Positions 1 through 42,130 of a stretch of DNA of 42,130 bases are shown here, in pieces (position 1 is the stretch's first letter; each line of letters begins with the position of its first letter). The translations under genes and the position numbers were made by a program. This stretch comes from Gemmatales bacterium (GTDB lineage: Bacteria > Planctomycetota > Planctomycetia > Gemmatales > HRBIN36): assembly GCA_025055835.1 (NCBI GenBank), contig JANWWR010000153.1, positions 1-42,130 on the forward strand. Direction: 5' to 3'. The notes beneath the pieces were generated by a model that saw only the letters and a list, made by a program, of their open reading frames with translations, ran no database searches and had not been told where the DNA came from.

Positions 1-1
1 A

Positions 2-2485
2 CTGGTCGGCGTCGGCCTGTTGCTCGTCCTCTGGGGTGTCCGGATGGTTCTGGAACGCCGACCTCTTTTGCGACGGACACCGTTTTTGACCGTGCTGGCT
101 GCCTGGTTCGCCCTGGGAGTCGTGCAGATCATTCCCCTGCCGCCGGTCCTTCTGCGGATGCTCTCTCCGGAAACCGTCCGCCTTTACGACGCCCTGCTTC
201 CCACCGAACCGGAGACTCTGAGCAACAGCGAAGAAGTGCGGCCTCCCCTGGAACGCGGCAAGACGCTGAGCGTCTATCCCGGGGCGACCCGGCGTTTTCT
301 CCTAAGACTGTTGGCCCTGCTCGCTTTGTTTGCCGTGGTCCAAGAGAACGTCGCCTCCGAGGCGTCCCTGCGTCGGCTCACCATTGCTGCCACGATCAAC
401 GGCTTTGCCCTGGCCTTGCTGGCGCTGTTCCAATACTTCCGGGGTCCGCCCAATGTCATCTACGGCACGTTTACCGCCCCGGCGGAGGTCTTCGGCCCGT
501 TCGTCTGCCGCAATCACTTTCCGTTCTATCTCAACATGTGCATCGGTCTGGGCTTGGGCTGGCTGCTGAGCGTGCGGCGGGAGTATCACAATCTTGACCA
601 GCATCCGAACGTACCCCTGGCGGTGCTTCAGCAGCCGGAAGTGCTCTGGCTCGGCAGCGGCCTGGGGCTGATGGTCACCAGCGTGCTTTTGTCCCGCTCG
701 CGCGGCGGCATCGTGGCTCTGCTCCTGGCCACGGCAGGGGCAGGCTTCTTGCACCTGCTGTACAGTCGCCAACGCTCGCGCCTCGATCTTCCCGTGGTAA
801 TAGGCGGCGTGGTACTGGCGTTGACGGCATGGTTCGGGTTCGATCTCGTCAACGACCGGCTGAAAACTGTGTGGATGGGCGAGGCCCTCCAGGAAACCCG
901 CGCCCCCCTGTGGTCCATGCTCTTCCCTCTGGTTCGGGACTTCCCCCTTTTCGGAACGGGACTGGGCACGTTCGAGGCGGTCGAGTCGCTGCATCGGCAA
1001 TCGCCGCGGGATGTCAACGTGCAGTACGAACACGCCCACAATGAGTATCTGGAAGCCTGGATCGAAGGGGGCCTGATCGGCCTCTTTCTTGTGACGGCGT
1101 TGGCCGGTTTGGCGGTGGCGTATGCCTATCGGGCCTATCGGCGTTACGTTCGGGAGGAAAGTGGGGGACTGATTCTCGGCGCAGCCTTGGCCCTGTTCAC
1201 CGTTGTCATCCACAGTTTCGGGGACTTCGGCATGCACATTCCCGCCATCGCCGTGTTGGCAACCGTGATCGCTGCCCACCTCTCCGTGCTGGGAGCGAGC
1301 GAAGAACCGCGTCTCCAGCCGAATGCCACGACGGGTTGGCGGAACAAAGCGTGGTTGGTTCTCGGAGGATTCGTGATTCTCCTGGGGGTCTTGCTCGGCC
1401 TGGAAGGGTGGCGGACCTGGCGGGTACATTATCACCGCAGCATCGGCTATGCCTGGCTGGCCACGGATCGGCCCGACCGCTTCACCAAGGCATTCCCGCA
1501 TTTTGCCGAGGCGGCCCGCCTCGACCCGGACAAGGCCCGTCTTCATCTGGAGGCAAGCCGGGCTTACCTTTCCGCGGTGGAGGAGCAGACGCTGCCCATG
1601 GAATTGACTCAGGATTTGGGCCAGGCGGTCCCGTGGTTGAGCGTCGTCCTCTCCAGCTCGCCAGCGGACGCTCTGCTAAGCCCGACCGCTAATTCGCTTC
1701 TGACCAATGCCGTCTGGGAGCCGACGCTTGACGAGTTTGAAAACCATCTGCAAAGCACGCTGGTCGTTCCGGGACTGCGGCATCTGGTCCGTGCCCGAGA
1801 CCTGGCCCCGACGCAAGGCGCGCCCCATGTCCGCCTCGCCGCCAACCGCTCATTCTTCACCCAGGCCGATCCAGCCCAGCGCTACATCGAGCGGGCCATG
1901 CTCCTGATTCCAGTCGATCCCGAACTGTGGTACGTCGGCGGACTGGTCGCCCTGCTCGAAGATGACCGTGAGAAGGCGATCCAATGCTGGCACCGCAGCT
2001 TGGAACTGTCCGACGACTTCCTCGAAGACATCCTTGCTCGCTCCGTGGCGGCTTTCGGACTGGAAACCACCGCCGAGCGGATCGTTCCGGACGACCCCAA
2101 CCGCCTTCTCAAAGCAGCTGTTCTGCTTTACCCTGAACCAGAGCAGTCCCCGCAACGTCGAACTCTGTTCACGCGGGCATTGCAGATTCTCCAACAACGC
2201 TCGGAAGCCCTTTCCGCGGAAGAGCGTCACACCTTGGCGGAGCTTCATCGCGCCCTGGATCAGAAAGCCGACGCCCTGCGGACTCTTCGGGAGGCTTTGC
2301 AAAAACAACCAACCAATCTCCGCTGGCGGTTGACGTACGCCCGCTGGCTCCTGGAAGATGGGCAGTTGGAGGAAGCACGGGACGAGGTCCGGCAGATCCT
2401 TGACCAGCATCCGCGACATCGGGAGGCGGAACAGCTTCGGCAGGAGATCAGCGATCGTCGTCTTCGCGGCCAGCCGAATCCCTGA
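2..2485 (+). CDS. O-antigen ligase family membrane protein with TPR tail (5' end outside window)
   Basis: The frame is open to the left edge, so the true start lies outside the window. The first half is a polytopic membrane protein with many hydrophobic segments. It carries two hallmarks of the Wzy_C/O-antigen ligase family: an SRSRGG segment near residue 227 and HAHNEYLEAWIEGGLIGL near residue 338, the large-loop His/Asn region. After the last membrane segment (about residue 470) the protein becomes soluble, with repeating helical units of TPR type (for example PELWYVGGLVALLEDDREKA) up to the C-terminus. Family members polymerise or ligate surface glycans at the periplasmic face of the inner membrane; the TPR part probably binds a partner. 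The next gene starts 15 bp downstream. The family call is solid; the substrate is unknown. Confidence 0.82.
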   Translation: MVGVGLLLVLWGVRMVLERRPLLRRTPFLTVLAAWFALGVVQIIPLPPVLLRMLSPETVRLYDALLPTEPETLSNSEEVRPPLERGKTLSVYPGATRRFLLRLLALLALFAVVQENVASEASLRRLTIAATINGFALALLALFQYFRGPPNVIYGTFTAPAEVFGPFVCRNHFPFYLNMCIGLGLGWLLSVRREYHNLDQHPNVPLAVLQQPEVLWLGSGLGLMVTSVLLSRSRGGIVALLLATAGAGFLHLLYSRQRSRLDLPVVIGGVVLALTAWFGFDLVNDRLKTVWMGEALQETRAPLWSMLFPLVRDFPLFGTGLGTFEAVESLHRQSPRDVNVQYEHAHNEYLEAWIEGGLIGLFLVTALAGLAVAYAYRAYRRYVREESGGLILGAALALFTVVIHSFGDFGMHIPAIAVLATVIAAHLSVLGASEEPRLQPNATTGWRNKAWLVLGGFVILLGVLLGLEGWRTWRVHYHRSIGYAWLATDRPDRFTKAFPHFAEAARLDPDKARLHLEASRAYLSAVEEQTLPMELTQDLGQAVPWLSVVLSSSPADALLSPTANSLLTNAVWEPTLDEFENHLQSTLVVPGLRHLVRARDLAPTQGAPHVRLAANRSFFTQADPAQRYIERAMLLIPVDPELWYVGGLVALLEDDREKAIQCWHRSLELSDDFLEDILARSVAAFGLETTAERIVPDDPNRLLKAAVLLYPEPEQSPQRRTLFTRALQILQQRSEALSAEERHTLAELHRALDQKADALRTLREALQKQPTNLRWRLTYARWLLEDGQLEEARDEVRQILDQHPRHREAEQLRQEISDRRLRGQPNP

Positions 2486-2500
2486 ACCGACCCTGGATTC

Positions 2501-3343
2501 ATGGAACCGCTCATTGCCCGGTCTATCTTCAGCACTGCCACGGGTTACATCCGTCGCGGCGGCTTTGCCTGGACGTGCAACCCCTACGTCGGCTGCACGT
2601 TCGGCTGCTCGTACTGTTACGCGATGTTCCTTCCGCAGAACCGTCGGCCCAAGGAACAATGGGGACGCTGGCTCCAGGCTAAGATGAATGCTGTGGAATT
2701 GGCCCGCCGCGAAGCCCCGCGTCTGGCTGGTCAGACGCTCTACCTCTCCAGTGTCACCGATCCCTACCTGCCTCTCGAAGGCCGATTGAAACTGACGCGC
2801 GGCATCCTCGAAGCTCTGCTGCCCCATCAACCGCGCTTGCTGGTGCAAACGCGGGGGCCTTTGGTCGTTCGAGATGCCGATCTGCTAGCGCAGTTCCGCT
2901 CCGTGCGGGTCAACATGTCGATCCCGACCGACAGCGAACCAGTGCGTCGGTTGTTCGAACCGAAAGCCCCGCCGCTGGAGCGCCGTTGGGAGGCCCTTGC
3001 CCGCTTGCGGCGAGCCGGCATCGCCATCGGCATCTGCGTCACTCCCATGCTGCCACTCGAGGATCCCGAAGGCTTCGTCGAACGGCTCTGCGCTTTCGAT
3101 CCCGATGTGCTCGTGGTCCAGGACTTCCACGACGCCCACGGCTGCTTCGGGGCTGACACCGGGCCACAGGCCCGCCGCCTGCTTGCCCAGCTGCCCTGGA
3201 CGGGTGACGACTACCGCGCCGTCCATGCCATGCTGGCGTGTCGGCGAACTGTGTATGAAGGCGAAGCGGGATTCTTCCCGCCGCCCGCAGTCTCGACGCC
3301 AGCCTTCCATCCGGCAACCGATCCCGTTCCAGTGCGACCCTGA
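2501..3343 (+). CDS. SPL-family radical SAM protein
   Basis: This 280-residue protein has a cysteine cluster C32-x3-C36-x2-C39 (CTFGCSYC), the radical S-adenosylmethionine 4Fe-4S motif. The preceding TCNPYVGC resembles the spore-photoproduct-lyase-like group (Rv2578c type). A later LYLSSVTDPYLPLE segment is also typical of that group. True spore photoproduct lyase repairs thymine dimers, but most non-sporulating homologues have no established substrate, so repair activity should not be assumed. The ATG at 2501 follows the upstream stop by 15 bp, suggesting co-transcription. No second cysteine cluster is seen. The class call is firm, the reaction unknown. Confidence 0.82.
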   Translation: MEPLIARSIFSTATGYIRRGGFAWTCNPYVGCTFGCSYCYAMFLPQNRRPKEQWGRWLQAKMNAVELARREAPRLAGQTLYLSSVTDPYLPLEGRLKLTRGILEALLPHQPRLLVQTRGPLVVRDADLLAQFRSVRVNMSIPTDSEPVRRLFEPKAPPLERRWEALARLRRAGIAIGICVTPMLPLEDPEGFVERLCAFDPDVLVVQDFHDAHGCFGADTGPQARRLLAQLPWTGDDYRAVHAMLACRRTVYEGEAGFFPPPAVSTPAFHPATDPVPVRP

Positions 3344-3417
3344 CGCGGCATCAGCGCTCTGCTCCCTCTTCACCGAATTGTTACACTGAAGGTAGCGGAA
3401 TCTTCACAGGGGGGAGT

Positions 3418-4653
3418 ATGAGTCAACGACGTGTCGGCATCTGGTTGATCGGAGCGTTCGGCGGGGTCGGAACCACGGTGGCGGTGGGCCTGTCGGCCCT
3501 GCGGCGAGGCTTGGCTGAGCCGATTGGGCTGACAACGGCGTTGCCACTGTTTTCCAAGCTTGATCTCGATGATGTCTCGGCCTTCGAGGTCGGCGGCCAC
3601 GACATTCGACGCACGGACTTTTTCCAGAGCGTCCGTGAATTTCAGCACCGCGCTCGGGTCTTTCCACCCGAGCTCATCGAACCTTGCCGGGATGACCTGC
3701 TTCGCTGGTCGGCCAACGTCCGGCCCGGCACGATCTTCAACAGCGGCCCGACCATCGCTCGGCTCGCCGATCTGCCCGAAGTCCGCCCCACAGAGTCGCC
3801 CCGCGCCGCCATCGACCGCATCCAGGCCGACTTGAATGCTTTCCGCCGGGAGAATCGTCTCGATCAACTCGTGGTCGTCAACGTCGCCTCGACCGAACCG
3901 CCGTTCCCGCTGACCGAAGCGCATCAAAGCCTCGACCGCTTCGAGGCTGCCTGCCGGGTCAAGGACCATCCACCGCTGCTGCCCGCTTCCGGCCTGTACG
4001 CCCTGGCCGCCCTCGATCTTGGACTGCCCTATGTCAATTTCACCCCGTCGCTCGGGGCCTCTTTCCCCGCCGCCCTGGAACTGGCCGAGCGGCGGAAGGC
4101 CGTCGTCGCCGGGCAGGACGGCAAGACTGGTGAAACCCTGCTGAAAACCGTGCTGGCCCCGATGTTCCAGAAACGGCATCTGCGGGTGCTCAGCTGGGTC
4201 GGGCACAACATCTTCGGCAACCGCGACGGCGTCGTGCTCAATGATCCCGAGAATAAAGCGAGCAAGATTCGCACCAAAGACCAGGTCGTTTCCTCGATTC
4301 TCGGCTACAAGCCGCAGACGCACGTCTCCATCGAGTACATCGAATCGCTCGACGACTGGAAGACCGCCTGGGACCACATCCACTTCGAGGGCTTCCTCGG
4401 CACGCGGATGGTGATGCAGTTCACCTGGCAGGGCTGCGATTCGCTCCTGGCGGCTCCCCTGGTCATTGATCTGGCTCGGCTCGCTCTGCACGCCCAGCGG
4501 CGCGGCGAAGTCGGCGCTCTGCACTACCTCGCCTGCTTCTGGAAGAATCCGATGGGTGTCCAGGAGCACGACTTTTTCAAACAATTCGCCCTGCTGGAGC
4601 AGTACGTCGAACAAGTTGCTTCCGAGCGGGTGGCACCGGCGGTTGGGTCATGA
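3418..4653 (+). CDS. Inositol-3-phosphate synthase (myo-inositol-1-phosphate synthase)
   Basis: This 411-residue protein starts with a Rossmann NAD-binding segment (GIWLIGAFGGVGTT, residues 7-20). It has the C-terminal Inos-1-P synthase core, including DQVVSSILGY, HVSIEYI and FTWQGCDSLLAAPLVIDL. The enzyme converts glucose-6-phosphate to inositol-3-phosphate, using NAD as a recycled cofactor in the cytoplasm; this is the first committed step to inositol and inositol lipids. The ATG follows a strong GGGGGG-AG ribosome site (bases 3410-3417). The stop overlaps the next start by 4 bp (ATGA at 4650-4653), so the TIM-barrel gene behind it should be translationally coupled. The family is confident; the end product in this organism is not known. 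Confidence 0.88.
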   Translation: MSQRRVGIWLIGAFGGVGTTVAVGLSALRRGLAEPIGLTTALPLFSKLDLDDVSAFEVGGHDIRRTDFFQSVREFQHRARVFPPELIEPCRDDLLRWSANVRPGTIFNSGPTIARLADLPEVRPTESPRAAIDRIQADLNAFRRENRLDQLVVVNVASTEPPFPLTEAHQSLDRFEAACRVKDHPPLLPASGLYALAALDLGLPYVNFTPSLGASFPAALELAERRKAVVAGQDGKTGETLLKTVLAPMFQKRHLRVLSWVGHNIFGNRDGVVLNDPENKASKIRTKDQVVSSILGYKPQTHVSIEYIESLDDWKTAWDHIHFEGFLGTRMVMQFTWQGCDSLLAAPLVIDLARLALHAQRRGEVGALHYLACFWKNPMGVQEHDFFKQFALLEQYVEQVASERVAPAVGS

Positions 4654-5507
4654 AGCTGGCCTTCAGCAGCAACGCCTACTTGCGATTTCCATTCGCCGAA
4701 GCGGCCCGACGCATCGCCGCGTTGGGCTATCGGGGCATCGAGATCATGGCCGACGTGCCTCATGCCTGGCCGGCGTTTCTCCTCAACGAGCAGAAGGCCG
4801 CCATTCGGGCTGCTTTGGAGCAGAACCGCTTGAGCATCGCCAACATCAATGCCTTCATGATGAACGCGATCAGCGATCCTCGGCAACGCTACTGGCATCC
4901 GTCGTGGATCGAACCGTACGAACCCTACCGCCGGGTCCGCATCGAACACACGCTTCGCAGTCTCGATCTGGCTCGTGACCTTGGCTCGCCTTGCATCACC
5001 ACGGAACCCGGCGGACCGCTTGAACCCGGACAACGCTGGCAGGAGGGACTTTCCCGCTTCGTTGAGGCACTCAAGCCCGTGGCCGAACACGCGGAGAAGG
5101 TCGGCGTGAAACTGCTCGTCGAACCGGAACCGGGGCTTCTCGTCGAAAACGTCGAACAGTCCGAAGCGCTCATGGCCGAGATGGCCGACTACCCTGCGGT
5201 CGGGCTGAACTTCGACATCGGTCACTTCTTCTGCGTCGGCGAGGATCTTCCGAAGGCGGTGCGTCGGCTGGCCCGGCACATCGGCCACGTTCACCTGGAG
5301 GACATAGCCGCGGATCGGGTTCACTTCCACCGGGTTCCCGGCGAGGGAGCCATTGACTTTCCCGGCGTTCTGGAAGCCTTGCGACAAATCGGTTACGACG
5401 GTTGGGTGACGGTCGAACTGTATCCGTACATTGACGATCCCGATGCCGCCGCCCGTCAGGCTCGGGAGCACGTCCTGGGCCTGTGCGGGCATCTGTTCGA
5501 GGCGTGA
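4650..5507 (+). CDS. Sugar phosphate isomerase/epimerase, TIM barrel (AP endonuclease 2 fold)
   Basis: A 285-residue xylose-isomerase-like barrel. The usual metal-binding set can be read in order: a Glu in LLVEPEPG, Asp and His in LNFDIGHFF, His in GHVHLED, and Glu in VTVELYPY. It should therefore bind a divalent metal and isomerise or epimerise a sugar or cyclitol phosphate. It is coupled by ATGA overlap to the upstream inositol-3-phosphate synthase and by GTGA overlap to the downstream MlaE-like gene, which suggests an inositol-derived substrate. A similar barrel, EboE, accompanies inositol synthase genes in ebo clusters, but the other ebo genes are not seen here. The fold is certain; the substrate is inferred from context. 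Confidence 0.82.
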   Translation: MKLAFSSNAYLRFPFAEAARRIAALGYRGIEIMADVPHAWPAFLLNEQKAAIRAALEQNRLSIANINAFMMNAISDPRQRYWHPSWIEPYEPYRRVRIEHTLRSLDLARDLGSPCITTEPGGPLEPGQRWQEGLSRFVEALKPVAEHAEKVGVKLLVEPEPGLLVENVEQSEALMAEMADYPAVGLNFDIGHFFCVGEDLPKAVRRLARHIGHVHLEDIAADRVHFHRVPGEGAIDFPGVLEALRQIGYDGWVTVELYPYIDDPDAAARQAREHVLGLCGHLFEA

Positions 5508-6268
5508 CCGTGGCACCGTTGAGCGAGGTCCTGGAGCGTGTCGGCAGGTTCCTGGCCTTCACGGGGCAATGTGTGATCGTGTTGCCCTCGGCCTTTGTCC
5601 GTCCCCTGGCCGTCTGGCAGCAACTCTACGGCGCTCTGGTGGGCACGCTGCCGCTGGTCCTCGTGGCCGGTTGCACCATCGGCATCGTCTCCTGGCTCCA
5701 GCTTCGCAGCCTGCTGTCCATGTTCAACAGCGAAACGCTTTTGCCCAGCGCCTTGACACTGGGCACGGTGCGCGGACTGGGGCCGGTCATTGCCGGGCTG
5801 ATCGCCGCCGGTCGCATCGCTTCCGGCATCGGCGCGGAACTCGGCTCCCAGCGAATCTCGGAGCAGATCGACGCCTTGAGCATCCTCGGCCTGTCGCCAT
5901 TGCGACGCCTGGTTGCTCCCCGTGTGCTGGCCTGCATGATCGCCCTTCCGCTTTTGACCCTGTTTACTGACTATCTCGCGGTCCTCAGCAGCTACGTCGC
6001 CGAGGCCATCGGCGGCACCATGACCTGGCCGCAGTATCGCCTTGAAGCCATTCGCTACCTCTACATGCGGGACGCCTTGTTTTCGACACTGAAAACCAGC
6101 GTGTACGGTTTCTGGATCGCCGTCAGCGGCTGCTGGTGGGGACTGGAGACGACGGAAGGCACCGAGGGGGTCGGCAAGGCAGCCACCCGGGCCGTGGTGC
6201 TGGCCACCGTTCTCGTTCTCGTCTCGGACGTGTTTCTTGTTCGGTTGGAGCAGTTGATTCCTGATTGA
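5504..6268 (+). CDS. MlaE-family ABC transporter permease (phospholipid transport)
   Basis: About 254 residues. The start is either GTG 5504, overlapping the previous stop as GTGA, or GTG 5510. The MlaE signature is clear: LGTVRGLGPVIAGLIAAGRI followed by GAELGSQRISEQIDAL, the cytoplasmic coupling region contacting the ATPase, with about five membrane segments around it. MlaE permeases move phospholipid or other lipids between inner and outer membranes together with an MlaF ATPase and an MCE-domain MlaD protein. Neither partner is encoded next to it here, because the following gene is convergent. Coupling to inositol synthase and a sugar isomerase is unusual and suggests a lipid with an inositol-type head group, though this is inference. 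Confidence 0.85.
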   Translation: MTVAPLSEVLERVGRFLAFTGQCVIVLPSAFVRPLAVWQQLYGALVGTLPLVLVAGCTIGIVSWLQLRSLLSMFNSETLLPSALTLGTVRGLGPVIAGLIAAGRIASGIGAELGSQRISEQIDALSILGLSPLRRLVAPRVLACMIALPLLTLFTDYLAVLSSYVAEAIGGTMTWPQYRLEAIRYLYMRDALFSTLKTSVYGFWIAVSGCWWGLETTEGTEGVGKAATRAVVLATVLVLVSDVFLVRLEQLIPD

Positions 6269-6288
6269 GAGGTGTGCCGCTCCCTGGC

Positions 6289-6351
6289 GGTCGCGGCTCT
6301 GAATGATTAGGTCGCGGTTCTGAATGATGGGGTCGCGGCTCTAAATGAGGA
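6289..6351. repeat. Three tandem 21-bp repeats at a convergent gene junction
   Basis: Three directly adjacent 21-bp units lie at 6289-6309, 6310-6330 and 6331-6351. Each begins GGTCGCGG(C/T)TCT and continues (G/A)AATGA; most differences are in the last two or three bases. The array occupies the space between the MlaE-like gene (plus) and the glycosyltransferase gene (minus). The last unit contains the stop codon of the minus-strand gene. No hairpin typical of an intrinsic terminator is seen in it. Confidence 0.9.
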
Positions 6352-8128
6352 GGCGAAGATGCGCCAGGGCGATCCCGTCTTGAACAAGTCGGCGATGCAG
6401 TTCGACGAGGACCATGGGATCGCCTTGCTCATCGTTTAGCGAAATCGCCGTCGCCACCTCCCAGCCGCCGTGTTGCGTCACTTCCTCGAACTCACGCCGC
6501 TGCAAGATGCACCAGACCGGCCCCTCGTTTCTGGGCAGATCCTCAAACCGCTGGAGCCGAACGACCGGCCTGCCGTAATAGAACATGATGCCCTCGTCCT
6601 TGAGCAGAAATACGTACAGCTTCTTGCCGATGGGGACATGCTCGGCGAGGATGGCTGCCTTTTCCCGCGGCTGTCGGCCGTGATTGCGAATGGGAACATA
6701 AAGATGGACGAAGGCCAGCTTCACGATCACCCAGCTAAGCAGGAAGGCCATCAACACCCGACCGTTGCGGCCTTGACGGAGCGTTTGCAACCCTGCCACG
6801 GCGATCCAGCAACCGATTCCACCGAGCAACACCACGAGCCACCAAAGCGTCATTGGCAAGAGTTGGAAGCCGATCAACGAACCTGAAATTGCTCCCACGG
6901 CAAAGACCGCGAGACTCAAGGCAGCGTAGCGTCCGAACCATTTGGCTTGCATTTCGCTGAACCGCCCCTGGACAAACGCCAGCCACGCCAACGCCGCCAA
7001 TCCGGTCATGCCGGTAAACAGCGGGAAACTGTGCCGCGTCGCATGGTCGGGCAGGATCGTCCACAGGATGACGTTCGGCCACGTCCAGCAGTGCATAGCC
7101 TGGACCAGGCGACGTCCTCGTTCATCCCATAACTGGAGGAAACCAGGAAGCAATGTCGCCAAGGCGAAGCCGGACCAGGGCAGATTCACCGCCAAGAGTT
7201 TGAACGGATGCAGGAGCGTTTCGCCGATCTGCTCGCCGACGCTGCCCAGATGATGGCTGTGGGACAGTCGCGGCAGGGCTTCGTTGCGAACCGTCGTGTA
7301 AAAGGTTTCCCAACCGACCTGGTTGACGACCAAGACGACCCAGCCCAGACATATGCCGGCTCCCAGACACGCTGCCGTCAGGTGTCGCCACGAGAAGAGC
7401 AGCAGCGGGCGTCGTCGCCAGATGAGAAACGGAATCGCTGCGGCATAAAAGAACGCTGGGGCGGTCCATTTCGTCAACACTCCCCCGGCCACGCACAGCA
7501 GGGCCAGCAGCCACCAGAACCAGGCCGCCATCGCCGATGATTCATTCCTGCCGGCCTCCTCCGCTTCGACGGCACGGAAGAAGAACAGCAGCGCTGCTCC
7601 GACCCAAAACACCTGGAGCATGTCGATCTCGGCCGCGGCAGCTTTGTCGAGCCAGAGCATGGAGCATGGTGCAATGGCCGCTGCGATCAGCCCGCCGAGC
7701 CGACCGACGTTGCGAGCAAAGTACCAGTACAGAAGCACCATCAAAAGGGTGGCGGACAAGGCCGAGGGCAAACGGGCTGTCCACTCGACGACTTCGCCGC
7801 GCAGCCAACTTGCCGCGGCAATGGCTGCGTACATCCCGGGCGGCTTGGTCAGCAGAGGCTCACCGTAGAGCCGAGGCACGATCCAATCGCCGTTGCGCAG
7901 CATCTCGGCTCCGATGATCGCTCGCAGAGCCTCGGTGCGGTACAACTCACCGACATGAAGCCCATGCCAGCAGAGCGCAGCGGCCCAGGCGAGGATCAGA
8001 AGCAGACAGACGATTGCCGACCGGGTCGGATCGAAGGACCGATGCGACGGCGTCAGGAGCCTCGGGAAGATGATTCGCCGAGGAACGATGCCGGCCGAGA
8101 CGGGAGACAATCGAGGACCGACGGCCAT
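6341..8128 (-). CDS. ArnT-like glycosyltransferase family 39 membrane protein
   Basis: A 595-residue polytopic membrane protein of the GT39/PMT-2 fold. After a first hydrophobic helix comes ELYRTEALRAIIGAEMLRNG and then PRLYGEPLLTKPPGMYA, the periplasmic loop block of ArnT-like transferases that take sugar from a polyprenyl phosphate donor. Many further membrane helices follow, then a soluble C-terminal domain of about 110 residues. The start at 8128 (fifth codon after an upstream ATG at 8143) is preferred because a GGAGG sits 8 nt before it. The stop codon falls inside the third 21-bp repeat, so the last residues may be recent. The substrate cannot be deduced; lipid A-like or glycoprotein targets are possible. 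Confidence 0.82.
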   Translation of the reverse strand: MAVGPRLSPVSAGIVPRRIIFPRLLTPSHRSFDPTRSAIVCLLLILAWAAALCWHGLHVGELYRTEALRAIIGAEMLRNGDWIVPRLYGEPLLTKPPGMYAAIAAASWLRGEVVEWTARLPSALSATLLMVLLYWYFARNVGRLGGLIAAAIAPCSMLWLDKAAAAEIDMLQVFWVGAALLFFFRAVEAEEAGRNESSAMAAWFWWLLALLCVAGGVLTKWTAPAFFYAAAIPFLIWRRRPLLLFSWRHLTAACLGAGICLGWVVLVVNQVGWETFYTTVRNEALPRLSHSHHLGSVGEQIGETLLHPFKLLAVNLPWSGFALATLLPGFLQLWDERGRRLVQAMHCWTWPNVILWTILPDHATRHSFPLFTGMTGLAALAWLAFVQGRFSEMQAKWFGRYAALSLAVFAVGAISGSLIGFQLLPMTLWWLVVLLGGIGCWIAVAGLQTLRQGRNGRVLMAFLLSWVIVKLAFVHLYVPIRNHGRQPREKAAILAEHVPIGKKLYVFLLKDEGIMFYYGRPVVRLQRFEDLPRNEGPVWCILQRREFEEVTQHGGWEVATAISLNDEQGDPMVLVELHRRLVQDGIALAHLRLLI

Positions 8129-8268
8129 GAGGGCAGCCTCCATGCCGCTTGACTTTCAAAAGCGAATGCATGGTAAATCCGTCTCCGCGGGGCGGCAATC
8201 CCGACTGGCAGAGCGTTGCTCGGTCTCGAAAGGCGTTTGCGTCGCCGTAAGCGAGGTAAAGATCGAAC

Positions 8269-8297
8269 TTGACCGGGTTGGACTGTTTGGCTAAGAT
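8269..8297 (+). promoter_or_regulatory. Sigma70-type promoter for ispE
   Basis: A TTGACC (-35) at 8269-8274, a 17-bp spacer, and TAAGAT (-10) at 8292-8297. It lies about 155 bp upstream of the ispE start in the 325-bp gap between divergent genes. Spacing is ideal and both hexamers are close to consensus. Confidence 0.55.
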
Positions 8298-8326
8298 TCG
8301 CCCCGCAGCATACGAAGTGCAACTGG

Positions 8327-8355
8327 AGAATACCGCGGCAGCCGGGGCCGCTCAA
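8327..8355 (-). promoter_or_regulatory. Candidate promoter for the glycosyltransferase gene
   Basis: Read on the minus strand: TTGAGC (8355-8350), 17-bp spacer, TATTCT (8332-8327). It would give a leader of about 190 nt. It lies downstream of the plus-strand ispE promoter, so the two transcripts would overlap at their 5' ends. The hexamers match moderately and no other evidence exists. Confidence 0.35.
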
Positions 8356-8366
8356 CCCGGCGGCCA

Positions 8367-8394
8367 ACCCGTAGAAAAAAGGATTTTTCCGGGT
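8367..8394 (+). other. Bulged hairpin in the ispE leader
   Basis: ACCCG (8367-8371), a TA bulge, GAAAAA (8374-8379), loop AGGA, TTTTTC (8384-8389) and CGGGT (8390-8394) form an 11-bp stem. It sits between the ispE promoter and start codon. The A/T block inside a GC-rich genome is striking. It is not a standard terminator, because no U-run follows the stem. Confidence 0.4.
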
Positions 8395-8453
8395 CATGAT
8401 CTCATCGGCTCTGGCTCAAGGAATGAGCGTTCTCCTCTCAGCCCATCATTCGG

Positions 8454-9353
8454 ATGCGCCTCGATATCTCGTCGGGAATCCTCCGAATCCAGGCACCGGC
8501 GAAGGTGAACCTGTTTCTGGAGATTCTCGGCAAACGGGCAGATGGCTATCACGACATCTGCACGTTCTTCGTAGCCGTAAGTTTGCATGACGTTTTGGAA
8601 ATCCAGGAGGAAGCAACCGGAGCGATCCATCTAAGCTGTGACGACCCACACGTGCCCGTCGGCGAGTCGAACCTGATCGTGCGGGCGGCTCGGCTTCTGC
8701 AACGGCACACGGGAAGGGTGATGGGGGCGAACATTCGCCTCGTGAAGCGTATCCCGATGCAGGCCGGGTTGGGCGGCGGCAGCAGCGACGCGGCGGCAAC
8801 GCTGAGCGGACTGAACATGCTGTGGCAGCTTGGCATCCCTGACGCGGAACTGATGCGGCTGGCTGCGGAACTAGGCAGCGATGTGCCATTCTTTCTGAAT
8901 GGTCCCGCGGCCTGGGGCATGGGGCGTGGCGAAGTACTGGAGCCGATGTGCCTGCCGACGACGCTGCACTTCGTGCTGGTCTGTCCGCCGCGCGGCCTGT
9001 CCACTGCGGAGGTTTATCGGCGGTGTCGCGTGCCTGACATGCCGGTGTCACCCGAGCCTTTGCGAGGAGCACTCTTGAGCGGGGACGTGGAGGTGATCGG
9101 AGCGGCGCTGCACAACCGCTTGCAGGAGGCCGCGGAGGAACTGGCCCAGGAAGTGCGAACGGTCAGGAACGTGTTCGAGAAGCTCAAGCCCGTCGGCCAC
9201 CGCATGAGCGGCAGCGGGTCATGCTGCTTCGCCCTGGGCCGGGACGCTGCTGAGGCCGCTGCCCTGGCGGAACAAACACGGACAGAGCTTGGCCGGGAAA
9301 GGCCGGACCTTTCCTGGAAGGTTTTTGTGGTTCACAGCGAGGGACAGGACTAA
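8454..9353 (+). CDS. ispE: 4-diphosphocytidyl-2-C-methyl-D-erythritol kinase
   Basis: A 299-residue GHMP kinase. The N-terminal APAKVNLFLEILGKRADGYH (residues 14-33) carries the substrate lysine, and PMQAGLGGGSSDAAATL (101-117) is the ATP-binding glycine loop with the catalytic Asp. The C-terminal GHMP motif MSGSGSCCFAL is also present. It phosphorylates CDP-methylerythritol in the MEP isoprenoid pathway in the cytoplasm. No clear ribosome site precedes the ATG at 8454. An overlapping ATG 31 bp upstream is in another frame and is ignored. spoVG follows 84 bp downstream, recalling the ispE...spoVG neighbourhood of Bacillus. The identification is secure. Confidence 0.95.
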   Translation: MRLDISSGILRIQAPAKVNLFLEILGKRADGYHDICTFFVAVSLHDVLEIQEEATGAIHLSCDDPHVPVGESNLIVRAARLLQRHTGRVMGANIRLVKRIPMQAGLGGGSSDAAATLSGLNMLWQLGIPDAELMRLAAELGSDVPFFLNGPAAWGMGRGEVLEPMCLPTTLHFVLVCPPRGLSTAEVYRRCRVPDMPVSPEPLRGALLSGDVEVIGAALHNRLQEAAEELAQEVRTVRNVFEKLKPVGHRMSGSGSCCFALGRDAAEAAALAEQTRTELGRERPDLSWKVFVVHSEGQD

Positions 9354-9437
9354 GGAGAAGGTTTCCCAGGATCGGCGCAGTCGTCGGCTTGTTGGGATGC
9401 TGCCGTCGCCCGCCCGATCCGTTCAAGGAGGACAGCC

Positions 9438-10028
9438 GTGGAAATCACCGAAATCCGCATCAAGCTCATGGACGCCAAGGAGAGCAATAACGAGAGGCTG
9501 CAAGCCTTCTGCTCGATTACCTTCGACAACATGTTCGTCATCCGTGACCTCAAGATCATCGAGGGGGCCAAGGGATCGTTCGTGGCCATGCCCAGCCGCA
9601 AGCTGACCGACCGTTGCCCGGAGTGCGGCTGCAAGAATCATCTGCGGGCGCGGTACTGCAATCAATGCGGTACCCGGCTCAACGAGGACCGAGCCGTCCG
9701 CGACGCCGACGGCCGCATCAAGCTGCACGCCGACATTGCCCATCCCATCAACTCCGCCTGTCGTGAGTTCGTCCAGAACGCCATCATCAAGGCCTTCCAC
9801 GAGGAGCAGGAGAAGGCCAAGCAGCCCGGCTACGTCTGCCGCTACGATGAGATCGACGCAGGCGACTTTGACGACTACGAGCAGGTCATCAACAGCCTGG
9901 ACCGTCGCGGCGAGTCGTATCGGCGGCATTCCGGGCACGACAACCGTTCCGGCCACCGCCACGCCAATAGCAACGAACCGACGTCGGAACGAAAGGAACG
10001 CTCCTTCGGAGCTGGCATCCTCGATTGA
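9438..10028 (+). CDS. spoVG: SpoVG-like RNA/DNA-binding regulator with inserted zinc ribbon
   Basis: A 196-residue protein starting at GTG 9438 behind an AAGGAGG site (9424-9430). Residues 1-54 ([10 protein letters not shown] ... [10 protein letters not shown]) match the first part of SpoVG, and HADIAHPIN (residues 97-105) is the second SpoVG motif. Ordinary SpoVG is about 85-100 residues and joins these two parts with a short loop. Here about 40 residues are inserted with C60-x2-C63 and C74-x2-C77, a zinc ribbon. The C-terminal tail (from about residue 130) is acidic, then rich in His, Ser and Arg. SpoVG proteins bind nucleic acid and regulate gene expression in several bacteria. The planctomycete role is unknown, since these organisms do not sporulate. 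Confidence 0.85.
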
Positions 10029-10048
10029 CGTGATGCTGCACCACAAGC

Positions 10049-10312
10049 TCAGGCTGCGGCCCCGTCATCCAGGGGTTGCGTCGGCGGTAGATCACGCAAC
10101 TCGGCAACATGAACGAGGGCTACGCGGGTCACCTGCTCGGCTTGGGTCGGGTTTTCTGAACTCGGCGTGCCGATGACAAGGAATCGGCGTGCGACGAGGA
10201 CCAGATCCGGATGATAGACATCGTAGGTTTGGCCGGTCGTTGTCACAATCCGCACCGGCACAAACGGCTGTTGCCTCAACCGAGTCTGAACGTCGTCCGG
10301 GCTGAAGATCAT
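10049..10312 (-). CDS. Small conserved unknown protein, copy A
   Basis: An 87-residue soluble protein, start ATG 10312 with a GGAGG 7 nt upstream. It contains DVQTRLRQQPFVPVRIVTTTG and YHPDLVLVARR, a compact beta-rich pattern. It is clearly related to the protein encoded at 21886-22173: both share (D)(V/I)Q-x-RLR-x2-PF-x-P, HPDLVLV, IG-x-PS-(S/A)-E-(N/D)-P and a final DLPP/DLPK. No catalytic motif or transmembrane segment is visible. The gene converges on spoVG, 20 bp from its stop. I do not recognise a function. Confidence 0.72.
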   Translation of the reverse strand: MIFSPDDVQTRLRQQPFVPVRIVTTTGQTYDVYHPDLVLVARRFLVIGTPSSENPTQAEQVTRVALVHVAELRDLPPTQPLDDGAAA

Positions 10313-10383
10313 GAAACATCCTCCGCATGCGACCACGGTTCATCCTAATCGAAAGTCCCTGAGTTCCCAAGCAAGGAGTGCTC

Positions 10384-10704
10384 ATGCGCATCGAGCATCA
10401 TCAGGTCACGGTGGTGGACCTGCGTGACGGGAAGGCGCGCTGCTTCAGCATCCAGCGGGACAATGGCGGCTTCAAGCTGTCCGCTGTTTCCAAGGACGAC
10501 GTTCTGCACATCTGGTGCAGCGCCGCCGATCTGCTGCGGCTCCGGGAAGCCCTGGGGCTGGTGTATGCTGACGCCACTGCGGTTGCGCCGCAGCGTTCCG
10601 AGCCGCCAGCCGAACGGACACCGACCGCCGAGCCGCTCTCCTCGGTCTTTCCGGGTCGTCATGCGTCCCGCTGGTCCGAGGTCGAATGGCTGGCATACAA
10701 CTGA
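10384..10704 (+). CDS. Hypothetical protein
   Basis: A 106-residue protein with ATG 10384 and AAGGAG five nt upstream (10373-10378). Residues 1-60 look folded (RIEHHQVTVVDLRDGKARCF, then HIWCSAADLLRLREALG), while the following stretch is rich in Pro, Ala, Glu and Ser and probably disordered. It is divergent from the small unknown gene on its left, with only 71 bp between starts. Its last 46 bp overlap the 3' end of the minus-strand GTPase gene. I cannot assign a function. Confidence 0.62.
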   Translation: MRIEHHQVTVVDLRDGKARCFSIQRDNGGFKLSAVSKDDVLHIWCSAADLLRLREALGLVYADATAVAPQRSEPPAERTPTAEPLSSVFPGRHASRWSEVEWLAYN

Positions 10705-12296
10705 CCGGGACGCCTCGGTACGGCGGGAGAAGATTTGTCCGGAAAGAGCGCATCGAGAATCTGGGACCCGGCATTAAGAAGCTGGTTCCAAAGACGCTCC
10801 AGGCTCCTGGCGTCGGTCTCGTTCTTGATCATCCGCAGCAGGGCGATGCCTCGGCTTTCGTCGAGGACACTGACGATGAGCGGCAAAAGCGACTCCTCGA
10901 CGCCGTACACCTTGCCAGACTGGGTGCAGACGGGGATGACGGGTAACCTGTTCCCAAGCGATTCCTTGACCACCTGGCAGGCTTCGGCAACGTTCTTCTC
11001 CTTGGGCCGCGTCGGTTTCTGGAAGTCGTAGGGCGGCTGCCATTCCAGACTGGGCGGCAACAGGTCGATGTGGGTCAAAACCGCGAAGATGCATGGCCGA
11101 CGCAGTTCCGGGTGGGAGCGGAAGTAGTTCTCGATGGCTTCCAGGAGCTTGACATCGGCCTGTCGTCCCGGATCGCGGGCATTGAGAACCAAAAGCAGAA
11201 TGTCCGAGTCCTTGGCGGCTTTCAGCGTCTCCTCCAACTGATCCTGACGCGGTCCTTCGTTCCCGTAGCCGACCGTGTCCAAGATCGTCAGGGAATCTTC
11301 GAGGCCCTTCGGTTTCAGAAAGTATCGCATGATTTCCCTGGTCAGCGGCAGGACGTCGGTGGCCGCCCGCTGTTCGCCGAGCAAGGCGTTGATGAGGCTC
11401 GACTTGCCCGCTTTGACTCGGCCCAGGACGACGATCTGAATCGGAATCGGTTTTGGCGGAGGCGGGGCAGCGGCTTCGGTGTCAGCGGGTCGGAAGTCAC
11501 CGGCCATTTGCCGCCGGGTAGCCGCGACCAGTTCCCGATATCGCTTCGCCCCGACCTTCAGCCGACCGCTGTTGACCTCGATCAGATAGTGACCCATTCG
11601 CAGCAGAAAGTTCGTGTAGAACCACAACACGACATTTTTCTGTAAACGGTCCACGAAGGAGCCGATGCCCACGCGAGAGGCCGTGTAGCGGATTAACGTG
11701 CCCAGCGGATCGAAGATTGCGGCGCCGGCCCAGACCACGGGCATGACCGTGCGGTACCAGTCGGCCGCCTTCGGCAAAGCCCGCCATTGATCTATGGTCA
11801 GAAGATGACTGCCGGGAAGGTGCTTGTCGAGCAGTTCCCACAGGTCTTCCGCCGCCAACTGGATCACGGCCAGCACTTCGAGAACGGTCAGACGGCCCAC
11901 CGGGTCCCTGGCTCCAGGATGGTAAAATCGGGCCAGTTCCTGAGCCATCTCCCGACCGGTATCGAGATACGTTTCGAGGGAAACGAACTTCTGCGGATCT
12001 TCCTGAGAGGCCTTCTCCACCCGGGCAAGGACCAGTTTCCACGCCTCCTGGTCTCGATCCGTGTAGGCGAATTGATCCGGCGGTTTAGGCTTGGGCAGGA
12101 GATTGCCGCCGATCTGCCAGCGCCACGCCAGAATTGCCGTCGCTGACCAGAACGCCAACAGGCCCAGATAAATTGCCAGGCGAACCTCCCAGGGCAATTG
12201 CCAAAGCCAAGCCAAACCCAGCGTCAGAAGGACAACCAGGGGCGCCGCCCCGAGGATGCCGAGAACGATCAACCGCCAACGTGCGATAGGGATCAT
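10659..12296 (-). CDS. Membrane-anchored GTPase (Era/dynamin-like G domain)
   Basis: A 545-residue protein. Two hydrophobic helices at about residues 8-30 and 38-58 anchor the N-terminus. A helical region follows, then a G domain with G1 GRVKAGKSS near residue 293, G3 DTVGYGNEG, and a G4-like THID. The C-terminal part is helical (LRMIKNETDARSLERLWNQL). The G1 and G3 forms match the Era-like GTPases annotated as 50S-binding or dynamin-like. It follows a second GTPase gene by 24 bp, so the two are an operon and probably partners. Its 3' end overlaps the convergent hypothetical gene by 46 bp. A role at the membrane is likely; the exact process is unknown. Confidence 0.78.
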   Translation of the reverse strand: MIPIARWRLIVLGILGAAPLVVLLTLGLAWLWQLPWEVRLAIYLGLLAFWSATAILAWRWQIGGNLLPKPKPPDQFAYTDRDQEAWKLVLARVEKASQEDPQKFVSLETYLDTGREMAQELARFYHPGARDPVGRLTVLEVLAVIQLAAEDLWELLDKHLPGSHLLTIDQWRALPKAADWYRTVMPVVWAGAAIFDPLGTLIRYTASRVGIGSFVDRLQKNVVLWFYTNFLLRMGHYLIEVNSGRLKVGAKRYRELVAATRRQMAGDFRPADTEAAAPPPPKPIPIQIVVLGRVKAGKSSLINALLGEQRAATDVLPLTREIMRYFLKPKGLEDSLTILDTVGYGNEGPRQDQLEETLKAAKDSDILLLVLNARDPGRQADVKLLEAIENYFRSHPELRRPCIFAVLTHIDLLPPSLEWQPPYDFQKPTRPKEKNVAEACQVVKESLGNRLPVIPVCTQSGKVYGVEESLLPLIVSVLDESRGIALLRMIKNETDARSLERLWNQLLNAGSQILDALFPDKSSPAVPRRPGQLYASHSTSDQRDA

Positions 12297-12320
12297 GGGC
12301 TGCTCGGAAGCTGGGAATGG

Positions 12321-13532
12321 TCAGGGCGAAGACTTCGGAGAGGCTTCGCCGGTCTGACCTTGAAACCGCGTTTTCCAATACTGCTCCGCCCGCTTGAGTT
12401 CGTCGTTGTAGAACTCGCGGATGTCCTCGGCCTTGGGGACATGGCCTTTAAGCACGGCGCTGTAGTAGTAGCAGAAGGCTCGGCCCAGGGCGTAGGTGGA
12501 ACTGGCGGCAAAGGCAGCGGCGACGACCGAACCGACGTAAGGGATGAGTTTCGCCAACTCCCGTCGGATCTGACGAATGATCACTCCCATGCCGATAGCG
12601 CCGGCCAGTTCCCAGAACCGCTTGGCGTTGAATTCCAAGTGGTACAACTGGGCCAGTTTGCGGGCCATCATCACCTGGACGGCGACAATGGCGGGCAGTT
12701 CAAGGATCGGCACCGGAACCAGGGCCAGACTCCCGGCCAGAACGCTGTAGCCGATGATGTACGGCTGGGCACGGCGTTCGTGCCAGTCCCGTAGATCCTT
12801 GTTCGCTTCCTCGAAACGCACCAGGGTCTGCCGGTAGGCTTCGGGCAGAACGTCCATCAAGACTTTTTTAAGGTGTTCACCGCCGTAGTTGGGATCGTTG
12901 AAGCCCTCTTCCGGCTTGGTCAGGTCCACAGCCACGAAGCGATCAGCCAGGCCGTCGAAGCGTCTTCGCTGTTCGGCCAGACAGCGGAGCAGCGCTTCTG
13001 GAGCGGCGGAGGCGGGCACGTCCCAGCCATTCTCGAAGGGGTAGGGCAGGGGGTGTTGCTGCTGGGGATACGCTTCGTGCAGACAGGTGGCGACCAGAAC
13101 CACGGGTCGCTGGGGTTCCGCCTCTCGAATCCGCCGCAGGTGCGCGACCACGTTTTCCAGGGCGTGATCGGTGGCCCGGACTGTCACCAGCATCGCGTGA
13201 GCTTCGTTGTGAAATTGCTGGATGTCTTCGGTCGGATCGTAGCTTGGCTCATCCAGACCGCGGGTATCGAGGAAGGTCAATAGCGGCGTGTCTTCCGTCG
13301 GGAACTGGTAGCGGCGAGTGAAGCGGGTGGTCGGCTTGAAGCCGGAGCCGATCTCCGCGTCCTCCGCTCCGGTGAGATACCGCACCAGCGAGGTTTTGCC
13401 GCTCTGGGTCTTGCCGAAGAGCCAGAACACCGGTACCGGAGCCTGGCCTCGTCGGCTCTGCACCTTTTGCCGCAGGCCCGCTTCATCGTCCGGATCGACG
13501 AACCATTTCAGGACGGAATCCAACAGTTCCAA
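12321..13532 (-). CDS. GTPase with C-terminal YcjF/DUF697-like membrane domain
   Basis: A 403-residue protein. TTG 13532 is the start, because an in-frame stop lies 9 bp upstream of it and GAGGGG precedes it by 5 nt. The G domain has G1 FGKTQSGKTS (about residues 39-48) and G3 DTRGLDE. The G4 site reads TCLHE instead of NKxD, so guanine specificity is uncertain. The C-terminal third has hydrophobic helices (VLAGSLALVPVPILELPAIVAV, GSVVAAAFAASSTYALG) like the DUF697 region of YcjF proteins. It is the first gene of a two-GTPase operon. A stress or envelope-remodelling role is plausible by comparison with YcjX/YcjF but not shown. Confidence 0.78.
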   Translation of the reverse strand: MELLDSVLKWFVDPDDEAGLRQKVQSRRGQAPVPVFWLFGKTQSGKTSLVRYLTGAEDAEIGSGFKPTTRFTRRYQFPTEDTPLLTFLDTRGLDEPSYDPTEDIQQFHNEAHAMLVTVRATDHALENVVAHLRRIREAEPQRPVVLVATCLHEAYPQQQHPLPYPFENGWDVPASAAPEALLRCLAEQRRRFDGLADRFVAVDLTKPEEGFNDPNYGGEHLKKVLMDVLPEAYRQTLVRFEEANKDLRDWHERRAQPYIIGYSVLAGSLALVPVPILELPAIVAVQVMMARKLAQLYHLEFNAKRFWELAGAIGMGVIIRQIRRELAKLIPYVGSVVAAAFAASSTYALGRAFCYYYSAVLKGHVPKAEDIREFYNDELKRAEQYWKTRFQGQTGEASPKSSP

Positions 13533-13645
13533 GTGCGCCCCTCATTTCGATCGGAAAGCAAAACCAGTCACCTGCCGCTTGCTTCCTGATTCCATGCTAT
13601 CTATTCGTCCCACAACCTCCGATCTTGACGTTACGGGGATTTCGC

Positions 13646-13674
13646 TTGACGTGCTGACCCGCGGTTCGTAGATT
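13646..13674 (+). promoter_or_regulatory. Sigma70-type promoter for polA
   Basis: TTGACG at 13646-13651, 17-bp spacer, TAGATT at 13669-13674. A second TTGACG lies 21 bp upstream (13625-13630). The ten bases ending in the -10 box, TTCGTAGATT, are identical to those in the tRNA-Ala promoter of this window. Confidence 0.6.
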
Positions 13675-13810
13675 GCCGAGACACGCCGAGCCATCAGGCA
13701 GGCAGCGACTTGCCTTCTCCAGACTTCTTGGTTTCCCGGTGTGCGACCCGGAACCCGCACATTGAGGGGATTTGCCCGGACGTTCGGCAAGTCTCATTGA
13801 TTCCACGCTC

Positions 13811-16603
13811 GTGAGTTCAAGCAAAACCCTGTACCTCCTGGACGCCAATTCCCTGATTTTTCAGGTGTTTCATGCCATTCCGGCCATGACGGGGCCGAAG
13901 GGGCAGCCGACCAATGCCGTCTTCGGCTTCACCGGCGACCTGCTGCGGCTGCGTCGGCGGAAGCCCGATTATCTGGTCTGCGTCTTCGATCCGCCAGGAA
14001 AAACCTTCCGCGACGAGTTGTACCCGGAGTACAAGGCCCAGCGCGCCCCCATGCCAGAAGATCTCGCCGCCCAGTGGCCTTTGATTCTCCGAGTTCTGGA
14101 GGCCCTTCGCGTTCCTGTGGTCATGGTCGAAGGCTACGAGGCCGACGACGCCATCGCCACCCTGGCCCGCAAAGGCGAACAGCAGGGCATCGATGTCTTT
14201 GTCTGCACCAGCGACAAAGACATGCGCCAGCTCATCACCGATCGGATTCGCATCTTCAACCTGCGAAGAGACCAGGTTCTCGACCGAGAGGCCCTGTGGA
14301 AAGAATGGGGCATCACCCCGGAACAGGTGGTGGATTTTCTCACCCTGGTCGGCGACCAGGTGGACAACGTGCCCGGCGTACCCGGCGTCGGTCCCAAGAC
14401 GGCGACCAAGCTGTTGCAGGAGTACGGCGATCTCGATAACCTGCTGGCCCACGTGGACGAGATCAAACAGCCGAAACTGCGGGAAAACCTGGGCCAATCC
14501 GCCGAACAACTCCGCCTGGGTCGGGATCTCATCACGTTGAAAACCGATGTGCCAGTCGAGCCGGACTGGCATGCGTGGAAGCTCCAGCCGCTGAATGTCC
14601 CGGCGATCCTCGATGTTTTCCGGGAATGTGGCTTCCGTCGCTACACCGACGAAGTCCTGCGACTGGCCGAGGAGGAAACCGGAACCGTCTTCCCGGTCGC
14701 GGCGGCCCGTCAGAAGATGTTGTTCGGGCAACAAAATGGCAGCGGCGAAGGAAGGCCAACGGCCCCGTCCGATTCCTGGCAAGCCGAGTATCATCTAGTG
14801 AATTCCCCGGGACAGTTCCGGCGGTTTTTGGGAGAGCTGCGGGACGTCCGGCGCTTCGCCCTGGACGTGGAAACTACCAGTCTCGACCCCCATCAGGCGG
14901 CGGTGGTTGGCTTGGCCTTCTGCTGGCGGGCGGGGGAAGCCCACTACCTGTGCCTGAAAGCTCCGCCAGAACAGCCGACCTTGGAGGCGGAGGAGGTTTT
15001 TCGGGAATTGCGGCCGATTTTGGAGAATCCTTCCCTGGGGAAAGTGAATCAAAATATCAAGTACGATATCCAAGTCCTCCGCACCGCCGGGATACGACTC
15101 GCCGGCATCGACGGCGACTCCATGGTCGCCAGCTACCTGTTGACATCCGGCGAGCGAAATCATAACCTGGAGGAGCTTTCGCTCCAGTATCTTGGCCACC
15201 AGCCTATTCCAATCAGCGATCTGATCGGCACCGGGAAGAATCAAAGGAGCATGGATGCGGTGGATCCGTCCTTGGTTGCCCGCTATGCCGGGGAAGACGC
15301 GGACATCGCGTGGCGACTGATCGGAATTCTGGAGCCGAAACTGGCCGAGCGCGGCCTGGAACGCTTGTATCGGGACGTGGAAGTCCCCCTGATTGATGTC
15401 CTGGCGGAGCTGGAATATAATGGCGTGAAAGTGGATGTCCCTCTGCTGAAGCGGCTGAGCGAGGATTTTTCCCGCCAGCTTGCGGCCTTGGAACAAGAAA
15501 TCCATGCCTTGGCGGGACATCCGTTCAACATCGGCTCCCCGAAGCAACTCCGGCAGGTACTTTTCGAAGAACTGCGTTTACCCGCGCGACGCAAGACCAG
15601 CATTACCGGCGAAGCCAGTACGGGCCAGGAGGTCCTGGAGGAATTGGCGGCAGCCGGACACGAGTTGCCCCAGAAAATCCTGGAGTATCGCCAGATCGCC
15701 AAACTCAAAAGCACCTATGTGGACGCTTTACCTGCGATGGTCAATCCGGTCACGGGTCGGGTGCATGCGGCGTTCAACCAGACGGTGACGGCCACCGGAC
15801 GCCTCAGTTCCAGTGACCCGAATCTGCAAAACATCCCGATCCGCACCGCTCTGGGCCGTCAGATTCGCCAGGCGTTTATCGCTGATCCTCAGCCCTGGCA
15901 GCTTCTGACCGCCGACTATTCGCAGATTGAGTTGCGGGTACTGGCCCACTTTTCGCAGGACGCGGAATTGCAGCGGGCCTTTCAGGAGGATCGCGACATC
16001 CATGCCCATGTGGCGGCCCAGATCTACGGGGTAGCTGAGGACCAGGTGACGCCGGAGCAGCGCCGCAACGCAAAAACGGTGAACTTTGGTGTCATCTATG
16101 GGCTGAGCGCTTATGGATTGGCCCAGCGGCTCGGGATGGAGAACGAGGAAGCCGCGGCGTTCATCGACGCCTACTTCGCCCGATATCCCGGCGTGCTGGC
16201 GTTCCAGGAGGAGGTTCTGGAACAGGCTCGGCGACAAGGCTTTGTCACCACGATCCTGGGGCGACGACGAGCCATCGAGGGCGTGCGGCCTCAGTCCTCC
16301 TACAAGCAGAGGAATCAGCCGGAACGCGAGGCCCTGAACACCGTGATCCAAGGGTCGGCAGCGGATCTGATCAAGGCTGCGATGGTCCGCATCCATCGCC
16401 GCATGAAGCACGAAGGGTTTACCGCCCGGATGTTGCTTCAGATTCACGACGAACTGATCTTTGAAGCTCCGCCGGAGGAATTACGTCGGCTGGCGCAGCT
16501 CGTGGATCAAGAGATGACGCAGGCGTTGCCGCTGCGGGTGCCGATCAAGGTGGATCTGGCCTTCGGCCCGAACTGGCTGGACACGCAGCCCCTGGCAGCG
16601 TGA
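13811..16603 (+). CDS. polA: DNA polymerase I
   Basis: About 930 residues with all three domains. The 5'-3' exonuclease comes first (LYLLDANSLIFQ; later EADDAIATLA and SDKDMRQL). The 3'-5' proofreading domain retains its acidic set: DVETTS, NIKYD and YAGEDAD. The polymerase A domain shows DYSQIELRVLAHFSQD, RRNAKTVNFGVIYGLSAYG and HDELIFE. The enzyme fills gaps, removes primers and acts in repair. GTG 13811 fits homologues, which begin a few residues before LYLLDAN; TTG 13772 has a GAGGGG just upstream and would add 13 residues. coaE follows 27 bp after the stop, a common pairing. The identification is secure; only the start is uncertain. Confidence 0.96.
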   Translation: MSSSKTLYLLDANSLIFQVFHAIPAMTGPKGQPTNAVFGFTGDLLRLRRRKPDYLVCVFDPPGKTFRDELYPEYKAQRAPMPEDLAAQWPLILRVLEALRVPVVMVEGYEADDAIATLARKGEQQGIDVFVCTSDKDMRQLITDRIRIFNLRRDQVLDREALWKEWGITPEQVVDFLTLVGDQVDNVPGVPGVGPKTATKLLQEYGDLDNLLAHVDEIKQPKLRENLGQSAEQLRLGRDLITLKTDVPVEPDWHAWKLQPLNVPAILDVFRECGFRRYTDEVLRLAEEETGTVFPVAAARQKMLFGQQNGSGEGRPTAPSDSWQAEYHLVNSPGQFRRFLGELRDVRRFALDVETTSLDPHQAAVVGLAFCWRAGEAHYLCLKAPPEQPTLEAEEVFRELRPILENPSLGKVNQNIKYDIQVLRTAGIRLAGIDGDSMVASYLLTSGERNHNLEELSLQYLGHQPIPISDLIGTGKNQRSMDAVDPSLVARYAGEDADIAWRLIGILEPKLAERGLERLYRDVEVPLIDVLAELEYNGVKVDVPLLKRLSEDFSRQLAALEQEIHALAGHPFNIGSPKQLRQVLFEELRLPARRKTSITGEASTGQEVLEELAAAGHELPQKILEYRQIAKLKSTYVDALPAMVNPVTGRVHAAFNQTVTATGRLSSSDPNLQNIPIRTALGRQIRQAFIADPQPWQLLTADYSQIELRVLAHFSQDAELQRAFQEDRDIHAHVAAQIYGVAEDQVTPEQRRNAKTVNFGVIYGLSAYGLAQRLGMENEEAAAFIDAYFARYPGVLAFQEEVLEQARRQGFVTTILGRRRAIEGVRPQSSYKQRNQPEREALNTVIQGSAADLIKAAMVRIHRRMKHEGFTARMLLQIHDELIFEAPPEELRRLAQLVDQEMTQALPLRVPIKVDLAFGPNWLDTQPLAA

Positions 16604-16630
16604 TCCGAGAGTGCGAGGCAGAAGCGAACC

Positions 16631-17266
16631 ATGACCGCGGCCAAGCCCGTAGTGGGAATCGTCGGCGGGATCGGCAGCGGCAAGTCCCATGTGGCTCGGC
16701 TGTTGGCTCAGCGTGGCGGACATCTGATTCAAGCCGACTTGTTCGGGCACGAAGCCCTGAGACAGGAACCGATCAAGGCGGCAGTTGTGCAGCGCTGGGG
16801 CCCGGACGTTCTCGGACCGGACGGCGAAATCGACCGCCGACGACTCGCGGCCATCGTCTTTGCCGATCCTCAGGAGCGTCGGCATCTGGAAAGCCTGGTC
16901 TTTCCCTGGATCGAACGCCGCATCCGAGAGGAAATTACCCGGGCCGAACGCGACGACAAGGTTCGCTTCGTGGTCCTGGACGCCGCCATCCTGCTCGAAA
17001 CCGGATGGGGCCGCTGGTGCGACAGGATCGTCTTCGTGGATGCACCGCGCGAGGTACGGCTGGCTCGCCTGGCCGTCTCCCGCGGCTGGACGGAAAAGGA
17101 GGTGGACGCACGGGAACAGGCTCAACTTCCTTTGGACGCCAAGAAGGCCCAGGCTCATGAAATCGTGGAAAATCATGGCGAGGCCGGTTCCGAACCCCAC
17201 CTTGCCGCTCAACTGGATCGCATCGTAAACCGCTTACTGAAAACTTCCCCTTCGCCGGCGTCGTGA
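16631..17266 (+). CDS. coaE: Dephospho-CoA kinase
   Basis: A 211-residue P-loop kinase with Walker A GIVGGIGSGKS near the N-terminus, IQADLFGHEAL (the DADxxxH-like substrate block), and VVLDAAILLETG followed by CDRIVFVDAP. It phosphorylates dephospho-CoA in the last step of coenzyme A synthesis in the cytoplasm. It lies 27 bp behind polA and is probably co-transcribed with it. A long hairpin spans its stop codon. The C-terminus NRLLKTSPSPAS is of normal length for the family. The assignment is secure. Confidence 0.94.
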   Translation: MTAAKPVVGIVGGIGSGKSHVARLLAQRGGHLIQADLFGHEALRQEPIKAAVVQRWGPDVLGPDGEIDRRRLAAIVFADPQERRHLESLVFPWIERRIREEITRAERDDKVRFVVLDAAILLETGWGRWCDRIVFVDAPREVRLARLAVSRGWTEKEVDAREQAQLPLDAKKAQAHEIVENHGEAGSEPHLAAQLDRIVNRLLKTSPSPAS

Positions 17267-17278
17267 CGCCGGGCGAAG
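17250..17278 (+). terminator. Hairpin across the coaE stop codon
   Basis: CTTCGCC and GGCGTC pair with GACGCC and GGCGAAG, with one unpaired G, giving about 12-13 bp of stem around a tight loop. It includes the coaE TGA (17264-17266). No U-run follows, so it may be an mRNA-stabilising end or need Rho rather than act as an intrinsic terminator. Confidence 0.45.
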
Positions 17279-17347
17279 TTCACGCATAGTTGATTCTTGA
17301 TGTCCCATGGTGGACTCCAACACGTTGGAAAACCCATTGTCCATTCC

Positions 17348-17434
17348 CACCGCTGACACCGCGGTGCCGAACACGCGTCGGGCGACACCCCGTGTCCCCA
17401 GCACCGCCGGACCAGCCGACAGCACTCAGTCGGC
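17348..17434 (+). promoter_or_regulatory. Structured 5' leader of rho with three small hairpins
   Basis: The 218 bp between coaE and rho hold three successive inverted repeats: CACCGC/GCGGTG (17348-17353 with 17361-17366), GACAC/GTGTC (17384-17388 with 17392-17396, flanked by G/C pairs), and GCCGAC/GTCGGC (17415-17420 with 17429-17434). A short frame starting at ATG 17307 runs through the leader and ends at TGA 17490-17492, overlapping the rho start by 8 bp. Rho genes are often autoregulated through their leaders, so this may be the control region. Confidence 0.45.
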
Positions 17435-17484
17435 CCGTGGTTCGATTCCCGTGTCAGCCCCTAGCCAAAAGGAGGAACACTATC

Positions 17485-19062
17485 ATGGCTGAAGAAACCC
17501 GCGGACGCCGTCTCATCACTCGGAGCCGCACTTCCCGAACCCGCACCTCGACCTCGGCTCCCACGCCGCCCGTGGATGCGGAGCAGGATGTTCGCAATGA
17601 ACCCGTGCCCTTCCGCCGTCCGGAACCGGACGAGGAGATCGTCACCTTCGACCGCGGCGAGGAACGCCGTCCCGCCGAGGGACCGTCCACGCCTGGCTCG
17701 AACGCTTCCACCACGCCGACGCCGCCTCCCCTCGACATCGAGGACGAGATCGGCTTCGACGAGGAAACCCATGCCCGCTACGAAGAGGTCAAGCGCGGCG
17801 GCACCTACATCACCGAGTTGCAGCAGATGACCATGCAGCAACTCCTCAAGACCGCCAAGGAAGAGGGGCTTCAGGACTACACCGGCCTGAAGAAGCAGGA
17901 CCTGATCTTCAAGATCCTCAAGGAGCGGGTCAAGCAGAATGGCTTGATGTTCGGCGAAGGCACGCTGGAAGTCCTGCCGGACGGCTTCGGCTTCCTGCGC
18001 AGCCCGGACTACAACTACCTGCCTTGCCCGGACGACATCTACATCTCGCCCAGCCAGATTCGCCGCTTCGGTCTGCGAACCGGGGCTGTCGTGTCCGGCC
18101 AGATTCGTCCGCCCAAGGAGAACGAACGCTACTTCGCCCTGCTTCGCGTCGAGGCGATCAACTACGAAGACCCCGACCTGCTCACTCAGAAGGTGGTCTT
18201 CGACGATCTCACGCCGCATCACCCGACCGAACGGCTGCGGCTGGAAACCGACCCGACGGAAATCAACATGCGGGTCGTGGACCTGATCACGCCCATCGGC
18301 AAGGGGCAGCGCGGGCTGATCGTCGCTCCGCCGCGAACCGGTAAGACGGTGCTGCTGCAGAAGATCGCCAACAGCATCCTCCGCAACCATCCCGAAGTGT
18401 ACGTGATGGTGCTGCTCATCGACGAGCGGCCGGAGGAAGTCACCGATATGGAGCGCAACGTCAAGGGACCGCGTTGCGAGGTCATCAGCTCGACCTTTGA
18501 CGAACCGGCCAGCCGGCATCTCCAGGTCAGCGAAATGGTCATCGAGAAGGCCAAGCGGCTTGTCGAGTACGGCAAGGATGTCGTCATCCTGCTTGACTCG
18601 ATCACCCGTCTGGCCCGGGCCTACAACACGGAAGTGCCCCACTCCGGGAAGATCCTCTCCGGTGGTGTCGATGCCAATGCCCTGCACAAGCCGAAGCGCT
18701 TCTTCGGAGCGGCCCGCGCCATCGAGGAAGGCGGCAGCCTGACCATCCTGGCCACCGCCCTCATCGACACCGGCAGCCGCATGGATGAGGTGATCTTCGA
18801 GGAGTTCAAGGGCACCGGCAACATGGAGCTGCACCTCGACCGGCGACTCGTGGACAAGCGAGTGTGGCCGGCCATCGATGTCAATCGCTCCGGCACCCGG
18901 AAAGAGGAACTGCTCCTGGATCCCGAAGAACTTCGCCGCATCTACATCCTCCGCAAGGTTCTCTCCGACATGAACCCGGTCGAGGCGATGGAACTGCTCG
19001 TCAATCGCATGAGCAAGACCAAGAGCAACGCCGAGTTCCTGATGAGCATGAACCTCGGATAA
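17485..19062 (+). CDS. rho: Transcription termination factor Rho
   Basis: 525 residues from ATG 17485, which follows AAAAGGAGG at proper distance. The frame stays open further upstream but without a ribosome site. The first about 95 residues are an Arg/Ser/Thr/Pro-rich, then acidic, extension. Then come the Rho N-terminal helices ([20 protein letters not shown]), the OB-fold RNA-binding domain ([20 protein letters not shown]), the Walker A P-loop VAPPRTGKT near residue 285, [12 protein letters not shown], and [12 protein letters not shown]. Rho is a hexameric RNA helicase that ends transcription. N-terminal insertions of this kind are known in GC-rich bacteria and can change RNA contacts. The gene is followed by a strong intrinsic terminator. 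Confidence 0.96.
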
Positions 19063-19115
19063 CCGGATGCGAAAGGCCGGTTAAAGCCGGATCGGGTGCG
19101 GTGACGGCAAACCTT

Positions 19116-19161
19116 CGTCAGCCTGTTTCGTCCCCACGGATGAAGCAGGCTGACGTTTTTT
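19116..19161 (+). terminator. Intrinsic terminator after rho
   Basis: CGTCAGCCTG (19116-19125) pairs perfectly with CAGGCTGACG (19146-19155), followed by six T (19156-19161). The loop is 20 nt. It lies about 55 bp after the rho stop and just before the next gene. Confidence 0.85.
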
Positions 19162-19183
19162 CCACGTTGCGGAGCGGATCGAG

Positions 19184-19966
19184 ATGGACCTGCAACTGTC
19201 CGACAAAGTCTGCGTCGTGACCGGCGGTGCCTCCGGCATCGGCCTGGCTGTTGTCGAACTGCTTGCCGCCGAGGGAGCAACCGTCTGGATCGTGGACCGG
19301 GACGCTGTCGCCGCAACCGATGCGGTTCGCCGTCTGACCCGGGCTGGCGGGTCGGTCCGCGAGGTGGTCGCCGATCTGACCGATCCCGAGCAATGCCGCG
19401 GGGCCGCCGAGGCGATCCTTCTGGCCCATAGCCGGGTCGATGGGCTGGTCAACAACGCCGGCGTCAACGACGGGGTGGGTTTGCTCAACGGCGACGTGCC
19501 AAAGTTTGTCGCCTCCTTGCATCGCAACCTGATCCACTATTACGAGATGACCCGGCTGCTGCTTCCGGGTTTGCGAGCTTTCCGGGGAGCCATTGTCAAC
19601 ATCGTGTCCAAGGTGGCCGAGACAGGGCAGGGCGGGACGTCGGCCTACGCGGCCGCCAACGGCGGACGGGCGGCCCTGACCCGGGAATGGGCTGTCGAGC
19701 TGGCCCCGCATGGCATTCGCGTCAATGCCGTGGTCGTGGCCGAGTGCTTTACGCCGATGTACCAGCGTTGGCTGGCAGCGCAGCCAGACCCGGAGGCAGC
19801 CCAACGTCACATCGAGCAGCGCATTCCCCTGGGACATCGGATGACCAGGCCGGAGGAAATCGCCGCTGCCGTCGCCTTCCTGCTTTCCCCCCGCTCCAGC
19901 CACACCACGGGGCAACTGATCCATGTGGACGGCGGCTACGTCCATCTTGACCGTCGGATGACGTGA
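19184..19966 (+). CDS. SDR oxidoreductase, L-fucose-dehydrogenase-like, lacking the catalytic lysine
   Basis: A 260-residue classical short-chain dehydrogenase: cofactor loop TGGASGIG (13-20), NNAG (90-93), active-site Ser142 in IVNIVSK, and Tyr155. The expected YxxxK reads Y155-A-A-A-N159, so the catalytic lysine is replaced by Asn (codon AAC at 19658-19660). Segments such as VASLHRNLIHYYEM and PRSSHTTGQLIHVDGGY resemble the L-fucose dehydrogenase group. Fold and cofactor site are intact. The missing lysine suggests low or altered activity, or another role. It starts 22 bp after the rho terminator and so probably has its own promoter, not identified. Confidence 0.85.
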   Translation: MDLQLSDKVCVVTGGASGIGLAVVELLAAEGATVWIVDRDAVAATDAVRRLTRAGGSVREVVADLTDPEQCRGAAEAILLAHSRVDGLVNNAGVNDGVGLLNGDVPKFVASLHRNLIHYYEMTRLLLPGLRAFRGAIVNIVSKVAETGQGGTSAYAAANGGRAALTREWAVELAPHGIRVNAVVVAECFTPMYQRWLAAQPDPEAAQRHIEQRIPLGHRMTRPEEIAAAVAFLLSPRSSHTTGQLIHVDGGYVHLDRRMT

Positions 19967-20161
19967 GAAATGAGTACGGCATCGTGCCTGCCCAAGGAGC
20001 GATGAAAACGGTCGGACAGACTGTACCGGATCCACAAGCGGTATCGCCCCGCCATCCGGCAGGGTTTTCCCTGGTCTTGACGGAGAGGGTCGGGTACACT
20101 TGCCGATAGCGGGTAGGTTGGCTCAACGACTCGCAGCACGTCTTTTCAAGGGGTAGTTTCC

Positions 20162-21457
20162 ATGATTCGGTTGGCTGTCCTCGGGTGCTTGCTGATGCTC
20201 CTGTCGAGCCTGTTACCGACGGCACACGCTCAGGATTCGACCCTGGACGAAGCGCAAAAGCGACGCAAGATCGAAGCCGAACGGCTCGAAATGGAAATCC
20301 GCAATGCCCTTGCCGAGGCCGACAAAATCAAGGCCTCCGAACCGTCCAGGGCTGTGCAGATCCTCGAAGCGGCCCTGGAAAAGCTGAGCGCGAACACCGC
20401 CCTGAGCATTGCTCAGACGGCCACCCTCCGCGTCACCCTCAAAGATCGGATTGAGGCAATCAAGTCGGGTCGGGCCAAGGCCGAGGCAGAGCAGGCCGAG
20501 GGCCGGAATCGGCTCGCTGAACTGGATCGCCGTCTGGCTCGCTTGCAGGCCCAGGCGGAGCGCGACGAGGCCCTGCGGCGCGACCTGGCCATCGTTAAGG
20601 ACTTGATGGCTCGCGGCAAACTGGCCGAGGCTGCCAGGCTTTCCGAGGAACTCGCCCAACGTCACTCGGACAATCCCGCGGCCGGTCAACAGCGGCAGGT
20701 GGCGGGCTTGGGCGAACGGGTCCGGGAGGCCTACCGCATCACGGAGGAAAAAGCCGGGGCGTCCGTGTCGGCCCTGAACGACGTGGCCCGCAGCGGCATC
20801 CCGCCAGCCGGGGACATTGTGTATCCCCCCAAGGAAAAATGGGACAAGCTGACCCGCGACCGCAAGAAGTTCCTGGAAATCCCGATGACCGAGCGGGAGA
20901 AGCAGATTGTCGCAATCCTCAACTCCGAGATTCCCACGCCGACTGAGCTGCGCGACATTACCTTCCGCAAGTTCCTTGACGATTTCCAGAAGGAAACCGG
21001 CTTGCCCGTGCTGGTCAACCAGGCGGCCCTGAAAGACCTCGGCATCGACTACGAGAACACCTTCACCATCTCCTTGCCGCGAAAAGTTACCCGCCGGTCG
21101 TTGCTCCGCACCGCCTTGGCTGAGCTGGGACTGACCTATGTGATCCGCAACGAAACCATTGAGATCATGGACGTCGAGCGGGCCAAGAACTGCATGACCG
21201 TTCGGGTGATTCCGATCGATGACTTGCTGCTGGGCTTTGGTGGTCTTGCTCCGCCGATTCTGCCCAACGGGAATGCCAACACCAGCGGTAAGACGCCGAT
21301 AGATCTGCTTATCGACATGATCCAGGACACCATCGAGCCGCTCAGCTGGCAAAAATACAACGGCCCGGGCAGCATCACCTACTACGCGCCGCAGCGGGCA
21401 CTTATCATCCGCAACTCGGCCGAGGTCATCAACATGATCGGCGGTCGGACTCGGTAG
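20162..21457 (+). CDS. Secreted coiled-coil protein with a secretin-N-like C-terminal domain
   Basis: 431 residues. The N-terminus MIRLAVLGCLLMLLSSLLPTAHA is a signal peptide with cleavage likely after AHA. Residues about 25-200 are charged and helical, rich in Glu, Arg, Lys and Ala, and probably form a coiled coil. The C-terminal half holds TFRKFLDDFQKETGLPVLVN, KVTRRSLLRTALAELGLTYVIR and ITYYAPQRALIIRNSAEV. This order resembles the small STN/secretin N-terminal fold found in secretins and TonB receptors. Ribosome site AAGGGG lies 8-9 nt before ATG. The protein should be periplasmic. It is followed by an intrinsic terminator. No exact family is recognised. Confidence 0.72.
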   Translation: MIRLAVLGCLLMLLSSLLPTAHAQDSTLDEAQKRRKIEAERLEMEIRNALAEADKIKASEPSRAVQILEAALEKLSANTALSIAQTATLRVTLKDRIEAIKSGRAKAEAEQAEGRNRLAELDRRLARLQAQAERDEALRRDLAIVKDLMARGKLAEAARLSEELAQRHSDNPAAGQQRQVAGLGERVREAYRITEEKAGASVSALNDVARSGIPPAGDIVYPPKEKWDKLTRDRKKFLEIPMTEREKQIVAILNSEIPTPTELRDITFRKFLDDFQKETGLPVLVNQAALKDLGIDYENTFTISLPRKVTRRSLLRTALAELGLTYVIRNETIEIMDVERAKNCMTVRVIPIDDLLLGFGGLAPPILPNGNANTSGKTPIDLLIDMIQDTIEPLSWQKYNGPGSITYYAPQRALIIRNSAEVINMIGGRTR

Positions 21458-21496
21458 GGGCGAATCCTCGCTCCTTTGGTCGATGACGCATCCCCG

Positions 21497-21526
21497 CCCC
21501 CGGCCCACCACCGGGGGTTGTTGTTT
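21497..21526 (+). terminator. Intrinsic terminator after the coiled-coil protein gene
   Basis: CCCCCGG (21497-21503) pairs with CCGGGGG (21511-21517) across a 7-nt loop, followed by TTGTTGTTT. It ends 13 bp before the cupin start, which supports the ATG at 21539 over upstream in-frame starts. Confidence 0.75.
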
Positions 21527-21538
21527 GAGGGCCGAGTC

Positions 21539-21868
21539 ATGCTCGATTACTTTCCCAACCTCGAAACTGCCCCCCGACGGGAAATCTTTCCCGGGGTCTA
21601 CATCCGCACTTGCTCCTTGGATCGAGTCATGTTGTCTCTGGTCGATCTGGAACCCGGCAGCGTAGTACCGGAACACCATCATCCCCACGAACAGATGGGC
21701 TATTGGCTCCGGGGAAAGGCCCGCTTCACCATCGGCGGCGACGTGCGGATCATCGAGCCGGGACAGTGGTATCGCATTCCCTCAAACGTGCCCCACAAGG
21801 TCGAAGTGCTCCACGAACCCGCCCAGGCCCTCGACGTTTTCTCGCCTCCCCGAGAGGAGTACCGCTGA
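21539..21868 (+). CDS. Single-domain cupin protein
   Basis: A 109-residue cupin. The first motif EHHHPHEQMGYWLRGKARF (45-63) gives the metal-binding His cluster, and IEPGQWYRIPSNVPHKVEV (72-90) gives the second motif with His86. Such proteins bind a metal and act as small-molecule enzymes or sensors; no substrate can be inferred. ATG 21539 is chosen because a terminator hairpin occupies the upstream in-frame extension; its ribosome site is weak. The gene converges on a small unknown gene, 17 bp away. Confidence 0.82.
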   Translation: MLDYFPNLETAPRREIFPGVYIRTCSLDRVMLSLVDLEPGSVVPEHHHPHEQMGYWLRGKARFTIGGDVRIIEPGQWYRIPSNVPHKVEVLHEPAQALDVFSPPREEYR

Positions 21869-21885
21869 CGCTCCCGGCCGCAGCT

Positions 21886-22173
21886 TCATGCGGCGGAGTC
21901 AGCTCCCTCCGTCGTACCCGGTTTCGGCAAATCTTCGATTCCGACGACGTGAGCCAGGGCTACCCTGAGGAGGCGATCGTACAACTGAGGATCCTCCGCA
22001 CTGGGGTAGCCGATGGTCAGGTCCCGCTGGCCTACCAGAACGAGATCGGGGTGATTAATGTCGAACCGAAGCCCTTCGCTGACAACCAGGCGGAAAGGCC
22101 GGAAGGGCCGCTCTCGCAGTCGCGCTTGGATGTCTTTGGGTCGAAGCATGGCCAGTCCCCCGTCGGTTTCCAT
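21886..22173 (-). CDS. Small conserved unknown protein, copy B
   Basis: A 95-residue protein; ATG 22173 has GGGAGG five nt upstream, with ATG 22149 as the alternative. It is a paralogue of the protein at 10049-10312. Shared elements are DIQARLRERPFRPFR, NHPDLVLVGQR, IGYPSAEDP, RVALAHV and IEDLPKP. The segment RFDINHPD corresponds to TYDVYHPD in copy A. There is no signal peptide or membrane segment. Divergent to it is the HicB-like gene, with a perfect inverted repeat between them. The function is unknown; the repeated occurrence suggests a lineage-specific family. Confidence 0.72.
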   Translation of the reverse strand: METDGGLAMLRPKDIQARLRERPFRPFRLVVSEGLRFDINHPDLVLVGQRDLTIGYPSAEDPQLYDRLLRVALAHVVGIEDLPKPGTTEGADSAA

Positions 22174-22199
22174 CGATGCCTCCCGGCCCGGGTTCTCCA

Positions 22200-22220
22200 G
22201 CATGGGATTTTAACCCATGC
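22200..22220. promoter_or_regulatory. Perfect inverted repeat between divergent genes
   Basis: GCATGGG (22200-22206) and CCCATGC (22214-22220) flank the A/T-rich centre ATTTTAA. It lies 27 bp upstream of the minus-strand unknown gene and 71 bp upstream of the HicB-like gene. It could be an operator for either gene; no U-run suggests termination. Confidence 0.4.
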
Positions 22221-22290
22221 CATCCAACTGGTGAACATTCGAGAAACAGTCTAGAATCACTTGGACGCATTTCGTCAGGGAGATGAAAAA

Positions 22291-22458
22291 ATGAATCGGG
22301 AGTTCGACGTGGTTGTAGAGCGGGATGAGGAGGGGTGGTATGTCGCTTCTGTTCCAGCTCTGCCGGGATGTCATACTCAAGCGCGATCGCTGGACGAACT
22401 CATGGAGAGAGTACGCGAGGCGATTGCCTTGTACCTCGAGGCTGAAGCTGCTCTGTAA
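22291..22458 (+). CDS. HicB-like (UPF0150) small protein without HicA partner
   Basis: A 55-residue protein from ATG 22291, preceded by GGGAGA. It is the partial RNase-H-like fold of HicB antitoxins: FDVVVERDEEGWYVASVPALPGC, then TQARSLDELMERVREAIALYLE. Full HicB proteins are usually longer and carry a DNA-binding C-terminus, absent here. No HicA toxin (small dsRNA-binding fold with a conserved His) is found in the about 90 bp on either side or in the adjacent genes. It may be an orphan antitoxin or a stand-alone regulator. The family call is confident, the role is not. Confidence 0.8.
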   Translation: MNREFDVVVERDEEGWYVASVPALPGCHTQARSLDELMERVREAIALYLEAEAAL

Positions 22459-22552
22459 ACGCCCCCGTCCGTATTGCCTGTAGCACAGCAACGTCGGAGC
22501 GGCCGCTCGGATGTGAAGAACATATGACCGCAACTCAACGAGGAGCTTGGTC

Positions 22553-22801
22553 ATGCGAAATGATAATTCATCATCGGACAGGGGACGGGGGGCGTTTCTG
22601 GCCCTGGTGCTGGGCAGTCTGGCCGGGCTGGCGGGGCTGATCTTCCTCGTCTTCGTCACGAACGGCTTCTTCGCCTGGGTGATTTTGATCGGGCTGGGTA
22701 TCACCTTGTTCATGGGGTTGCACTACATTTTGTGGGGGAGGAGTTTCGAGCAAAGCGTCGCCGCCGAACGCGCGGCCCTGCTGGACAGCGACGAGGATTG
22801 A
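22553..22801 (+). CDS. Small two-helix membrane protein
   Basis: An 82-residue protein from ATG 22553 with GAGGAG seven nt upstream. A charged N-terminus precedes two hydrophobic helices, FLALVLGSLAGLAGLIFLVF and FFAWVILIGLGITLFMGLHY. An acidic C-terminal tail ends LLDSDED. The dehydrogenase gene starts 33 bp further on. No family is recognised; its size suggests a membrane accessory or regulatory peptide. Confidence 0.68.
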   Translation: MRNDNSSSDRGRGAFLALVLGSLAGLAGLIFLVFVTNGFFAWVILIGLGITLFMGLHYILWGRSFEQSVAAERAALLDSDED

Positions 22802-22834
22802 TCCGCGGAATTTCGCCTTAAGGAGAAGTCGCCG

Positions 22835-23860
22835 ATGCGTGCCGTGGCCTTTGCCCGTCATGGCGGTCCGGAAGTGCTGGAGCTCATGGACCTGCCCAAG
22901 CCCGCCATCGCCGACGATGAGGTGCTGGTCCAGGTCAAAGCCTGCGCCCTGAACCATCTCGACGTCTGGGTCCGCAAGGGCATCGGCACGAAGATTCCCA
23001 TGCCGCACATCGGCGGGTGCGAAACGGCAGGGGTGGTGGTCGAGGTCGGTAGCCGGGTCGCCAAGGTCCGGGTCGGCGACCGCGTGTTGATCTCTCCCGG
23101 CCAATCCTGCGGCCGATGTGCGTGGTGCAATCAAAGCCTCGACAGCCTCTGTCCCGAGTTCATCATCGCCGGGCATCAGACCCAGGGCGGTTTCGCGGAA
23201 TATGCCAAGGCCCGAGAGTGGGATGTGATCCCGATCAGCGACGCCTGGTCCTTTGCCGAGTGGGCGGCCATCCCGCTGACGTTTGTGACCGCCTGGAACA
23301 TGCTTCATCATCGGGCCGGTCTGCGGGCGGGAGATACGGTGCTGATCATGGGAGCGGCCAGCGGCGTCGGCGTGGCCGGGATTCAGATCGCCCGTCATGC
23401 CGGGGCCAGGGTCATTGCCGTGGCCGGGTCCGACGAAAAGCTGCGCAAGGCCGCTGAACTCGGCGCGGAAGTCCTCATCAATTACCAGACGACCGACATC
23501 GCCAAGGCCGTGCGGGAGGCGACCAAGGGCGAGGGAGTGGACATCGTCTTCGAGCACGTCGGGGCGGCCCAGTGGACCTCGGCCCTGAAATGCCTGCGGA
23601 AAAATGGTCGGCTCGTGACCTGCGGCGCGACCACCGGGCCGAAGGTGGAAATTGATCTGCGGTTTTTCTTCACGCAGCAACTGGTAGTGACCGGGGCCTA
23701 CATGGGCAGCCGCAGCGAGCTGCTGCGTTGTCTGGACCTGGTTGAACGGCGAGTCTTCCGTCCGGTGGTGGACACGGTCTTTCCGCTGGAAGACCTGCGC
23801 AAGGCGCAGGAGCGGATGGAACAGCGGGCGGTGTGTGGCAAACTGGTCGTGACGCCCTGA
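22835..23860 (+). CDS. Medium-chain zinc-type dehydrogenase/quinone oxidoreductase
   Basis: A 341-residue MDR protein with AAGGAGA upstream of ATG 22835. The structural zinc lobe is complete: C92, C95, C98, C106. The nucleotide loop is GAASGVGVAGIQIARHAGA. The usual catalytic zinc ligands are altered: the Cys of the GxCHxD block is Asn40 in CALNHLD, and the GHE block reads GCE (Cys62). It is therefore likely an NAD(P)H-dependent oxidoreductase of quinone-reductase type rather than a zinc alcohol dehydrogenase. The substrate is unknown. Confidence 0.86.
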   Translation: MRAVAFARHGGPEVLELMDLPKPAIADDEVLVQVKACALNHLDVWVRKGIGTKIPMPHIGGCETAGVVVEVGSRVAKVRVGDRVLISPGQSCGRCAWCNQSLDSLCPEFIIAGHQTQGGFAEYAKAREWDVIPISDAWSFAEWAAIPLTFVTAWNMLHHRAGLRAGDTVLIMGAASGVGVAGIQIARHAGARVIAVAGSDEKLRKAAELGAEVLINYQTTDIAKAVREATKGEGVDIVFEHVGAAQWTSALKCLRKNGRLVTCGATTGPKVEIDLRFFFTQQLVVTGAYMGSRSELLRCLDLVERRVFRPVVDTVFPLEDLRKAQERMEQRAVCGKLVVTP

Positions 23861-23876
23861 TCGTGCGGACTGGCGA

Positions 23877-23901
23877 AAGGACTCAGAGGCTGACAGTCCT
23901 T
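23877..23901 (+). other. Small inverted repeat after the dehydrogenase gene
   Basis: AAGGACT (23877-23883) and AGTCCTT (23895-23901) with an 11-nt loop, 17 bp after the stop. There is no T-run. A second hairpin, CAATCG/CGATTG with loop CCAG, follows at 23934-23949. Either could mark the transcript end. Confidence 0.3.
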
Positions 23902-23946
23902 GCGGCATGGACCGGGAGAGGTGTGACGGCCACCAATCGCCAGCGA

Positions 23947-23975
23947 TTGCGTCCCGATTCGACCGCCGTTAGGAT
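23947..23975 (+). promoter_or_regulatory. Candidate promoter for the site-2 protease gene
   Basis: TTGCGT (23947-23952), 17-bp spacer, TAGGAT (23970-23975). A start of transcription near 23982 would exclude the in-frame GTG at 23979 as translation start and favour ATG 24024. Confidence 0.45.
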
Positions 23976-24023
23976 GGGGTGAGCAACGGCTTCCGTAGTA
24001 CCTGTGGTTTTGATTGTACTGCC

Positions 24024-25115
24024 ATGCGCGACCTGCTGACCTGGTCGATTCCCGTAGGACGGATGTTCGGCATCACCATCCGTCTGCACGTCCTTCTGTA
24101 TCTTCCATTCCTCGTCATGATGATCGGCCGGGGCTTCGCCAAGGGCTACGGTTGGGAGGCCTTGCAGATCCAGGTGTTGTTGTTTGTCTCGGTGCTGTTG
24201 CACGAGTTCGGCCACTGCTTCGCCGCGCGCCAGGTGGGAGGCGATGCTCACGACATTCTCATGTGGCCCCTGGGCGGCTTGGCGTATGTGGACGTGCCCC
24301 ATACTCCTCGGGCCAACCTCATCACCACGCTTTGGGGACCGCTGGTCAATCTGACCCTGTGCGCCGGCGTCGGGCTGGCCCTGGTCCTGGCGGCTGGTCT
24401 GCTGCCGCCGCTGAACCCGTTCTGGAGTCCGGTCGTTCTCGTCGGCAATCCCGTCACCGTTCGGACGGATTACCTGTACAGCCTTGCCGAGGGCCGCTGG
24501 GTCAGCGACCTGGGTTTCTTCACGACGATAACAGCCCGGTTCTTTTACCTGAATTGGCTGCTCTTTCTCTTCAACATGCTTCTGGTGGGCTTTCCGCTCG
24601 ACGCGGGGCGTCTGCTTCAATCCATTTTGTGGGTGTATGTCGGCTTCCGCCGAGCGACGCAGATCGTGATCTACTGCGGCTATGGCGTGGCGGCAGTCCT
24701 GGCAGCCTACTGCTTCATCACGATGGAGGGCGAAGACGTTCCCGCGAAGCTGATCCTGTTCAGTCTCGCATTCTTCATCGTGGCCAGTTGCTATCAACAG
24801 GCGAAACTTCTGGAAGCGGGCATGCTTGGCGACGAAACGCTGCTCGGCTACGACTTCTCGCAGGGCTATACGAGCCTGGAGCGCAGCGAGCCGCCCCCAC
24901 GCCGTCGCAAGCCGAACTTCATCCAACGCTGGCTGCAACGGCGGGCCGAACGCCGTCGGCAGAAGGAGGAAGAGCAGCGGCTTGCCGAGGAGCAGCGGCT
25001 CGATGAACTGCTGGCCAAGGTGCAGCGGCACGGCAAGGACGCCTTGACGCCGGAAGAACTGCGCTTCCTCGAGCGTGTCAGCGCCCGCTATCGCAGCCAA
25101 CGCCATCGCTCCTGA
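24024..25115 (+). CDS. Site-2 protease family (M50) metallopeptidase with charged C-terminal tail
   Basis: 363 residues from ATG 24024. The zinc motif HEFGH is at 60-64 in a membrane helix, and the second active-site block NMLLVGFPLDAGR has Asn184 and Asp193. About six membrane segments are visible, and no PDZ domain is seen. After the last membrane helix a soluble tail (about 275-363) is very rich in Arg, Glu and Gln and ends in DELLAKVQRHGKDALTPEEL plus RFLERVS. This resembles the short helical tail (DUF6576-like) found on some rhomboid proteases. The enzyme should cleave membrane-bound substrates within the inner membrane; targets are unknown. Confidence 0.87.
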   Translation: MRDLLTWSIPVGRMFGITIRLHVLLYLPFLVMMIGRGFAKGYGWEALQIQVLLFVSVLLHEFGHCFAARQVGGDAHDILMWPLGGLAYVDVPHTPRANLITTLWGPLVNLTLCAGVGLALVLAAGLLPPLNPFWSPVVLVGNPVTVRTDYLYSLAEGRWVSDLGFFTTITARFFYLNWLLFLFNMLLVGFPLDAGRLLQSILWVYVGFRRATQIVIYCGYGVAAVLAAYCFITMEGEDVPAKLILFSLAFFIVASCYQQAKLLEAGMLGDETLLGYDFSQGYTSLERSEPPPRRRKPNFIQRWLQRRAERRRQKEEEQRLAEEQRLDELLAKVQRHGKDALTPEELRFLERVSARYRSQRHRS

Positions 25116-25178
25116 TCGCTTCCTCCTGGCCTGCCTTGTCTCGCCGAGGCCTTGCTCGAAAGATATGCTTGTCCCCGA

Positions 25179-25200
25179 GGATCGGGACTGTTGCCGATCC
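25179..25200 (+). other. Hairpin in the hisS leader
   Basis: GGATCGG (25179-25185) pairs with CCGATCC (25194-25200) across an 8-nt loop. The stem ends 23 bp before the hisS ATG, just upstream of the GAGGA ribosome site. It may affect translation, but no T-box or attenuator pattern is visible. Confidence 0.35.
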
Positions 25201-25223
25201 GCCCCGCTGCAAGCGAGGACAGC

Positions 25224-26564
25224 ATGGCAGGACTCATCGAACCGCGGACCCTCAAAGGATTCCGCGATTATCCGCCGGAGCTGATGATTCCCCGGGAACG
25301 GCTCATGGATAAGGCCCGGGTAGTGTTCCGCTCTTACGGCTACGTTCCCATCGACACCCCGGCCCTGGAGTACGCCGAGATTCTTCTGGGCAAGGGCGGC
25401 CAGGAGACGGACAAGCAACTGTACCGCTTTCAGGATCACGGCGGCCGGGACGTCGCCCTGCGCTTCGACCTCACCGTCCCGTTCGCCCGCTTCGCCGCCC
25501 AGCACATCGGCCAACTGGGCACGCCTTTCAAGCGCTATCACATCGGCACCGTCTGGCGGGGCGAAAACACGCAGCGGGGGCGATATCGGGAGTTCGTCCA
25601 ATGCGACTTCGATTTCATCGGCACGACGGCCAATGCTGCCGACATCGAAATCGCCTTGGTCATCCACGATCTGCTTCGCTCCCTGGGCTTCGAGCGCTTC
25701 CGCATCCACATCAACAACCGCAAACTGCTGAACGGCCTGCTTGAAGAATCAGGCTTGGCCGGCAAGACGGCCGAGCTTCTGATCGCCCTGGACAAGCTGC
25801 CCAAGATCGGGGCCGAGGCTGTGCTGGCCGAGATGGAAGCCAAGGCCGGAGTGGGTCGAGAAGCCGGTCAGCGCCTCCTTGAACTGACGCAGACCCAGGG
25901 CAGCAACGCCGAGGTGCTTGATCAGTTGGAGCAACGCTTCGGCAAGAACCCGACCGCGGCGGACGGCTTGCAGCGGCTCCGGGAGCTCCTCGATGTCGCC
26001 GTGCGCGCTGGTGTTCCCGAGGCGATGCTTCAGGTGGACGTGTCCATCGCTCGGGGACTGGACTACTACACGGGCACGGTTTACGAGACCTTCCTCACCG
26101 ACCTGCCCGGCATCGGCAGCGTCTGCTCCGGCGGCCGGTATGACAACCTGGCCAGCCTGTACACGAAACAAGTCCTCCCCGGCGTGGGAGCATCGCTGGG
26201 CCTGGATCGGCTGCTGGCAGCGATGGCTGAACTGAATCTGCTGCCCAAGGAATCAACCGCAGCCCCCGTGTTGCTGGTCTTCTTCGAGCCGAACCGCCTG
26301 GCAGAGTATCAGCGGATGGCCCGGACGCTCCGCGCCGCCGGCATCGGCGTGGATGTGTATCCCGAACCGAAGAAGATCGGGACGCAGTTGAAATACGCCG
26401 ACCATCGCGGCTTCCGCTTCGCCCTCATCGCCGGGCCGGATGAGTTTGCTCAGGACGTCTGGCAGATCAAGGACCTGCGAGCCGGACAATCCGCCACGGT
26501 TCCCTCGACGGAAGTTGTCGGATATCTTCTCAAAGCGCTGGGCGAAACTGCGGCCGGGTGTTAG
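25224..26564 (+). CDS. hisS: Histidine--tRNA ligase
   Basis: 446 residues from ATG 25224, with GAGGA four nt upstream. Class II motif 2 is present (KRYHIGTVWRGENTQRGRYR), as is the HisRS-specific histidine-binding motif ARGLDYYTGTVYE. Also seen are FDLTVPFARF and a C-terminal anticodon-binding domain (VLLVFFEPN ... YADHRGFRFALIAG). It charges tRNA-His in the cytoplasm. The length is normal for the family. The HYAExE-like gene follows after 48 bp. The assignment is secure. Confidence 0.95.
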   Translation: MAGLIEPRTLKGFRDYPPELMIPRERLMDKARVVFRSYGYVPIDTPALEYAEILLGKGGQETDKQLYRFQDHGGRDVALRFDLTVPFARFAAQHIGQLGTPFKRYHIGTVWRGENTQRGRYREFVQCDFDFIGTTANAADIEIALVIHDLLRSLGFERFRIHINNRKLLNGLLEESGLAGKTAELLIALDKLPKIGAEAVLAEMEAKAGVGREAGQRLLELTQTQGSNAEVLDQLEQRFGKNPTAADGLQRLRELLDVAVRAGVPEAMLQVDVSIARGLDYYTGTVYETFLTDLPGIGSVCSGGRYDNLASLYTKQVLPGVGASLGLDRLLAAMAELNLLPKESTAAPVLLVFFEPNRLAEYQRMARTLRAAGIGVDVYPEPKKIGTQLKYADHRGFRFALIAGPDEFAQDVWQIKDLRAGQSATVPSTEVVGYLLKALGETAAGC

Positions 26565-26612
26565 AGTGGTGTTCGTCGGGCAGACCACGTCCTTAGCACC
26601 TGTGGGGCTTCG

Positions 26613-27158
26613 ATGGATCGCGGCAACCACTACGAGACGGCCTTCGCAGAGTACCTCCACTGGCACCGCATCTGTCACGTGGCCGTGGACGAGTCGCGCC
26701 GCAGCTACCTCGGCGAGCAGAGCATCAAGAGCCTTGATTTCATCGTGTACAGCAGCGACGGCACGGGACTGCTTGTGGACGTCAAGGGGAGGCGATTCCC
26801 GGGCGGCACGGCAGAACGCCCCAGGCGGGTCTGGGAGAGCTGGTCCACGCGAGAAGACATCATCGGCTTGCAGCAGTGGAGCAGCGTATTCGGTCCCCGG
26901 CACGTCGGTCTGCTGGTCTTCATGTATCATCTGCAAGAGCATTGTCCGCCGCTGGCGGGCGACGAGGATCTCTGGACGTGGCATGACCGCCGCTACGTTC
27001 TGCGAGCGGTTTCCGTGGCCGACTACGCCCGCTGCATGCGAGTCCGCAGTCCCCGCTGGGACACGGTTTGCCTGGCGACGACAGACATGGCTCGCCTGGC
27101 CCGTCCGTTCTACCATTTCCTCGGAAAGCGAACCGCGGACGCCGTCCTCAACGCCTGA
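26613..27158 (+). CDS. HYAExE-type protein with PD-(D/E)xK nuclease-like motif
   Basis: A 181-residue soluble protein. It opens MDRGNHYETAFAEYL, close to the signature of the planctomycete HYAExE family as I recall it. The core SLDFIVYSSDGTGLLVDVKG gives Asp42 and D56-V-K58, the spacing expected of a PD-(D/E)xK nuclease active site, with Glu8 or Glu13 as possible helix ligands. The rest is Trp- and Arg-rich without membrane segments. It sits between hisS and a TIM-barrel gene, all on the plus strand with short gaps. A nuclease-like fold is plausible; DNA or RNA as substrate is not shown. Confidence 0.68.
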   Translation: MDRGNHYETAFAEYLHWHRICHVAVDESRRSYLGEQSIKSLDFIVYSSDGTGLLVDVKGRRFPGGTAERPRRVWESWSTREDIIGLQQWSSVFGPRHVGLLVFMYHLQEHCPPLAGDEDLWTWHDRRYVLRAVSVADYARCMRVRSPRWDTVCLATTDMARLARPFYHFLGKRTADAVLNA

Positions 27159-27169
27159 TTGACATAGCT

Positions 27170-27955
27170 ATGGCACGAAACAGAATCGGCGCAGTTTTGG
27201 AAAGCCTGCAACTGCCGATCAAGGAAGCGGTGCGGGTGGCCTCCACCCTCGGCATCGAAGGCGTGCAGGTGGATGCCGTCGGCGACCTGGCTCCGGAAGC
27301 GCTCTCGTCCACGGGCCGCAGGGAGTTTCGCCATCGGCTCCGCTCCGTCGGTCTGGAACTGGCCGCCCTGGGTTGTCCTCTGCGTCATCCGCTCTACCAT
27401 CTGGAGCGGTATGAGGCCCGCGTCAAGCATGTCATGCAAGCTCTTTCTCTGGCCTACGACCTGGGTGCAGGAGTGGTCACAATCTTTGCCGGGACCATTC
27501 CGAACCCGGACGACCCGGCACGGACCATCCTGACAGACACTTTGGAACGGCTCGGCAGCTACGGGGAACGGGTCGGGGCGACGTTGGCCCTGGCCGCCGG
27601 CGCGGAACCGCCCCAGGTACTCGCCGACTACCTGCGTACCTTCCGCTGCGGAGGACTGGGCGTTTTCGTAGATCCAGCCAGTTTACTGATGCGTCGAATG
27701 GATCCGTCCGAAGCCGTCCGACTCTTCAAAGAGCAATTGGCCCTGCTTCATGCCCGCGACGCACTGTCCGAACGGCCCGATCGACTGGCCGAGGAAGTCC
27801 CCCTCGGACATGGCGACGTGGACTGGATGGGGTTGCTGGGGGCCTTGGAGGAAATCGACTACCGTGGCTGGATCGTCATTCGGCGAGGACAAACCCCCGA
27901 CCCGGCAGCCGACATCCGCAATGCGGCGGCATTGCTCCGTCGACTCGGTGCGTGA
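27170..27955 (+). CDS. Divergent sugar phosphate isomerase/epimerase-like TIM barrel
   Basis: 261 residues from ATG 27170. Barrel strands are recognisable (EGVQVDAV, AGVVTIFAGTIPNPDD, LGVFVDPASLL, LLHARDAL, WIVIRRGQ), as in the xylose-isomerase-like superfamily. The metal site looks degraded: the usual D-x-G-H is DPAS, and the final strand has Arg where a Glu is expected. It may have lost metal catalysis. It begins 11 bp after the HYAExE-like gene and is probably co-transcribed. Its stop is only 5 bp from the stop of the convergent DUF1501 gene. Confidence 0.72.
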   Translation: MARNRIGAVLESLQLPIKEAVRVASTLGIEGVQVDAVGDLAPEALSSTGRREFRHRLRSVGLELAALGCPLRHPLYHLERYEARVKHVMQALSLAYDLGAGVVTIFAGTIPNPDDPARTILTDTLERLGSYGERVGATLALAAGAEPPQVLADYLRTFRCGGLGVFVDPASLLMRRMDPSEAVRLFKEQLALLHARDALSERPDRLAEEVPLGHGDVDWMGLLGALEEIDYRGWIVIRRGQTPDPAADIRNAAALLRRLGA

Positions 27956-27960
27956 ATCGG

Positions 27961-29253
27961 CTAGGTGAGCAGATCGCGGATCGGTTCTCCGTCGGCCAAG
28001 CGGATCGGTCTGCCGATGGGGGAGATGTTTTCCCGCCGAGGATTCAAACCGACTGCCGTGAGGATGGTGGCGTGCAGATCGCCCACCGTCACGGGGCGAT
28101 CCGGTTCCTTCTTGCCTTCGGGATCGGTGGCCCCGAGAACGATGCCGCCGCGAATCGGTCCTCCGGCCAAGGCGACGCTGAAGCCCTTGGGCCAATGATC
28201 CCGACCACCCAGCGGATTGATGTTCGGCGTCCGGCCAAACTCGCCGGCCCAGACAACGATGGTTTTCCGAAGCAGGTCGCGGTCCTTGAGGTCTTTGAGC
28301 AACGCGCTGAAGGCGGGGTCGAGGATTTCCTTGCGGCCCGCGGTGAGGCTGTGATTCTCGGCGTGGGTGTCCCAGCCGTCCAAGGTCACCTCGACGCAGC
28401 GGACCCCGACTTCGATCAGCCGTCGAGCCGCGAGACAGGCCCGACCGAACGGCGTGTCGCCGTACTCCCGTCGCAGGGAAAGCGGTTCCAGGGTCACATC
28501 GAAGGCCTTGAGTTGTTCCGTGGTGATCATCGTCCGGGCGCTCTGCACGGAATGCCGGTGCAAGGTCTCCTCGACGCGAGAACCTCGGCCCTTGGCGAAG
28601 GTCTTCTCGGCGATCTCCATGTCCCGATAGCGGAGCAGATCGCGCGGCGGCGAAACCCGCGGCGTGACGTCGGGCACTTTTTGCAGCGGGTCGTAGGTGA
28701 GGAAGGCATCGAACTCGGCGCCGAGGAACCCGCCCCGGCTCGGCCACGGTCCCGGAAGGATGGAAATATGCCGCGGAATCTCGGTCTTTCCCACCGGCAG
28801 TTCGTGGCAGATGATCGCACCCAGGGACGGATAGGTCGTCGTCGGATCGGGCCGGTAGCCGGTCTTCATCATCATCGTGGCCCGTTCGTGGTCGCCTTCC
28901 TTGCTGATCATCGAGCGAATGACGGCGAGGCAATCCGTGTGCTCGGCCAGCCGTTCCAGGCCGTCGGCGAGCTGAATGTCCTTGGCCCGAGTGCGGATGG
29001 CTTTCGTCTCGCCGCCAATGCGGGTGCCGGGATGCGGATCGAAGGTTTCCAGCTGGCTCGGTCCGCCCTGCATCCACAGGAGGATGACCGAGTAAGCCGG
29101 TTCTCCTTTCGGCAGGTCTTCAGCGGCCCGGGCCAGCAGTTCGCCGACCGGCGTGAGCCAATTCAACCCCGCCAATCCCGCCGTGCCCAGAAAGCTGCGT
29201 CGGGAAATGACCCAGCCGGTTCGATGCGGATGCGGACGGATCAGTGGTTCCAT
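27961..29253 (-). CDS. DUF1501 domain protein (Tat-exported, sulfatase-like fold)
   Basis: 430 residues from ATG 29253 with GGAG five nt upstream; the start lies inside the 3' end of the DUF1549 gene (13-bp overlap). A twin-arginine signal, RRSFLGTAGLAGLNW, directs export in folded form. The body has LLWMQGGPSQLETFDPHPG, VIRSMISKEGDHERATMMMK, VEVTLDGWDTHAEN and VVWAGEFGRTPNIN, the DUF1501 blocks related to alkaline phosphatase/sulfatase folds. Planctomycetes carry many such genes paired with DUF1549/DUF1553 genes. A role in breakdown of sulfated or complex polysaccharide has been proposed but not shown. Confidence 0.9.
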   Translation of the reverse strand: MEPLIRPHPHRTGWVISRRSFLGTAGLAGLNWLTPVGELLARAAEDLPKGEPAYSVILLWMQGGPSQLETFDPHPGTRIGGETKAIRTRAKDIQLADGLERLAEHTDCLAVIRSMISKEGDHERATMMMKTGYRPDPTTTYPSLGAIICHELPVGKTEIPRHISILPGPWPSRGGFLGAEFDAFLTYDPLQKVPDVTPRVSPPRDLLRYRDMEIAEKTFAKGRGSRVEETLHRHSVQSARTMITTEQLKAFDVTLEPLSLRREYGDTPFGRACLAARRLIEVGVRCVEVTLDGWDTHAENHSLTAGRKEILDPAFSALLKDLKDRDLLRKTIVVWAGEFGRTPNINPLGGRDHWPKGFSVALAGGPIRGGIVLGATDPEGKKEPDRPVTVGDLHATILTAVGLNPRRENISPIGRPIRLADGEPIRDLLT

Positions 29254-30914
29254 GAGAACTCCGTCAGATTGATCAGCGTGCAATAAAGGTCCTGGAAGCG
29301 GCCGTTTCGGTCGGGAATCGCCTGGGCCTTGAACCGGGCGGCCTCGGCTTCGTCCTTGGGCAGAACATCCTCGGGAACTTCGCCACGCAGCCGACGAACA
29401 TAGTAAGCGGTTTCCTCCTCGGTAGGCCGCCGGGTCAGCACGGTCAGAAAGACGATCTCGACTGCTTTTTCGTCGGTTGGAGCCATCATGGCGACGCGGG
29501 TCGAGCCGGCGAACAGGCCAGGCCGGGTCCGCTCGTGGACGATCTCGCCGTTCATCATCAAGAGCCGCTGCGGAATCGTGCTGTGGCCGGGAGCGAATTC
29601 GTCCTCGCCGTTGCTGTCGCCGTAGCGTTTAACGAAGTCGTTTTCATTGATGAATTTGAGCAGCTGCGTGAAGATGTGCGAGTCGGCCCCGATGGTTTCC
29701 GGGGACGACGCCTGGACGATGCTGCCGACGACCTGTTCGGGCCGCAAGCGGGTCAGCGGAAATGCCGCCCAGAGCTTGTCGTGCAGGTCGGTGAGTTCAT
29801 GATCGGCAGCGCTGTCAAGTTGGAACACCTCCGTGTTGACGATCAGTTGGATCAAGCGGCGGATGTCGTGGCCGTGGCGGCGGAAATCCTCGGCCAGGAT
29901 CTCCAGGGCTTCCGGACGACGCTCGGCGGCGTAGATATCGTCCACCGGTTCGACCAACGGCTTGCCGAACAGAATCGCCCAGAAGCGATTCACCGTGGCC
30001 TGGGCGAAGTAGGGATTCCCCGGCGATGTCACCCAGGCAGCCAGTTGTTCCCGCCAGGTTCCTTCCTTGGGCCGCAGCTCGGGGCTGTATGGCACCGTGG
30101 GCGGCACGACGTACTTGGCCAGCGTCTTACGCTCCTCGGACTCATACACCCCTTTGTTGGCATCGTAAATGCCAGCAAAGCCGTGCTTGGTACGCGCAAA
30201 AAAGGCCGCCAGACCCTGAAAATCCGATTGTTTCCAGTCCTGGAAGGGATGGTCGTGGCACTGGGCGCAGTCGAGTCGGATGCCGAGAAAAGCCCGGGCC
30301 ACACGGGCACCGAGGCGATCCGGGTCTGGTCCCTTTTGATTAGGTGGATCAATGGTAAAGGAGATGAAATTGACTGCGGGGTTGTCGGTCCACAGGCCGC
30401 GACCGGCAATCATTTCCCGCACCATGCCGTCATAGGGACGATTGGCGAGCAATTGGTCGCTGATCCAGTGACGAAACCGGCGACGCCGGAAAAAGACGAA
30501 CGGGCCGTCTTCCGTGCCGACGTAGGCACGGGTCAGCCGCTCGGCGACGTAGTCGGCGTATCGGCGGTCTTCGAGCAGCCCCTGGGTCCACCAGGCGATG
30601 CGGTCTTCCGGCCCGTGGGCCTCGAACTGACGAATTTCCTGAAGCGACGGAATGCTGCCAGTCAGTCCCAGGGAGATGCGGCGGGCGATTTGGAGATCGG
30701 GAGCGCGTGGGGCCGGAATGACGCCGTTTTCCGCCCAATCCTTGCGAAAAGCGGCGTTGACTCGCTGGAGCGTCTCCTGGAAGCTGTGGTCCCGGAGTGT
30801 TTCGGCCTGGAAGCGGGGAGCGTGCTGGGGAATCTCCTCGGGAAAAAGCTGCCAGGTCAACAGGGCGATGCCGCCGACAACCAGGCCCAGGAACACGACA
30901 TTGCGAATCCACAT
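29241..30914 (-). CDS. DUF1549/DUF1553 domain protein with CxxCH motif
   Basis: 557 residues. An N-terminal hydrophobic helix (VVFLGLVVGGIALLTWQLF) anchors or exports the protein. The DUF1549 region (ARRISLGLTGSIPSLQEI, RRYADYVAERLTRAYVG) precedes RLDCAQCHDHPF, a C-x2-CH haem-like or metal motif. The DUF1553 region follows (NPYFAQATVNRFWAILFGKPLVEP, HGHDIRRLIQLIVNTEVFQ, FLTVLTRRPTEEE). It is the usual operon partner of DUF1501 proteins. Whether the single CxxCH binds haem is unproven. Confidence 0.9.
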   Translation of the reverse strand: MWIRNVVFLGLVVGGIALLTWQLFPEEIPQHAPRFQAETLRDHSFQETLQRVNAAFRKDWAENGVIPAPRAPDLQIARRISLGLTGSIPSLQEIRQFEAHGPEDRIAWWTQGLLEDRRYADYVAERLTRAYVGTEDGPFVFFRRRRFRHWISDQLLANRPYDGMVREMIAGRGLWTDNPAVNFISFTIDPPNQKGPDPDRLGARVARAFLGIRLDCAQCHDHPFQDWKQSDFQGLAAFFARTKHGFAGIYDANKGVYESEERKTLAKYVVPPTVPYSPELRPKEGTWREQLAAWVTSPGNPYFAQATVNRFWAILFGKPLVEPVDDIYAAERRPEALEILAEDFRRHGHDIRRLIQLIVNTEVFQLDSAADHELTDLHDKLWAAFPLTRLRPEQVVGSIVQASSPETIGADSHIFTQLLKFINENDFVKRYGDSNGEDEFAPGHSTIPQRLLMMNGEIVHERTRPGLFAGSTRVAMMAPTDEKAVEIVFLTVLTRRPTEEETAYYVRRLRGEVPEDVLPKDEAEAARFKAQAIPDRNGRFQDLYCTLINLTEFSWNH

Positions 30915-30981
30915 GATCGCTTTTCCCCCTTCCTCTTCCGTTCAATATACCGCATCTGGCGGTTTGACGTTTCACTGATTT

Positions 30982-30995
30982 GCGAAACATTTCGC
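30982..30995. promoter_or_regulatory. Palindromic site in a divergent promoter region
   Basis: GCGAAA-CA-TTTCGC is a perfect 6-2-6 inverted repeat in the 107 bp between the DUF1549 gene (minus) and the membrane protein gene (plus). A minus-strand TATATT box lies 29-40 bp away on the DUF1549 side. It is a candidate operator. Confidence 0.35.
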
Positions 30996-31021
30996 GGTGG
31001 TTCGAGGTAAAGTGGAGTGGA

Positions 31022-32284
31022 ATGAAACCAGAAACGTCCGAGAATCCGTTGCCGAGCGTGCTTCCGGTCAGCGAGCAGGAGCCGCTCGAAGTCCTACCTG
31101 TCGAGGCTGCCAAGGGCCGCGGTTCACCACCCGCGGTTGTTCCGGCACCGGTTCTCCGACGGCCTCGCCGCAACTGGTCCCTGCTCGTGGCCGACTTCGT
31201 CTTGCGGGTCGGCGAGGGCATCTATTGGTCCATCGTCTGGGTCTTCGGGTTCCTGAGCCTGATGGGCGGCCTGGCGATTCTCGCCGTCATTCCCGGGATC
31301 CAGTTCCTCACCCTGGGCTATCTGCTTGAAGCGGGTGGCCGCGTCGCCCGAACCGGCAAACCGTGGTACGGACTTCCCGGGGTATGGAAGGCGGCTCACG
31401 TCGGCGGCATCTTCGTCAGCGTCTATTTATGGCTGCTGCCTCTGCGATTGATGTCCGATCTGGCGATTTCGGCCCAGATCATCGATCCCGGCGGGCCGAT
31501 CGCTTTCCGCTGGCGGGTGGCGCAGATCGTCGTCACGGTCCTGGTTGTCGTTCACATCGTGGCGGCCATCGCCCGGGGCGGAAAGATGCGCTACTTCCTA
31601 TGGCCGTTCAACGTCGTTTGGTTGATCCGGCAAATTGCTCAAGGTGGGTACTATCAGCGGGCCAGGGATGCCGTCTATGACTTCGTCATGAGCCTGCGAT
31701 TGCCCTACTACTTCTGGCTCGGGGTGCGGGGCTTCGCTGGGGCGTTTCTGTGGCTGGTAATTCCGGTCAGCCTGTTGGCCGTTGGCCGAGTCGTGGGGCC
31801 GGTCGGCTTCGTCGGCGGCATTCTGCTTGCCATTGTCCTGCTCTATCTGCCTTTCCTTCAGATTCGCTTCGCTGCTCAGAACCGCTGGCGGGCCATGTTT
31901 GAAGTCTCGGCAATCCGTGAGGACTTCAAACGCGCTCCGTGGTGTTTTTTGATCGCCCTGACGATTACCTTGGCGTTCGCCGTGCCGCTTTATCTGCTCA
32001 AGTTCGAGATGATTCCCCGGGAAGCAGCCTGGCTGCCGAGCCTGGTCTTCGTCATCTTCATCTATCCGGCCCGAATCCTGACTGGCTGGGCCGTCGGCAT
32101 CGCCGAGCGAAGACCGCGACGCGCTCATTGGTTCTTCCGCTGGACCGGCTTTCTGCCGATGCCGGCCCTGACGCTGTTCTACGTCTTTCTGCTGTTCTTC
32201 ACGCAGTACGCCGCCTGGGAAGGCGTCTGGAGCCTGTACGAACAGCACGCCTTCCTGCTGCCCGTGCCCTTCATGGGCATGTGA
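31022..32284 (+). CDS. Polytopic membrane protein of unknown function (DUF4013-like)
   Basis: 420 residues from ATG 31022 (GGAG four nt upstream). The first about 55 residues are a Pro/Glu-rich cytoplasmic tail. Multiple membrane helices follow, among them FGFLSLMGGLAILAVIPGIQ, IVVTVLVVVHIVAAI and FLIALTITLAFAVPLYLL. GIQFLTLGYLLEAGGRVARTG, a glycine-rich block after a helix, is typical of DUF4013-like proteins of planctomycetes. No catalytic residues are evident. It is divergent from the DUF1549 gene and convergent with the ferritin-like gene. Confidence 0.7.
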   Translation: MKPETSENPLPSVLPVSEQEPLEVLPVEAAKGRGSPPAVVPAPVLRRPRRNWSLLVADFVLRVGEGIYWSIVWVFGFLSLMGGLAILAVIPGIQFLTLGYLLEAGGRVARTGKPWYGLPGVWKAAHVGGIFVSVYLWLLPLRLMSDLAISAQIIDPGGPIAFRWRVAQIVVTVLVVVHIVAAIARGGKMRYFLWPFNVVWLIRQIAQGGYYQRARDAVYDFVMSLRLPYYFWLGVRGFAGAFLWLVIPVSLLAVGRVVGPVGFVGGILLAIVLLYLPFLQIRFAAQNRWRAMFEVSAIREDFKRAPWCFLIALTITLAFAVPLYLLKFEMIPREAAWLPSLVFVIFIYPARILTGWAVGIAERRPRRAHWFFRWTGFLPMPALTLFYVFLLFFTQYAAWEGVWSLYEQHAFLLPVPFMGM

Positions 32285-32308
32285 TTTTCTGAAAAGCCTG
32301 ACGCGGAC

Positions 32309-33748
32309 TCACGCGCTGCCGGAGACGGTCTTAAGGTCGGCCCGCATGTCTTCGTAGGTAGTCGCATAAGCGAGGACCCGGGGATCTGGCTGCTCGCCGC
32401 GGCTGGCACAGGCTTGCAGGTAGATCGCCGGCCACCAGTTGGCGTGCTGGGTCAGTCCCCGGTCGCGGACTGTCCGCCAATTGCTGAGAATCCTCGCCCA
32501 GCACTTGTCGCCGTAATCCAACGCCTGCCGCATGTCGCCGACCTGGGGAACGTACCATTGGCGGCCGATGGCGGCGTGCAGCACTTCATCGGCCCAGTCG
32601 TAGTCCTGAAGCGTGGCCATGAGCGGGAAGCCGCTCTCCTGGGCGACCTCCCATTCGTACCGCTTGCCGGTGCGAGTCATGAGTCCCTGCTCGATGAAGT
32701 AGAGGACAGCATGGCGTTCCAGCGGCGAGCATTCAGTGTTGAGCCGGTATGACCAATTGTGCGTGATCCGGGCCTGAGTCCAGTCCACGCCCAGGGCGAC
32801 GAAGCCGACCTCGCCCATCATCGCATGGCGCGCCTCGTCCCACAGTTGCCGGGTCATGTCGCGGTAGTATTCCCAGGGCTTGCCCTTGGTCTGGACGATG
32901 ATGCTGGCCATCATCTCCGGCACGTCAATTTCCCGCAGCCGCTTGAACAGCATCATCAGGGCCTTGGCGGAAGCAGGGTACGTTTCGTCGTACAGGAACG
33001 CCTCGGCGTTGACGCCCTGGTTCCACAGGTCCTGGAAGCGTTCGTCGCGGCGGGGAATCGGATCGTACACATACGGTTGCCGGGAGTGCATCCGCGGCGG
33101 GATCGGACCGTCGGACGGGGCCGTGCCGTCGAGGTCTCCCGCAGCGGCAAGACAGGCGTCGAGAAGGTCCAGCCACTCGGCGGCTCGTTCCCGATCCGCG
33201 GGTTCGACCAGGCAGGTAATGCAGCGTTGACCGAACTCAATCATGTCCGCCAACTCCATCAAAGCGAATCGGCAGACACGAACCGACGGAGCGTCGGTCA
33301 GCGGGTTCGTCTCGGCGATGTGCTTCTGAAGCGCGGCATCCAGGGCCGGCAAGGCTTTTTCGTAAAGCCCTAGCAAAAGTTCCTGGGTCGTCGGAGCTGC
33401 CAGAATCTCGTCGAAGAACTGTTCCAGGGCCGGATGGGGGACCTCTTCCAGACCCAGCGGCGGTTCCCGCATCTCGGCGACACGGGTCCGCAGAGCCTGA
33501 ACGTGTTCGGCGCACAGATAACCGTGGTGCGAGAAGCCGGTTTTCAGTTCGTAAATCGGTTCCGCCGTGATGCGGGCAATGAAAATCTCGTGCAACCGGC
33601 GAAAGGCGTAATGAAAGCGTTTCAAACGAGCCACGCACTGTTCGACGCTCAGACCGGGCCGGGCAGCTTCCTCGAGAGTCGCCAAACCGGCCAAGGGAGG
33701 AAGATTGCGGTACGGCGTGTAGTTTTCCAGCGGACGTGGCTGACCCAT
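32309..33748 (-). CDS. Ferritin-like di-iron protein (about 480 residues)
   Basis: 479 residues from ATG 33748 (GAGGG seven nt upstream). The C-terminal half shows a four-helix di-iron ligand pattern: Glu278 (VPEMMAS), E305-A-R-H308 (WDEARHAM), Glu353 (YFIEQG) and E388-V-L-H391 (WADEVLHAAIG). The N-terminal half is helical with a conserved-looking AEPIYELKTGFSHHGYLCAEH block (residues 62-82). It resembles DUF455-type ferritin-like proteins but is much longer. Such proteins bind two irons and oxidise substrates or handle iron. It is last in a minus-strand run behind two secreted TPR proteins, 17 bp after the nearer one. The reaction is unknown. Confidence 0.7.
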   Translation of the reverse strand: MGQPRPLENYTPYRNLPPLAGLATLEEAARPGLSVEQCVARLKRFHYAFRRLHEIFIARITAEPIYELKTGFSHHGYLCAEHVQALRTRVAEMREPPLGLEEVPHPALEQFFDEILAAPTTQELLLGLYEKALPALDAALQKHIAETNPLTDAPSVRVCRFALMELADMIEFGQRCITCLVEPADRERAAEWLDLLDACLAAAGDLDGTAPSDGPIPPRMHSRQPYVYDPIPRRDERFQDLWNQGVNAEAFLYDETYPASAKALMMLFKRLREIDVPEMMASIIVQTKGKPWEYYRDMTRQLWDEARHAMMGEVGFVALGVDWTQARITHNWSYRLNTECSPLERHAVLYFIEQGLMTRTGKRYEWEVAQESGFPLMATLQDYDWADEVLHAAIGRQWYVPQVGDMRQALDYGDKCWARILSNWRTVRDRGLTQHANWWPAIYLQACASRGEQPDPRVLAYATTYEDMRADLKTVSGSA

Positions 33749-33765
33749 GACGAAACCCTCGCAGT

Positions 33766-34908
33766 TCACTTAGCGGCCAGCTTCTGGTAGCGGGTGTCCT
33801 TGAGTCGGGGATCGTTGAGCAGACGGTCGCGGGTTTCCTTGGCCCGAGCGGCAGCCAAGGGATCGCTTTCCTTCATGTTCTCAAAGCACTCATGGAGGAA
33901 GTACAAGGCCCGGGCCTGCTGTTCGCGGTCCTGATTGTACACGACGTCCACCCACAGGTAATCCCACATGGCTTCCCGGTATTGGCCATTGAGGCGGTAG
34001 CAGTCAGCGCGGCCCAGGTGGACGGCGGCGCGGAGGGCGGGATCGTCGCCGGCCTCGGCAAAGATGGCCTCAATCTCCTTGATCGCTTCCTCTTGCTGCC
34101 CCAAGGCGGCCTTGCACTGGGCCAAGCCGATGCGGACGCGGAGAGCGTCGGCCTTGTCGGCCCCTTCCAACATGCCCTTGAGCTTGGTCTGAGCCTGCTC
34201 GAACTTTCTACGGGCCTCGTCGCGGCGATCCTTCAGCAGCATCTGGCCTTCTTCCAAAAGCAATTGGCTCTCGAAGAGGTCGCAGCGGTTGGTGATCTCC
34301 TTGTTGTCACTGTGCTTGCTGCGAAGCGCCTGGAAGGCGCGAATGACTTCATCCAGCGGCCTGCCGTCCAGAACGAGCAGACGGCTTAACATGTCCAGGG
34401 CCTCAATGGTCTGTCGGGCGTCGGGGTGATCGGCGACGAACTTTCGCAAGGCTTCGATGGCTTTGGCGCGGGCCTCCAGGGAACCGGCGTCGGCCAGGTG
34501 GGTGTGCATCTTGGCGATCTTGAACTCGATGTTGGCACGGGCGAGCTTATTGTCCCGATTGACGCGGCGAAGGGCCTCGGTGTAGCTCGTCAGCGCCTGT
34601 TCATAGGCCTTGCGGTTCTCGGCGACGCGGCCGGCACCCACTTCGTCCGGTTCACCGTCGTAAAGGATGTCGGCGATGTCCGTGTTCTTGATCTCGATGC
34701 GCTGGCCAGTTCCGGTCATGAAGACGGTCTTGGCGGCGTCCTCGGAAACGACGGTCCCGGTGCGAGTTGTGACGGTCGGCGGGTTCTTGGTCCGGTCCGT
34801 GTAGATGCGGACCCGATCCGCTCGCTCCTGGGCCAAGGCGCTGCCGACCCGGCCAAGAGTTCCGTTCGCCAGCACCAACAGCACTGCAATCGCCAGACGC
34901 ATCCCCAT
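33766..34908 (-). CDS. Secreted TPR-repeat protein
   Basis: 380 residues from ATG 34908; ATG 34902 is an equally possible start behind GAGGGAG. Signal peptide RLAIAVLLVLANGTLG ... ALA. A short beta domain follows (RTGTVVSEDAAKTVFMTGTG), which looks like the small domain seen before TPRs in planctomycete proteins. The rest consists of helical TPR-like repeats (AYEQALTSYTEALRRVNRDN, ALRVRIGLAQCKAALGQQEEA). It should act as a periplasmic scaffold. It lies 56 bp behind the larger TPR gene and 17 bp before the ferritin-like gene. Confidence 0.78.
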   Translation of the reverse strand: MGMRLAIAVLLVLANGTLGRVGSALAQERADRVRIYTDRTKNPPTVTTRTGTVVSEDAAKTVFMTGTGQRIEIKNTDIADILYDGEPDEVGAGRVAENRKAYEQALTSYTEALRRVNRDNKLARANIEFKIAKMHTHLADAGSLEARAKAIEALRKFVADHPDARQTIEALDMLSRLLVLDGRPLDEVIRAFQALRSKHSDNKEITNRCDLFESQLLLEEGQMLLKDRRDEARRKFEQAQTKLKGMLEGADKADALRVRIGLAQCKAALGQQEEAIKEIEAIFAEAGDDPALRAAVHLGRADCYRLNGQYREAMWDYLWVDVVYNQDREQQARALYFLHECFENMKESDPLAAARAKETRDRLLNDPRLKDTRYQKLAAK

Positions 34909-34964
34909 GACTCCCTCGTGGTTCAGTTGACGCATGATGTCGCAGCAAAAATTGTCTTCACGGT

Positions 34965-37900
34965 TCACTGCAATTCCTTCTGCAACTTCTCGAACGCTTC
35001 CTTGAGGTCTTTGTGTTTCGGATCGTTGAGCAGGGCCTCGTAGCGGGCCTGATACTCGGGGCCGCCCCAGTTGTTCCGTTTGATCGGATTCAAGGCCCGC
35101 GCGGCCTTCTCCAGTGCCTGAGTCTGAACCGTCTTGTCCTTGGACTGTTTGCCCTCCATGTAGATGCAGACAACCCGATTGTAGAGGGCCTCGTTGTAGG
35201 TGTTCTTGAAGATGGGGCCGCGATCGAGGTGCGGTTCCAACCCTTTGATCAGCCGGTCCCACTTGGCGATCGCCCCGTCTGGTCCGCTGTAACGGCCCTG
35301 ATCCTGAAGAAGCAGAGCTTCCTCCGCCAGGAATGACGGATGCTTGCCGAAGTTCGGATTCTGCATGAGTTGCTTGAGCAGCCGCTCGGCCTCGGAAAAG
35401 CCGGCCTTTCGTTTCACCGGGTCCTTCTCGGCCACAGCGGCCAAACGGGCGGAACGGACTCGCAGATACTGGCTTTGATTGTAAATCTGGCGAAGTTGCG
35501 GAGCGCCGTTCGGACCAGGATCGGTGAATTGGCTGAAGACTTGAGCGGCCCGGGCGTGATCACCCAGACCAACGTAGCTGGTGCCGACCCACAATTTCAG
35601 GTCCGGTGCAAGATTGGGGCTTTTTTCCAGATGGCCGAGAAACTCCCGGAAGCTCTCGCGCGTCTTCTGAAGCTGCTCGGCCGCCCCTTCGCCTTGTGCC
35701 TCGAGGATTTCGATCTGAGTGCGGATTTGTCGGCCGAGGTCGCGGAGCAGATCGGTCAGCCCGCCGATGCTGCCTTCTTCCGCGCCGTGCTTTTGCAGGA
35801 TGTCAAGAACGGCCAAAGCGCTGTTGATGTCCTTCTTGGCGACGTGAGCGCGGAGGGCCAGGCCGAGCGCCTGGGGTTCGGTGTCCGGGGGCAAGTCTTC
35901 CGGCAGCTTCTTGTTCTTGATCGCCTCGACGAGCGGCTGAACCAGCGTGAGCACCTTGTCCGTTTCGCCGATGTAGTTGTAGATGTCGGCAAGCACGAGG
36001 CGGGCCTTGATGGCCATGCGGAGATCGGCGGCGGCCTTGGCGTTGTCCTGCTCGCCCTTGTCCGGGTTGAGTTCGTGCATCTTGGCGGCAGCATCGAAGC
36101 TGGTGATGCTCCGTTCCAACAAGGCAATGGCCTTATCGCGATCCGGCGAGGGGGTCTGAATCGGTTGTTTGTTTTCGCGGGTGGAAAGGATGTGCTGGCT
36201 CCAGTAAATGATGCCGGCGCGGTAGGAGAATTCGGCGTAGGAGGGGCTGCGGGGTGACACCTTCTCCCACATGGCGGCAGCCTCGCGAGGATGGTTCTGT
36301 TGCAGGAGGGCGAAGCCGAGGATGCCGCGGGCCGTGTCGGTTTCCGGGGCGTCGGGGAAGCGCTTTTCCAGCCACTCAGCGATGGCGATGAGGCGTTCGT
36401 TATCGGCCTTGCTGCGGCTCTGGGCGGCCAGGCCGCGATAGAGGTTGAGGGCCTCAACGGCGTATTTTCGGGCCGACTCCGGATTGCGGGCATGACGAGC
36501 CATGTACTCCACCAGCACCGCTGCCCGGGGCAGATCGCCGGTCCGGAAATAGCTGGCATAAAGCAGTTGATAGGCCGCTTCCCAATCTTCCTCCTTGACG
36601 TCCTCCGGCATCAGGAACAGACCCCGCTGCATGGCGTCGCGGGCGGTCTCGTAGTGACCACGAATCTTGCGTCGAATCTCCTCGCGGGCGGCATCGTCGT
36701 CGGCATTGGCCAGTTCCTCATTGAGGTCAACGGCATCCTGGACGGCCAGCCGAGCGCGGAGAAGGCAATCGTCGAACGTCCTGAGTTCGTGGATGGGCCG
36801 GGACGTGACCTGGCCGGAGCGCCGCAGCACGTCGAACTTCAGCGCCTTGGCCGGCAAGGCGTACTCGCCGCCCTGATCTTCCAACGCTGCGAACAAGGCA
36901 CGGGCCTTTTCAGCGATGTTTTGGCCGAGCGGGGCCTTCCGATCGCTGGGACTGAGTTCCTTGAAATCTTCCAGATAAATGAGTCCGAGCATCAGGCGAA
37001 CGTGCTGACCTTCCCGGGAAGCCAGGACGGCATCGGCGTCGCGGCTCGACGATCCGGCGTAATCGGCAAGCCACCGCTCCAGAGCCTGGCGCATGGCGAC
37101 TCGCGCCTGCTTGTTGCCGCCCCGCTTGAAGTCCGAGACCAGTTGGAAATAACGGACGAGCCGTTGGGCGGGGACAGCCTCGGCGCGTTTCTCGTTCATC
37201 ACCTTGAGGTAGGCCTCGTCGCGTCGCCGGTCGTCGCTGCCATCCCAGCATCGGCCCTGCCAGGCCAGCGCCTGCCATCCGACCGGGCTGCGGTCACGAT
37301 GACCAGCCGCCAGCTCGAACACATCGCTGGCCGCCTTCAGAGCATCCGCACTGGCCTTGAGATCGTCCTGTTCCACAAGATTGCCTTTTTCGTACAGGGC
37401 GATTCCCTGTTGGAGCAGGCAGGTCAGGTAGGCGTCGAGAGCAGCTTGCTTGGGAGAACCACCTCGGCGGTCCTTGGCGTCTTCGGGAGCAGCCTTCCAG
37501 GCTTTTTCCAGAAGCGGAGCGGCATCGGCGTAGGCTTTGTTCGCTTCGTCATAGAGGGCAACCGCTTCCTTGAGCTTGATGGCCTTATTGCGGTCGCGGC
37601 GAGGCAGGTTCTCAAACTCCCCGGCCCGGATGCGAGCGATGAGGTGGCTGCAATAACCGAGCTCGTATCGAGCCTCGCCGAGGCGGGGATGTTCGGCCAC
37701 GGTCGGATCGGTGAGAAACTTCTGGACTTCCTGGCGAACCTGACGCAGGCCTTCTTCGCGCCGGAAGGGATCGGCGATCCGCTGGGCTTCGGCCAGCTGA
37801 CTGCGTGCGATTTCCAGGGGCAACACGGCTTTGAGATCGGGCGGCAGCGGCGGGTTTTCGCGGGCTTGGAGCCTCTTCAGATACTCCACGGCCAGGTCGT

Positions 37901-38015
37901 TCAGGCCGCGTTCACGCAGTCCGCGGACCAGATCGAGATGCGGCGGTTCCGCGGCTGATGCGATATTGACAAGGGAAAAAAGAAATGCCCCGGCCAGTCC
38001 CACCACCTGTCGCAT
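34965..38015 (-). CDS. Large secreted TPR-repeat protein
   Basis: About 1016 residues. ATG 38015 is chosen because it begins a signal peptide (MRQVVGLAGAFLFSLVNIAS, then AAEPP) and has GAGAGG eight nt upstream; the open frame beyond it is antisense to purD. The mature protein is almost entirely helical with TPR-like units (LYDEANKAYADAAPLLEKAW, LYRGLAAQSRSKADNERLIA, LGFALLQQNHPREAAAMWEK). It has no enzyme domain. Probably a periplasmic or envelope scaffold, first in the minus-strand run with the smaller TPR and ferritin-like genes. Confidence 0.8.
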   Translation of the reverse strand: MRQVVGLAGAFLFSLVNIASAAEPPHLDLVRGLRERGLNDLAVEYLKRLQARENPPLPPDLKAVLPLEIARSQLAEAQRIADPFRREEGLRQVRQEVQKFLTDPTVAEHPRLGEARYELGYCSHLIARIRAGEFENLPRRDRNKAIKLKEAVALYDEANKAYADAAPLLEKAWKAAPEDAKDRRGGSPKQAALDAYLTCLLQQGIALYEKGNLVEQDDLKASADALKAASDVFELAAGHRDRSPVGWQALAWQGRCWDGSDDRRRDEAYLKVMNEKRAEAVPAQRLVRYFQLVSDFKRGGNKQARVAMRQALERWLADYAGSSSRDADAVLASREGQHVRLMLGLIYLEDFKELSPSDRKAPLGQNIAEKARALFAALEDQGGEYALPAKALKFDVLRRSGQVTSRPIHELRTFDDCLLRARLAVQDAVDLNEELANADDDAAREEIRRKIRGHYETARDAMQRGLFLMPEDVKEEDWEAAYQLLYASYFRTGDLPRAAVLVEYMARHARNPESARKYAVEALNLYRGLAAQSRSKADNERLIAIAEWLEKRFPDAPETDTARGILGFALLQQNHPREAAAMWEKVSPRSPSYAEFSYRAGIIYWSQHILSTRENKQPIQTPSPDRDKAIALLERSITSFDAAAKMHELNPDKGEQDNAKAAADLRMAIKARLVLADIYNYIGETDKVLTLVQPLVEAIKNKKLPEDLPPDTEPQALGLALRAHVAKKDINSALAVLDILQKHGAEEGSIGGLTDLLRDLGRQIRTQIEILEAQGEGAAEQLQKTRESFREFLGHLEKSPNLAPDLKLWVGTSYVGLGDHARAAQVFSQFTDPGPNGAPQLRQIYNQSQYLRVRSARLAAVAEKDPVKRKAGFSEAERLLKQLMQNPNFGKHPSFLAEEALLLQDQGRYSGPDGAIAKWDRLIKGLEPHLDRGPIFKNTYNEALYNRVVCIYMEGKQSKDKTVQTQALEKAARALNPIKRNNWGGPEYQARYEALLNDPKHKDLKEAFEKLQKELQ

Positions 38016-38157
38016 GATCCCTGACCTCTCCGCTGCCGGGCTGGGGACGTGGTGCCCCGGCAAGTCTTGCCAACAAACGGTTTTTTGTCCTCGTCTGGTT
38101 CCAATAATAAAACAGGAAGCCGCGTCGGTGAAGTGCTTTGCGGGAGGAGGGTCTGGC

Positions 38158-39480
38158 GTGAAGGTGCTGGTGATCGGCAAGGGCGGCCGGGAACACGCCC
38201 TGGTCTGGAAGCTGGCCCAGTCTCCGCGCGTCGAACGGGTGTTCTGTGCACCGGGCAACGCCGGCACCGCTGAGGACGGCGTCAACGTGGACATCGAACC
38301 GACCGAGTTTGATAAACTCGTTCGTTTCGCCGTTCGGGAAGGCATTGGACTGACCGTCGTCGGACCCGAGGAACCGCTGGCCCTGGGCATCGTGGACTTT
38401 TTCCAAAAACACGGCTTGCGCATCTTCGGTCCGACCAAGGCCGCCGCCGAACTGGAGAGCAGCAAGGTCTTTGCCAAGGAGTTGATGCACTGGGCCGACA
38501 TCCCGACTGCCGATTTCCGCGTCTTTGACCACCCCGACCCGGCCCGACGGTACATCGAAACCCGCGATTATCCGCTGGTCGTCAAAGCCGATGGCCTCGC
38601 TGGCGGCAAGGGGGCCATCGTCTGCTCCACGACGGAGGAAGCTCTGGCCGCCGTCGAGCACATCATGGTCCGCGAGGCCTTCGGTCCCGCCGGACGCCGG
38701 GTCGTCATCGAGAAGCGCCTGGAGGGCCAGGAGGTCAGCATCCTGGCGTTCGTCTCGGGCCGGGCCATCGTGCCGCTGCCCCCCACGCAGGATCACAAGG
38801 CCGCATTCGACGGCGATCAAGGCCCCAACACCGGCGGCATGGGTGCGTACTGTCCCGCTCCCATCGTCACTCCCGACTTGATGCGAGAGATCGAAACGAC
38901 TATTCTCGTGCCCACGGTCCACGCCCTGAAGCGGTGGCGGCGGACCTTCTGTGGCGTCCTCTACGCCGGTCTGATGCTGACCAACCAGGGACCGCGCGTC
39001 CTGGAGTTCAATGTCCGCTTCGGCGACCCGGAGTGTCAACCGTTGCTCATGCGGCTGAAAACCGACTTGGCCGAACTTCTGACCGCTGCCGCCGATGAGA
39101 CTTTGGAATCCTTCGCCGAGGACAGGCTGGATTGGGATCCCCGTCCCGCGTTGTGCGTGGTCCTGGCCAGCAAAGGCTATCCTGGAGCGTATCAGAAGGG
39201 CCGAGCCATTCTCGGCCTCGATGTCGCGGCACGGCTTCCTGATGTCAAGGTCTTCCACGCCGGCACACGCCGGGTCGAAGGTCGCATCGTCACGGATGGC
39301 GGACGGGTCTTGGGTGTTACTGCCCTGGGCAACGACCTGGCCGATGCGAAGAAACGGGCCTATGAAGCGGTCTCTCGCATCGAGTTCGGCGGCATGTTCT
39401 TTCGCAGAGACATCGGCGACAAGGCGATCGCCTTGTCCGCCCCGGCTCCGCCGACCCCTCAGGATCGCTCCTCAACATGA
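38158..39480 (+). CDS. purD: Phosphoribosylamine--glycine ligase
   Basis: 440 residues from GTG 38158, with GGGAGGAGG seven nt upstream. ATP-grasp enzyme: KVLVIGKGGREHAL N-terminus, PLVVKADGLAGGKGAIVC (ATP-binding), DHKAAFDGDQGPNTGGMGAY, and LEFNVRFGDPECQ (metal and active site). It performs the second step of purine synthesis, joining glycine to phosphoribosylamine in the cytoplasm. The 142-bp gap to the divergent TPR gene should hold promoters for both. The SGNH hydrolase gene starts 30 bp after its stop. The assignment is secure. Confidence 0.96.
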   Translation: MKVLVIGKGGREHALVWKLAQSPRVERVFCAPGNAGTAEDGVNVDIEPTEFDKLVRFAVREGIGLTVVGPEEPLALGIVDFFQKHGLRIFGPTKAAAELESSKVFAKELMHWADIPTADFRVFDHPDPARRYIETRDYPLVVKADGLAGGKGAIVCSTTEEALAAVEHIMVREAFGPAGRRVVIEKRLEGQEVSILAFVSGRAIVPLPPTQDHKAAFDGDQGPNTGGMGAYCPAPIVTPDLMREIETTILVPTVHALKRWRRTFCGVLYAGLMLTNQGPRVLEFNVRFGDPECQPLLMRLKTDLAELLTAAADETLESFAEDRLDWDPRPALCVVLASKGYPGAYQKGRAILGLDVAARLPDVKVFHAGTRRVEGRIVTDGGRVLGVTALGNDLADAKKRAYEAVSRIEFGGMFFRRDIGDKAIALSAPAPPTPQDRSST

Positions 39481-39510
39481 CGGCCCGATTTCATGTCAAG
39501 GATGACGACC

Positions 39511-40779
39511 ATGCGCAAGGCCCTCTTCCTCTGCCTGCTTCTGTGCATCACCGTGGGCGTACCGGCTCTGTCGGCCTACGTCGGCCACCGGCTCACCTAC
39601 CTGCGGATGCGGAAGAAACCGTGGCAGGTCAACAGCCTGGTTGCCGAGCAGGTCCGTCGCTGGCAGTGCAACGAAACCCTGGCAGGAGCCTTCGAACTGG
39701 CCGGCGTCCCTCTCGATGGCGTTGAACGCTGCTACTACGAGCCTCCCGATTTCCACCGCGTCGGCTGGTGCTGTCGAGACATGCCCACGCCCTTTGTCGG
39801 CTATGCCCCTCAGCCTGGCGAAGGCGTCTGTGGCCGAATCAACGGCTTGCAATTCCGCTGCGATCACGAATTGATCCGCCCTAAACCACCGGGGGTCTGT
39901 CGCATCTTCGTGGTCGGTGGTTCGACGGCCTTTGGGGCCGGGGCTTCGTCCACGCAGCGCACCGTGGCCGGCTATCTTCAGCAACAGCTTCAAGCCAGGA
40001 AAGACGCTGATCGAATGCCAGGCCCTGGTTCCGCAGGGAACCACGAGCGTCGTCACGCCAATACCCTGTGGCTTTTCCGCGAAGTCCTGCGTCGTAGTCA
40101 GACGGTCGAAGTGATCACCGCGGCGACGAGCGGCTGGACTTCGACCCACGAACGGATTTTCATCGAAAACCGCCTGACTGAATTGGAGCCGGACCTGGTC
40201 ATTTCGCTATCCGGCCACAACGACGCCTTTTTCGGCAGCTTCGGCAAAAACGTTTTGTGGAGCCGGGGCTTTCAGGACGACTACTACTTCTTGCTTGCCA
40301 ACTCGCTGCTGAGTTGCAATTTCGACGCGGCGTTCCCTGCCGACGACCCGGGCAAGGAAAGCGGCGTCGATGCCGACGTCATGGCCCGCCGCCTGTTGCA
40401 CAACGTCCGGCTTGCCTGTGCGGCCCTCGAACCAACCGGCGCGGCTTACGTCTGGTCCTTGCAGCCGATTCTTGCCGCCAGCCGGAAGCCGCTGACACCC
40501 CGAGAACGCAAAATGGCCGAAAGAGCCAGACAGGAACGGCTGCTGCCCGTGTACCAGGCCTTTCGACAAGAGCTTGGCCGTTTTCAGCGCCAGGGATTCT
40601 TATTCCTGGACCTGACCGATGTGTTCGATCATCTGGACGGGCAGACGGAAGTTTTCATCGACGGGTGCCATTTCGGAGATCGCGGCAACGACCTGATTGC
40701 CCGTGCTCTGGCGGATCGTATTCTTGCGGAAGAGCCACCATCCCGGACAAAAGCCAGCCTCTCAGGAGACGCACCATGA
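39511..40779 (+). CDS. SGNH/GDSL-family hydrolase, membrane-anchored or secreted
   Basis: 422 residues from ATG 39511 (AAGGA upstream). The N-terminal hydrophobic segment ALFLCLLLCITVGVPALSAY is a signal or anchor. SGNH blocks: VVGGSTAFGAG with Ser138 (block I), SGHNDAF with Asn237 (block III) and D384-G-C-H387 (block V). The catalytic Ser, Asp and His are thus present. The family includes esterases and acyl or acetyl transferases acting on glycans. Several Cys residues sit in the N-terminal part (QFRCDH, GWCCRD). The next gene overlaps the stop by 4 bp. Confidence 0.8.
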   Translation: MRKALFLCLLLCITVGVPALSAYVGHRLTYLRMRKKPWQVNSLVAEQVRRWQCNETLAGAFELAGVPLDGVERCYYEPPDFHRVGWCCRDMPTPFVGYAPQPGEGVCGRINGLQFRCDHELIRPKPPGVCRIFVVGGSTAFGAGASSTQRTVAGYLQQQLQARKDADRMPGPGSAGNHERRHANTLWLFREVLRRSQTVEVITAATSGWTSTHERIFIENRLTELEPDLVISLSGHNDAFFGSFGKNVLWSRGFQDDYYFLLANSLLSCNFDAAFPADDPGKESGVDADVMARRLLHNVRLACAALEPTGAAYVWSLQPILAASRKPLTPRERKMAERARQERLLPVYQAFRQELGRFQRQGFLFLDLTDVFDHLDGQTEVFIDGCHFGDRGNDLIARALADRILAEEPPSRTKASLSGDAP

Positions 40780-41516
40780 ACAAGCTTCGACTCGAAAACC
40801 GCACGGCCCTGATCACCGGCGGCGGCAGCGGCATCGGCAAGGCAACCGCGGAACTGTTTCTGCGGGAAGGCGCGGCCGTGGTGATTACCGGCCGAGACGA
40901 AGCCAAACTACGCACAGCCTGTTCTGAATTCAGCTCCCTCGGCCGCATCAGTTACCGGCCCTGCGATCTGACCCATTGCGAGCAGGTCCGTGACCTCATC
41001 ACCTGGGCCACCCGCGAACTGGGCCGCATTGACATCCTCGTCAACAACGCGGGAGCCAACATCAAACGCCGGGCCATGCGGGAACTGACTCCTGAATCGT
41101 ATCGCTTCCTGATCGAAGCCAACCTCGACTCCGCATTCTACTGCACCCACTTCGTCTTGCCGCAGATGCTGGAGCGGAAGGATGGCGTCCTCATTTTCGT
41201 CTCTTCGACCGCGGGGAAGCGGGCCGGTCCGCTGGGCGGTGGAGCCTACGGCGCGGCCAAATCGGGCATGGCGTTCTTGAGCCACGCTCTGGGCATCGAG
41301 GAGAAGGACAACGGCATTCGCTGTTCGGTCATCTATCCCGGGGAAGTGGACACGCCGATCCTGGAGAACCGTCCCCAGCCGGTCCCGCCCGAGCATCGCG
41401 CCCGCATTCTCAAGCCCGAGGACGTGGCCGAGGCTATCGCCTTTGTCGCTTCGCTGCCACCGAGAGCCAGCGTTCCGGAACTGATCATCAAGCCGACCTG
41501 TCAGGCGTACAGTTGA
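40776..41516 (+). CDS. SDR-family oxidoreductase
   Basis: 246 residues; ATG 40776 overlaps the previous stop (ATGA) and has AGGAG upstream, so it is coupled to the SGNH gene. Cofactor loop TGGGSGIG, NNAG, active-site Ser143/144 (FVSSTAGK), and Y158-G-A-A-K162, a complete catalytic set in contrast to the other SDR of the window. The C-terminal VPELIIKPTCQAYS is of the type found in 3-oxoacyl-ACP-reductase-like enzymes. The substrate is unknown. Confidence 0.87.
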   Translation: MNKLRLENRTALITGGGSGIGKATAELFLREGAAVVITGRDEAKLRTACSEFSSLGRISYRPCDLTHCEQVRDLITWATRELGRIDILVNNAGANIKRRAMRELTPESYRFLIEANLDSAFYCTHFVLPQMLERKDGVLIFVSSTAGKRAGPLGGGAYGAAKSGMAFLSHALGIEEKDNGIRCSVIYPGEVDTPILENRPQPVPPEHRARILKPEDVAEAIAFVASLPPRASVPELIIKPTCQAYS

Positions 41517-41549
41517 TTTCATAGAAATGAACCTGCCTGGAAAGGTGAA

Positions 41550-41578
41550 TTGACTTTCGGGGCCGGGCTTCGTAGATT
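41550..41578 (+). promoter_or_regulatory. Sigma70-type promoter for tRNA-Ala
   Basis: TTGACT (41550-41555), 17-bp spacer, TAGATT (41573-41578). It lies 53 bp upstream of the tRNA and 33 bp after the SDR stop. It shares TTCGTAGATT with the polA promoter. Confidence 0.65.
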
Positions 41579-41586
41579 TCCAGAGA

Positions 41587-41622
41587 TCGGTGAGCGGGAT
41601 TTCGGATGATTCTGCTCACCGA
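41587..41622 (+). other. Inverted repeat in the tRNA-Ala leader
   Basis: TCGGTGAGC (41587-41595) is a perfect complement of GCTCACCGA (41614-41622), with an 18-nt loop. It lies between the promoter and the tRNA 5' end, so it would form in the precursor transcript. It may guide processing or mark an element boundary. Confidence 0.5.
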
Positions 41623-41631
41623 GAACAACTT

Positions 41632-42130
<499 letters not shown>

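Follow-up and report, generated by a model that had tools for sequence, protein, structure and literature searches.

Three overlapping genes in the window (the whole stretch of DNA analysed, 42,130 nucleotides, contig C61 of the 3.86 Mb, 95% complete draft genome G000 of a Gemmatales bacterium) probably belong to two unrelated modules. The first is a dispersed MIPS-type ebo pathway, represented here by an inositol-3-phosphate synthase (MIPS) and a TIM-barrel isomerase (ISO); the second is a split Mce transporter, represented by an MlaE-family permease (MlaE2).

Table 1. Coordinates of the trio, its junctions and the upstream gene in the window
Feature	Position	Strand	Basis
MIPS, inositol-3-phosphate synthase, 411 aa	3418..4653	+	Pfam NAD_binding_5, Inos-1-P_synth; A. 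fulgidus Ino1 alignment
ISO, xylose-isomerase-like TIM-barrel enzyme, 285 aa	4650..5507	+	Pfam AP_endonuc_2, fold comparison
MlaE2, paralogue of MlaE-family permease	5504..6268	+	Pfam MlaE, conserved segment
ATGA overlap, MIPS stop / ISO start	4650..4653	+	
GTGA overlap, ISO stop / MlaE2 start (ATGA in G001)	5504..5507	+	
Radical-SAM protein, directly upstream of MIPS	2501..3343	+	Same-genus adjacency only

The four-base overlaps at both junctions, reported in the preliminary description of this DNA, were confirmed, and they suggest that the trio may be co-translated. Both junctions are kept in G001, the sole other genome of the genus compared. As the second junction there reads ATGA, position 5504 is likely the true start of MlaE2, over 5483 or 5510. 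Between the two genomes, dN/dS was about 0.05–0.12 for each gene of the trio; MIPS, ISO and MlaE2 are under purifying selection. The radical-SAM gene is probably a bystander. Elsewhere in the window, a single open reading frame at 9438–10028, combining a SpoVG domain with a C-terminal zinc ribbon, directly follows an ispE-like GHMP kinase gene (8454–9353).

MIPS matched the Pfam families NAD_binding_5 (166 bits) and Inos-1-P_synth (122 bits) and aligned end to end, over residues 8–397, with Archaeoglobus fulgidus Ino1, the protein it resembles most (309 bits). Residues K236, K283, K287, K315, K376 and D341 are invariant among relatives; of these, K283, K287, K315, K376 and D341 are the ones we take to be catalytic, going by yeast and archaeal MIPS. 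The gene is present in 60 of 61 relatives of the order. In three relatives of the same family (L044, L049 and L056), the gene directly 3' of MIPS belongs to the L049 DcuC-type transporter cluster.

ISO matched Pfam AP_endonuc_2 with 149 bits. Its putative metal ligands E158, D189, H215 and E256 are kept in close relatives, and H215 is replaced by Gln in a Streptomyces homologue. The structure model was confident (pLDDT 89); its best solved folds were ketose 3-epimerases and similar enzymes at 16–25% identity, which fixes only the fold class, a generic sugar-epimerase fold. Weak similarity was also found to the inosose-acting enzymes IolE, IolI and IolO. Together with the likeness of MIPS to Ino1, this would fit a simpler role for the pair, in which MIPS merely supplies inositol, as phosphatidylinositol precursor or compatible solute, ISO serves inositol turnover, and the resemblance to ebo is superficial.

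ISO occurs in 51 of the 61 relatives. Both MIPS and ISO are present in 51 genomes, 31 of which have them side by side on one strand, no more than 400 bp apart. The preliminary description had asked about conservation of the whole gene order across planctomycetes; what proved order-wide is the MIPS-ISO pair, and the complete trio was found in this genus only. The trio as a single conserved operon is ruled out, because MlaE2 joins MIPS-ISO in this genus alone.

The likeness of MIPS plus a TIM-barrel isomerase to ebo genes, noticed at the outset, was borne out by complete MIPS-type ebo clusters in other phyla. On Streptomyces plasmids (L283, L284, L287, L319), MIPS is followed by an SCO3242-type UbiA prenyltransferase, a sugar-phosphate isomerase, EboA, a TatD hydrolase, EboE and a phosphodiesterase (NPP). 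Plasmids of Natronococcus, Halobaculum and Halocatena (L281, L282, L286) carry the order TatD-isomerase-UbiA-isomerase together with MIPS-NPP, and on a Gemmatirosa plasmid (L285) EboE, TatD, NPP, UbiA, MIPS and an isomerase lie inside 13 kb. Judged only by position, MIPS appears to occupy the EboD place in these clusters. Aligned over its full length, ISO shares 40% identity with each of the two haloarchaeal isomerases. The Streptomyces SCO3242-SCO3243 set (UbiA and MIPS) is similar in that MIPS directly precedes an SCO3242-family prenyltransferase and a sugar-phosphate isomerase; it differs in its isomerase, which is nearer to the second isomerase (ISO2) of an Isosphaerales-type locus (50% identity) than to the window ISO (33%). 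Literature searches, which mostly did not extend to subscription journals, turned up no publication that describes MIPS within an ebo cluster.

In the planctomycetes themselves, the gene after ISO in relatives encodes an EboC/SCO3242-like UbiA prenyltransferase. In the example scanned, EboC (198 bits) and SCO3242 (145 bits) were the best families, both below cut-off; for the UbiA of the window genome, on contig C159, the best NCBIfam family was likewise EboC, although the score of 185 bits falls short of the cut-off (250). Fifteen genomes have ISO and UbiA on one strand, at most 301 bp apart; a sixteenth has them within 1 kb. EboC-like UbiA was found in 60 of 61 genomes, and the lone exception, G042, also lacks MIPS and ISO. 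Isosphaerales-type loci, for example in Aquisphaera, read MIPS-ISO-UbiA, mostly followed by ISO2, and another seven planctomycete loci read MIPS-UbiA. On C159 of the window genome, the gene immediately upstream of the EboC-like UbiA encodes a further TIM-barrel isomerase, which bears a Tat-like signal (L159:9950-10828, - strand).

An EboF-like phosphodiesterase is encoded at C172:6738-8045, with 49% identity over 433 aa to the Gemmatirosa NPP, and such a gene was present in 20 of 21 genomes tested. EboA gave no match in the planctomycete loci examined. The ebo-type genes are unclustered in the window genome, with MIPS-ISO on C61, UbiA on C159 and NPP on C172. In the published survey of three Planctomycetes, ebo genes showed no clustering and eboD was missing in two of the three (PMC5133447). 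Compared with the ebo cluster eboA-F (Yurchenko et al. 2016, PMC5133447; Klicki et al. 2018, PMC6282210), the set shares a cyclitol-forming enzyme, a TIM-barrel isomerase, an EboC-like UbiA and an EboF-type phosphodiesterase; it differs in having MIPS at the EboD place, another TIM-barrel family for EboE, and genes spread over three contigs.

ISO is not EboE itself: it scored 30 bits against the EboE family (NF035939), whose cut-off is 250, and a search of the window genome with this family gave no match. Among the 21 genomes analysed, EboE exceeded the cut-off in five (G009, G011, G013, G014, G020), exactly those without ISO. Owing to this complementary distribution, ISO can be regarded as a stand-in for EboE and probably does its job. 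On the tree, the exclusion is represented by two well-supported independent pairs, or four when all branches are counted, with a consistent direction; the swap is thus based on 21 genomes and two well-supported independent events. True EboE loci were recorded as L292-L295 (G020, G013, G011, G014).

The inositol-supply explanation raised above draws further on MIPS loci of a different kind. One Bacteroides MIPS is part of a typical inositol-lipid operon, together with genes for an NDP-sugar synthase and a CDP-alcohol transferase, and the MIPS loci of Halomarina, Hymenobacter and Roseomonas showed no ebo set around MIPS; since some taxa have MIPS loci without ebo genes, the link between MIPS and ebo is not automatic. 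The Bacteroides operon resembles the present case in that MIPS is the first enzyme. Unlike the present set, it has neither UbiA nor the isomerase, and here no CDP-alcohol transferase besides PgsA was found. The partner of MIPS that recurs across phyla is the EboC-like UbiA, not a CDP-alcohol transferase. A single CDP-alcohol phosphotransferase gene (PF01066) was found in the window genome (about 95% complete), and it scored above the PgsA cut-off. The polar lipids of Gemmata algarum comprise PC, PE and several unidentified lipids, with no identified PI (PMC10817699). PgsA as the sole enzyme of this class and the lack of identified PI in Gemmata algarum make a phosphatidylinositol pathway less likely. 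We therefore regard inositol supply as an unlikely function of the pair; its membership in a MIPS-type ebo pathway is, in our estimate, likely.

From gene presence, synteny, conserved residues and the ISO/EboE swap, which are the observed basis of the ebo-type module, we infer its reactions, their order and the product as follows. MIPS would convert glucose-6-phosphate to inositol-3-phosphate, and ISO, at the EboE place, would isomerise or epimerise a cyclitol or sugar intermediate. The EboC/SCO3242-like UbiA (C159) would then prenylate the product in the membrane, and the EboF-like phosphodiesterase (C172) would take off a phosphate-containing group. The end product would be an isoprenoid-cyclitol, with a prenyl chain on an inositol-type ring; an isoprenoid-cyclitol has already been proposed as the ebo product (PMC5133447). 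As the cyclitol source, MIPS may also fill the planctomycete eboD gap.

MlaE2 matched Pfam MlaE with 201 bits (cut-off 22.5); its score in the subfamily TIGR00056, 164, was below the cut-off of 212. It keeps the AELGSxRxxEQIDAL segment, in which E110, E118, Q119, D121 and A122 are invariant. It represents a second MlaE group, present in 46 of the 61 relatives, and stands beside ISO in this genus only; elsewhere it lies away from MIPS-ISO. As already described for the window, no MlaF ATPase or MCE protein gene adjoins it, and no canonical mlaF or MCE gene was found beside MlaE2 at about 40 loci of relatives either. Distant MLAF1 matches of 27–35% identity, several kb from MlaE2, were considered as an mlaF of its own and set aside as generic ABC ATPases. 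A methyltransferase and other neighbours in relatives were considered as partners and found to be inconsistent across loci.

Partner genes were found at other places in the window genome. A complete canonical mlaE-mlaF-mlaD operon is located on contig C76; the preliminary description had named such a separate operon, in a cell without inositol lipids, in advance as evidence against its reading of the trio as one pathway. A second MCE protein, MCE2, with a C-terminal OmpA-like domain, is encoded on contig C69 (L005:4145-5266, - strand), unlinked to any permease or ATPase gene. OmpA-like domains usually carry an arginine in the LSxxRA motif; in MCE2 orthologues this residue is mostly glutamine, and peptidoglycan binding by MCE2 appears doubtful. 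MCE2 also differs from the elongated MlaD of Veillonella (PMC10665443) in ending in an OmpA-like domain, not a beta-barrel.

The distribution of MlaE2 follows that of MCE2. Of the 46 genomes that carry MlaE2, 45 also have MCE2, as against two of the 15 that lack MlaE2 (45 with both, 1 with MlaE2 only, 2 with MCE2 only, 13 with neither; p = 2 × 10−10). MCE2 was confirmed by sequence within a set of 40 loci, in which the two MCE types split cleanly, and was taken in the remaining genomes as an MCE gene unlinked to the first MlaE (MlaE1). The exceptions are G032, with MlaE2 and without any MCE gene, and G037 and G046, with MCE2 and without MlaE2 (fragmented drafts). In contrast, MlaE2 showed no association with ISO (37/9/14/1 in the same order, Fisher's test, p = 0.43). 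The MIPS tree implies at least eight changes of MlaE2, and MCE2 changes the same way in 5.2 of six independent pairs and never in the opposite one; the tree-corrected test gave a median p of about 0.06.

These results bear directly on the preliminary description, in which an inositol-type lipid is the product of MIPS and ISO and the MlaE protein of the window moves it between membranes. The overlap of the three genes and their staying together in both genomes of the genus are in its favour, as is the need for Nostoc ebo genes in precursor export to the periplasm (PMC6282210). This single pathway was not supported: MlaE2 adjoins ISO in this genus alone, is independent of ISO in its occurrence and tracks the second MCE protein, and no PI-synthase-type enzyme was found besides PgsA, so that the classical phosphatidylinositol route went undetected in the 95% complete genome. 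We consider it very unlikely that MlaE2 moves a lipid made by its two neighbours; functional separation of the two modules is strongly favoured.

At a threshold of 50% identity or more, almost all genomes yielded a single MlaF; two were found in G035, and none at that level in G018, G030 and G037. A dedicated second MlaF was looked for and not seen. In genomes G034, G054 and G058, from which MlaE1 is missing, MCE2 is the only MCE type, and a single MlaF is nevertheless present. Because there is one MlaF in nearly every genome, also where MlaE1 is lacking, the ATPase is probably shared. The second module would then be a second Mce lipid transporter encoded by scattered genes: MlaE2, MCE2 on C69, and the MlaF on C76 in common with the canonical mla operon. 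Co-occurrence and the single MlaF make it rather likely that MlaE2 works in a complex with MCE2 and this MlaF. In the Mla/MCE transporter (E. coli MlaFEDB), MlaE is the homologue of MlaE2 and MlaD that of MCE2; unlike in that system, their genes are unlinked and the ATPase is seemingly shared with the canonical operon.

The lack of a canonical mlaF or MCE neighbour at every locus examined could also mean that MlaE2 is a partnerless protein, vestigial or with a function other than transport. The dN/dS values given above, the retention of the putative ATPase-contact segment, and gain and loss together with MCE2 all argue against this, and we judge it highly improbable. As part of the proposed split transporter, MlaE2 has come to stand behind ISO, in the position of UbiA in relatives, in this genus only; co-expression would be the most that was gained, and co-transcription with MIPS-ISO might be functional here.

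A more far-reaching possibility is that planctomycetes, actinomycetes, Gemmatimonadota and haloarchaea have a common inositol-based ebo pathway, with MIPS for EboD and two interchanging TIM-barrel families, which would make a prenylated inositol-type lipid, perhaps a carrier, and that in this genus it has been joined to a second-Mce permease exporting that lipid. As a whole, this seems quite unlikely. The substrate of the EboD cyclase has so far been only a guess, sedoheptulose 7-phosphate. MIPS, with its well-known chemistry, at the EboD place gives a testable start, in which the cyclitol would be inositol phosphate, and the mutual exclusion of ISO and EboE offers a handle on the TIM-barrel step of ebo. 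An orphan MlaE that goes together with an MCE-OmpA protein encoded elsewhere in the genome suggests that second transporters may be assembled from unlinked genes and missed by operon-based surveys.
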